DNA of 64,000 bases from Dioscorea cayenensis subsp. rotundata (taxonomy: Eukaryota; Streptophyta; Magnoliopsida; Dioscoreales; Dioscoreaceae). How positions within the stretch are numbered: the first letter of the stretch is position 1; each line of letters opens with the position of its first letter. Positions 1-64,000 of the stretch are shown piece after piece. The stretch lies in contig NC_052471.1 of NCBI RefSeq assembly GCF_009730915.1, positions 29,856,185-29,920,184 on the forward strand, in the 5' to 3' direction. Under the pieces are notes generated by a model. It was not told the origin of the DNA. It made no database searches and saw only the letters and a program-made list of their open reading frames with translations. The position numbers were made by a program, and so were the translations under genes.

Positions 1-1034
1 AGAATGAAGTAATTCGAAATTCATTTTAACGGAGCTTATCCTCTTTTCACTGAGCCTTGCGGTGCCTATTAAACCTATTTGATTGAGCTGAGGATTTGCC
101 TTGGCTTCCTTGTACCTGAACTAATCTATATTTTCATTGAAAGACAATCATAGAGAAAAAAAGGTGTATTTTTAAGTATCTAAACTGAAAATGTTTGACA
201 CCCACATAGTTGACTTGAGTTTGGCATCAGAAGAGATTGCTAGTCTGTATTATAAAGGTGTGTAGGCATAGGTTTAGCATGGTGGTGTTCATGGAATCTC
301 TGAGATTTGCCATCATGTCTTGTATTGTATCCATCTATTTTGGCAAGTTCTCCATCCTCTTCTTCAACTTTAGCTCTAACCCAATTTTGCATCTCTCCTT
401 CCTCTATTCCCTCTATTTCTGTGACAAACCGAATGCAGAAGCATTTGTGCATGTGTCCTGTGAAACACCAGAAACTATGTTATGAGTCCATGCATTGGCT
501 ATTGTTAAACTTGGGGCATTGATATGCTCCCGCGGCAAGTGTCCAAGATCAAGGGACTAAAAAAAGCCGGATTTTGGTAGAATCATGGAGGAATTTGCTC
601 AATAACCATTCTCAAGTTTAAAGCAATATGACTAGTATTCTCACTGTTCACTTCTAGTGGCTAGCTCTTGTTATTATTAATATTTTAGGAATGTAACTTC
701 ATTGGTCTTGAAATTTAACAAAATCCTTGACCAAACACTTGCTCAAATGAAACACTAGCCTGATTGTCCACGCATACATCTGCTTCTTGCTCTTACTGAT
801 CATCATTGCTGTTGTTTGACCCAATCCCTGCTTTCAAAGCCATTTCTCACAGCATTTTGGAAGAAAAACCAAAAGCTTATTACCAAATGAAAGGGAAAAA
901 TAGATTTATTTGACCTAAATGCCACCACAATTCTTTGTGTATGTATGCTTGTATATATGAATATCCACCAGCTGAATTTTGTTGTATGCTTTTGTAAATT
1001 ATGGAAGGTTTCTTCTTATTCAACAAGTGTTAAA
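1..1034. other. Non-coding stretch upstream of the fibrillin exons
   Basis: No supportable coding exon is seen here. The stretch is AT-rich and is most likely an upstream intron of the fibrillin gene that follows, because that gene's transit-peptide exon is not visible and must lie further left. Short open frames at 237-522 on both strands are overlapping and have no recognisable content. Confidence 0.4.
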
Positions 1035-1828
1035 GGTGATCTGATGCAGAGTGCTGTTTCTGGACTCAACAGAGGTCTCGCAGCCAGTGAAGAAGATCTA
1101 AAACGGGCTGACTCTGCAGCCAAGGAACTTGAGGCTGTTGGAGGACCTGTAGATCTTTATAAAGATCTGGATAAGCTCCAGGGAAGATGGAAACTTATCT
1201 ATAGCAGTGCTTTCTCCTCTCGCACTCTTGGCGGAAGCCGTCCAGGGCCTCCTACCGGAAGGCTGCTGCCTATAACTCTTGGACAGGTTTATACAAGATG
1301 TGCCTGTGCCTTCATTCAATTCCATCTTCAATTGTTAAAAAAATTTCTCTTGAACGCTGTTCTATATAGAAGTGAGTTAATGAAGTAAATTTGTGTTCGC
1401 AGGTCTTCCAACGAATCGATATCTTTAGTAAAGATTTTGACAATATTGTTGAGCTCCAGTTGGGTGCACCATGGCCACTGCCACCACTCGACCTAACAGC
1501 TACTTTAGCTCATAAATTTGAAATTACAGGTTTACATTTTCTCACCGATGTTTTTTTCTGTTATACATAGGTGCAAACAATGTTTCTAATGTCTTGTTAC
1601 TAACATGTACAGGTACTGCAAGTGTCAAGATTATATTTGAGAAAACTACTGTGAAGACTATAGGGAAATCTCTCACAGCTTCCGCCATTTGAAATTCCAC
1701 GGATTCCCGACGCTTTGAGACCTCCATCCAATACAGGGACCGGAGACTTCGAGGTAACATACCTCGACTCAGACACTCGGGTAACTCGAGGTGACAGAGG
1801 GGAGCTTAGGGTGTTTGTAATCTCGTAA
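1035..1828 (+). CDS. Plastid-lipid-associated protein (fibrillin, FIB4/PAP6-like), 3' part
   Basis: This is the C-terminal part of a plastoglobule/thylakoid lipocalin-like fibrillin. I read three exons: about 1035-1286, 1403-1529 and 1613-1828. The first carries the family block LNRGLAASEEDLKRAD, the lipid-binding core motif DKLQGRWKLIYSSAFSSRT and the segment GPPTGRLLPITLGQ. The second gives VFQRIDIFSKDFDNIVE and LGAPWPLPP. The third ends with the typical RGDRGELRVFVIS tail. The N-terminal transit peptide is missing and lies left of the window. In the last exon the frame shifts by +1 near 1665 (a GGG run) between FEKTTVKT and GNLSQLPP; as written, translation stops at 1690-1692. The rest of the exon is perfectly family-like, so a sequencing insertion is more likely than a pseudogene. 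Fibrillin 4 is known to affect plastoquinone and plastoglobule content; the subfamily is assigned by memory of the family. Confidence 0.85.
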
Positions 1829-2163
1829 CACCGGGGGAAAATTCGTATTTCTGTGATCTTGTCTTGTATCTTCAATAAATTTCAAGAAATTTCACATACT
1901 CTTCTTGTAAACTTCCTTTCTGTAAATGTGAGTCATTCATTAAAAATGTTCTCAAAGTCTGCATCATTTATGTTTGACAGCAGCAGGAAGCCTGGTTTGA
2001 ATGAAATTAATTAATATCTACAAGCAAAATTATCCATATACCCCTTGCCTGTTGCGATTAAATTTTGAAAATTTATAGGGGGCAAACTGCAAAAAGAGGA
2101 ATTGCAAGAGATGTATTTACAATTCACTCCGCAGGGGATCAGATTGGGATCCGTTGTGGGGAA
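1829..2163. other. Fibrillin 3' flank and kinesin promoter
   Basis: Short spacer between two genes on the same strand. It holds the fibrillin 3'UTR, with AATAAA-like signal sequence at about 1873, and the proximal upstream region of the kinesin gene. No other coding sequence is seen. Confidence 0.5.
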
Positions 2164-2193
2164 AAGTAGCCGTTATAACACCAACGGCTACTT
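2164..2193. promoter_or_regulatory. Palindromic pair of MSA-like (AACGG) elements
   Basis: A perfect inverted repeat with 11-bp arms, AAGTAGCCGTT at 2164-2174 and AACGGCTACTT at 2183-2193, separated by 8 bp. Each arm carries AACGGCTA, the core of the mitosis-specific activator (MSA) element bound by plant R1R2R3-MYB factors in G2/M-phase promoters. It sits about 100 bp before the ATG of a mitotic kinesin, which fits its expected expression in dividing cells. Confidence 0.7.
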
Positions 2194-2295
2194 CTTCAAA
2201 TTTCTAAACAAAAAGAAAGAAATCCCAAAACCGTAACACCATCTCTCTCAAACCTCTTCTCAGTGATCTCAAAATTCTCTCTTTGATCCTCATCA

Positions 2296-5200
2296 ATGGC
2301 GCCAACGCCATCACCAAGACCCCTCCAAGGCTTCCAAACCCCAACCAAGACTCCTCAGTCCAAGCACCGTCTCCAATTCCCCATCCCCTAAGACCTCCAG
2401 CGTTCACCCTTCTCCCAATCCTTTGTCAGCTGCCAGAGAACCTGCCGGTCCGACGGAGCACCCCGTTGAAGTCATCGGCCGGATCCGTGACTACCCTGAC
2501 CGAAAAGATAAGCCCTTGTCGGCCCTTGAGATTGCGGAGGACGGCAGCTCGGTTAGGGTTCGGACTGACATTGGGTATAGAGATTTCAGTCTTGATGGTG
2601 TGTCTGTCTCTGAAGATGAAAATCTTGAAGGGTTTTACAAGAAGTTTGTGGAATCAAGGATTGCTGGAGTTAGGGTTGGAGCTAAGTGCACGATCATGAT
2701 GTATGGTCCTACGGGTGCCGGGAAGAGTCATACGATGTTCGGGTGCTCAAAGGAACCTGGGATTGTTTATAGAGCTCTCAGGGACATTTTGGGGGATGAG
2801 GACGGGGAGAATGGCGTCGATGATGGTGGTTTTAGGGTTGGGTTATTTGTGCAGGTTGCTGTCTTGGAGATTTATAATGAAGAGATATATGATCTGCTTT
2901 CTGGGAACTCAAATGGTGGAGGAACTAGCTCTGGGCTTCCCAAAGGCAACACTCCCAAGGTGTGTGTTTTGATTTTCCCTTTTGCTTCTTCTTCTTGGTT
3001 TGGTTTTGAGAGGATTTGAGCCATTTCTTTACTTCTTGAAACTCAGAACGTATTTGGTTATCAATTTTCTTGTGTTTTTTTTTTTAGGTTTGGTTAACAG
3101 TGATTATATTTGCTTTGAGGTTTTCATCATCTTGATTTTAGATTTTTACTAGTTCTGAGAAACTTTTAGGTGTCTTAGAGAGTAATTTTTGTCAAGCGAA
3201 CTTGTTGTTCTTGCTACAATTGTTGCAGTGGCTACTTATATTATGTCTATTTTGCGAGTATTTACAATTAAGTAGGTTGAAGGGTTGTCAAAATTTCATC
3301 TTTATTTATGGATATAAAACGCAAATCAGCTACTGGATGATCTTATAATGGTCAATCTTTTTATATGGTTTTTTTGGTTATGTATATGTTGCATTGTGTT
3401 TATGTTCAGGTAAGGCTTGAAGTAATGGGGAAGAAGGCCAAGAATGCAAGTTATATATCTGGCAATGAAGCTGGAAAGATATCCAAAGAAGTTGCCAAAG
3501 TAGAGAAGAGGCGGATTGTTAAGAGCACTCTCTGTAATGAGAGAAGCTCGCGAAGTCACTGTCTGGTTTGGTTAATTCTTCCCATTCTGTGATGCTTTAG
3601 AAGTTTTGATTCTGCAATTTTGCTTGTGAGTTTGAGTTTCCTCTAATTGTGCGCAGATAATCTTGGATGTCCCTGCAGTGGGTGGAAGATTAATGCTTGT
3701 CGATATGGCAGGCTCTGAAAACATTGAACAGGCTGGCCAGCTTGGTTTGGAGGCTAAAATGCAGGTTTGAAGATGAATTGCAACATCTTTATTTTTAATT
3801 GTTAATACCCCATTAAGTGGCTGCATTAATGAATGTCCAAGCATGGTATGAATGTGAAAATCAATTTTGTTTCTCAGACTACTGTCTTGCTTTCTTTTTG
3901 TGCTCTAGCTAGTTTAAATTTGGTACAATTTGCTTTTCTGGTAAATGCAAATGTATCATTTTTGGCGTGCATTCTATCTAGATCAGTTCGATAGCAGTGC
4001 TCTGAAGTTATTTTGTAAAGTGATATCTATGGACTGATTTCCCAACTTTTATCCTTTATTCACTTGTTTTTGTTTGGCAGACAGCCAAGATTAATCAAGG
4101 AAACATTGCATTAAAAAGGGTAGTTGAGTCTATTGCAAATGGAGATTCTCACGTTCCCTTTAGAGACAGCAAGCTCACGATGCTTTTACAGGTTTTTTAC
4201 TATTTTCTTGTGATTTATCCTAGTAAGGCAGTTCTTCTGTCAGTAATGGACAATTTTATCCTTCTCTTCAGGACTCATTTGAGGATGATAAGTCCAAAAT
4301 TTTGATGATTTTGTGCGCAAGCCCTGATCCAAAAGAGTTGCACAAGACCATCTCCACATTGGAGTATGGGGCAAAAGCCAAGTGCATTGTTCGTGCAGCT
4401 CATATTGCAACACCGAAAGAAAAAACAAACCATGAAGAGTCATCTGTGCTCCTAAGATCCAGAATTGTTGCAATGAACCAGTTCATTTACAAGCTACAGT
4501 TGGAGAATAAGCTCAAAGAGAAAGAGCGAGATGAAGCTCACAAGGAGCTACTGAAAAAAGAGGAGGAACTATTAGAGCTGCGCAATAGACTGAAACTAAT
4601 TGAAGGGAGAGGATCAACAGCAAAGGAAGATGAGATCAAGTCGAAGGTTGACGAGAGAACACAAACTTTTGAAAGTTGAGATGATGAAAATGGAAGAGAG
4701 GATGTTAAAACAACAGGAGGAACTCCATATGCTGCGGCAGAGGTTGGAGGAAATGGAGTCTGCAAAGAGTAAAGTTGTTGACGATGCCTTACATGACATA
4801 GATGGAGGCAGCAGATTTATGAAACGTCTATCAGAAATTTACGCTGAAGGTGATCAAGGAATGGAGAAATCTATGGAATTGGATTTTGGAGAGCCACAGA
4901 TCGTCTATGATGAGAAAGAAATAAAGGAGGATCTTCACCAGTCAGGAAATTATTTGAATTGCACTTCATCTAGCACTGTTCTTACAAGCAATCAATGTAA
5001 TGGCAATGCTACAATTCCAAAATCACCAAGTAGATTCTGCTTGAGCACAGTTTTTGAAGGCGAAGAAGAAGGAGAAGAAATGGATAACTCAGAAGGTGAT
5101 GAGGTTGAAAAGGAGGTTGTTGAAGATACTGCTGAACATGGTGGACAAATGATTGATGATTTTGGTTGCTCTGTGATTTCTGATTATACTGATTTTGACG

Positions 5201-6219
5201 GGGATGCAATGGAGATGCATCAACTATTGGGAGCAGAAGTTGGTTGTAGTAAAAATCCCAGAGACGTGGACTCTGCCAGAAAAACAAGAATTCAGAATAT
5301 TTTTCAGGCTTTGCGGCAACTACAGAGAGCTAGCTCAACAAGTCAAAACTCCATTGTCATCCAAGAAAGCAAACAATAAATCATCTCCTTTTAAAGGCTC
5401 GGGTGGCCAAGATAATTGTAGTACTGATATTGCAGCAACTGAAAGCCCGATATCTGATTTGGTTATGCCATTGTCATCCAAGAAAGCAAACAACAAATCA
5501 TCTCCTTTTAAAGATTTGGGACGGCCTAGATAATTATTTTCCTGATATTGTAGCTACTAAAAGGCCCGATATCTGATTTGGTTATGCCATTTACATCCCT
5601 GCACCTTGAAGACGATAATGAAAACATGTCACAAGAGTTGAAAGAGGATCATAAACCAGTAGTAATGCCACAGGATGTAGATGATTCGATTGAAGTTTTC
5701 GTTAAATGGGAAGCTTCAAAAGAATTTTCAGGGAATATAATTACAAAATTGAAGGTGTTGAAGGACTCCACACTTTCAGATTTACGGAAACTTATCGAAG
5801 TCAACTTGGAGGAAGACAACAACAAACAATCATTCACTTTTCTGCTTCTCGGGGTATGTCTGGTCTTTTACTATGATGTCTATATATATCTGAAAATGGC
5901 TCTTCTGTTGTTAATTCATACTATCGGTATGTATTTCTACCAGGATCCTTCGGGAGTTCCCATCTCAAGGGAGAAAGAAGCAACAATTAAAGCAATCAAA
6001 CTTCCAACATGCAACAATCAGCCAAACGTTCATCTTGCTTGCTTGCGTTTGATCAAGAAGGCAGCAGTGCAGAGGCCTAACCACATCCCATTTAGCTCAT
6101 TGGAGAACACACTCCCTGTCGCTTCGAGTTCTCCATCGACCAAGTCACAGTTCGTTGAAGCTTTCTCACCGAAAACTGGTCATGAGAATACCAACTATCT
6201 AACAGGATTGAAAACTTAG
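2296..6219 (+). CDS. Kinesin-like protein KIN-10A (PAKRP2 type)
   Basis: Phragmoplast-associated kinesin; the Arabidopsis member PAKRP2 moves Golgi-derived vesicles along microtubules during cytokinesis. Six exons: 2296-2959, 3410-3565, 3657-3764, 4081-4191, 4272-5853 and 5944-6219. After allowing for frame breaks the product is about 963 aa. Visible motor motifs are EHPVEVIGRIRDYPDRK at the start, P-loop GPTGAGKSHT (about residue 137), switch I NERSSRSH (about 264) and switch II DMAGSE (289-294). A charged coiled coil follows, then a C-terminal FVKWEAS / LSDLRKLIEV ubiquitin-like region also found in PAKRP2. Five +1 frame breaks are inferred: near 2380 (C run), 4665 (A run), 5302 (T run), and two inside the second copy of a 117-bp repeat (about 5522 and 5563). 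Exon phases agree once these are allowed for. The ATG at 2296 matches the family N terminus. Family call is firm; integrity depends on sequence quality. Confidence 0.9.
5351..5586 (+). repeat. Two-copy 117-bp in-frame tandem duplication in the kinesin tail
   Basis: Copy 1 is 5351-5467 (117 bp, exactly 39 codons; begins PLSSKKANNKSSPFK). Copy 2 is 5468-5586 (119 bp). The copies are highly similar and end in the same GATTTGGTTATG. Copy 2 is 2 bp longer, which matches the two extra bases needed to restore the downstream frame. I do not recall an equivalent duplication in PAKRP2 relatives. Confidence 0.85.
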
Positions 6220-7358
6220 GTGATGATGATATAATATATATGTGTAGAACTGCCTTTTGATAGCTCTATGTATTTTGTATGTAGTTCATTTCCCTACATA
6301 ACTAATTATATGTGCTCATTTGTGAATATGAGCAACATCCACTGCTTGGGGATGGCTTCTGTACAATATATACACTGCTGTTGATGAGAGAATTTCAAGT
6401 ATTGTTAGTTGCATTAGTAGTAATACTAGCATATGTTTTGTGAAGAGTATTTACTTGGCAAAAGTATACACTTATAATAGCACAAGGAACAATAGCAAAA
6501 GCACCCAACTCTCTCTTACTACTACTACTACAAAAAATTTTACTTAACAATTTGTCTCTGCCAAGTAAGATGACATTGGTTGTACATGTCAACATGACAA
6601 CATCTATCAGCTAATTAACAAAAATGTTTACTGAAAGTTTAAAAACACAAATAAAAAGAATAATGCGAATATAATTTGCCTTTATCATTTGCTAATTTCA
6701 TATGATGCTTTTCCGTCCTAATTCTGGATCATCATACCCATAAGAAGAAATCCCTTTAATTTTCAAATTTACTTGCTACTTTTATTTTTTAAAAAAGTTT
6801 TTTTTTTTATGATTAAACTTGATCAAAGTGAAATCTTCTACGTGTTGTTAAAGGGTTTATGATTCAACAGTATTACCATATTAGCTCCACTGCATAAAGT
6901 ATTAATATGAGAAACGTAAAATCCCTCGAGTACAAGTTTCATTGGGCATAGTGGTGATAATGGGCCCACCTCACTATACATAGTAGTGGTAATAGATTCA
7001 CATGTCAGCGAATGATTGCATGTGAGCTAGACAATCAATTTCTCTGTATACGCCCTTAACTATATTATTTTATCATATTTGTTAAAAAAAATAAAAATAC
7101 TAGCGTGTAGAATATATCCTTTATTTTAAATTAAAAAATACATAAATTTTCCATCAAAACTAATTACACATATATATAAACTATGATTTATTTATTAAAA
7201 AAATTAATTAATTATGTATATATATATCAAATTGTGAAGCTACCCGGTCAACTACGTGTTTGCTCGGGTGTTTCCATTTCTAAGTCCGCTCGTTGCTTCG
7301 CTCACCGTCATACCACCGCGGCCGCCAGAGCAAGAGGGAGGGATACAGAGATCCAGAT
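6220..7358. other. Intergenic spacer, kinesin to ABC ATPase
   Basis: About 1.1 kb of AT-rich sequence with the kinesin 3'UTR on the left and the ABC gene's promoter and 5' leader on the right, where GC content rises after 7240. I see no gene or recognisable element. Confidence 0.5.
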
Positions 7359-9232
7359 ATGGCGACGAGCGGAATCGAGGTGATGGCCATGAACTTCGCC
7401 TACGATGCCCAGCCTCAACTCTTCTCCCGCTTCACCCTCAACATCGCACCCGGATCGCGCTGTCTCCTCATCGGCGCCAATGGATCTGGTAACCCTAATT
7501 CACGAATGAACTCTGGGTTTTATAGGTTTTGATTTTTGAATTTTTTTTAAGGAAAGACGACGTTGTTGAAGATCTTGGCTGGGAAGCATATGGTGGGTGG
7601 GAGGGATGTGGTGCGGGTGCTCGGTCGCTCCGCTTTCCATGATACTCAGTTGGTTTGTGACGGTGAGCTCGCCTATTTGGGTGGTTCCTGGAGCAAGACC
7701 ATCGGCTCAGCTGTGAGTTTTTCTAAGATTATTATGTTTCATTGATTTCAATTAGTGATCCAAATTGATACATTTAGTGAAATTCCTTTGATACTTAAGA
7801 GGAACGAGTACTGGGAATACATAAAATTTGCTGATTTTTTGGAAATCTATTGGAATAATATGGAAATTAATGTTTCATTTGTGAATTCTTTGAGAGTTCC
7901 AGCTTAATTATTGGTTATCTGATTATTTCAGGGAGATGTTCCACTCCAAGGAGATTTCTCTGCTGAACACATGATTTTTGGAGGTAAGTTTTCTTATTGA
8001 ATAGGAAAAATATATGATTTTTGGATACCCTTTTGTTTTCAATTGTTATATATTTCTTATCTTTTCCGAGTTATTCTGCCACCATGCTACAATTGATCAT
8101 TTGATCCTTCGTTGTATTAATTGCGTTAGACAAAAGTAATAGAATTTTAAGAATGCAATTTGTTGGTCAATGTGTTCTTATCTGGGAGCACACTCTATGA
8201 GCTCAAATCTTGAGTGAGTGCTTTTGCAAAAAGGCAATTGCTTGTGTATGTGTTGATGTTCCCAGGTTTCTTACTTTCTTGTACATCATCAATTCATTTT
8301 TTTTAATTTATTTATTTTTTAATCTCCTTATTATAGCTCTGATTTATGGTTACTGAAAGTTATATTAGGTGTTGAATGTGAAGTTTTTAGAATTTTCTGC
8401 CTTCTTTTTTCTTCTTTTCAATGCTTCACAGTTGAAGGGGTTGATCCTCTTAGGAGAGAGAAGCTGATTGAGCTGCTTGATATCGATCTGCAGTGGAGGA
8501 TGCATAAAGTTTCTGATGGGCAGCGTCGTCGTGTGCAAATTTGCATGGGACTTTTACAACCATACAAGGCAATGATTTTTCACCCCTGCATTTGTGCACC
8601 TTTCATTCAGTGTACCATGTGCCACTGATTTTTCCTGTTCTGCATTATGCTTCTGTTCTTATTTTAGTGTTCAACAAATAATTGATGTATATTTCCTTAC
8701 ATTCTGGTTGAAAAAAATCTGAAGTATATTGAACTTTTCATTTCAAGTCATCTGTGCTCAATGTCAAAGGCTAAAACGCAGGTACTGTTGCTTGATGAGA
8801 TCACTGTTGACCTGGATGTTGTCACAAGAATGGATTTACTCGACTTTTTTAAGGAAGAGTGTGATCAAGTATGTAACGTATTCAGTTATTTATCATTTTT
8901 TAAATCATCACTCACTATAACTAAGCAAGTATGTTTTATTGCAGAGAGGTGCCACCATAGTATATGCTACGCATATATTTGATGGTCTGGAGAAATGGGC
9001 AACACATGTGGCCTATATCCAAGATGGGGAATTAAGAAGATGTGAGAGCCTTGGTAATATTCATGAGCTTGAAAATGCAAAGAATTTACTTTCAGTTGTT
9101 GAATCTTGGCTTCGTTCTGAGACCAAGTGTTCAAAGAAGGAACCTGTCAATTCTCTTGTGCACTCTAGCAAAACCTCGCCCTTCGATTCATCTCCTTTCA
9201 GATCATCCAGGCACATGGCCTACTATCGCTGA
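7359..9232 (+). CDS. ABC transporter I family ATPase (ABCI19/20/21 type)
   Basis: Soluble ABC ATPase without membrane segments. Arabidopsis ABCI19/20/21 are known as ER-associated proteins linked to cytokinin response in seedlings. Six exons: 7359-7488, 7552-7712, 7932-7983, 8432-8568, 8782-8868 and 8945-9232, giving 284 aa in one uninterrupted frame. Walker A GANGSGKTT is at residues 39-47 and is split by intron 1. The degenerate signature VSDGQRRRV is at 141-149, Walker B VLLLDE at 161-166, and the H-loop VYATH ends at 199. The C terminus is Ser-rich and ends SSRHMAYYR. The start ATG gives the family opening [14 protein letters not shown]. Intron 4 has a GC donor (AAG then GCAATG at 8569) and an AG acceptor at 8780-8781, a rare but known class. 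No frame breaks. Confidence 0.92.
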
Positions 9233-12200
9233 CAAATCTTTACCGACCCCAAACATATATTGTTCACCTTTGATTCAAGGACCACACTCAACAGACAAGA
9301 TCAAAATAATATTTTTGTTTATTAAATTTTACAAGGCAAAGAAGCTATATGAATTGTTATGTGATCTCTTATTGTATTTTGTGTAGGTCATTCTATATCC
9401 CTCAGACAAAGTGACTGCTTGAAATTGATTTATTTGAAATATTGTACAACCTTTACTAATGTCTCTCTTTAGCTTCATGTGTTAGTTTGAATTGTGAATT
9501 ATTGCTAGTTCAAGCAGTTTGCTACCAGCTATCAGGTTACTGCAGTTCCTGACTCATTATCTAATTTATTTGGGTAGAACTTGTACATCTTTAGGTGATG
9601 TTGGAATAATTTTGAAGCTGATGCATTTGTAGCATGCCTAGAAAATCATACAAAAAGTCTTCATGCTTTGTTGCATTATTTCCTTTGAGGATGGGTGGGC
9701 CACTTAACCTATATTTCAAGAGGGCAGCAATTTCTTTGACTGTACCTTGACTACAATGGTGTCCCCAGCTGCTGGATGCTTATCAGTTATTGTGGTAATA
9801 CTCTGCCTGTAGTGGTCATTCCTGTATTGGTCGTTATCATTTGAGCAGGACTTCAATGAGTTAATGACTGCTTGTGAGATATCAGGGGACTCCTTGTGTG
9901 GGAAACACATAGTATTTCTTGTTTGATATTTGGAGTGGTTATTTCTGCATTGGTTGTTATCCTGTGAGAAGCACTTTGATGACTTTGATGACTTTGATAA
10001 CTGCTTGTGAGATATCAAAGGGACACTATGTATTGAGAATTCATAATATTTCTTGTTTGAACTTTGAATTCCTAATTTGGAAATTTCAAGTAGAGAACTA
10101 TCCCTGGTATACGTGTTGATGACCTCCTTACTTATTTGAAATGTTTGAGAATCTTCAGTTGCAGATGATGAATTAAATAGAAAGAACTTCCTCAGTCCTG
10201 TTTGGCTTGAAATCTTACAGGTGTGAAAAGTCATTGAGCAGTAGCCATTGACTTTCACAGTGCTAGGTAGTGTACAAATTTGAACATCTTCTATGCTCAG
10301 TGAATCTCGATTGCCTTCACAGAATCTCTCTTGCTCAATCTCTGCAGCTTGGCATGAAATATTTTAAGAGACAAAATCAGAAGAAAGGGTTTGGTTTTTA
10401 TCAATTTATTTTTACAAAGTTCAATCATTATAGCTTTTTGGTTTTTTTTTATGACAGTAATTTTTTTTTGGCTATCTGTTTATTCTTTTTTCGCAGGATA
10501 AGTGGTTACAAATAAACTGCAACATCCTATCGACTGTTGATGTTTCTGTAAGCTTGGGGCTGAGTATTTCTTTATCATGTTGGTGATGTCTGTTAGATTA
10601 ACTTATGCTAATGAAGTGCATGCTCAATGCACACACACACACATGTTGAGAAGTGCTGGATGAGTCTTAGAGACATATGATGAACTGAGACCTTAATGTG
10701 CTTGCAATTTTGGCCATTGAGCATTAAAGCCAAATAACAGCAAAAGATAAAGATTAAATAAATATTTGCAAGATTGCTAGTCCCTGCTTCAACCATGAAG
10801 TCTTCTTCCTACGAGGTTATGCTTTACATGCATCCATTTACTACTGAATATAATAGCAACCTTTCCCACAACTTGCTTATTGGGAAATCATTGTAAGTTG
10901 TATTTTATATTGTTGTAGCATCAACAGTCATCTATCCATGTTTTGGCACCAAAAGGGTATTATTTCTTCTATGGATGCTGTTACATTTACATTGCTGATA
11001 AATTTTTTCCCCTATTAAAAGAGTTCATCTCTGAAACGGTTTGCCTTTATTTTTTGTCTTTTATTTAATAACATAGACTGAATACGAAGGACATAGTGCA
11101 TGCAAAATTTTCAATTACTTTCTCAAGTTCTATGAGGAGATTAACAATGCATGATAAACCTTTGGAATTATTTAATTGCTGATTATTGTCTACAAGACTA
11201 CAAGCTATGTAAAACATCTGGCTTATCAAGGATAAGCTCTAGTGGGCCCTGCAAGTGTCTGCCCCTCTGAATGGCAGAGTCAGGGTGGGGTCCCATGGGA
11301 GGCGTCAAATATCATGGTCCTTTCCCTTGCTAATATCTTTGTTGTGACAATAGTGATTGCAAATATAAGTGAAAAAATGTTCATTTGGACATTGTATAAT
11401 GTGAATGTCTTGCTTGCTTGTGATAATATTTTCATACCTGAGTCTTATTATAAGGCAATTGAAGAAGTCAATGATCCTTGATTAGGTAATCACCATGCTC
11501 CATCAGGACAAAGCTACTGAGTTAACCCAAAATTGTTTTCTCATTGTGGGCATGCATTACTTGGATTCTCAGAGCATTAATTCTTAATTCCACATTAGCT
11601 TTTGCATGTCAGCATCTAAACAAGAGTCAAATTTCACTGCTTCTTTTTTAATGTTGCTTTTGAAAGCGAAATCCATCTACTACTTTATTCTCTATACCAA
11701 ATTTAGTGAGTTATTTGTATCACTATTCATCTTATCTATCTCACAGAGAACATTGGTTCTTGCAGCAAAGCAGAAGGGAAACAAAGAAAACGCCAGGTTG
11801 TAAAGCTTCCGCAGATCCCCTGCCAGGTTATTTTTTTATCAATTCTAAGAAACCATCCTCATTTTTCTAAATTAAATTTAATGTCTGGTGTTCAATTATC
11901 AGCAAAGTAAGTCCCAATCTGAGATTGAAAATGATTTTAATGTGGAAATATTTGTATATCAAGAATAAGAAAACAAGCTCTCATCTTCTTGAGGTAAGCT
12001 TATAAGTAAAACCTCCTATTCTCTTGATTACCATAGGCACAAAACTCATAATAATAAATATAGGATAAGTTAATGGCCATGTTTTATGGACCAAGGACAA
12101 GGAGGAGTCAAGGATATGTATCAAGTAGATGGCTAAGGCCCTTTGTCTGTTGAAGCTCAGGCTGCCATGGTCTGAACTCTTGACTTTGTTCCCCCAAATG

Positions 12201-14381
12201 AAGGTCTCACATCACGTCGATGTCTTCTAACCTTCTGAGGGTCATCTTAATCAAGATGTCATTTATATGTGGCAAATTTCCACGTGTTGTGTATGGCATG
12301 CATGAGGCACATTGAAAGAGTACAAATAGATAAATGATTGGTGCATGATTCCAAGAGTTTCTGTTGCCTTTGTTAACTCTGAATCAGTCTTGCCAGACCT
12401 TGCGTAGCTAACTAGGGCTCACCTGACATGGTGGGAGTTTGTGCTCGTGCATTACAAATTTAAATTGCTGAGAGCTGTTCTCACATGAGGACAACCTTGA
12501 AAACAATTGATTTAAGTTGTTATCTGATGATTAAGAAATCAAATTATTAATCACTACAATCTTTATGGTTTCCGTCATATTATTATCTGTGCATGTATCA
12601 TGATGTTGCCTTGCATCTAATTTTTTTTTCCAATCAATTACGTCCAATGTTATAATATCATATATGTCACTGTGCTTTCCCTCATGTTATCCTACTCTTT
12701 TCATTGATTATGAAATGTATGAAACATAATCATAATTTGAAAGAGTTCTGATAATTTCATCCTCCTTCATGGAAAATTTAAGCATAATATGATTATTTTA
12801 AGGCATTTAGATGCTTAAATGAAAGTGCTATTTGATATAGAAAGCTTGCCAAAAATTTATATGGCTGCCATATTGAATGTTGTATTAGTTTTCACTCGCC
12901 AATGAAAATTTTTCCTGGTATTTTTTACTATCAGAAGTCCTCCTGTTGACAAAGATGTACATCTAATTTATAACAATCATCATTTTCATAATTGAAAGAT
13001 GTTCTTCTGAAAATACCTAGTAACAATGAACCATTCCAGCAAAGATCCCCCATTCACCAAAACACCTAATCTAATAAACTTTAAATAATAGTCATAAACC
13101 ACAATTGAGTTGTTGTTAACATTTATACATTAGGAAGGTGGTTGTTCTTTGCATGTCCCTCCAATTTTAGTGACATTTTCCTCGCTTGCCAACATTACTT
13201 TTCATTGTCACTAAACTTCTGCAGCAATTGGTCGCATTCACTTGCTTCAGGATTATGATTCAATTAAAATCAGCCCTCGCTTTCTTTATTTAACAATGAA
13301 ATTTCCATATAAAAAAAGCCTGTATTTTATTGATAAACACACCAATAGCAGGCTGCCATGTTCACTCATGGGGCTATGGTTTCTTTTGACAATAAAAATG
13401 CCTTGATTACCTTAAATTATTGCCGCAAAATGTTTCCATCTGTCTTGCTGTATTTGAATTATAATTAAAAGAGTGCAAAATACTTTATAATTCATTGCAG
13501 CTCTTGAAGATAAGGATAGAGAAGCATGATTGACCAACAATGGTATCTTAGAGATCTGATTTCTGATGAAACTTCTTTTTTTCTGTTGTTTATTCTTCAT
13601 TTAGTATATGTTAACCTGGAAAAGAAAATTACAACTGTTCTTATTGTTGTTTCATAGATGACTTTTTAGCTTGTATACTTTTCATTTTAGTTTGGTTGTA
13701 TCTATTAGTGTATCTGGATCTTTCTTATGTTTCATTGAAGTGATTACTTCGCTCTTAATGTTCATAAGAATATAATAGTGTTCACCTTGGAAAGCAAATT
13801 AAATACCAGAAATATGCTAGAGCCACCAAACTGATGAAACCCTTGAATCCTTGATGGTTGTATAAACAGGTCCCACTCTGCCATTAAAGCAGAGAACCAG
13901 TTCATTTATTTATTTTTTATTTATATTATTATAATATGCAATAGAGATTTCATTTGTTTAGTTACAAATCTTTCATTTATTCTGCAGATGATATGTTTTG
14001 TACCAGTTTTTTAAATTGATTAACAGGTCTCATATACTTTTAACTCCAATCCAAACTCTCTTGTTAGTTTGCAATTTATCGTCACTTGTTTGTCTCTCTC
14101 TGCCGGCCAACTTCATCAAGTCTTTAAGAGTAGAGAAAGCGACATTCTCGAGGTACATCCTAATCTGCCAATTGGGCTAACAGACTGGGAAAATTAAGAA
14201 ATTTTATAAGTTGTAACTCGGTCTCAATTTGAAATTGACAGCAATATATATATATATATATATAAGATCAAAAAGAAACAATGTGTTCTTTAAATACTCT
14301 GACATTTTGTCTAAACTATGTCTCCCTTGCTCTCTTGACAGGCTACCTTTCCATGCAAAACCTTGTTGCTGGACTGAAACC
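9233..14381. other. Large intergenic region, no gene recognised
   Basis: About 5.1 kb, AT-rich. It holds the ABC gene's 3'UTR, a 123-bp duplicated block at 9812-10063, a (CA)8-like microsatellite near 10628 and an (AT)n tract near 14245. An exon-like piece bounded by CGCAG and GTAAGC lies at 10498-10551, but nothing homologous can be joined to it. A minus-strand open frame of 180 codons at 9716-10258 is compositionally odd (Ser/Asn/Lys-rich), overlaps the duplicated block and matches no family I know. The right end is the promoter and leader of the GRAS gene. Confidence 0.45.
9812..10063. repeat. Diverged two-copy repeat, period about 123 bp
   Basis: Copies at about 9812-9934 and 9935-10063 share GACTGCTTGTGAGATATCA / AACTGCTTGTGAGATATCA, the block ATATTTCTTGTTTGA / GTATTTCTTGTTTGA, and the block GTTATC. 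The second copy also has a local GACTTTGAT triplication. The open minus-strand frame across this block probably results from the repeat rather than selection. Confidence 0.6.
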
Positions 14382-14420
14382 ATGATGAGAAAGCAGCTTA
14401 GAGGTGCATGGTCATGGTGA
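14382..14420 (+). promoter_or_regulatory. Short upstream ORF overlapping the GRAS gene's 5' region
   Basis: A 12-codon ORF, MMRKQLRGAWSW, starts at 14382 and ends with TGA at 14418-14420. Its ATG precedes the first in-frame ATG of the GRAS frame (14467) and is in a different frame. It could act as an inhibitory uORF. Alternatively it is the true start, with one extra base between 14390 and 14410, because the GRAS frame is open from 14386 onward without an ATG. Confidence 0.4.
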
Positions 14421-14466
14421 ACTTGACTTAATCCAACTTAATGAGCAGTGGGACTGTAACAACCTC

Positions 14467-14673
14467 ATGGGAGGTTATCTTCAAGCATCACACCATTACC
14501 ACACCGGGGGAGACCTCTCCGAGTTCATGGACCATGTTGTTAAGCAACTCTCAGATACCTCCCCGGCCGCTGCCACCCTTGATTCTTTCACCATCGAGCC
14601 ATTATCCCCACATGTCGATCACCGGCCCCGAAAAGTCCTTCAGAGAGACAACAACATAGATGTCACCACCACC

Positions 14674-14705
<32 letters not shown>

Positions 14706-15840
14706 CAAAAGACTAGACCAGAACACTGAAGACAAAGGGTTGAGGATGATCACTCTGCTCCTTGAGTGTGCCGTAGCTATATCAGTAGACAACCTCACAG
14801 AGGCCAATAGAATGCTACTGGAGCTAACTGACATGGCATCCCCATACTCACCATCTTGTGCTGAGAGAGTTGTGGCATACTTCACCAAGGCCATGGCTTC
14901 CAGGGTGATGAACTCATGGTTAAGGACCTGCTGTCCAATAGTCCCCCATAAGAGCATCCTCACTGCATTCCAGACCTTCAACACCGTCTCCCCTTACATC
15001 AAGTTTGCACACTTCACAGCCAACCAGGCCATCTTAGAAGCTTTCCATCAAAAAGACATCGTCCACATCGTAGACTTAGACATCATGCATGGCCTCCAAT
15101 GGCCAGCTCTGTTCCACATCCTTGCAACAAGGCCTGAAGGTCCTCCACTGGTCAGACTCACTGGTTTTGGTTCATCAATGGAAGCTCTAGAGGAGACTGG
15201 AAGACAACTCTCCAGCTTTGCCAAGAGGCTGGGCATGTCCTTAGAGTTCCACCCAGTCGCAAAGCGATCCGGTGACATCGATCCATGGATGGTGCAAGCA
15301 CGGCGCGGTGAGACCATGGCCGTGCACTGGCTCCAGCATTCACTCTACGATGCCACCGGTCCTGACCTGCAAACAATGAGGTTAATCCAACTCCTTTCGC
15401 CGAGAGTCATCACCTTAGTAGAACAAGAGATGCTGAGTTGTGGCTCATTCTTAGACCGGTTTGTTGGTTCACTGCACTACTACTCGACGTTGTTCGACTC
15501 TTTGGGAGCATCACTGGCTTGTGATGATCCTGGGAGGCAAAGAGTGGAACATGGTTTACTCGGTAGAGAGATCAATAATGTGATGGCTATTGGGGGACCG
15601 GCGAGGAGTGGGGAAGACAAGTTTGTGAGCTGGAGGATGGAGCTGGCACAGAGAGGGTTCTTGCCGGTGCCAATGAGTAGCAATGCCATGGCACAGGCAC
15701 AGCTGATACTTAACATGTTTCCACCTTCACTTGGGCATATGATACTACAAGGCGATGATGGCACTCTTCGGCTTGGATGGAAGGAGACCGGCCTCTATAC
15801 GGCTTCGGCTTGGACTGTACCTCGCCTTCTTCTTCACTAG
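14467..15840 (+). CDS. GRAS transcription factor, SCARECROW / SCL23 subfamily
   Basis: Intronless gene encoding 457 aa from the first in-frame ATG. Nuclear transcriptional regulators of this clade (SCR, SCL23) act with SHORT-ROOT in endodermis and bundle-sheath specification; that role is inferred from the family. A variable N terminus carries a Thr run and an Asn run from (ACC)n and (AAC)n codons near 14662-14710. The GRAS domain follows: LHR I (RMITLLLECAVAIS), VHIID-type motif VHIVDLDIMHGLQWPALF at about residue 200, RLTGFGSSMEALEETG, LHR II with AVHWLQHSLYDATG, PFYRE-like VEQEMLSCGSFLDRFV, and the SAW motif LRLGWKETGLYTASAW near the C terminus. The open frame extends upstream to 14386 without an ATG, so the start is uncertain (14467, or 14382 if one extra base is present). 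Otherwise intact. Confidence 0.92.
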
Positions 15841-17993
15841 ATAAGTTGGAATTCAGGTTCTTGATTTGTTTGTCTGATTGAAATGGTTATATGAGTTTTG
15901 GATCAATCAATGTGCTTGTGTTTCTGTTGTAGTTATATATGGGGATTGGTTGGTAGTTGTTGGTTAGATTCTTCAGTTCAGTTGATTGTTAACTGAGGTT
16001 GCAGTGGTCCAAGGTTTCTAACTAACTCTTGGCTTTATTTATTAGTGTTTGATAATTTGATTAGATAGTTAATGATGTTGTTTTAATTGGACATTCTGCT
16101 TGTCTGAACCTTGTTGCAGATTCCAATCAAGTATTTTAGTCTTTTGTGCTGTGTGTGTTTGTGTTCTTCTGATGAGTTAGTTATCATCTGGATATGTAAA
16201 AATATACATGAACAAAGATTAAACTTTAGAAATTAAAATCCCCTCAAAGTAGAATTTTAAAGAATCATAACATTTATATGTGAGATTTAAAATCATGTAA
16301 TTCTGATTTAATTTTGATTGTAGAGTTGTGATTAGGATACTTAAAAACATGAGTTAAAAATGTGGCATTTAGGATTACACTCAAGACTTAATTTATATAA
16401 AACTATTCAAATTTAGTGAGAGTTTAGACTTAATTTAATATGTTATCTTGAACACCCAAATTAGCAGAGACATAACATACTTGAGTTCTAATTATGTCAA
16501 ACAAAATACATGGTTTTGGATGATCTCAACTGTTCATTCCATCTCTAATCTTGAAAATTTATTAAATTAAAGCAGTTACAATTAACCGTCTGTTAGAATT
16601 TTTAAAGAATAAAATAATAATAATGAGAAAATTTTTATTATTTAAATGTTTTATATAAATATCAAAATATCACTCGTTATATAAGTTAAAACAGATTAAT
16701 AAGACTCTACGATTTATTGAACTAAGTAACAAAGAAATCATCTAACAATTCTGAATTATTCATCAACACCGTTATGGATCCCGATTGCCCATATCACAAA
16801 TTTCTAGCCGTTCGATATCAACCATCAATGAATTGAACGGTGATGATTGGTTCATAGGAAAGAGAAACAGCAAAGCATAAGACACCAAAATGGAAGGGAA
16901 CAAGAATAAGTTTGGTTGGAGTTTTGTCGGCCGGTAGCTTTACGCCGAAGGGAGCGGTTCACCCTTCGTTTCTTTCTTTTTTTTTATTCTTTTAAAATAA
17001 ATAAATAATCAATTTATTATTATATCATTTACTCACCCGAGGTTGATATTTACACTCCTTCCCTGTATTTCTTTTTTTTTTAATAAATTAGTAGTTTATC
17101 CACCTTATTTAAAAAAAAATAAAAAATATTTACACTCCTTGTTGCTACAATAACTTTTGAATATATTTTTCAAAAGGTTCTTAATATTTGAATATTTTTA
17201 TTTTTAAATATTTAATGTTAATATTAATAATTTAAATTTTTTATTTATTTGCTTGGAAATCTTTTTTAAATAATAATTTGAGTAGATTGAAAAAGAAGGG
17301 TAGTAATATCAACCATTTTTTGTTTTTAAAATAAATTTTCCTTTTTTAAAAAAAGAGGAAAAAAATCTGGCCAGCTTTTTTCAAGATTCGCTTTTTTTTT
17401 ATTTTTTAACTCTTCGATTTCTATCTCGTTCTGGTGAATTTCGCGGAGGATTTGGTTGAGTTTTTGATGATTTCTCCTCAAAATTTTGCAGCATTGAAGC
17501 CAGGAATTCAATCCCAGCACTTGATTCTCCGGGGCAATTGGTTATTGGCATTGATTGTTGATGTTTTATCGCGGAATTGGAAGGTTGTGTGAATTGGAAT
17601 CTTTGATAGTTTGATTGCCGAAGTGATGAAAAAGGGTTGGTGAATGTAGACATTATTGGTAGAATATTCGATTGTAGGTTTTTTTTAATTGGATTTTTTT
17701 ATTCCAAGCTTCCAATTTGGAGATAGATTGATGTTGAAGAGAAAGGGCGGATTTTGAGGCTAATAGTTAGCAGTGATTGGGATTTCATACCTAATCGAAT
17801 TGAAGAATCGCATTCCTTTCGCTGGGATTGGATTGTGAAAGGATTTGTAGCTTGTTTTAGAAAAAGTTATTTGTTTTTTTTTTTTTAAGGTTAATTTGCA
17901 ATCAGGAGTTGCGTTTAGGTTAATCAGAGAGAGTTGGATACCAATTAGGTGGTTTTTGATCGGAAGTTGGTTCTTTTCATTCATTTTTGGATC
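15841..17993. other. Intergenic spacer, GRAS to casein kinase
   Basis: About 2.1 kb. The left part is the GRAS 3'UTR and flank. The centre (16200-17350) is very AT-rich with homopolymer tracts and no gene. From about 17400 base composition changes to a leader-like mix with several GGATTG/GAATTGG stretches, probably the transcribed 5' leader (possibly spliced) of the kinase gene. Minus-strand open frames here lack family content. Confidence 0.45.
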
Positions 17994-21312
<3,319 letters not shown>

Positions 21313-24300
21313 AATCGAAAGAAACAAATTGCCGGTAAAAGACTGAGTATTTCATTTGTTGGTGAATTCATGTCCATGCTGTTTTATCTGCTTCATGCTG
21401 ATATAGGTGATATATGCCGATAAACCTGAATACGATACACCGCCGTTTACTTATGTAGATAAGATCAATCATTTTATATATGATCAAGATGAACAGCAAT
21501 TCAATCATAGTTTAGATGCAAATTGTGGTCATGGCTTCATCTCATTGGAGATGGAAAGAACTTGTAATTAAATCTCTTATAGAAAGGACAAAAGTTCTTC
21601 TGGATATATATTGTTCATATGATGCTTCTCATTTGAATAAAAAGAACAATTCTTGATATTGTTCATTGTTTGTTTTTCAGTAACTTTTGAGAGTTCTCTC
21701 AAATCTCAGCCATCTCTTTTTATCAATGGATACATATGATATTAAAGTAGCTAGGAATGAATAAATAAATAAATAAATTGCTCTATGGAAACAACATCCT
21801 TTCAATGAAAAGAAACCTTTGCTTGAATCTTACAAAAAGGAAACAAAATAAAATAAAATAAAATAAAGATGATGAATTGGATTATAGATTCCATTCAAAA
21901 ATGGGAGGATTTAAGAATTGTTCAAATATACTAATTTATATTAAATGAAAAAAATTTTGTTAAATTTGCAATAGTTTTCAAGAAGTTGTCATCATAGAAA
22001 TCCATACTTTTATAATGAAAATGCAAGAATTATTTATACTTGTAAGTTTATATTTCAATCACCTCTATAATAATAAAATTAAAATTTTATTTTTCTTCTA
22101 AGTTAAAAGATCAAAATTTTGAATTCATAACTTGTCTATATCTCTGCATATGTTTATATTTTATTATGTTATATATGTTCAATTTTTTAATTAAAAGCGG
22201 ATAATCATGTTGATTATACTTTAAACAATAAAGTTTAGTACAAATGATAAGATACAAAATAAGTATAACAATTGCTACTTTTGAAGCATATAGAATCATG
22301 CATTGTATTAAATTCATCTATTGCAATTAATGATTGTCTTGTGTATCATGCAAACTTGAAAGCTTTTTAAGTTTTGCTTTTGATTTTTGATCATACAAGA
22401 ATGTCATTGCTTGTGTGTTAAGGGAAATTGGTTAACCAACCAATGGGACCAACAAGCATTTATTTATACCATCATCTCATGTTAGAACTTCAATACAATA
22501 TTTTTTAAAAAATCTACTTACCTATTTTATTGCGGGGATTTTTAACAAATGTTACTTGATAAGGATAGAATACTTAAAAAATTCTCATTTAAGCAATACT
22601 TTCAAACATACAGTTAAAATAGAATAACTGTATTTTTCATAATGACTTCATCTCCCCAGCTTTTACTGATCCTTTTTATTAAAATTGATTTTATATTTAG
22701 GTTTTTGTTATTTGTAATTCTGAACTCGAAAAAAATAGACGGTAAACTTTAGAGTCTACAATCAAATGTAATTTTAATTTTCTTCTTAATTTATTTTTTC
22801 ACTTTAAAGAAATATATAAATATGATCTTAGATCTAATAAGTATCAGTTTGACACTTTCATTGACCGAGGGCTTCAATTTAATTCATGGTATTTTTCTTC
22901 TTTCACCGGTCATTTTTGATCGTTTCAATGTTTTTTTCACCTCCTTCATTTTCTCTTTTATAATCCATCATCCTAATCATTTCTGATTATTAAGATTGAT
23001 ATATATTTACCATTGTTACCTTGCTTTAATATATTCATCATTTATTCAATTTTCAAAAACAAAAAAGTACTTAAAAAGAACCTAAATTTCTGGAGGACAA
23101 ACTTTCCAAAAATTGAGGAAGCAATGAATGAATACTTATAATTACACTTGAAAAATAAATTAAAAAAATTAAAAAAAATACATATTAAATGACACTACAA
23201 GTCCAAGTACTTCTCAACAGTATAGAATAAATAAATAAATAAATAATAAATAAATAATAGAGACAAGAAGTCGGTCAGACAAACCAGAGAATATTGTACG
23301 CTCTCCAAAGCATGTGACATGGCAACTTTGAACAAAATCTAATCAATTTTATAAAAAGTATGGTAAAAGCACTAAGCCATCAATTTCCACACCTTACAAG
23401 ACAAGTAAACTTAATTTGCACTGCAGGAATCAACCACAAAGGATTAATAATGGTATATACATTTACAAGTATGTTTTTGGTTAAATTTTTTTCAACATTA
23501 TTAAAAAGGAAAAAATTTGGAATGACTTTAATTTTATAGATATTAATATTTTCAAAGTTTATTTTTTATTTTTTTATAATAGGTGACGCATGACCAGATA
23601 ACTCATTGAGCCTCAAATGACTTATTAACTCGGTTAAGTGCTATATGAGTTAAAAAAAAAATCCATCACGTGCATGTTTAAAAGATTTGCAAGAAACATA
23701 CCGAACTAATAGCTTTTTTCTGTTATGCAACTAAAAAAAATACAATTATTTATAAAGTGAATTTATCAATTTTATTTAAATAATATTATAAATAATATTT
23801 AAATTTAAAACAGTGAATAAATAATACTATACAAATACTGCAAGTATTCTATTTCCAAACAATTCAAATTGCACATTTAATCATGTACATATTACTATTG
23901 TGACAGACATAATATGTAGACTAAAAATAAAATTAATTAATTAGTCATGTAAATTGTCAAAGATTAATGTAAATACTTTTCATATAATTTGTGGATTAAA
24001 ATTAGTACTTTTTTTTATTAAAGATAAAAACAAATATTTAGGTATCCTTTAGTAAATAATCGTTTATATTTACCTATACTTTAGGATTATTATAATAGGG
24101 CTCTATATGACTAATAATAATAATAACAACAATAATAATAAGGGTCCCATGAATTAGCATTATTAATTTAGTAATAAAATGGTGTGATTAAGGGTAAAAA
24201 GGGCAAATGGTGGAGATAATGGGCAGATGGTGGCAGTCCAGTGAATAGTGAAAAAAACCAGGGCCAGTTGTCTAAACCATTGTCCTCATCCTCCCAAGTG

Positions 24301-25144
24301 GCCCCCACCAACTCCAAACTCAGTCAAACTCACACCTCAACATTCTCTCTCTTTTTACTACATTTTAGGGGTAACTCTGTCATTTCAACTACCCAAAATT
24401 ATATTCTAAAATAAAACAAATTAAATTAAAATAAATACTTTTTCTAAAAAAATATATATATATATATATATTTGAATTTATTATCATTATTTTTTTGTTT
24501 TTTAAGAGCTTTGTACTTGCAACCCCTTAAATAATAGTGAAACTACTTGTCTGTCTCATTTGTCAAAAATATCTCATATTTTTTAAATATTTTATTTTTA
24601 TTTTATTTTATTTGAAGTTCATATATTAATTAAGTTTATTATTTAAATAACTTTTTTTATTATTTTTTTACAAAAAAATAATAATATAGATAAAAGAAAA
24701 GGATATTAGCTAGTATTTTTAAATTAATCTTACCTATTTCATTATTAATGAACCTGTTTTATTCCATGTTCTACACTTCTACCCTTTTAAACAAAAACAA
24801 AAAAATAAAATAAAATAATCTCACCATTAAAATAAAATGACCAAAACACCCCCTCATCATTTTCTTCTTCTTCTCTTTCTCTCTCTCTCTCTCATTATTT
24901 AATTTTCCCAAAGTTATTAAATTTAGTTATTTTTTTCCCACATTTTAAATTTCAACTATCACCATTATAACTCTCCCTCAAATCTTTTATTCCTCTCTCT
25001 TATTTATTTTCATTTTTATTTATTTATTTATTTATTTATTTATTTTCCGCCATTAAAGCTTCAATCCAAGCTTTTCCTTTCTCTCTCTCTCTCTCTCGTC
25101 GTCATCTTCCACTCTTTCTTCGCTCTCGATGGAGCCTTGCTGAG
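21313..25144. other. Long AT-rich intergenic region, no gene recognised
   Basis: About 3.8 kb. It contains the kinase 3'UTR, then low-complexity AT-rich DNA with short (AAAT)n, (TAAA)n, (AT)n and (TTTA)n tracts (for example 23230-23260, 24450-24472 and 25015-25042), and the promoter of the following gene from about 24180. CT-rich tracts at 24870-24892 and 25079-25097 are typical of plant core promoters or leaders. No open frame shows family content on either strand. Confidence 0.5.
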
Positions 25145-25183
25145 AAGAAGAGTCTTTGGTTCGTTCGATCGATCTTCGTCAAG

Positions 25184-25214
<31 letters not shown>

Positions 25215-25266
25215 AAGAGTCTTTGGTTCGTTTGATCGATCTTCGTCAAGGAGAGAGAGAGAGAGA
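25145..25266 (+). repeat. 67-bp tandem duplication with GA microsatellite in the CIP7-like leader
   Basis: Copy 1 starts at 25145 and copy 2 at 25212. Both read AAGAAGAGTCTTTGGTTCG, continue through GATCGATCTTCGTCAAGG, and each is followed by a (GA)n tract of different length (about 30 and 16 bp). Apart from one C/T difference the copies are the same, so the duplication is recent. It lies in the presumed 5'UTR, 39-160 bp before the ATG. Confidence 0.85.
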
Positions 25267-25274
25267 AACCCTAG
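25266..25274 (+). promoter_or_regulatory. Telo-box-like AAACCCTAG
   Basis: AAACCCTAG lies 31 bp before the ATG of the CIP7-like gene, directly after the GA tract. Such telo-box sequences are common near the transcription starts of plant genes expressed in growing tissue. Position alone does not prove function. Confidence 0.35.
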
Positions 25275-25304
25275 TTGGAGGGACGGATCTCAGGTAGTGA
25301 AAGG

Positions 25305-28300
25305 ATGAGGTCTGGGGTTCGGCTTGACTCTGCTGTGTTCCAGCTCACTCCCACCCGAACCAGGTCTTGATGAATAAGATAATCTCTTCTTTTTCCTCAC
25401 TATGGAGTTTTCGAGTTTGTTTTTGTGGTTTTGGTCCTCTTTGAACTCTCCTGGAGCTGTTTAAGTGATTATTTATGCTTGCTTTTGTGAAGTTTGTTTG
25501 AGTTCATTGTTTATTTAATTGATTTTTTTTATGGAAAGTTTATCTATTTTTGTTAGATCTTGGTGGTGTTTGGGGTTCTTTGTTGTTCGTGAGTCTTTCT
25601 TGAATTATTTTCATGTGGGATCACATTTTGTGATTTGATGTGATATTTTTTTGGGTTTTTGTTCTTTTGTTTTGTCTTGTTTTATTCAAGTGGAATGGTC
25701 TAAGTACAGTAATTAGGTGATTGTTTTTAACTTTTCACCAATGAAAGAATGGGATTAATTAAGAAAAATGAAAACTTTGGCTGAATTTTTGTACATCTAC
25801 ATCCTTGAAGATGCTTGTGTTGATACCCAGAAAGAAAGGATTTTTTTATTCACCTAGTTATTGGATACGCAAATGCCATGGATTGTGTTGTTCACCTAAT
25901 ATTTAACATGAATATGCTTTTGATATATAGATATATACAGTAGCCACTGACAGCTATGGTTTGCCTTCTCTCTGAAAATGACTTAATTTGAATGGTTACT
26001 CAGAAAGGATATGCATTCTTGTTTTTATCAGGTGTGATCTGGTTATCATTGCCAATGGGAAGACGGAGAAGCTTGTGTCGGGCTTGTTAGACCCATTCCT
26101 TGCCCATTTGAAGGTTGCTCAAGATCAAATTGCAAAGGGGGGATATTCCATTACACTTGAACCTGCCTCTAATAAGGACGCAGAATGGTTTACAAAGGGC
26201 ACCATTGAAAGGTAAGCTTATTTATGCAATCATGCATGCGTATGGACACCATTTGCTTGACTTCATTGGGTTGCATATGCTCTTACGGAAGTGAAGTATT
26301 ATGTTTATTGAAACTGAGTTACCAAAATTTGGTTTTTTTTTTTCCTAAGGTTTGTTCGTTTTGTGAGTACACCTGAAGTTTTGGAAAGAGTGAATACCAT
26401 AGAGTCAGAAATCTTGCAGATTGATGAAGCAATTGCTGTTCAGGGGAATGACAGTATTGGCTTTGCCACTGTAAGTGGTAGTTTATTTGTATTATTGCAT
26501 GTGCTTTATCTGACACCATTCAAATAACTCACTTTTCTTCTTACAGATGGAAGATTATCAAACAAAACCTACAGAATCCATTGAAGGTACAAATTTGTTG
26601 GTCAACTTCTTTCCAAATGAGTAACTGACGCTTTTTGCAAAATTATTAAATTTCCAGGCCAATGTTATGACACTGTTTATTGATGAATAGGTGGCAGGTT
26701 CAACTATGGTGCTGATGCCGAGAAGGCCATTGTTCTGTATAAGGTTTTAGCATGAAAGTAACTCTTAATTTTTAAAAAATATTTCATGCACGATTTTGAA
26801 CTAAAATGCCAGCCTGAGTTATCATTTCTAATTCAATGGCTTCAATAAATGGCAGCCTGGCTCACATCCACCAGATTCAAATGGATCCACTGCTCAGGAG
26901 GAGAAATCAAAGTAAAGTCAAATTCAGCCTTTGACACTTGTTATTTTCAATATCTCATTACTGCAAGGAAGTAATGATAATTTTATGGGTTGGGTGGTTA
27001 TAATATTAATAATGTGAAATTTAACAAGGAGTCATTATTGTCTTGTGATGTGAAGGTCCGATTGTCTTTATTGAGGATTTTTTTGGTTTTCTATTCATGT
27101 TCTTGTAGCTATTCCACATATTAATTGATGCATCGCAAGGGCTTTGTTGTAGAGTGCCTTACTCAGTTAATCCTACCTGTCTAGAGTTTCGAGTTACATG
27201 GTGTTGTAAATTTTATGATAGTTGGGGATAGTTTTTTGGTTTTTTATTAATCTAATAAATATAATTATACTGACCTGCAGAGTTCATCTCATGAGAGCAC
27301 TTGAAACCCGCAAATCAGTCCTGCAGAAAGAACAAGGCATGGCTTTTGCGCGTGCTGTAGCTGCTGGTTTTGACATGGATCACATGTCACAGTTGATATC
27401 ATTTGCTGAGTGCTTTGGGGCTTCACGCTTGTTGTAAGCCAGAAATTTTTGCTAGCAATGTACCAGTAGAATAGTGTAGAAAGGTCACTATGATATTCTT
27501 CTTTCATGCCATATAATCAAACTATCAAATTATGATCTGATCCTGCAAGGCAAGAGCAGGATGAGTTACTAGATATTGAAAGCTTGAAATTTTTTTGTGA
27601 TACAGTAACCTACTTTTGAATATTTATTATTATAACAAACTATTTGTTTGTTTGTAAATAAAACTTTTGTGAAATTCTAGCTTTCAACTGAGATAGATAT
27701 TTCGTTTAATGAATCTGCATATAGTTAATTTTGATCCCCTTGTGATTTTATCTCCATTGTTTCATTTTAATTCATTAAACAGGGAAGCATGCGTAAGATT
27801 CATGGATCTATGGAAAGTAAAACATGAAAGTGGGCAATGGGTCGAAATTGAGGCTACTGAGACAAGGCCGGAATTTTCTTCTTTGCATGCCTCAGGCATT
27901 ATATTTCCTGGGGATATTGGCAAGCAGAAAGAACTTGGGATGGTAAGGCCTGTATCTTTAGGTACAGAAAGCAATCAGAAGGACGGTGCCAATGCTGTTG
28001 ACATCAATGCAGGCCAAAATAAAGGTAGGTTGAGGTCTTTTTTTTTCCAAAAAGAAAAAGTAAATAACTCAGGACAATTGATTCGTTATATCTTCTGGAG
28101 AATGAATCAATCCCATGACTTGCACCATCCAAAACTGTGAATTTCAATTGAAGACCATTGCTAACTAGATTCCAATATCCTGATGTCAAGTGATGACTAT
28201 GTCAACGTAAATTGGCCTCATCTTGTTTTGTTTGGCATGCCTCCTATTGTCCTATTGTTGAAGCCTTTTTTGACTTAACAATAGATGTATCAAGGTTTGT

Positions 28301-31300
28301 ATCCTTTTTCATTTATGTAAATGTCTTTTTTTTCCCACTTATGTGCAGATCCTCAATTACCGCCAGGGCCTCATGATTATTATTACCAAGGCCAATTTCA
28401 GCAACCAATGTTTCCGCAATGGCCTATGCCTTCTGCTTCAGGTGCACCTGTCTTTCAACCATATCCTGTACAAGCTATGCCTTATTATCAGAATTATCCT
28501 GCTGGCACACCATTGTTCCAGACCCCTTATCCTCCGATGGAGGACCCCAGGTTCACTCAGTCACAAAAAAGGGGATTGAGAAGGCATTCTATGGATAGTA
28601 AATATAGTCATACTGACACAGAGACCTGGGAAATGGGTGGCTCTGGGGGGAGATCAAAGGATGCTGCTGAAAGAAACATATCTGAGGATGAGGAAGATGT
28701 GCATCAAGGTCGAAAATCACACAAAAAGTTGGGTCATTCAAGGAAGAAACAATCAGGCACTCGAAGCAGTAATTCCTTTACATCAAAGGGGCATGGTTCT
28801 TCTGGCAGTGAATCACTGTCTTCTTCTGACTCTGAAGCCAAAGATGATGTTGAGCATTTCCATCGTGAAGATCCAAAAAGAAAGCATAATGACTCCTCAA
28901 GTTCAATAAAGAGAAAAAACAGCATAACAAAGTCCATAGATATTTCAGATATAAATGGGAAAGGATGAAGTTGCTAGTGGACAAGAGGCAGACGCTGGCA
29001 ATTGGCAAGTATTCCAGAGTTTCCTAATGAAATGTGAAGAGGAAAATGCAAGAAATGTTGATAGAGGCATGTTTTCTGGTGAGAAGGAGCCTCTGGTAAA
29101 TGGAAGGAAGAACCGAGTTAATGGTGATCCTGTAGTTTCCTCTGAACGAGGTGGTGGTGGGGTTGAGGATTTGAAGGTGGTTGAGTTTGACTCGGCTAAT
29201 GGGAGAACAATCCGGAGGAAACAAGTTTTATCCAAAGATGAGCTGTTCTCAAGTAATGAAGCAAGCTTTAAAGACAGTCATTTTGATTCACAATTTCAGG
29301 AAATTGAAGATGGAGGTAGAGGATATAGGCGAACAGATAGTGATGAATTTATGGTCTATGGAAGACAGAAACAGTTGGGCAATAAGAACTTTCCAGACCC
29401 GCTCGAAAGCGAACATGGGAATGTTATCCATTTGGAAAAGCACTCAAGTAACACAAAGGATGAGTCGTTCATTGTCCCTTCAAGATTAGATACCCAGGTG
29501 GAATTTCTTGCCAATGGCAGAACTGCTCTTGATATGGATGCTGAGTTGCCCTCATCTCTGCAGAGAAGTGTGAAGTCATCCAATAATATGAAAAACAAGC
29601 GCAACTATGAACCACATGATTTGAGATTAATGCCAAGGCGTAATGAGCGAGAGTCTGTTGGTTATGATCGAGCTGCAGATTATGATGTGGAAATCAATGC
29701 TCAAGATGCTGTCAAGTTAAAAACAAGGAACCAAGGAAATGGCCCATTAAGCACCAAAAAAGAGACAAAAGGCATGGGGAAGGAAAAAAAGACAAGATCT
29801 GGACAGGATGGTAATGAGAAAAGGAGAACAGATTTGATGGTGAGAAAAGGAAAACCCACAAAGCCAAATCCACTGGCTGATGCTCGGGCTCGTGCAGAGA
29901 AGCTACGACTGTTCAAACTTGATCTTCAAAAAGCCAAAAAAGAGAAGGTATATTTCATTTTTCATGATTAATCAAGTAGGAAATTTCTCTGGCACAATTT
30001 GTTAATATTAGTAGCACGAAAGCCTGGAAACTTTAGTATCTTCCCTAACTAAATTTTATGGAAGCCACAAAATTCCACTGATGAATGGCTAACATCTTTT
30101 TCCACAAACCCTTGCATCATAAGGTTTTAAGGGTCAAACAGAGAACTAGATTTTGCTATCATTGTGCACTCTTATTAACAAGACTAGTTACATTTATTAA
30201 AACTAAAATGCCTCAACAGCTCATCCACTTCTTGTTCTTCTTGTTTGGTGAACATCTTGTCACATCTAGTTCTCTCCTCTCTGGTTGGATTGTGAACTTC
30301 AAATCCATTGCATCTTTCCTTTCGGAACAAGGAAAAGAGCTTTTTCGGATGATGCAAATTAAAGTTTTTCCAGCATGTTTATGAAATTCCTTTTTTCTTT
30401 ATTTATTATAATCCTTTTGCTTTGTATCAGCACTCCCTGTTAAGTGTAATATTCTTTACAGTTCATTTATTTATCCGCCTTGAGTTGGTTATCTGTTGGG
30501 ACAATCATAGCTTGATTTACCTTTTCAGGAAGATGAAGCGCTCAAAAGATTAGAAGCTTTAAAACAAGAACGGCAAAAGAGAATTGCAGCTAGAAGTGGT
30601 TCAAGCAGCACTAAGCCAATATTGACACCACAGCAAACAAGAGCACAATTGCCAGCAAAAACTTCTCCTATTTCTTCTCTCAAAGGGTCAAAGTTTAGTG
30701 ACGCAGAGCCTACTTCAACATCTCCTCTAACAAAGGTGACTCGTAGAGCCACCACTCTTGGATCTGCAGGTCTTTTTAAAACCACCAAAGTTGATAGACT
30801 AAATCAAGGTACCCACTCAGCTATCAAAGAATTGAGAAGATCAGCATCATCATTGCCTGATCTGTCTAAAGAGAGTAAAATGCTTGCTCCAGAAGAAAAG
30901 GACAAGGCAGCTTCTATTCGAACTAGAAGATTATCTGATCCTGAAGGCATGAATGTTAGCCATGCATCTTCCCTGAAATCAGCTAGAATTGATAAATTAT
31001 CCAAACAAATTGTTTCTGGTGAGCACCAAAAGAAGATTTCTGCAATTATGCACCAAAACAAAACAAGGTCCGCTAGTTTACCAGAGCCAAAGGTCAAACC
31101 ACTAACAAGCCCTTCTGATACTATTCAGAACAAAGCGTCTAAAGGAACTGGAAGTAAGAATTCTTTATCGTCTGAAAGCCACCGAATGAAAAGAACTAGT
31201 GAAAAATTTTCCAGAATGAGCAATGGTGATGAAAGTGTAGTTGTTGACAAAACTATTGTGATGCTTGAAAATGAGACAATTTCTGCTTCTGCCATCATGC

Positions 31301-33016
31301 GATCAGAGGATGTGGTAAGCACGAGAGATGGATCATTTCGAGAAGACGTAAAGGGGAAGGCTGAGTTAGTCCCAGATTATGTGGCTATCCGTGCTCCACC
31401 TTCACCTCTCCTTGAGGGAGAAGCAGAAGATGCAACTAAACATGAGGTATGTTTTGGAGGGAAAAAATTAAGTTAATTAAATTACCTTGAGAGTTGAATA
31501 TGTTCTTCTTTGTCTCATAATACAATGCAGTGTTTCTGTTGTGAAATCATGATCATTTATATTCCTCCAAGAAACAAAATCAGTTCATTTAATGATTCAT
31601 AAAAGTGTTATAAAATAAAAACCGACATGAATTTATTTTTTCTGATTTGGTTTTTGGGTGCTCTTCTCACCTGGTTTTTAATAACCTGCTGCTTTGTACT
31701 GTATTTGGTGATATCAGGTGATTGTTGATTATGCAAAGGATGAGACTCAGAAAATTGTTGAACCAAAACATGACCAAGCAAACATATCAAGCCCCTTTTG
31801 CCAGAGCAACATCACTGGAAGGTCCAGCGACCAACAATTTAGAATGCAAGGGAACAGTATCTCCAGTTGAACATGAGACAAGTTTGATGGGCTCAGGAAG
31901 TACCAAGGCACGTGTACCTGACTGGCCGACATCCGCTTCAGCAGAGCAGATCCAGGATGCATTAGAGAAGCCTCGCAGCAGGGAGTCCTCAAAGGGTTTC
32001 AGAAAGCTGTTCAAATTTGGAAAGAAGAACCATAGTTCAGCTCCTGGTGACCACAACTCGGATTCAGGAAGCTGTTCAAGTTTGGATGATAGCACCATGC
32101 CTGCTGCTTCAACTGAAGGTAACATCTCTCTCATATGATCCAATACATGATGTTTAAATTAACTAAATGGTAATTATCATTTGAGAAAAAGATTCCTTGG
32201 AGAACTACGATTACCCTATGTATAATTTACAGACAAGATGGGCAGCGCATTTCATATATTTCTTGATTCTTGCATCCTTTTAAAGCATGCTGAAAATGCA
32301 GAGTAGAACCTATCCAACATTGATGCCCTGTTGAATTTTAATCCGATATCTATATATATAAGAAGAAAGGAACACGGTAACATTGGATTGGAAGTAGGTG
32401 GGGATAAATGATTTCTTGTTTGAGAACCTGATATAGAATTTGTATGTATAAATTGATATGTTTTATTTATTTAATTATTTATTTTTACTTGAGAATTTCC
32501 AGCTTCTGTATCGTAGTATTATTCATCAATTATTTCATTGTTTTGAATTGGGTGTAGACTGTCTTAAAGGGAAAATTCTACCTACATCGAGTGCATTGCA
32601 TAAAAAAACTATTAGATATATAGATTGTGTGATAGTTAATTATAAAATGAATTGTTCCAATGCATCCTTATTGCCACACAGTTTGATACAATGCACCCAG
32701 TTTAATAAACAAGGACTTGCTCATCTGAAAGTATAATAATCTAATTGATGCCTCTCTGTTACATTTTCAGTTCATTCACTGAAGAATCTCATTTCTCAAG
32801 AAGAAACACAGAATGGAGTTAGTCCACATAAAGGTTAACTGGCAAATGCCCATCTTAATATTATATTTCCAAAAAGAAAGAAAAAAAAAAAGAAAAAAAG
32901 TGTTCTTTTATCATGCTCTCAGTCTCTCTATGATCTTTGTTTTTTCAGTTTCTCGGCCATTTTCTATCCTTTCTCCATTCCGAACAAAGACACAAGAGAA
33001 GAAGGTTGTGGCTTGA
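25305..33016 (+). CDS. COP1-interacting protein 7 (CIP7)-like protein
   Basis: Thirteen exons: 25305-25363, 26032-26211, 26350-26470, 26547-26586, 26691-26743, 26856-26911, 27281-27433, 27783-28024, 28349-29947, 30529-31446, 31718-32118, 32771-32833, 32949-33016; about 1316 aa. The N terminus has the family hallmarks [34 protein letters not shown], and [15 protein letters not shown]. Exon 7 gives the conserved [19 protein letters not shown] helix. The middle is a low-complexity Ser/Lys/Glu-rich region with a Pro/Tyr-rich stretch ([12 protein letters not shown]). A Lys/Arg-rich helix follows ([20 protein letters not shown], then [16 protein letters not shown]). The C terminus has [15 protein letters not shown] and ends in basic residues. 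Arabidopsis CIP7 is a nuclear COP1 target promoting light-regulated genes. Two +1 breaks are inferred, near 28950 (GGG) and 31790 (CCCC/TTTT); all other phases agree, and these two fix the phase of exons 10 and 12. Confidence 0.9.
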
Positions 33017-34016
33017 TGCAAAGAGGATCATAAATGATGAGAGTTGAAAGAGCTGATATTAGTTTCCATTTTGTCCCCTTGATGTTTTATGTTTAAGATT
33101 TAATTTTTCAATGTTTCAGCTACTGTAAATCTGTTGTGGTTTAGAGCTACTGGTCATGTCTTGTAAACAACTTTGTACCATATCACCTTGCTATCATCTT
33201 TCACACTTAATTTCCTTTTCCTCTGTTGAATGAGATTTTGAGTATTAATTACAAGTTATTCTGTTAGCCATGACTGCAAATTGATATCCCACATTACACA
33301 AAATATACCTACGCCTTTAGATTATATCACAAATGCCCCTTAGACCTAGCCACATGACCACGGGTCGGTTTCGGTTTTATAAACTTTAGAACCGGAACCA
33401 AACCAACCAAATCATAGTCTCCAATTTTAAGGGTCTGGTTTGGTTTTAAATAATTCACTTCCAATTAATTAAAATATATAAAAATATATATTATATATTT
33501 TTTATTTAAAAAATAAAATTTGAACCGTAATTGATGGTAGGTTTTTTTAACTCATAAGAATCTTAACTGGAATTTTAATGTTTTGGTTTTAAAGTTTTGG
33601 CTTAGAATCCAAAACTGTTTTTAAGATTCCGATTGATTCCAATAGTGCTTGTTTCGGTTTGATTCTATAATTCAAACAAAAACTCGGGTGTTTCAATAAT
33701 GCCATTCCGGTTTAATTCTACAGTTCAAACTGAACTAGGGACAGGTCTCCTTAGACCACTTCTAATTATCAAATAAATTGCCCTTTTCCCTTCTATAAAA
33801 AAGACTAATCAATAATTTGGTTCCTATAACAAATCTTTTGCCCAACTGATTGCGGAGAATGAAGAACATAACAGTACGGTTACAACAAAAACGTACACAG
33901 CCATAAATGCCTTAAAACGAAACAAAAAGTCTGACAAATTTGTTTGGAACAATGGCCAAGTTCATGGCCTACATAAATCAAAATTAATCACTCTGGGGAA
34001 GTAGCCCGCCAAAAAA
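33017..34016. other. Intergenic spacer with GGTTTGG / CCGGAACC-rich block
   Basis: One kb between convergent genes. A block at about 33355-33740 is rich in GGTTTCGGTTTT, AACCGGAACCAAACC and GGTTTGGTTTT variants, including inverted forms such as GGTTT...AACC. This composition recurs in dispersed plant repeats, but I cannot assign a family or precise ends. The remainder is 3' flank of the CIP7-like gene and of RPL14. Confidence 0.4.
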
Positions 34017-36070
34017 TTAAACACTCTGCTTCCTCAGCTTGCTCAGTTCCTGTCTAATAGTGTATCCCCTCTGAAAACAACAGAAATGCAAATAAGACAT
34101 TTGAAAATTTTGGTAGATTATTATACAAGACGAAAATCTGAGAAATAAATAAGCACACACCTTGATCTTCGCCAACATAACCTTGAACCTGTCAAAGTCA
34201 GTGAGGGAGGCTCTCCTCTTTTGCACAATCAGCTTCCTCCCCCATGAACTGTTCTCCCATTTGTTCTTCACATCTGACATACAAATTTTTCATTTTATAA
34301 GAAAACACACTCATAAGTGATAACAATAACAGGACAACAGCTGTTAAAATTTTAAAAAAATATTTTTGTACCAGCTGCTTCCATGGCAGCAATCAGTGTC
34401 TTCTTTTTAGGAATCCTTGGGATGTCAATCTTAATATCAGTCAGGCTCAGCCGCTTGAAATTCATCTGGCCTCGTACCATGTCTGGGGCATCAACCAATG
34501 CCTGGCCATACTCAATATTGGTTAGAATACATGTCATACAACATCAATAAAATCTAATAAATTGTGTTAATTTGGTGGAGTGAATCAATTGAATTGTTTG
34601 TTATTCATGATAAATACTTGGTTAAGGACTAATCATCAATGTCCAAAAAGACAATGGCTGACTGATTCTCAAAGGCTAAAATGCACTTTTATGGTTCTTG
34701 TATTTTACTGTATTATTATTTTTGTCTCTATATCGCTAGAATACTCAACACTGTCCCTTTGTATAAAAAAAAATGTTCATTTTCATCCCTAATCCACTCA
34801 GCAGTCAGTTAGATATGCATGCATTGTTTAATCTATTTTTTGTATGATGTAACTTATTCTTTAAACATAGATGCTGATGTCACTTGCGAACGTTGCTTAA
34901 TCCAAAGAAACAGTTTTTTTAAATAATCTAAGAAAAAAACAATCTAATTGCTGATGTGGCATTGATTATTTTTGTTCTCAACAAAATAAAAGCTACATAA
35001 ACAGCTCATATGGCATAACAAAAGGGCAGATTAAAAAAATCCACGCATATCAAACTGTACACTCAAATCAGCATGATTGACAAAAATGAACATTTTTTAT
35101 ATACACATCGACCATATTGAACATTTTGGTAATATAAAAAAAATCAACAATATAGCCAAAAATGCATTTCAATCATTCTAAAACCAGATATTTCCAGTAT
35201 AAAAATGAACAAAAGAAAACATAACCAGAAGGCTAAAAATGCAATGGGGTTTCAGCTAATTAACACATTCATCTCACTACTACCTCAGATGTAATTTCGA
35301 AGTGCAAATGCATACAACATTACTTTAATATTACTGTTGCAGATGCAAATAAATCCCTAAGCAACCACTAATAAACACATAACCATAATCCAATAGCCCA
35401 ACCATTAGATTCAAACCACAAATTAGTTCATGGTACATATCTCAGCATGAAAGTAAGTAATCATTAGCAACAAAATTACTTATTTGTCTTGACAAAATGT
35501 CTAATCCAACATTGGTCATGAATATGCTCATTGAAGCAAACCAAACACAAGATCAAATATATTTCTACACAAATAAGCATATATTTTCAACAAGATAACT
35601 TCGATTCTGGAAAACCAACTAAACGCTAACACTCTATTATTGAAAAATCAAACAGTAAGAATATGATCAACAAGATAACTTTTATTCAGAAAACCAACAC
35701 AATGCTAACACCATATCAATGGAAAAATCAAACAGTTTTCCAAATCGTAAACCCTAAGCGTCCACTAAAGATATATCCATAATCCAACAGCACAAGGGTT
35801 CCTCCACAGCTAATTTGAACACGAAATTTTCAAAAAAAATGATAGAAAATCCATCCATGGCACTACAAAAACCCTAATTTCAGATCAAAAAAATGCTCAC
35901 GGATACAAAAATCGATACGGCAAAAGATCACTCACTCGATTCTGATCGATCACATAGCGCTTGAACGGCTTTGAAAAATCACAAAATAAAAAAACTTTTT
36001 TTAGAGAAAAATCAAAGCACGAACCATATTGAAGAACCGAAGAAAAACACCAGATGAATCCTCTCACCAT
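34017..36070 (-). CDS. RPL14: 60S ribosomal protein L14 with internal deletion
   Basis: Large-subunit ribosomal protein eL14. Five exons read from high to low coordinate: 36070-36068 (ATG only), 35968-35936, 34501-34372, 34273-34161, 34070-34017; 110 aa. Recognisable blocks are PFKRYV, then [59 protein letters not shown] and [13 protein letters not shown]. An ATG-only first exon with donor GTGAGAGG fits a ribosomal-protein gene layout. Relative to the usual about 134 aa, exon 2 jumps from RYV straight to IDQNR: about 23 residues (family sequence starting EIGRVAL and ending VIVDV) of the KOW/SH3-like barrel are absent, in frame. Introns are kept, so this is not a processed copy. It may be a non-functional paralogue, an alternative allele or a misassembly. 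Introns of 70-1434 bp; the 1434-bp one holds a TIR element. Confidence 0.9.
34672..35175. mobile_element. Non-autonomous TIR element (MITE-like) in RPL14 intron 2
   Basis: A roughly 500-bp unit with diverged inverted ends of about 110 bp. The left end contains AAAATGCACTTTTATGG and, further in, AAAAATGTTCATTTTCATC. Read on the minus strand, the right end gives GAAATGCATTTTTGGC and AAAAATGTTCATTTTTGTC at the same spacing. There is no coding capacity. It lies inside the intron 34502-35935. Exact borders and a target-site duplication could not be fixed. Confidence 0.6.
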
Positions 36071-36106
36071 GGATGCAGCCCTGAAGCGAGGGAAGCGAGC
36101 AAGATA

Positions 36107-36115
36107 TAGGGTTTT
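36107..36115 (-). promoter_or_regulatory. Telo-box-like AAAACCCTA upstream of RPL14
   Basis: On the minus strand AAAACCCTA lies about 37 bp before the RPL14 ATG. Telo-boxes near the start are characteristic of plant ribosomal-protein and ribosome-biogenesis genes, which supports the ATG-only first exon at 36070. Confidence 0.5.
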
Positions 36116-37878
36116 GCTTTCCCTTCGCTCGCGATGGCAAAGAGCTTCGGTCCTCGGAGAAATCCCAAAGTTTTTTTTTACCTAAATGGTTCCATTGAGC
36201 TTCTCTTATAGGTCCATTTTTACGAAATTGCCCTCGTCTTGGAGAGAAATTACCATCCAATGCCATTTTTAAATATTTTATCTACATTTTGTTTGAAAAT
36301 TTTGCATGTATATATATATATATAACATCGATGCCAAAAGACTTTTGATGTTTAATATAAAGTAAAAATACTAAAAAAATATATATATTTTTAAAATACT
36401 CACTGTTTGAGAATGATCTTAATGTACGTTCAATCTTTTAATCACTCGTTAAGTGAAGATTGAGGGGCAACTAAAATTTTTCTTAGTACCATGGATTCAT
36501 TGGGTTTATAAAAACAATTTATGTATTAGTGTTTGTGTAGAAAATTAAAAATATATAATTATTTTAATATGATTGTACAAGTTAAGTTATAGTGATTGTC
36601 AAAGACTCATTTAAAAAAAAAAAATTGATTTTGTCTTTGCAATTTCTTTCTCATCTAAATATTAGATATTATATTATACTTAATGTTACCTAATTAAAGA
36701 ATTCATTTAGATGGTATTAAATTTTTAAAAAAATGCGGAAAAGCCACAGAAATCACAGAGTACATTCCAAAAGTTTTAAAAAAAAAATAATTTTATTTAT
36801 AAATATATTTTACTTGCATCTTTTAATATCAACTTATATAGTTATACTTGGGATGAAATGTAAATATTCAACTTCCAATGAAAGATTTTTGTTTTTTTAT
36901 CATTGGACTATACAAACAATGTTGGTAAATATAATTGTTATTGATGTTATATAATTTTTTTTTTAAAAGGTGGATAAACAACATTCATTAAAAAAAAACA
37001 GAAAAGTCCAAAAGGCCAAAGTCAACAAACAAAACGCACAAAAGAGAGCAAAAAAGTAAAACATAACCACAAGAGGAGGCCTGACAAAAACAAGCAACAA
37101 TAGCCTCAGGGACAGGAACCCCTAAAGGAAAGAGTCACTAGGGATGGTATGTAAATCTATATATATTATAAAAATAGTTAAATAAAAAATAGAAAACATT
37201 TTAAAAAAAAAAAAAAAGTATATCTATATATATATATATAGATGGTATCGAGTGGTGCGAAAGGGAGATGGTTAAAATAGCCGTTGGATTGGCGCGCAAA
37301 GCGCGGGAAGCCAAGAACAAGAGAGGTACTCTAAAAACATCTCTCTCATCTGCCAACACAGCTAGACCTATTCTTCTTCTTTTTCTTTTCTTTTTTTTTT
37401 CCTTTTTCTTTTTTGTACCTTTGGAACAGAAACAACTTGGTCCTTCTTCTCCTTCTCCTCCTCTTCCTTTCTTCCTCCCATCACCTGTTCATTCAGGTCA
37501 TGGGATGAACCTGGAAAAGGAGGAGAAATTAAGAACTTCAATACCCATCTCTCTGCACTGCATTATTCAAACTCAAATTAATTAAGGTTCTTAATTCTTC
37601 AGTGGAAGGATCATTGTTGCTACATGCTTTCTTTTCTCTCTCTCTCTCTCTCTCCATCTCTCATAGGACAACAACAACAACAACAACAAAACATCACAAC
37701 ATAAGGGTCACTATCTCATCATCAATCATTTTTGTGTAACTATCTCTATATATACTACAACCTTTATATTTGTTTCTTGTTTGATTATTTACTAATTTCC
37801 ATTAATTTTTGTGGAATTTTTGAAGATTATTTATTATTAGATTATTGGTAGAGGACTTTTTGACAGCATTTCAAAGAG
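36116..37878. other. Intergenic region, RPL14 to RIC gene (divergent promoters)
   Basis: About 1.8 kb between two divergent genes. It holds the RPL14 promoter (to about 36300), AT-rich DNA, a LINE 3'-end fragment (36956-37145), (AT)n at 37220-37240, and the RIC-gene leader with CT-rich (37380-37490, 37635-37655) and (ACA)n (37670-37690) tracts. No other gene is seen. Confidence 0.5.
36956..37145 (-). mobile_element. 5'-truncated LINE 3'-end fragment
   Basis: Read on the minus strand, this is a G/T-rich 3'UTR-like sequence ending TTTAATGAATGTTGTTTATCCACC followed by TTTTAAAAAAAAAA; the tail lies at 36953-36968 on the plus strand as a T run. This type of 3' terminus with an A-rich tail is typical of plant non-LTR retrotransposons. 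No reverse-transcriptase coding sequence remains. Confidence 0.5.
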
Positions 37879-39020
37879 ATGGGAACCAAAGTGAAGGGTC
37901 TTCTCAAGGGTCTCCGTTATATCTCCCAAATATTTGGTAGGTAGCTTGTATCTCTATACATATATGTGTAAATACGTATACTATGAAGTATGGACATTTC
38001 AGGGAGCTTGGCTTATTTGTGTCCGAGACGGATACACCGGGAACATCACTAAACACTCATGTGCTTTATAAATAATTTTTTAAATATTTTTTTAAATATT
38101 TTTCAATAGATAACATCACTAAATAAATATATGGCATATATTACATGAAAATATATATATATATTTTATATTTATAATAAATATTTTATATAAATATATA
38201 ATATATAAATTTTTATAGTCGTGTATGATGAACTAATTTTTTATTTTTTATTTTTTTTTTATACACCGTGAACTAATAATCACCGCTGGATCCGTCCGTT
38301 CATTTTCTAAGATGGAGATCTCAAGGAACAAGAGATGCAGATCGGGTACCCAACCGACGTCAAGCACGTCGCTCACATCGGTTGGGATTGTCCTTCAGTT
38401 GGCTCCCCAAGCTGGGTATCTCTTTTTATTTATTTATTTATTTTGTATCAGTACCGTTTGATTTTGATCTAACGGATAAGATTCAAACTAGATGAACGAG
38501 TTCCGATCAGCGCCGCTAAGCGCGACGGTGGGCGGAGAAACGGAGAAAGCCGGTAGGTTGATCTATTTGCTAATCAATAAAAGAGAACCGTCCGATCGTG
38601 ATCGGACGGATGAGATGTGGTAGAATCACTAACCGTGGAATGAAAAACTTGGTGCAGATTTGGGTTACGAAAAATGCGCCACCGCGTGGAGAGGGGTCCA
38701 TGCAACGGCGTTCACGGCGAAACCAGTCCGCCGGAGCCATCGACGACGCGTTGGAAGGATCACGGCGCCGGCGACCAAAGAGTGATTCCCTGGCGTCGGT
38801 GGGCAGCGGCGGGAGCGAATCGCTTAGCGGTGACTTACCAGCTATCCCCAAGCAAGCACGGCGCAGGAAGACGAAAGGCGGATCCGGAGGCTCATCGAGA
38901 CCAAAGGCGGCGGCGGCGGCGACAGAGGGGTCTTCGTGCTCAGAGCCCGGAGCCGATGATCGGAGCCGCGAGCTGATCCCGCCATTGACGACCACCGCTG
39001 GAGAGGAAGACAAGCTCTGA
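37879..39020 (+). CDS. ROP-interactive CRIB motif-containing protein (RIC)
   Basis: RIC proteins bind GTP-loaded ROP GTPases through the CRIB motif and relay them to actin, microtubule and exocytosis control at the plasma membrane. Four exons: 37879-37936, 38312-38415, 38492-38552, 38658-39020. Exon 1 gives [19 protein letters not shown], the usual basic RIC opening. Exon 2 gives the CRIB motif [16 protein letters not shown], followed by PSVGSPSW. Exon 3 begins [10 protein letters not shown]. Exon 4 is the variable basic/Ser-rich tail, with [17 protein letters not shown]. Exons 1-2 join in phase, but exon 3 as written leaves phase 1 while exon 4 reads sensibly only in phase 0. One extra base in exon 3 (perhaps in its GGTGGGCGG stretch) or an unrecognised splice site would explain it. 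It is convergent with the LRR gene, 231 bp away. Confidence 0.85.
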
Positions 39021-39251
39021 CAAAGAGACGAAGTAGAGAAAACGATTTCGGTGTTCCCTTTTCGGGAACCACAAAAAGAATACAAATTTCATAGATATTG
39101 GAAAGACTTAGTTTTATAAGCCCTTCTTTGAATTTTTCTTATGATAAAATATAAATATATAATTTTTATCTTTATATTTATATATATATATTATTTTGTT
39201 ACCATTTTACACAAGAAGAAAAAAACCTTCTTTTGTACTATTCTTCTTTAA

Positions 39252-40618
39252 TTAAACAAAATTTAGAAAACACAAAATAAATAAGAAAATTGCTGGGAAA
39301 AAAGGAGGTGTTTTAAGGATGTGAGCTTTGGAGGATGGAAGGGTAGAATGGGGAATTTCTAATTTGTTGCATAAATTGAAGTTCCCCGCCAAAAGGGAGA
39401 TCTTCTCGGTGAGGCAAAGCTTAGGATTACCGGCCAACTTAAGTTTACCACCGAGACTCTCAATGAAGGCGGCGGAGAACGGGATCCGACCACGGAGCAA
39501 GTTATTCTCAAAGTTAACCTCCTTCGCGGATCTCTCAAGCTTCTTAAACTGCTCCGGCAGCTCTCCCTCCAAGAAGTTGTTATCCAAAGCGAGAAAACAA
39601 ATGTTTTCCAGAAATACCCCCATCGAGCTTGGAATATTACCAACTAGTCCCAACCCAGACATTCCTATTCCCGTTATACCCTTGAGTTTGCTCCAAATTT
39701 CAGGAATACCACCACCGAGAGGGTTCCCGGTGAGATAAACCTCTCTTAGGTTCACCAGCTCGGCGAGCGCGATCGGGACACCGCCGGTGAAACGGTTATG
39801 GCTTAAATCCAAGAATTCGAGAAGATCAAGCGAGGTGAGAACGGCAGGGATCGGTCCGATGAGGTGGTTTGAGCTGAGATCAAGCTTGACGAGCTCTGTC
39901 AGCCGTCCGATCTTGTCCGGGAACCGACCGGTGATCCGGTTGAAGCTTAGATCAAGTATCTTCAACCGAAGGCATTGGCCGATGGAGGTTGGGATCGCAC
40001 CGTGGAGGCGGTTCCCGGTGAGAACTAACTGCTCGAGATTTCGTAAATTTCCGATCTCGTCGGGGATATTTCCGGAAATCCCTTGTTCTAGAAATAACCA
40101 CTCGCCGGAGCTGAGGGAAATCAGCGAGGATGCCACTGAGCTTGCCGGAGAGAGAAGGGTTTTCGATGATGACGAGCTCTTCGATAGAGGAGGAGAGATT
40201 CGAGAAGGTTCTCGAAAAGGGTAGTTTTCTCGCCGGTGAAGCAGGAGAAGAAGAAGAGCTTGCGGAGGTACGGTAGAGCGGAGAGGGATGTGGGAAAAGA
40301 AGCGTTTAGAGCGCATGAAGGGTTGGAAGAGAAGTCGGAGACGTACCCAAAGTTAAGCTCGGTGACGTGAGGAACGGCGACGGCGGCGGTGGAGGAGGAG
40401 TCAGGGAAGAGCTCGCAGACAATACCGTGTGGGCCGTAGAGGCAAAGATCGTCGGGGAAAAGTGTGCGCCAGGGGATGGTGGGGTTGATGGCTTCGAGCG
40501 CGAAGTAGACAGCTTCCTGCTCGGGCAGTGGGATCTGGAAGGACGGCGGGGGGACGTCGGAGGCGGCGATGAGGGAGAGGAGGAGAGGGAGGAGAGAGAG
40601 GTGAGAAACACGAGCCAT
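39252..40618 (-). CDS. LRR receptor-like protein, Piriformospora indica-insensitive 2 (PII-2)-like
   Basis: Single-exon gene for a secreted or membrane-anchored leucine-rich-repeat protein without a kinase domain, about 454 aa. A signal peptide (MARVSHLSLLPLLLSLIAAS) opens it. The conserved cap has EAVYFALEAINPTIPWRTLF and DLCLYGPHGIVCE, followed by CFTGEKTTLFENL. About ten LRRs follow, including LVLTGNRLHGAIPTSIGQC and LKILDLSFNRITGRFP. The tail ends in a hydrophobic segment (AIFLFILCFLNF), suiting a membrane or GPI anchor. The Arabidopsis relative PII-2 is required for growth promotion by a root endophyte. Two +1 breaks are inferred, near 40205 and 40085; removing them gives SNLSSSIEELVIIENPSLSG and SRTGISGNIPDEIG, as in relatives. 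High GC, third-position C/G-rich coding sequence contrasts with its surroundings. Confidence 0.88.
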
Positions 40619-42933
40619 TGGAGAAAGGGAAGAGATGGAAGCGAAGAAGAGAAAGAGGGGGCGGTTTGAGTGGGAATGTATGCATATGGGTTTATAGGAT
40701 GTGGAAGTAAAATGACGATTTTGCCCTCGTAGATGGTGGCTATAAAAAATGGCAGTTGTTCTTACAGACTTACAGAGCCGTAGTTTGTCAGAGAGCAGGA
40801 GCAGGAATGATATTACTGTAATACCCTTTACGTTTTATTATTTTTATAATAATTATATAAAAAAAAGAAAATATAGATTTTATATTATTTTATATGAAAT
40901 GGCAATGGAGTAGTATTCACTATTCATTAGTGTTGATGTGAGTGTAAGATAACCTTAATTTTATTTTTGTATTTTTTTTATTTTATTTGTTTTTTCCTAG
41001 GAATCTTCTGTTTTTATTTGCATGAGAAAAGCATCATAGGGTGGGTTGTTGCTTTGAAAGTCGGGGAAAATTAATCGGAAAAAGATGAACGGCGGAGAGA
41101 GATGTCGGAAAGCGTGAAAAAGAAGGAGAAGGTGACGTGGCGGGACCCGCCGCCACGGCAGGAACAAGGGAAGAGGTGATTGGTTGTTGGCAGCCGCCGA
41201 CAGTGAGGCGACAACGGCCTGGGATTTTGAGCGATATCTCAGTGGGCCCCAATCACTGTTTACATTTTTTTGTCGTTTTCCTCCATAATCAACAAGTACG
41301 TAGGTTGAATCACGTGCCATGCAACTGCTCTTTTGAATTATTATATTTTTTATTTACTTTTTGTTTACATATACACCCCTGATAAATTGTAAAATTACAC
41401 TGCAATCCCATAACCTTCAAACAAAATTACTAAAAAAAAAATATCCCTGTATATTTTCCTTGTTATTGTATAGTCCTTTTAACTTCTTTTTTAAAAAATC
41501 TTTATTTTTTTGAAATTTTTTTTCTTATTCAATATTTTTAACATTTTAATAGAATATTGAAAATATCACCGATATTAATAGAGTGTGACTACGTGAGATA
41601 AAGATAATATTATAATTATAATTTAATTTTGATTTAAAAGTAAAAGTGTTGCCGTTAAAGATGTGTTAGAGATTTCATAAATTTGAAAGACTAAAAGAGC
41701 TTGAGAGATTTGTTGGTACTTTCTTCTCAAAATTATATTCTTGTGAATATATGTGTATATATATATTGAAAAATTATGGTTCTTTATGAACGTACAAAGG
41801 TAGTTAACTTATTAATAGGTATTTGAAAAAAAAATTATCTCTAAAATTATAACGCTTGAAATCATTTAAAAAAATAGAAAATAAAATAAAAATTACTTTT
41901 GCTTTTCAACATTATTTGGAATTAATTTTAAAATATAATTTTAGAATTTTTAAAAGTTTTGATTTTTTATGTGCATGATTATTATGCAAATTCAACACAA
42001 CATGTGTGTGTGTGTGTTTACAAACCAAATTGAATAACAATTTCAACAATTTCTTTATCAAATAAATAAATTTGATTTTATTGAATCTAGTATGGATTTT
42101 TTTTTAACTCATTATAAAGTTAATTAGTAAAAACCATCAATGCCTCCTCTCTAATTATGAAATTTTTAATTAAACATAAATGACAATAATAATAAGATTT
42201 TTTTAAAGTTATTTCAACTGTTTTGTTTTGAATTTTTTTTTCCCATCTCTCTCAACACCAGAATATTTATTTTAAAGTTATTAAAAATGGAATTAATTCA
42301 CTGCATTTAGGTTGTACTAAAATATTTATCTGGATTATTGAACCCATACTAACATCATTAAGACACACGAGCTTATATCAGCATACAACTGAATTAATAA
42401 TTAAGTAACAAAAATTTTATAATACAAAATAAACATCTGAAATTTGGTATTGTAATTATAAATATATATATATATATATATTGCAAAAAAATTGAAATAT
42501 ACTTTTATATTTATTTAATTTGGGTATGATTAAAAATTTTTAAAAGAATTTGGGTATAATTTTTTTATATCTATTTCATGCTTTTTTTCCTAAGGACAAA
42601 AGTCAATTTAAATATTTTTGAATTATCATAAATAATAAACTAAGAGGGGATACTTATTTATTTTTTATAATAAAGGAAGACAATGTTGTGTTTTTTTATT
42701 AAATTATAATAAGAACAAAATAAATAAATAAATAAAGGCGTTCTATGAAATGGGCATGAATATTTACATTATTATTATTTATTTTATTTTTAATTAATAA
42801 AGTGGATTAATAATTTTTTTATTTATTATTTTAATAAATGTTATTAAGTTATCATAAAATCAAATCCAATCCACTGGATTATAATTTTTCTGATATTAAT
42901 ATACTAAACGGATAACTTTGTTATAAAAAAAAG
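40619..42933. other. Intergenic region left of the transposon
   Basis: About 2.3 kb. 40619-41330 is the promoter side of the LRR gene and includes a GC-richer patch (41120-41230) with GGTGACGTGGCG, a G-box/ABRE-like ACGT core. 41330-42933 is AT-rich, with (TG)n at 42004 and (AT)n at 42463-42482. No coding sequence with family content was found. Confidence 0.45.
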
Positions 42934-43599
42934 TGGAAATTGCCAAAAAAACCCTACAACTTTGCCAAATTGCCAAACAAACCCCCATAGTTTCGGAATA
43001 CCCAAAAACCCCTTCTTTTTTAACTCCATGATTTTGAAACCCCCAAAGTACGTAACGGCATTAAACGGAGTGTATTTAAAATTTTATGACTGAAAATGCC
43101 CTTGCACGGGAAGTCGTGGTCGCACTCCATTTCAGGGCGTGTGAGAGGAAGTGGGTGGGTTTTTCTTAGGCATTACAACGTTGCCTTCTCTCAACTCACG
43201 ACTCAGCTCAACTCGCGCTCCAGCTCTTCTCTTCCCACCCAAGACTCTTCCCTTTCCACCGTGCCTCAAGAAGAAGTCCCTGCAAGTATTCGAGATTTCG
43301 TCACTTTGCAGCCTAAGGTATTCATTATGGTTTTTTTGTTAACTATTCTACTACGAAGAGACATTTTTTTCGGTTTTTGGTTTGTGATTTTGTTTTTGTT
43401 GGAAGACATCAAGCTTTCGAGGGGATTAATCGACTGGGGTTTTTGTTAGTCTCGAGGAGATGTCTCGCTAGGGTTTTTGTTTTGTTTTTACATTTTCGCT
43501 CTATGTATACGATCGAAATGGTTTTCCGATTGTTGTGCTTTGTGTAATGTTTATAATCTACGTTTACCCTTTCAGTTGATATGGTTGCAGTTGTAAAAA

Positions 43600-43765
43600 T
43601 GAGGTCTCCGTTTAAACAATGAGCTTTTTACCGCTTTAAGTTAGTTCGCCTCCGCTTAATTATTTGTATCTCTGCTTAATAGTATACGCCATCGCTTAAA
43701 AAAATGATATCGGTGTTTAAGAACCGAGTGTTTACCGCTTAACAAATTACATTTCCGCTAACAAT
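43600..43765 (+). repeat. 21-bp-period motif array A1
   Basis: Eight motif cores (CGTT, CGCT or TGCT followed by TTAA or TAA) start at 43609, 43632, 43653, 43673, 43693, 43714, 43736 and 43756, with spacings of 20-23 bp. The sequence between cores is not conserved. It lies between the element's leader and its first recognisable coding block. Confidence 0.8.
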
Positions 43766-44644
43766 GTGCTATTATCGTCGCAGCTTTGTGATTACGGGCG
43801 GTCAATCTAGTTAATGGGCGATGCTACTTGACACCCGTAGAGTGGAGACCGCGGTCGAATCGAAAGTTCACATGATCCCTCGACATCGGGAGATCATCCG
43901 AAGGACACCGCTCACGAGATTTCATCGAGTTGAAGTCAGATACCAAGAGCGGGCCCTTCTCGACTCTCTCGCAGAGATACGATAACCGCACTAATAAATT
44001 CAGGATCGGGAAAGCATCGCGACTTTCGAGCCCTCAAGATGTGGCAATCGTCTTTGGCTCGCGTTGCGATGGGGAGGCGATCGTGCTTTCGAAGAAGAAA
44101 AACACTGCCACTTTCAAGAGAGGTATTTATCGAAGACGACGAGAGACACAGAGACTCCATCAGAGCACTCTTCAAAGAACTCGCTGACGATGAGGGGAGA
44201 AGAGGAGAATTTTGCCAAACCATCGATGGTGTACCTCGTGGGTACAATCCTCTTCCCAAATACCTCCCCGCCGGGTTCCTAATCGGATCGCTGATTATGT
44301 CGATGATCTACCCGGAATGGGGCGCCACGCATGGGCGCAAGCGACGCACAAGTGGCTTATGGAGGACATACCACAAGCCGCTACCCGAGTGCAATCTAGA
44401 TGCGCTGGGAAGAAGACCAACACCGGGTATGTTAAGGGTTGCACTCGTGAAGCGCTTTTAACATATGGTTTTACTGAGTCGACCGAACCCGGAAAGAAAG
44501 TCCGCTTCATGCAAAATCCCAAGAATGTCTGTGCTACTGTGAAAATACTTTCACCTGAAGCAAGCTGACTGATAGAGACGAGTTTGTCATCTCTCGAAGG
44601 AAAAGAGGTAATAATTCAAAAAAATATTTTTGTTTAACTCGTAA

Positions 44645-44850
44645 ACTTTAACGCTTTAACCATATCATTTACCGCTTAACTTTATTCATCTATCGCTTTA
44701 ACATTATAACTTACCGCTTAACTTTGTTCAACTACCGCTTTAAACTTTTAGTTTAATGTTTAATTTGTTTTGTTTACTCGTTTAACACAATAGGTTATAA
44801 CGTTTAAATATACTGAGTTACATGTGTAAATATAGTTTTAATTGTTTAAA
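44645..44850 (+). repeat. 21-bp-period motif array A2
   Basis: Five cores of CGCTTTAA or CGCTTAA begin at 44652, 44673, 44694, 44715 and 44736, an exact 21-bp spacing four times in a row. More degenerate copies (CGTTTAAC, CGTTTAAAT) follow at about 44779 and 44800. The array fills the spacer between the first two coding blocks. Confidence 0.88.
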
Positions 44851-45964
44851 CTAAATAATTTCGCTAAGATTGTTTGCTTTTACACATGCTAGTTTCTCGA
44901 GATGGTTCCGCGAATCGTCGATGAAGAAGTATTTGTTCGGGCCAACCGCTCGGTCGGATGCTATTGCTCCCGAACCGCTTGCTCAAAGGCAAGATGAGAG
45001 GGCAACCTCTTCCTTGCGCTACCGGACGCCGCTTTCTCCCCGCTTCGAGCCAAAAACGCATCTCGCCGAGGGCCGAAGAAGCCCTCCCCACCCCGCCCGA
45101 CCGTGGCTTCCCCGACCGTCGCCCCCCGAACGCGTGGCGCCTCGCCAGACTAGGGCGAGGATGTCATCGCAACTCTCATGCGAGGCTTGCAGATTTTGAT
45201 GATCGAAGTTCCCTCGGCTGTCGCTCGGGTGGAGGCATTGAAGGCCGGTCACGCCACAATCGATCGCGCCTTCCCTTCAAACAAATGAAGCACCCGGGAC
45301 GGATACGCCGTCGGAGTTCGACGACGAGGACATCATTGGGGTGGCCCTTCAAAGACGGCCTCATTCAAGAAGCTTGCAAAAAGAGGAAAAACAATAACGC
45401 TCTCCGTCTCCACCCGCGCTTACCGACGATGAAATAATAGCAGAGACCATCGGGCGGCCGATGTTGTTAACGCTGATGACATGCCCATCACGGTGGAGGA
45501 GATCAAGATGGCGCTGAGTTTGCCGTGGTGGAAAAGATCGTCGACTCTGTTGTTGACGACATCATGCATACGGTGGAACCGGCGCCTGAAGAAGAACAAC
45601 CAGACAACGTTGTGTCTCCCATTGATGCTGCTGCCGTGGAACTCACGGTTGAGAAGGTCGCTGAGTCTATCCTCAACGGCGGAATTCACTTGGAACCAAC
45701 GGCCGACCGCGCCGCATCGAAGGCGCACACAATCCCACAAGAACAAGAAGCATGTAAGGAAGTGTCTCCCGCTGATGCCGCTGTCGTGCCCCCATTAAAG
45801 GAAGCCAATAAAAGTAGAAGAACTTCGGAAAGTCTTCATTCAAGAAAAAAATACGCTGCCAATCGCGCCTCAATAAGTACTGAAAGCAGGAGTTGATAAG
45901 GATCTTCCTCAACCGCCCTCTATGGACAAGTAAGTTTGAAGTTTTTTTATGATATTGTTTAAAA

Positions 45965-46135
45965 CTGCTTTTAGTTACCATTTAAGTAGGAGCGTTAACG
46001 CTTTAAAAATTTTCATGATAACATTTAACTTATAAGTGATACCCTTTAAATATTACCGCTACTGCTTAAACATTCAATATAGAATTTAAAGTTTATACTT
46101 TAACGCTTTAATTTTATACTTACAACATTGTTTAC
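45965..46135 (+). repeat. 21-bp-period motif array A3
   Basis: Cores (CGCTTTAA, CCCTTTAA, TGCTTAAA and ATTTAAA variants) sit at about 45966, 45999, 46020, 46042, 46063, 46083, 46104 and 46129, mostly 20-22 bp apart. The array fills the spacer between the second and third coding blocks. Confidence 0.75.
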
Positions 46136-46974
46136 ATGTCTTTGTTCCGCTCAACCACAAAGACTGCCGTGTGGAAGAACGACTCGCCAAGACCACACGC
46201 GGCCAATCTATTCGACCGCTCGAGGGGAAGGAGATGGTCACGCATCGATGTGATGGACGCATTCAGTATGTATCTTGCAAAAGACGATGAGCGTAGTGCC
46301 ATATCGCTATAAGAGGCGCCGCTCCATCACACGCCACCGGGCCTTGTTCATGTCAAAGCGAGGCGACGACGCACATGAATCCACGATGGCTATGATCGAG
46401 ATGCCGCCAGCAACTTGCATGAAGTGGACATCGCTCATCCTCCCGATAATTATGAGTGGCCACTTCCATGTCGCTCGCCCTCGACAATGAAAAACAAGAA
46501 TACGTGCATTATTCTTCATGCCAAAGCGAAGAATACGATAAAAAACGCGCTAGAAATGGTAAGTGATTTAATAATTTGTGTTTGTGTAATAGTGTTCGGT
46601 AGAATAATCGCGATTCTAATATGAACTTGTATATCTCGACAGCGGAACCTATTCGACATCCTAGATCGACATGGAGTTGGGCGAGTCGGGCGATCGCAGT
46701 ACCCGCTTGTTCACGAGCATCGAAGCCCCACGACGTAAAAAGGAAGTGTCGATCGCAGCTGCCTATGTCATGCGGTTTATCGAAAGCGCTATCACGGTGA
46801 GAAGCTACGGGTACTGCAGACCGACGTCCCTTATCTCAGCGATTAAGGTATGTTTCCCGCGATACTTAGGGAGGGGAGGGCACCGCATCATAGCCAGAGG
46901 GGAGTCTTCGCAAGTGGGTTCTTAGTCATTCTTTCTATATTTGTATACACGATTCTTTCTTTAATAATCCGATT

Positions 46975-47070
46975 CATTGTTTAACATACACTTTCGAGTG
47001 TTTAAGCATATAGTTCATTGTGTAAATATCAATGTAATTAGTTTAAACTCCGCTTTTACTATGTAAAAAC
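46975..47070 (+). repeat. 21-bp-period motif array A4
   Basis: TGTTTAA and TGTAAA-type cores at about 46978, 46999, 47021, 47041 and 47062, 20-22 bp apart, immediately after the Ulp1-like C-terminal block. Confidence 0.6.
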
Positions 47071-47364
47071 GAACCGTAGGGGAGTGTACGCAAGCTGGGT
47101 CATAGTCATCAGATAGGTGTAATAGTTTCAAATGTAAACCGCTTTTAAATTCAATTCATTTTTTTCCAAGAACATGACAAATTTTGTCAATGTAAATGTA
47201 CATGTATCTAAATTCAATTAAATTCATTCTGCTTCGCTTTTGAGGTTCCGCTCTTGTTGGATGATATTGTAGTCCGTAGGTACATTATCGGGTAGGGTTC
47301 TGCTTTCATTTTCATTTTCATTATCGGCTAATATCAACATTCATTTTAACTCAGATAATGATAA

Positions 47365-47520
47365 CTTTTTGCTCTTTAACTTTCGCTTTTCTCTGCTTTA
47401 AGTTTAGGTTTCTCTGCTTTAAATTTAATATTTTCTGCTTTAAAAATATCCTTATTATTTAATAATATCAATGTAATTACAACAAAAAAATATACTTAAT
47501 ATTTTCCGCTTAAAAATATC
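47365..47520 (+). repeat. 21-bp-period motif array A5
   Basis: TGCTTTAA cores at 47394, 47415 and 47436 (exact 21-bp spacing), with weaker copies at 47370 and 47457, and CGCTTAAA at 47517. This is the last array in plus orientation. Confidence 0.7.
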
Positions 47521-47654
47521 CTTATTACTTAATAATCTCTTATAGAGTGTAATGTAATGTTCCGATTTTTTTATGTGCGACGTGAGTGGAAACGCTGGGG
47601 AACCGAAAGCGTGTATTAATTACGCTGGGGAACCGCTAGCACCATCCCGTTGTA

Positions 47655-47770
47655 CATTTTAAGCGGATACAAATTTATTTTAAACGATAAAAATAACAGT
47701 TAAACAGAGAATAAAATATTTAAAACGTAAGAGATATATTTAAATATAAAGTTCAATATTTAAACAATAA
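47655..47770 (-). repeat. 21-bp-period motif array A6, inverted orientation
   Basis: Here the plus strand shows the complement: TTAAGCGG, TTAAACGA, TTAAACAG, TTAAAACG and TTTAAATA with cores at about 47661, 47683, 47703, 47724, 47744 and 47763 (20-22 bp apart). The motif is thus in sense on the minus strand, as is the convergent right-hand gene. Confidence 0.75.
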
Positions 47771-48267
47771 TAAGAAGTATATACACAATGCCTAGTTCGG
47801 AATGATTCATTCCACGATCCGCGATCGTGACTCAAACGTGGCAATGGCTACAACGCAACTTCATGGACTCGGACGCTACGACTCGATCCTCTTTCGCTCT
47901 AGGACACCCAGTTGCCTTCTCGTCACAAAGTGTCGCAAACGCAGTCATGATTTTCATCCATCGACTCGCTCATTGTCCCGAGTATGGGGAATATAGCTTC
48001 CTTTATACGCCATTTTTGAAGTCGAAGCTTCCTTCCACAAATCACCCGTGTTTCTCGCTCTTCAAGAATTTGAAGTCAAAAATTCCTTTTGATTGCAAAA
48101 ATTCCTAAGTGCGCTCTCGAAATGTTCAACGCCTTCAAAACATCTGTCCAATATCCAACGACAACACTTCGACTTGATCGGATGAGGAAGGAAGGCATGC
48201 CACACCCTCGAGCTCGCCATGATGTGGGAAATGCGTACCGCAGATTCTCGAATTCGCCAACACTTTA

Positions 48268-48400
48268 GTTTAAACGAACACGATCAATATTTAAACAGAG
48301 ACACAAAAATATTTAAATGATAAACATAAATCTTAAACGTTAAAAACAAAAAGTTAAATAATAAGTTAATAAGTTAATCGGAGATAATAGTGTTTAAATG
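48268..48400 (-). repeat. 21-bp-period motif array A7, inverted orientation
   Basis: Plus-strand TTTAAACG, TTTAAACA, TTTAAATG and CTTAAACG have cores at 48273, 48294, 48315 and 48336, then 48357: exact 21-bp spacing. It lies between two blocks of the minus-strand gene. Confidence 0.85.
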
Positions 48401-49022
48401 GAAACTTGATAAATGTAAACGATGGCATGTGGATAATAAACAATAATTAACTTCTACAACTATATAAATATAAACGAGAAGAAACTTACAACGAGAAGAA
48501 CTCGCTTTTCGAGGGATACGATGCCACATCATCCGCTCCCCAACAACAAGATCAACAATGTAACATTTGAAGATGGAGTGCACGTGACACATGCTACTGA
48601 AGTCAACCTCGCTTTTATATGAGACATACTGCTTTTATGTCCATCGGGTGTGATAAACTTCACCCCGACACTGGAAATATCGAGACCCCATCGTCACATA
48701 TTTCACCTAACACCGATTCCCAAGAAGTCGTCAGTGAACATTAGCACTGTCCCCTCCCCGTTGTATCTAAGAATAAAGCACAAAAACTCTCCATAATTTA
48801 ATCCAAGAGCTAAAAATCGAATACACCAAATGAGAAGAAGAAAAAAAGAAGAAGAAGCAGTAAAGAAGAAGAAGAAGAAGAACAAGATATGAGCCTTCTA
48901 AACTTTGTTTCGAGTAAAAAGCAGCGAAGATCAAAAACTATGCATAAAAGAAAGTTATGATCGGTGCCATTTTTTTCCCACCTTTGCAAGGCAAAAAAAG
49001 GAATTTCATATCGCTGACCCAC
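48374..49022 (-). other. Second, minus-strand gene of the transposon (5' part)
   Basis: Near the right terminus a minus-strand frame begins at 49022 with MGQRYEIPFFALQRWEKNG. The second element copy encodes MGPCCEIPFLALKMVGKK at 62705, the same distance from its own terminus, so this is a conserved coding start. Downstream frames (for example MCHVHSIFKCYIVDLVVGE from 48592) are short and interrupted. The position expected for a MULE transposase gene fits, but no transposase motif is visible, so the function is unassigned. Confidence 0.45.
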
Positions 49023-49310
49023 TTCAACTTACCTACAGGGGTTAAAAGGAATGTAAAATATAACTGAGACCGTCTCTAAAAGTAAAAAGTTGGAGGGTTT
49101 TTGGGAAGTTTTTGAAAAATTACGAGGGTGAATAGTAATTTTCCCTAAAAAAATATATATATTTTTTTATTTTTTTAAATTTTAAATTTTAATTATAATT
49201 TAAAATTAATTTTCAATTTTAATCCATGTTTAAAATGTGCCCGCGGAGAATCTATTAGCTTTACTTGATTCAATTCTTATCGAGATCGAGATCGAGATCG
49301 AGAGAGAGAG

Positions 49311-52300
49311 ATGGCGGTGGCGGGCCTCTACCGGCGAATCCTCCCGTCGCCACCGGCGATTGAGTTCGCATCCTCCGAGGGAAAGGTATAACTCTCATCC
49401 GCCCTCGATTCCTGCTCTATATTTTGGATTTTTTATCATCTCGATTCTATTTTAGCTTGATTGAATTCGGTTTTGAGTATAATTTGATGGGTGTTTGATG
49501 ATTTGCTTCCGTTGATGTCAATTTGTTAATTGAGTGCTATTTTATCTCGGTTCGAATTGATCATGCCTCATACACCTTTACTTTTTGGGTTTTTAGTGAT
49601 GTAAAGTTTGAATTTCTTGAAAAGTTTGGAGTTTTTGATGTCTAGTTTGTGCTTGAACTAATAATTTGATGGGATTCTTGCATTGCCATGCCTTAGGTTA
49701 TCATTTAATGCTATATGATGGATTTTTTTTTGGTTATGAGTGTTGCAAAGCTTAAATTACTTGAAACCATTGACAATTAGTTTATAGTTTGGTGTACTTG
49801 ATGTCTACTCTGAACTTGAACTAATAATTTGATGACATCTTAGCTTATATGAAATACATTGAGTGCTCTCTCTCCAGTGAAGAAATTATTTTTATTGTTT
49901 CAAATGCCGTTGTTTATGTGTTTATTGGTTTGTGATTATGAAGTGTCTTCGAGCTACTATATGGCTGAATCACTCAACAAGAAACAAACCATGTAGAAAT
50001 TAAGAAGATCTTCTCTACTATGGAACAGAATTAGTTCATTTCATTGAAATCAATATCCTTAAAGAAGTGGATAATGAACCCAAAATCATTAACAGTCACC
50101 CAAAATAAGGAGTTTCCCAGTAGTAATTCATACCAAGATCCAGATAAAATCTATTACAGCATCCAAACAGCTACAATAAAAGGAAATATAATACTAAGTA
50201 AAATAACCAGAAACCAGAAGATGATTTCCAGCCCAAATTTCTTTTCTGGGTACCACCAGAGCAGACCTTTTCAAGCTTCTTCTTTCTTAACCCCCTTTCT
50301 CCTCTTCATCTTCTCTCTTACAGCCTTTACCAGCCTGGCAAGAGGAAGTCGTGATAGCGCATGTTGCCCCCACCCCACCCCCCACATTTCCCTCCATTAT
50401 AGACTTATCCTCCTTTGTACCCAACCTCACATGCTTCTCACGCAACCTGGAATCTGTTAAAACGGTCAGCACATGCACTGCAGCTAACACTGCCATTACA
50501 TTCTCCTTGCTTTACCTGCCTTGCTTCTATTCAATTCTCACCAGGTATATTACAGATTACAGCCATGTTTTTAATTATAATGCTTGAAACTTGTGCAGCA
50601 ACTCTTTGCTGAGGCCCTGCAAAGTGGAACTATGGAAGGGTTTTTTAGATTAATTTCATACTTTCAGACACAATCAGAGCCTGCATATTGTGGATTGGCT
50701 AGTCTTTCTGTTGTCCTGAATGCTCTTGCTATTGATCCAGGGAGGAAGTGGAAAGGTAATTCTTTATTCACATGTTCCTTGCAAAGTTTAAATGTCATGA
50801 CCTAGTTTCTGATTTTTGATTTTAGAAATTTTGTGGTGAACTATACTTATTGAGATAGTCTTCTTTTGATCGTTTTTGTCAACCATCACCCTATTTGGAA
50901 AATCAAAGAAATAGGAAAGAGGAGATTGTGCTGATGCTGGATCAGTAAGAAATAAGACTGAGTATTAAAATTTATTTCTTAAACTCACATCAGATGGTTT
51001 CTTACTTGAGTATGGGGCTGAACCATTGTGCTAGTGAAAATTGGGCCCTGTCATATTGTTTTGGCTTGAAATGCATCTGAAGTGAGTGATAAATTCTTGT
51101 GTGATTCCTGATCAAGTTTGACTACAAATAAGACTTTGGATGTGCTTTCGGTCTTGTAACTTGAGTTTTTCAATACATGAGAATAGCATGCACACTCATG
51201 GAATTATATCAGATATGTAACTTTTTAGAAATTTTAGGCAAATTCTAATATTTTGTGGCAATTGCTGTTTGGTTACTTCCTTACAATAAAAACAATATTT
51301 AAAAGTTTCTTAGCTCAATCTGTTTATTGTTAAAACATTGAAAGCTATTGTCTTCTCTTATGCAATCAATTTTCCAGGTCCTTGGAGATGGTTTGATGAG
51401 TCCATGTTGGACTGCTGTGAGCCATTGGAGAGAGTCAAAGCTGAAGGCATTACATTTGGGAAAGTTGCATGCTTGGCTCATTGTGCAGGTGCTAAAGTTG
51501 AGGCTTTTCACACAACTCAAAGCAACATTGATGACTTCCGTAGTCACATTAAGAAATGTGCAACCTCTGAGGATTGTCATCTGATTGCATCATACCATCG
51601 GAAGCCTTTCAAACAGGTTCTCAGTCTGACTATTCGTTTAATTTATCTACAATCAAGATCATATGTCACTAGCTATTTTTTAACTGTTAAAATGCAATTC
51701 ATTGCTTGTCTAAGACTAGTATGTTAATGTAAGTTTCTCATGGAAGATGAGACCTTGCATGGAAGTTGTGACTTTGTGTATAATTTTTTAAATGTATGAT
51801 GCCTGCTTTATGTATAATTTTAAACGTTTAAGCTCCATTTCTTTCATGTTTCTCTCTGGTTTATGCTAGTACACCAAAAGCTGTCTTCTCTATGATTTTA
51901 TTTATAATTTTTAAATGTATGATGCCTGCTTTATGCCTTTTGCTTCCCTTTTATGAGTCACGTCCCTCTTTTATTAGCTATCCTAGAACAATATGATAAG
52001 AATGATTGGCTTATATAGGGACATATTTGAACAGATAGAATATTTATATCAGAATGAAAAAAATGCATTAAACACAGGGTAAATCACTTACCAGTCTCTG
52101 AATATTTTCATTATGACCGATTAGTCACTCCCTGTCTTTTTTAATTTGCCAAGCAGCCCCTCCATTTTGGTCGATGTATTATTTTTAGTCACAATTTTTT
52201 GAAATCTCATGATTACCCTCATCTGTTTGTAGAGAATGATCTCACCAGGTCCCATCAAATGCTAGAACTGTCATGCACAAATCAATTTGAATGAAAACCG

Positions 52301-54927
52301 TTAATAAAAAAAAGGAGGAATTTTTTTTTTTTTTTTGGATTTTGCAAACACCATTATCTATTGAAGTTGAAAACATCCAAGGAACTATTGTTGCTGATTT
52401 TGAAATTAAGTAAATTAGTGTCTTGAGGAATTTTTAAAATCAAATAACAAGATCTTATTTTGTATCAGGACATTGTACACCAAGAGTATATCACTTTTAT
52501 TTATTGGGGACAACCAAGTGACTGATTATTCTTTTTTCATTGCAGACAGGAACTGGCCATTTTTCACCAATTGGTGGTTATCATGCTGGAAGAGACATGG
52601 CACTTATTTTGGATGTTGCTCGCTTCAAATATCCTCCCCACTGGGTTCCAGTTTCACTTCTTTGGGAAGCCATGGATACTGTTGATGGAGCAACCGGACA
52701 ACCCAGAGGGTATACTTCATTTTTTATTTTAATATGAGATGATAAAGACCACACGATAGTTTCATGAATTGTTATTAAAAAGGCAAAATTTAAAAATTTA
52801 TTTTCACTAGCGTTGAAGAATTTGTCCTGTGTTCCTTTTATTTGAGTATTATAATTAGTGTCTTAATATCACCAGGAAAACAAAGATTGATTATATATAC
52901 ATTTGACTGAAAGATCAAACATAGAACTAGAAACTAAATTCTATTGTCCACAGGTGAATAGCATAAACTTTATTAAGGATATATTATTGAGAGGATTAGA
53001 AAGAATTTTAGGATGGGATGTGAAGTGCAGTTGTCTGGACTTTCCACGCAAGTGGGTTCCAATAGCCATTCAAAATTCACTGCCCAGTATTCTGCATCCT
53101 TACTTGGATGAGGCTGGAAGCCTGGAATACAGTGTTTAGTTAGTTTCAGTATTGTTGGTCTACTGAACACATATTGCCTATGGAACTCTAAAGGAAATCA
53201 GTGCGTGAAAGATTATATGTTTTGTTGTAACTCTTTTATTGCACCTATAGCACAAATGCTGTTGGAAGGTGTGTGCCATTTTTGGTTTCAATAGAAGTAT
53301 ATGATGTATCCAATGATGACTCTGATGCCTTTGAGTTGACCACTATCTTTTCTTATTTTTTGCCTTGGAATGCCATCATGTGTCTAATTTTGTGAATTTA
53401 TTTTCTCTATAATATGAAAATACTTGCAATGAGACTTGGGTTTCAAAGACCAAGAAGCGGGATTTGAATATCACCTTCTCCTTCTATGCTTAGTTTCGCC
53501 TGCTCTTTGTTCTCTTGAACGATACTCCAACTTGTTTGGGATCTGCTGCGCAATGTGGGGCTGCGTAAATTCTTGCTGTATTCAATCTAGGGGATTTCTC
53601 TGTCCTGTTAGTTTTGTCTGATTACTTCTGTTTCTGCTATTTGCCAGATTCATGCTTATTTCAAGGCTCCAAGCACCACCCTTGCTGTACACACTGGTAA
53701 TCATCTCTGTTTTATCCACACGCTTGGGTTTGGAATACAGTGGAATTAGTTAAGCATAAATTACATACATGCAATTCAATTTATCAATCATTCTTCTCTT
53801 GAATAAATATCCTTGTACAGAAGAATCAGATTCATGGGATCAGATGATCCTGTCATCAAATTTCAGAAAGGGACAGCTGGATGCTGCATCAAGTTATTTG
53901 TGTTTCTGAACATTCTTCACAGTAATTTGATTTTACAAACATTCTGCAGAGCTGTAAACATGAAAGCTGGGCCAGCACAGCCAAGTTTTTGACCGTAGAT
54001 GTTCCTATCTTACTGAAATCAGATGATCTGAAGACTGTTCCTGAAGTTCTTTCTGTGATATTTCAATCTCTACCTGCACATGCTGGAGATTTCATCAAGT
54101 GGATCGCAGAAGTTAGAAGGCAAGATGAAGATGGATCAAGTTTAAGCAATGAGGAGAAAGCAAGAATTGCTGCTAAGGTTTCCTGCCAATTTTTAAGTCA
54201 AGCTCTACCTTTGTTTTCATATTTTGAATCACATGTACATTTTTTTTTTCTGAACTTTTAGGAAGAGGTCCTTAAACAAGTTCATGAGACAAAACTATTC
54301 AATTATGTGACAGACTGGTTATCTTCAGCAAGGTTACAGTTTGAAAACTTGCCAACTTTCGTCGATAAAGATTCATTAACCGAGATTGCAGCCAATGTCT
54401 GTTGCCAAGGTGCTGAGATATTAACCGGGTGTCACAGAGCAAAAGCTGGGTTTTACTGTAAGAAAACATGTGTGACATGCTTGAAATCAAACGGAGATAA
54501 TACGACGGCTATTATCTCAGGTACAGTCATATCAGGTCACAACGAGCAAGGTGTCGATGTTCTGCTTCCTTCATCTCCAAAAAAAAAAACTGGTCAATGC
54601 ACTTCATGTCCAGCTAATGTTATTGTAACACATCCAGCAAGCAATGATATTCTGACTGTTCTATTGTTAGCCTTACCACCTCAAACTTGGACTGGACTGA
54701 AGGATCAGAAACTTTCATCTGAAATCCAAGCTATTGTCTCAGATGAGAATCTTCTGGTTGTTCTTCGAGAAGAGGTAAGCGAATTGGTGTCGAACTTTTT
54801 GTTTGTTTATTTTATGTTTGATTTTATGTTCTTCAATCTCCCGCAGGTTGTTCTTTTGAGGCGACAACTTCATTTCTTGAAGGGATGTAAAGATAATGAG
54901 GTTGAGAATGTTTGTCAAATGCCTTGA
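49311..54927 (+). CDS. PCS1: Phytochelatin synthase (glutathione gamma-glutamylcysteinyltransferase)
   Basis: Cytosolic enzyme that makes phytochelatins from glutathione in the presence of cadmium and other heavy metals. Eight exons: 49311-49385, 50599-50755, 51378-51616, 52546-52709, 53648-53696, 53950-54177, 54262-54774 and 54847-54927; 501 aa, one intact frame. The papain-like catalytic half has C56 ([16 protein letters not shown]), H162 ([13 protein letters not shown]) and D180 ([13 protein letters not shown]), the same numbering as the Arabidopsis enzyme's triad. The variable C-terminal half is Cys-rich, with [19 protein letters not shown] and QCTSCPAN, and ends [19 protein letters not shown]. 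The ATG gives [19 protein letters not shown], a normal PCS opening, and follows a (GATCGA)n/(GA)n leader. A transposon ends only about 165 bp upstream. Intron 1 (1.2 kb) and intron 3 (0.9 kb, with TE remnant) are large. Confidence 0.96.
52075..52335. mobile_element. Transposon-derived fragment in PCS intron 3
   Basis: The stretch starting CAGGGTAAATCACTTACCAG and running through GACCGATTAGTCACTCCCTG, GCCAAGCAGCCCCTCCATTT and GACCCATCAAATG-like text has the wording of plant non-autonomous DNA transposon ends ('gggtaaatca... cc tcc'). It ends near a poly-T run at 52321-52338. I cannot define a matching inverted end, so the borders are approximate. Confidence 0.35.
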
Positions 54928-56013
54928 ATTCCTCTTTATATTGATTGAATAAAGAACTCAAAAGAACACAACAGATGAGTATGATGAATACAAAACAAAA
55001 GTTGAGTTTAAAGTTAAAAAGAGTTTCAAACTACTTGTATTATATTTGTATAACCCTTAGACAGGGAGTGTGAACAATCTGAAATATTTAAAAGAATATG
55101 CTAATTTTATTACTTATTATTTATTTATTTATTTTTATCATTAATTTTTGTTTCACATGTTCATCCCTATCAATGATTATATGTTGTGATGCTGTGTTTT
55201 TCAATAAAATTTCCTCACAATTTGGTTATTTATTTTTATTTATGTTTTATGTGAATAAATAACTTTGAAGATTGTATCATTCGAATTTTTATCTCCAAGT
55301 TGTTAGATTTAAATTTAATTGATGCCAATTTTAATAAATATTTTAAAAGTAAAATTAAACATTCATGATTGATAATATATGTTTGGATGAAATGACTTTT
55401 GATGTTTTTAATTTAGGATGATATTATCTTTTTTATTTTTATTTTTAGTTTATATTAATAATAAATCATGAGTTTTTTTTAATTGAAAATGGAAACTGCC
55501 CTCAAATTATATATTGAAGAACATCTTCTCCTTTTACATTGTATTATGATGATGTGGTGGTGTAACTTACCATTAATCATCTTAATTAATTGCTAACATA
55601 GCCCAATAAACTTTCATTTAGTTGCTGATATAGTTTAATATTTATAACTGTTTTAATTCAAATAATTTGACAAGTTAAAAAATATTTTGCCCTCGCTTTT
55701 CTTCCGTAGGTTTCAATCTTGGAACTCCTACGAAATGAGAACGTTACCCAAAGGATCAGATACTAATAAGCCAAGCAACCATTGATAAAGAGTTTTTATT
55801 CCATAGGTGTTGAATTGTAATAACTTAAATAAAATTGAAGTAGGACGTGACAAATAATTTTTTTATTTTGCGGGGTTGGCAAGTAAAAAAATCTCATATA
55901 ATATATACTCCTTATATACCAGATCCAAGGTTATCGGACCGCGGATGCGCATGTGGTTACCAAACCCGGATCCGAGACCCGTTTCCAGTTCAAATCCGAA
56001 TCCATTAATACAT
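54928..56013. other. Intergenic spacer, PCS to NOP10
   Basis: About 1.1 kb: the PCS 3'UTR, AT-rich DNA, and the NOP10 promoter, with a GC-richer patch at 55930-55990. No gene seen. Confidence 0.5.
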
Positions 56014-56031
56014 AAACCCTAAAAACCCTAG
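56014..56031 (+). promoter_or_regulatory. Double telo-box upstream of NOP10
   Basis: AAACCCT directly followed by AAAAACCCTAG, about 180 bp before the ATG. Telo-boxes are characteristic of plant ribosome-biogenesis and ribosomal-protein promoters, consistent with the gene that follows. Confidence 0.6.
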
Positions 56032-56211
56032 TTTGACCGACGCGCGATCAGGAGGAAGGTTCATTGTTCGTTCTTCTCTTTATTTCTTAATTTTTCCCAA
56101 GTTTTGATCTTTCTTGGTCCTGTTCTAATCCTTTCTCAGTGATTTTTTTTTGAAGTTTTTCTCTCATATTTTGCTGAATTTTCAGATCTTTTGAAGTTCC
56201 GGAAGCTCGCC

Positions 56212-57889
56212 ATGTATCTCCAGTTTTACATCAATGAGAACGGCGACAAAGTTTATACTACCAAGGTGGTTGCTTTTCTTTCTTTCTTTCTTTTTTTCTT
56301 GTTTTAAATCATTGAAATTGATGCATTTGAGTTCTAATCTTGCTGTTATCTTGTTCCTTTGGTGCAGAAAGAATCGCCGCTGGGGTTAGCTACCCAATCT
56401 GCTCATCCAGGTAGTGTTTTTTTTTTTTCATTGAAAAAAAAATTATATTTTTTGTATTTTGGTTTGGGAAGTTGAAAATGGTAACTTGAATGTTGCTTGA
56501 TTAATGTGTTTGTGTAGACATGATGATTATTGTTGATTAATTTGACAATTAAGGTTTACTTGTTGGGAATTCATTTGTTGTGCTAGATTTATGTTTCTAT
56601 GTTGATTTTTCTAAGGGATTTGGTGGATGCTCATTATATTTGGAGAAATCATGATCAATTGAAAGCATTTGAGAAGTGTTCTGTTTCTTTCATTGTTTTT
56701 TCTTGTTATTGGCTCCCTTTTTATTTATTTGATCTCATGGCCCAAATTTTTTTATTTGTAGCATTGGTTTTTGAATTTGGTCCAAATATCAATTACATTT
56801 TCACAACAAGCATTTGATGTTTGAATGGGATTACTTTAATTTGTGTTAGTTCGTCCTCTATTTTCTCTTTCACCAAAGCATATGTAGACATAGAATTGGG
56901 TCTGACCATAGGACATGCCTGGAATTTTTCTGGTATACCACTGACACAAGGATTTTCATTCCTTGTCTATTTTTCCATTTCTTCTTTCACAAATTCAGAA
57001 GTATTCTGTTTTTCTGTTTTGGCTATTCCATCAGAACCTCAATTTCTTTTACTGTTGTTTTACATTTGATCTAGTTACAATGTCAGTTGCATGTCAACAA
57101 CCGGCATTGGTTATTAGTATTTGGATTGCTTAATGGCTCCTCTTGTTAAAACAAAGTTCATCCTTCAACTTCTATTTTATCAAAGCATATGAACTTTGGA
57201 GTTTCCTTCAAGTCAAATGAACCATGCTATTCTAAGAGAACTTTTGGGAAAGGTGCCCTGCAATCTTTCTACAGACCTATTTGCTTCTGCTTGATCTTTA
57301 ACAGGGTTAGTAAAAATTTCAATATGTTGCATAACATAGGCCGTCATAGTAGATCCATTTGGATCCAAGCCCAAGTATATTTGAAGCAGGTTGACCTCCT
57401 TGCTTCTCTCATGGTACACAACACCCTCTAATCAACATGTTCATTGTTCAATTCATGAGTTGGGTATAGTAATAAGAATTGTGTGTGAGCTAGAATTCTA
57501 ACCTTGTGTCAGCACCAGAAAAAAATCAAAGTGCTTTTAAAAGTTTGATAAGCATTTTAATTACAAGTACTTAAATAGAATTAAAGAAAGTGATTTTTCA
57601 CTCTCATTAAAATGAGTGTTTCATATACTTCAATTACATGTACTTCAATAGAATTAAAGAAAGTGATTTTTTTTTTTCACACTTATTAAAATGGGTGTAT
57701 GAATGTTTATCCTTTGTTTGTTCTTTTATACTTAGTTTCATATACTATAATTAGAGCATTATACTGATGAACTGCTCTCTTTGGGACACAGCTCGTTTCT
57801 CCCCGGACGACAAGTACTCCAGACAGCGAGTGCTACTGAAGAAGCGATTCGGCCTGCTTCCGACCCAGCAACCACCTCAAAAGTACTAG
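56212..57889 (+). CDS. NOP10: H/ACA ribonucleoprotein complex subunit NOP10
   Basis: Smallest core protein of H/ACA snoRNPs, which guide pseudouridylation of rRNA in the nucleolus and Cajal bodies, with dyskerin (CBF5), NHP2 and GAR1. Three exons: 56212-56265, 56368-56410 and 57792-57889; exactly 64 aa, the usual plant length. The whole protein is family-like: [19 protein letters not shown], then [20 protein letters not shown], then [20 protein letters not shown], then a PPQKY end. Intron 2 is 1381 bp, seven times the coding length, and contains nothing I recognise. The protein is too short for length-filtered gene calling, so it is easily missed. No frame breaks. Confidence 0.96.
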
Positions 57890-58319
57890 GATTAAGATTT
57901 CACTGCTCTTAAAACAGAATGTACAATTTTCAATGACTAGAACCATGTATTTGTAATTCCCGCTACATTCTGTTGCAAGTATTGTGGTTGTCATGAACTG
58001 GAGTCTTTGCTGATGATACATTAATTTCCATCTAGTGATTGTGCCCCTCTTGAGAAATTTTTAGGCTTTGTGATTAAATTGATGGTCTATAAATGTGCCT
58101 ATAAAATTTGATATTTTTGAGTGATATATATATATATATAAGTAAAGAGCTATGTTATGAGTTACACATTTTCACAAACTATTTATTTATTTATTTTATT
58201 ATTACAATATCAGCATCCAATGACCACACATTCTCCACAACATCTTATCATCAAAAACCAGACAAGCTTCATTTTCCTTCAATTTTTCACAAAATCTCAT
58301 CCAAAAAAATAAAGCAAAA
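57890..58319. other. Intergenic spacer, NOP10 to PPR gene
   Basis: NOP10 3'UTR, an (AT)n tract at 58124-58140, a (TTTA)n tract at 58180-58200, and the short PPR-gene leader. No gene seen. Confidence 0.5.
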
Positions 58320-60596
58320 ATGAACACCACCATCTTCCCTCCCAAACTCCCCATCCTCCCAACCACCAAAACCACCACCTTCAGATGCACCACCACCACC
58401 ACCACAAAACCACCACCACCACCACCACCTTCACACTTCCATAAACTCCTAAAGAGGTCATACAAAGCCAAAAACTTCAATGAATCCCTCTACTTCCTCT
58501 CCTACTTAACCTCCAAAGGCCACCAACCAGACCTCATCCTCTCCACCAAACTCCTCACCACCTTCCTCTCTTCTGGCCAAATCTCCAAAGCTCTCAAAGT
58601 CATGCAAATTCTTGAGTCCCATGGCCATCCTGACACCTTCTCCTACAACTCCCTCCTTTCTGGCCTTCTCAAATCCAACCACTTCTCCACTGCTCTCCAA
58701 TTCCTCCCTCGCATGCGCCTCCATTCTTGCCCTCCAGATATCATCACTTACAACATCCTCTTATCCCATCTTTGCAACTCCTCAAATAACAACCTCCTTC
58801 GTTTGGCCATGAATGTCTTGAACCAAATGATTGATGACCATTGCCAACCTTCAGTTGTTACATACACTATCCTCATTCAAGCTAGCATTAAGCGAGGTGG
58901 GATTGAGGAAGCATTGAAGGTTTTGAGTGAGATGTCCTCTAAAGGACTTCAACCTGATAACTATACTTGGAATGCTGTCATTAAAGGTCTTTGTAAACAA
59001 GGCTTGGTTGATTCTGCTTATGATCTTGTTTCCAAGCTTTGGCCTTGTGATCACAATTACAACACTGTTTCTCATGATCAATATCAACAACAAGTGCCTG
59101 ATGTTGTTTCTTATAACATCTTGTTGCGTGCTTTCTTGGATGAGAGGAGATGGAAAGATGCCGAGAGATTGATGAATGAGATGATGATGGTTAGAGGCCG
59201 GCAACCGAATACTGTCACTTACAGTGTTCTCATCAATGCGCTCTGTCAGGTATTTTATAATATGTTTGGTTTGTATCTAACGTAGCAAAATAAGTGTTGG
59301 AGATTGCATTACTTTGTTTGCTATGTGATACGATGGATGATTCTTTATGTGCCTTAATTTTAGAAGATTTATATGAACTCTAGTATAGAATTGAAGTTGA
59401 CTTGTATCCACGATCATTTTTTATTAGATGTAATTGTAAATACAGTAGATTCCAGGAATAATGTAGTTCGGACTGTAAGTTGAAAATGCCGCGATATAGG
59501 TTTTGAGGTAGTTCAAGTTCCATATGGAAAGTATTTTCTAAAGTACTTGAAAATCCAAATACACCCAAATAAAACATAGCATAAAAAAAACCATTTAAGA
59601 TGCTATAATCTTAACAATCCCATGTTTGATTAGTTAGTTTGTCATGTGATTAGTATGAAACAAAGAGAATAACTACCATATAGAATGAAAGTTATTTTAG
59701 GATTTATAAGTGAAACACTTGCATCATCTAGTATCATAGCTTAATTATAAGTAACAAAAAAAAAAAAACTTGTTAGTTAATTTAGTTAACATGTGTTCGG
59801 TTTGCGTCTAACATCAGGAAGGCTTGGTAGAGAAAGCAAGAGAAGTGTTGTTTGATATGATATCGAGAGGATTGAAGCCGAACACTTACAGCTATGATCC
59901 TCTAGTTTCAGCATACTGTAAACAAGGGAAATTGGACTTGGCAATCGAATTTATGGATCATATGGTTTCAAATGGTTGTCTTCCTGATATAGTGAACTTC
60001 AACACAATTATCGCCGCTCTTTGCAAGAATGGTAACTCCGATCAAGCTCTACTAGTGCTCGAGAAGCTAAGAGAGAGTGGTTGCACACCGAATTCTAGCA
60101 CATACAATGCGGTGATCGGTGGCTTATGGAATAGCGGGAAAAAGGCGAAAGCTCTTGAAATGGTATCAGAAATGCTCGAGAATGGGATCGACCCGGATGA
60201 AGTCACTTACAATGTGATAATCTCATGCTTGTGTAGAGATGGAATGGTGGATGAGGCTGCAGAGATGATGAAGGATATGGAGAGATGCGGATTAAATCCT
60301 TCGGTTATTACTTACAATGCCGTGATTCTCGGGTTCTCGAAAGCACACCGAAATGGATATGGCTATCGATGTTTTTGCCGAGATGGTTGAGAAGGGATGT
60401 AAGCCTAATGAAAATAGTTATGTGATTTTGGTTGAAGGAATTGGGTTATGCTGGGCATAGAACTGAGGCAATGGAGTTGGCAAGAGAGCTTGTGAAAAGA
60501 AATGTTGTCTCTGGTGATTCTGTTCATAGGCTCAATAGAACTTTTCCAATGCTTAATTTGTTCAGAGAAATTCCTCAATCAAAGCTCAAAGTGTGA
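58320..60596 (+). CDS. P-class pentatricopeptide repeat protein (At3g04760-like)
   Basis: Organelle RNA-binding PPR protein, about 568 aa. Two exons: 58320-59249 and 59818-60596. The N terminus is Thr/Pro-rich (MNTTIFPPKLPIL, then a Thr run and seven prolines), consistent with a plastid transit peptide. About twelve 35-residue repeats follow with typical text: PDTFSYNSLLSGLLKS, PDIITYNILLSHLCN, PSVVTYTILIQASIKRGGIE, PDNYTWNAVIKGLCKQGLVD, PNTVTYSVLINALCQ, PNTYSYDPLVSAYCKQGKLD, PDIVNFNTIIAALCKNG, PDEVTYNVIISCLCRDGMVD, PSVITYNAVILGFSKAHR. The C-terminal end is VHRLNRTFPMLNLFREIPQS. No E/DYW domain. Two +1 breaks are inferred in exon 2, near 60352 (AAA) and 60447 (GGG); with both allowed for, the frame closes at the TGA at 60594. 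Confidence 0.92.
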
Positions 60597-61050
60597 TTGA
60601 TTGATTTATTTTATTCAATTGTAAAGCAAATCATCATTTGTAGATTTATTAACAAGCACTTGATTTGGTGACAATGCCGGGAATTTGATCCTTTGTTGAG
60701 ATTACAATTAGGTGACAGTTTATGCGATTTTATTTTATTTTATTTTTTTTTTTGTCTAAAAAAAATTCTGTTTGTATGTAACATCTTTGTCATTATAAAT
60801 GTCCACTTCTATAAGTTTTGTATGTCTCAAATTATCTATCTACATGATTAATATAAGGGACTTTACCAACTTGTTGAAATGCAGTGTCTCCATGATTGTC
60901 ATTTTATTAAATTCACAATGGATGGAAAGAGAAATGGGTAAAATGGGAAAAGTAAGTTAAATGTTCATGAAATCTTTAAATTTTTTTACTTTACATTAAA
61001 TGGTTCAGACAAACACTTACAAAAGGAATGGAAGAAGTATTACATGTACA
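60597..61050. other. PPR gene 3' flank up to the gap
   Basis: 3'UTR and AT-rich flank, with a T-rich tract at 60730-60752. No gene seen. Confidence 0.5.
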
Positions 61051-62050
61051 NNNNNNNNNNNNNNNNNNNNNNNNNNNNNNNNNNNNNNNNNNNNNNNNNN
61101 NNNNNNNNNNNNNNNNNNNNNNNNNNNNNNNNNNNNNNNNNNNNNNNNNNNNNNNNNNNNNNNNNNNNNNNNNNNNNNNNNNNNNNNNNNNNNNNNNNNN
61201 NNNNNNNNNNNNNNNNNNNNNNNNNNNNNNNNNNNNNNNNNNNNNNNNNNNNNNNNNNNNNNNNNNNNNNNNNNNNNNNNNNNNNNNNNNNNNNNNNNNN
61301 NNNNNNNNNNNNNNNNNNNNNNNNNNNNNNNNNNNNNNNNNNNNNNNNNNNNNNNNNNNNNNNNNNNNNNNNNNNNNNNNNNNNNNNNNNNNNNNNNNNN
61401 NNNNNNNNNNNNNNNNNNNNNNNNNNNNNNNNNNNNNNNNNNNNNNNNNNNNNNNNNNNNNNNNNNNNNNNNNNNNNNNNNNNNNNNNNNNNNNNNNNNN
61501 NNNNNNNNNNNNNNNNNNNNNNNNNNNNNNNNNNNNNNNNNNNNNNNNNNNNNNNNNNNNNNNNNNNNNNNNNNNNNNNNNNNNNNNNNNNNNNNNNNNN
61601 NNNNNNNNNNNNNNNNNNNNNNNNNNNNNNNNNNNNNNNNNNNNNNNNNNNNNNNNNNNNNNNNNNNNNNNNNNNNNNNNNNNNNNNNNNNNNNNNNNNN
61701 NNNNNNNNNNNNNNNNNNNNNNNNNNNNNNNNNNNNNNNNNNNNNNNNNNNNNNNNNNNNNNNNNNNNNNNNNNNNNNNNNNNNNNNNNNNNNNNNNNNN
61801 NNNNNNNNNNNNNNNNNNNNNNNNNNNNNNNNNNNNNNNNNNNNNNNNNNNNNNNNNNNNNNNNNNNNNNNNNNNNNNNNNNNNNNNNNNNNNNNNNNNN
61901 NNNNNNNNNNNNNNNNNNNNNNNNNNNNNNNNNNNNNNNNNNNNNNNNNNNNNNNNNNNNNNNNNNNNNNNNNNNNNNNNNNNNNNNNNNNNNNNNNNNN
62001 NNNNNNNNNNNNNNNNNNNNNNNNNNNNNNNNNNNNNNNNNNNNNNNNNN
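61051..62050. other. Assembly gap (1000 N)
   Basis: Exactly 1000 unknown bases, so probably a fixed-size placeholder; the real length is unknown. Any open frame spanning it is meaningless. Confidence 0.99.
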
Positions 62051-62116
62051 AGAAGATGTAGTACAAAATGAAAAAGGGAAGGGATATATGAGTAAATATA
62101 TAAATCAAAACCAAAA

Positions 62117-62278
62117 CAATATATTAGTCATACTAAATTACTGGAGATGGTTAAATGATTAAACAAAGATAGGAGGTGAGGAATAGCGAAATAAAATCAA
62201 TATATTAGTTATACCAAATTACTAGAGATAGTTAAATGATTAAACAAAGATAAGAGGTGAGGAATAGCGAAACAAAAT
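62117..62278. repeat. Two copies of an 81-bp tandem repeat beside the gap
   Basis: Copy 1 is 62117-62197 and copy 2 is 62198-62278. Each begins CAATATATTAG, contains GAGAT(G/A)GTTAAATGATTAAAC, and ends AGGAATAGCGAAA-like; they differ at only a few positions. More copies may lie in the gap. Confidence 0.9.
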
Positions 62279-62704
62279 ATATACAGCATACTTGACAGAA
62301 AAGATCATTCATCTATAACCACTCTATTAAACTGGAATGTCAAATATTTTTGGTTTTGTCCTTAATTTAATACTTCATTTAATGTATGTCATGACACTTA
62401 AAATTTTGGACAGAAGATTAAAAAAAAACATATGATAAATTAAAATAAGCATTAAAATAGATGGAATGTTGGTGTTGATTAAAAATGCGGCTATTACTTT
62501 CAAGATTAAAATTTTTAAAAAATTATGTATCTTTATTTATGGTTTTTATTTGTTGTATATATGTAATAAATAAAAGGGAAAATTACTGTTCACTCATCGT
62601 AATTTTCAAAACTTCCCAAAAACCCCCTCCTACTTTTACACATCCCGGACAGCCCTTCCGTTAGTGTTTAACTTCCCTTTTACCCCCCTACTGCTCACTC
62701 TCGA

Positions 62705-62812
62705 ATGGGTCCATGTTGTGAAATCCCATTTTTGGCCTTGAAAATGGTAGGAAAGAAAAGCGCCAAATCACATCATGCTCAACCTTTTCAAGGGCTCGCT
62801 TGGTTTCGATAG
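62705..62812 (+). other. Conserved coding start of the MULE's second gene
   Basis: ATG at 62705 opens MGPCCEIPFLALKMVGKKSA; the first copy has MGQRYEIPFFALQRWEKNG on its minus strand at 49022. The shared MG..EIPF.AL at the same distance from the terminus points to a real protein N terminus. The frame is short here; function unknown. Confidence 0.45.
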
Positions 62813-63114
62813 ACAATGCCTAGGAGTTGCATTACATCTTGTTGTTCTCCTCATTATCATACCCGAAAATATATAAATCGCTTTCTCAAACGTAAAATGA
62901 AATTGATTTCCATCGGATCGGGTCAAGTTCACTTCATCTTCAAAACGAGATCGTAGTCGATTTTTATCGTCGAGCGCAGCATGTCGCCATTGTCGCCTTC
63001 TCGCTTTATGGTAGTAAAGTTAGTATTACTGACAGAAGAACAAGAATTACGACGAGTTCATTTCGTTGTAAAGTTCTTTCCTCGCTTATGGTTATCTATT
63101 TGTATATTTTTAAA

Positions 63115-63250
63115 TAATGTTTAACTATTTGCTATTATCCGCTTAAATAAATTTACTAATATGTTTAATAATTGTCATATCCGCTTTAATACTTGCCATC
63201 TCCGCTTAACATTATCTTTACATGTATAATCTGCTCATATTAACATGTAA
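63115..63250 (+). repeat. 21-bp-period motif array in the second MULE copy
   Basis: Cores (TGTTTAA, CGCTTAAA, CGCTTTAA, CGCTTAAC, TGTATAA) at about 63118, 63140, 63162, 63182, 63203, 63223 and 63246, 20-23 bp apart. Further CGCTTTAA, TGTTTAA and CGCTTAA occur at 63864-63935. Orientation is sense for the gene starting at 62705, as in copy 1. Confidence 0.75.
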
Positions 63251-63342
63251 ATTCTCAAAGTCTCGCGTAGAAACGGAGATCTTTTTCGCTTGATCCGAAT
63301 CGTTGGCAGCGGCACGGGCAGTGGCAAGGTTATAGATCCCGC

Positions 63343-63378
63343 TGCATAAGAATTAACGACGGCATTAATTCTTATGCA
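63343..63378. repeat. Perfect 14-bp inverted repeat (hairpin) in the second MULE copy
   Basis: TGCATAAGAATTAA at 63343-63356 and its exact complement TTAATTCTTATGCA at 63365-63378, with an 8-bp loop (CGACGGCA). It lies inside the element, downstream of the motif array; function unknown. Confidence 0.85.
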
Positions 63379-64000
63379 CGGTAACATAAATATCCGAACA
63401 CCCGCTCGCTGTCATCGACCAATGTCGGCCACTATGCGCTTAATTTTTTCTCGGGATATGAAGAGTCACCGCTTGTGGACTTTCACACCATAAATAACCA
63501 GGGAAGAACCCTCCCCATGGACAACCACCCTCGTCGCCCTCATCCTCCTCTTCCCACGGACAACCACTCTATTTGAAAGGATGTTTCGTGAACCTTCTTC
63601 CCTTATCTTGAGAATCATTTAGCCGCAATCACGCAACAGTTAAACTATCTTTTTTTCGCCTAGTCGAAATGCTCTCACAATCGCCTCGAATGCGCAGGGA
63701 TTCTTCAGCGTGGACGACGGGCAAGCAATTAGCCGAGCATTTCGACTTGGGTAAGAAAAGAAAGTTTTCACGATTTCGTGATTGCGGAGGATTCTCTGAG
63801 GAGGGAGATCGTGAAACATCCCTTTAAGACGGGGTTGATATTTATCACTGAGACTTTCTCATACCGCTTTAAGAAAAATTACGTCAGCAGTACAACTATT
63901 ACGCTCCGTGTTTAACTATAAGGATCTTCGCTTAAGTCCCGACTCACGACACATTAATTAATAGTCGCTTTTTCATGAATGTGTTTGTTTAACCTTTTTA

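Follow-up and report, generated by a model that had tools for sequence, protein, structure and literature searches.

The present analysis of a 64,000-nt stretch of DNA (hereafter the window) revealed that a MULE-type element carries genuine arrays of a short core motif, placed in introns and spacers, repeated about every two helical turns and oriented, with few exceptions, in the sense of the neighbouring gene. This confirms, with corrections, the observation at the origin of the study; the interpretation then given to it is partly supported. On balance, and with confidence little above even, we read these arrays as cis-acting docking platforms for a VANC-like anti-silencing protein in a KI-MULE/VANDAL-like Mutator element. 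The features of the window are as follows.

42932-49146, unstranded: first MULE-type element, about 6.2 kb; limits common to 20 retrieved copies, many of them internally deleted (copy L066 is 88.3% identical)
43609-43742, plus: array A1, with 7 cores, located in a presumed 5′ intron
43781-44610, plus: coding block A, PMD/DUF1985 domain, with reading frames interrupted in the window copy
44631-44849, plus: array A2, 10 cores
44881-45930, plus: coding block B, linker without recognised family
45956-46111, plus: array A3, 4 strict cores and weaker in-phase TTTAA cores
46141-46880, plus: coding block C, Ulp1-like protease (Peptidase_C48) with interrupted frames
46559-46642, plus: 84-bp GT-AG intron in block C, without cores, recognised by its GT...AG ends alone
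46978-47513, plus: arrays A4 and A5, with 6 cores in all, in the spacer that follows the Ulp1-like block
47659-47766, minus: array A6, 5 cores
47791-48260, minus: coding block D, fragment of a MuDR-type transposase DNA-binding domain
48270-48339, minus: array A7, 3 strict cores and weaker in-phase ones, in putative intron 1 of the transposase gene (homologous place in the diverged relative L039)
62575-64000, minus: start of a second element, which lies in the opposite orientation to the first and is 62-78% identical to it in matched blocks; continues about 5.5 kb past the window (locus L059)
63118-63209, plus: counterpart of A7 in the second element (autocorrelation z 3.4 at lag 21)
63865-63992, plus: another, weak array in the second element, with 4 cores (autocorrelation z 0.6)

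Core number and phasing were tested in nine spacers totalling 1,884 bp, of which seven belong to the first element and two to the in-window part of the second. They contain 44 sense cores, compared to 3.7 +/- 1.8 expected from 300 dinucleotide shuffles (maximum 8), and four antisense cores (2.05 expected from such shuffles), an inequality of orientation relative to the genes that had been anticipated. Every pair of sense cores up to 70 bp apart is spaced by 20-23, 39-44 or 57-65 bp, and 25 core pairs lie 20-22 bp apart compared to 3.0 when positions are random (at most 9 in 2,000). In seven of the nine spacers, a motif-free autocorrelation exceeded z 3 at a lag of 20 or 21; the two below z 3 were 47110-47560 (z 2.5 at lag 21 and 2.9 at lag 22) and 63850-64000 (z 0.6). 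The exact 21-bp steps initially described were found again, four times running (cores at 44652, 44673, 44694, 44715 and 44736) and twice running (47394, 47415 and 47436). Three further exact steps had been placed at 48273-48336: a minus-strand array does lie at 48270-48333, but one of its steps is of 42 bp in the strict pattern. It should also be mentioned that the array at 44652-44743 doubles as a 42-bp tandem repeat (86% match).

The orientation of the cores flips where the two genes converge, as originally proposed. The final plus core is at 47507 and the first minus core of the right arrays at 47659, both right arrays (47659-47760 and 48270-48333) being on the minus strand; the exceptions are minus matches at 43061, 43612, 46066 and 47002 and a plus match at 48391. 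This tracking of the two convergent genes was found in the first element, in its copy L066, in the second element and in L039. A search of both strands of coding blocks A-D (3,140 bp) gave no core, in agreement with the claim that the arrays occupy spacers between coding blocks. These are same-orientation, high-density motif arrays in non-coding parts, as are VANC target arrays.

The first element carries a PMD/DUF1985 gene, as expected of a KI-MULE or VANDAL-like element, and an opposed fragment of a MuDR-type transposase gene. With a probable Ulp1-like part in the former gene, domain matches point to the KI-MULE layout. In the window copy, neither single ORFs nor single read-through frames gave a relevant Pfam match. 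After by-eye frame joins, block A matched PMD (E 1.9e-4) and DUF1985 (E 9e-3), both under the cut-off. Copy L066 has there an unbroken ORF of 304 aa that matches PMD with E 8.4e-15 (55.2 bits, cut-off 34.9) and DUF1985 with 33.4 bits, under the cut-off of 35.1; the genome search gave DUF1985 35.4 bits, above the cut-off, at the same place. A PDB sequence search with the PMD ORF found nothing credible, nor did Pfam with the 318-aa ORF of L066 that matches block B. For block C, PF02902 (Ulp1) reached 22.6 bits (cut-off 20.7) in one of two by-eye joins and fell below the cut-off in the other; it gave no match in single ORFs, single frames or the ORFs of L066. The Ulp1-like block and the transposase fragment are in clearly opposed orientation. 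Block D matched PF03108 with 26.5 bits (cut-off 25) in a by-eye join (20.8 bits with the first join), and the MULE catalytic domain was not found in the scanned frames of the window copy. The diverged relative L039 has an intact ORF with both PF03108 (MuDR DNA-binding, E 2.8e-17) and PF10551 (MULE, E 2.1e-15), and an array lies directly upstream of this ORF, in sense with it. Elements of the KI-MULE or VANDAL type are expected to be devoid of long terminal inverted repeats; a sensitive self-comparison of the first element gave no left-to-right inverted match.

The second element, which starts at 62575 and had been overlooked, is about 70% identical to the first and repeats its array layout, with 60 of its 62 core pairs up to 70 bp apart in phase. 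More generally, the peak near 21 bp survives in other copies and families, as the original proposal required: at 10 chosen loci, once the central match was dropped, 103 of 115 pairs are in phase compared to about 25% expected. Diverged elements also show phasing of YGTTTAA or of its misread version, as do four groups defined by DNA similarity among 30 loci. Where both elements have the core, its identity between them is 0.64-0.86, compared to 0.48-0.67 elsewhere; this comparison, in which A7 lacks a shared core, was dropped as evidence, being biased by the way the core is defined. Across the genome, triples of YGTTTAA cores spaced by 18-23 bp number 12,701, compared to 30 spaced by 24-29 bp, 16 of the backwards pattern and 373 whose middle core is inverted. 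The motif extends past the letters that define the core (consensus about KTYWCYGTTTAAM).

The letters of the core had to be revised. The core is short and phased, as first described, but the form CGCTTTAA is largely an assembly artefact: in the best-read copy the core is (C/T)GTTTAA with a period of about 20.6 bp, and most instances of CGCTTTAA and CGCTTAA are YGTTTAA read wrongly. At CTG/CAG sites, the copies differ from one another in 76% of cases. Searched by itself, the misread core (CGCTTWA) has 860 matches genome-wide compared to 21 backwards, far below the YGTTTAA count. The period of the window copy (20.93, compared to 20.65 in the best-read copy) is inflated because the misread core has an extra base. 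These misreadings were discovered through an excess of indels in the cores of close copies (0.050 compared to 0.027 elsewhere), which speaks against a conservation of core letters among these copies; their substitutions are 0.022 in cores compared to 0.027 elsewhere. Repeats in this assembly should be handled with caution, since its systematic CTG/CAG errors create false motifs, CpG richness and frameshifts.

An indirect approach to methylation was also abandoned. In the two elements, the observed/expected CpG ratio reaches 1.28 and 1.30, compared to 0.52 and 0.39 in their flanks, and 0.60-0.82 at six other MULE loci. This ratio was dropped as a sign of past hypomethylation because transition spectra are alike (CpG/non-CpG transition ratio of 1.96 in the family of the window element and 2.08 in other MULEs), CHG sites are more variable than CpG sites and misread CTG inflates CpG. 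We suspect that the misreadings reflect CHG methylation; if so, the copies would be currently silenced.

The proposed explanation is as follows. Direct YGTTTAA repeats every 20-21 bp, i.e., two helical turns, would place the sites on one side of the DNA; a TE-encoded PMD/DUF1985-Ulp1 protein, in the position of VANC, would bind the cores side by side; and this binding would keep silencing marks off the element's non-coding parts, leaving its genes expressible. Both the binding of the core by a TE protein and its effect against silencing are what we infer from VANDAL21 of Arabidopsis. The second of the two hypotheses initially put forward, phased binding sites on one DNA face, fits because the roughly two-turn spacing holds across diverged elements and genome-wide, and because most arrays tolerate differences in the DNA between cores. 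However, the precedent invoked with it, the arrays bound by TNPA in CACTA elements, is not the closest: VANC arrays are, since the arrays lie in introns and intergenic spacers and accompany a PMD/DUF1985 gene. Three points argue against the docking model: (i) plain DNA binding neither predicts nor explains a sense orientation with both genes, (ii) diverged families share here one core, unlike Arabidopsis VANDALs, and (iii) the indirect CpG tests gave reduced methylation no support.

Phased sites on which the transposase or an accessory protein assembles a transposition complex are an unlikely alternative. TNPA of CACTA (En/Spm) elements binds repeated short motifs in subterminal position. Regularly spaced, short direct motifs in a DNA transposon recall this system, and the N-terminus of MULE transposases is a DNA-binding domain. 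However, sites at the ends would be expected, whereas the arrays occupy introns and spacers inside the element: of the two terminal stretches of the first element, 659 and 656 bp long, the former has one core and the latter none.

It is improbable that the arrays are read in RNA, the sense repeats of introns and 3′ regions being splicing signals or sites for an RNA-binding protein. The first of the initial hypotheses, repeated branch points, belongs here; TTAAC resembles the plant branch-point consensus. Its main support is the sense orientation, which is real and tracks transcription for the two genes of the first element, of L066 and of the second element, and also in L039. Nevertheless, a pyrimidine follows TTTAA in 43 of 98 cores (0.44), compared to 0.57 C+T among array letters, the 84-bp intron is devoid of cores, nothing in RNA obviously calls for a two-turn period, and further arrays lie downstream of the final recognisable coding block. 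On these sequence features, the repeated branch-point reading is not supported.

Elements exploiting a host transcription factor or chromatin protein, without any TE-encoded partner, seem just as improbable. A single core in otherwise diverged elements would suit a constant host partner. However, eight of the 41 DUF1985 matches on contigs C1-C7 lie within 10 kb of a typed inverted-middle triple (85 such triples), compared to 0.4 expected and at most 3 in 2,000 shifts; this ties the motif, through a rare phased subset, to a type of TE gene.

The DNA between cores had been described as not conserved, which is true of most arrays: it is mostly dissimilar, and about a quarter of the printed arrays are ordinary tandem repeats. 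Among the 54 printed rows, neighbouring units are at least 0.7 identical in 14, their mean identity over all rows is 0.56 compared to 0.35 with shuffled letters, and inter-core identity across all rows is 0.43 compared to 0.34. These values supersede an earlier figure (0.40 compared to 0.35) obtained on 22 of the 54 rows, picked for being different. Printed spacings of 18, 19 or 23 bp are absent, though the pattern permitted them. Arrays born by duplication, with a spacing that is a relic of the repeat unit, would account for these similar neighbours and for the 86% repeat at 44652-44743, but are very unlikely overall, since core and spacing stay in the 40 rows below 0.7 and a single 20-22 bp period is common to 68 distinct inter-core sequences.

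Returning to the docking model, a bolder extension of it can be offered as a tentative and rather doubtful possibility: in this plant, a large, diverged superfamily of PMD/DUF1985 MULEs might share one anti-silencing address, a sense YGTTTAA core on a two-turn ruler present as thousands of phased triples, with selection keeping the helical phase rather than the DNA between cores and a protein reading both the helix face and the direction of transcription. If true, a single address would be common to many families, whereas addresses are private to each family in Arabidopsis.

Few cases are known that show how a transposon marks its whole length against silencing, or how a protein distinguishes the copies of its own element from other genomic DNA. 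According to the available text of one study, VANC21 binds YAGTATTAY, with targets in VANDAL21 (Hiun) of Arabidopsis, and related Arabidopsis VANDAL families have different target motifs (PMC5735166). The VANC6 targets of VANDAL6/8, with motifs AGTTGTCC and AGTTGTAC, are likewise arrays in non-coding parts of related MULEs, and they are family-specific there (PMC5735166), whereas the core found here is common to diverged elements and not private to one TE family. In Kaonashi MULEs (KI-MULE), the transposase gene (mudrA) faces an Ulp1-like gene in opposed orientation, as is probably the case here; the accessible parts of the papers on these and on Ulp1-bearing MULEs of melon, rice and grapevine make no mention of phased arrays, whereas the arrays are phased here (PMC2528002, PMC13317346). 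A review indicates, in its available part, that Ulp1-bearing VANDALs also recognise non-coding motifs (PMC13317346). As far as the text of open-licence papers was available, no report was found of phased arrays in Ulp1 MULEs or of GTTTAA repeats.

As far as these sources go, three differences from VANDALs emerge: (i) a helical phasing of about two turns, the main text on VANDAL21 being without mention of fixed spacing (PMC5735166), (ii) a sense orientation with each gene, and (iii) one core, YGTTTAA compared to YAGTATTAY, that recurs in diverged families. The last difference would bear on the proposal that targets diverge fast, limiting damage to the host. Overall, if the arrays are targets of the VANC type, the system would extend beyond Arabidopsis, with a stricter geometry.

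The MULE-type element at 42932..49146 carries phased arrays of a short core word read in sense with its genes, and the pattern [CT]G[CT]TTT?AA has 28 plus and 12 minus matches in it (43000-49120). The original prediction, namely a short core every ~21 bp in seven spacers between coding blocks, plus on the left and minus on the right, was borne out. Nine spacers (seven of this element, two of a second one) contain 44 sense cores, where 3.7 would be expected, plus four antisense cores, and all sense pairs within 70 bp are spaced by 20-23, 39-44 or 57-65 bp. The orientation switches from plus to minus within 47507-47659, and the 3,140 bp of coding blocks of the first element contain no core. A motif-free lag test gave z >3 for a lag of 20-21 bp in seven of these nine spacers. 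The window enters the second element, inverted and ~13 kb downstream of the first, at 62575; its part beyond the window was also retrieved (locus L059). The two elements share 62-78% identity in matched blocks, their arrays correspond in position and orientation, and 60 of the 62 core pairs (≤70 bp) of the second are in phase, showing that phasing is present in a diverged copy. The following features were also observed:

35587-35736: tandem repeat, two copies (unit 80 bp, 83% match)
46559-46642: putative 84-bp GT-AG intron of the Ulp1-like block, without cores
46880-47110: ~25-bp stretch (ggggagt.t.cgcaag.tggg...tagtcat) found twice, by eye only, around array A4, resembling the duplication of a 3' segment
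59800-60600: pentatricopeptide-repeat-like host gene, recognized by eye only, with apparent one-base frame breaks
61051-62050: assembly gap, exactly 1,000 N
62108-62278: tandem repeat, two copies (unit 81 bp, 90% match)
63343-63378: shorter self-complementary stretch of the second element (36 bp, 89%)
63623-63787: self-complementary stretch of the second element (165 bp, matching its reverse complement at 65%)

The best-read copy, L066, encodes a PMD domain (E 8.4e-15) and a DUF1985 match slightly below the cut-off, which is exceeded in the genome search. Since frames had to be joined by eye to detect the Ulp1-like and MuDR parts in the window copy (with weaker or absent matches in another join) and the ORFs of L066 gave no Ulp1 match, the Ulp1 label is only probable. 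A diverged relative (L039) has a 300-aa ORF encoding MuDR DNA-binding and MULE domains, directly preceded by an array in sense with it.

In a 22-copy alignment, the inter-core DNA is nearly invariant while the core alternates between CGTTTAA, CGCTTAA and CGCTTTAA; such a core, more variable than its surroundings across close copies, is odd for a conserved site. Twenty-one copies were compared with L066 (88% identical, unbroken 304-aa ORF). Their rate of disagreement with it is 76% at CTG/CAG sites and 8-22% in most AT-rich contexts, and the CGTTTAA of L066 appears as CGCTTTAA in 108 and as CGCTTAA in 99 of 267 cases. Its CAG is most often replaced by CGA, CGG, CG or CGAG, not by the deamination-type CAA/TAG. 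Among 623 indel events in the 912-bp ORF, 249 lie at most one base from CTG/CAG, places that make up 17.5% of it. We conclude that the assembly systematically misreads these repeats (CTG/CAG as CCG, TCG, CTCG or CG in 42932-49146 and copies L009-L028) and that the core is really YGTTTAA; spurious frameshifts, spurious CpG richness and a wrong core result from the misreading. CTG/CAG is depleted in the two elements (0.52 and 0.65, versus 1.12-1.15 in the flanks); some other MULE loci are depleted too (0.61, 0.64), and six other MULE loci showed no insertion at CAG (a small sample, 56 cells). The misreading likely stems from unpolished repeats in the assembly, in which we infer nanopore miscalls at CHG-methylated sites; a limited literature search found no paper on such miscalls.

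The 584-Mb assembly of the same genome contains 12,701 YGTTTAA triples phased at 18-23 bp (overlapping, hence not independent elements), versus 16 matches for the backwards-read control and 30 triples at 24-29 bp. Triples with an inverted middle core number 373, many of which may stem from the palindrome GTTTAAAC; 8 of 41 DUF1985 matches on contigs C1-C7 lie within 10 kb of one, against 0.4 expected. In the 54 rows printed with their letters, spacings are 20 (62), 21 (40) and 22 bp (6).

A plain minisatellite would fit the 14 of these 54 rows that are near-identical tandem repeats, but most adjacent units are dissimilar, yet core and spacing persist. The claim that inter-core DNA is not conserved holds for most rows but not for those 14, and adjacent stretches between cores have an identity of 0.56 versus 0.35 shuffled. 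It follows that tandem repeats are the starting form of many arrays, and in most of them core and period outlast the remaining DNA. TNPA-like sites would be subterminal, as in CACTA elements, whereas the outer 0.66 kb at the two ends holds 1 and 0 cores. The proposal that the cores are repeated splice branch points is not supported, as a pyrimidine follows the core less often than background (0.44 versus 0.57) and the short 84-bp intron lacks cores.

We lean slightly towards the arrays being docking sites for a VANC-like protein, which may bind them and lead to demethylation, given their likeness in kind to the VANC target arrays of Arabidopsis VANDALs, a precedent described by Hosaka and colleagues (PMC5735166); Ulp1-bearing VANDALs act likewise according to a review (PMC13317346). 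The sense orientation, which docking does not explain, may reflect array growth or a link with transcription. Like many YGTTTAA arrays here, VANC targets begin as tandem repeats.
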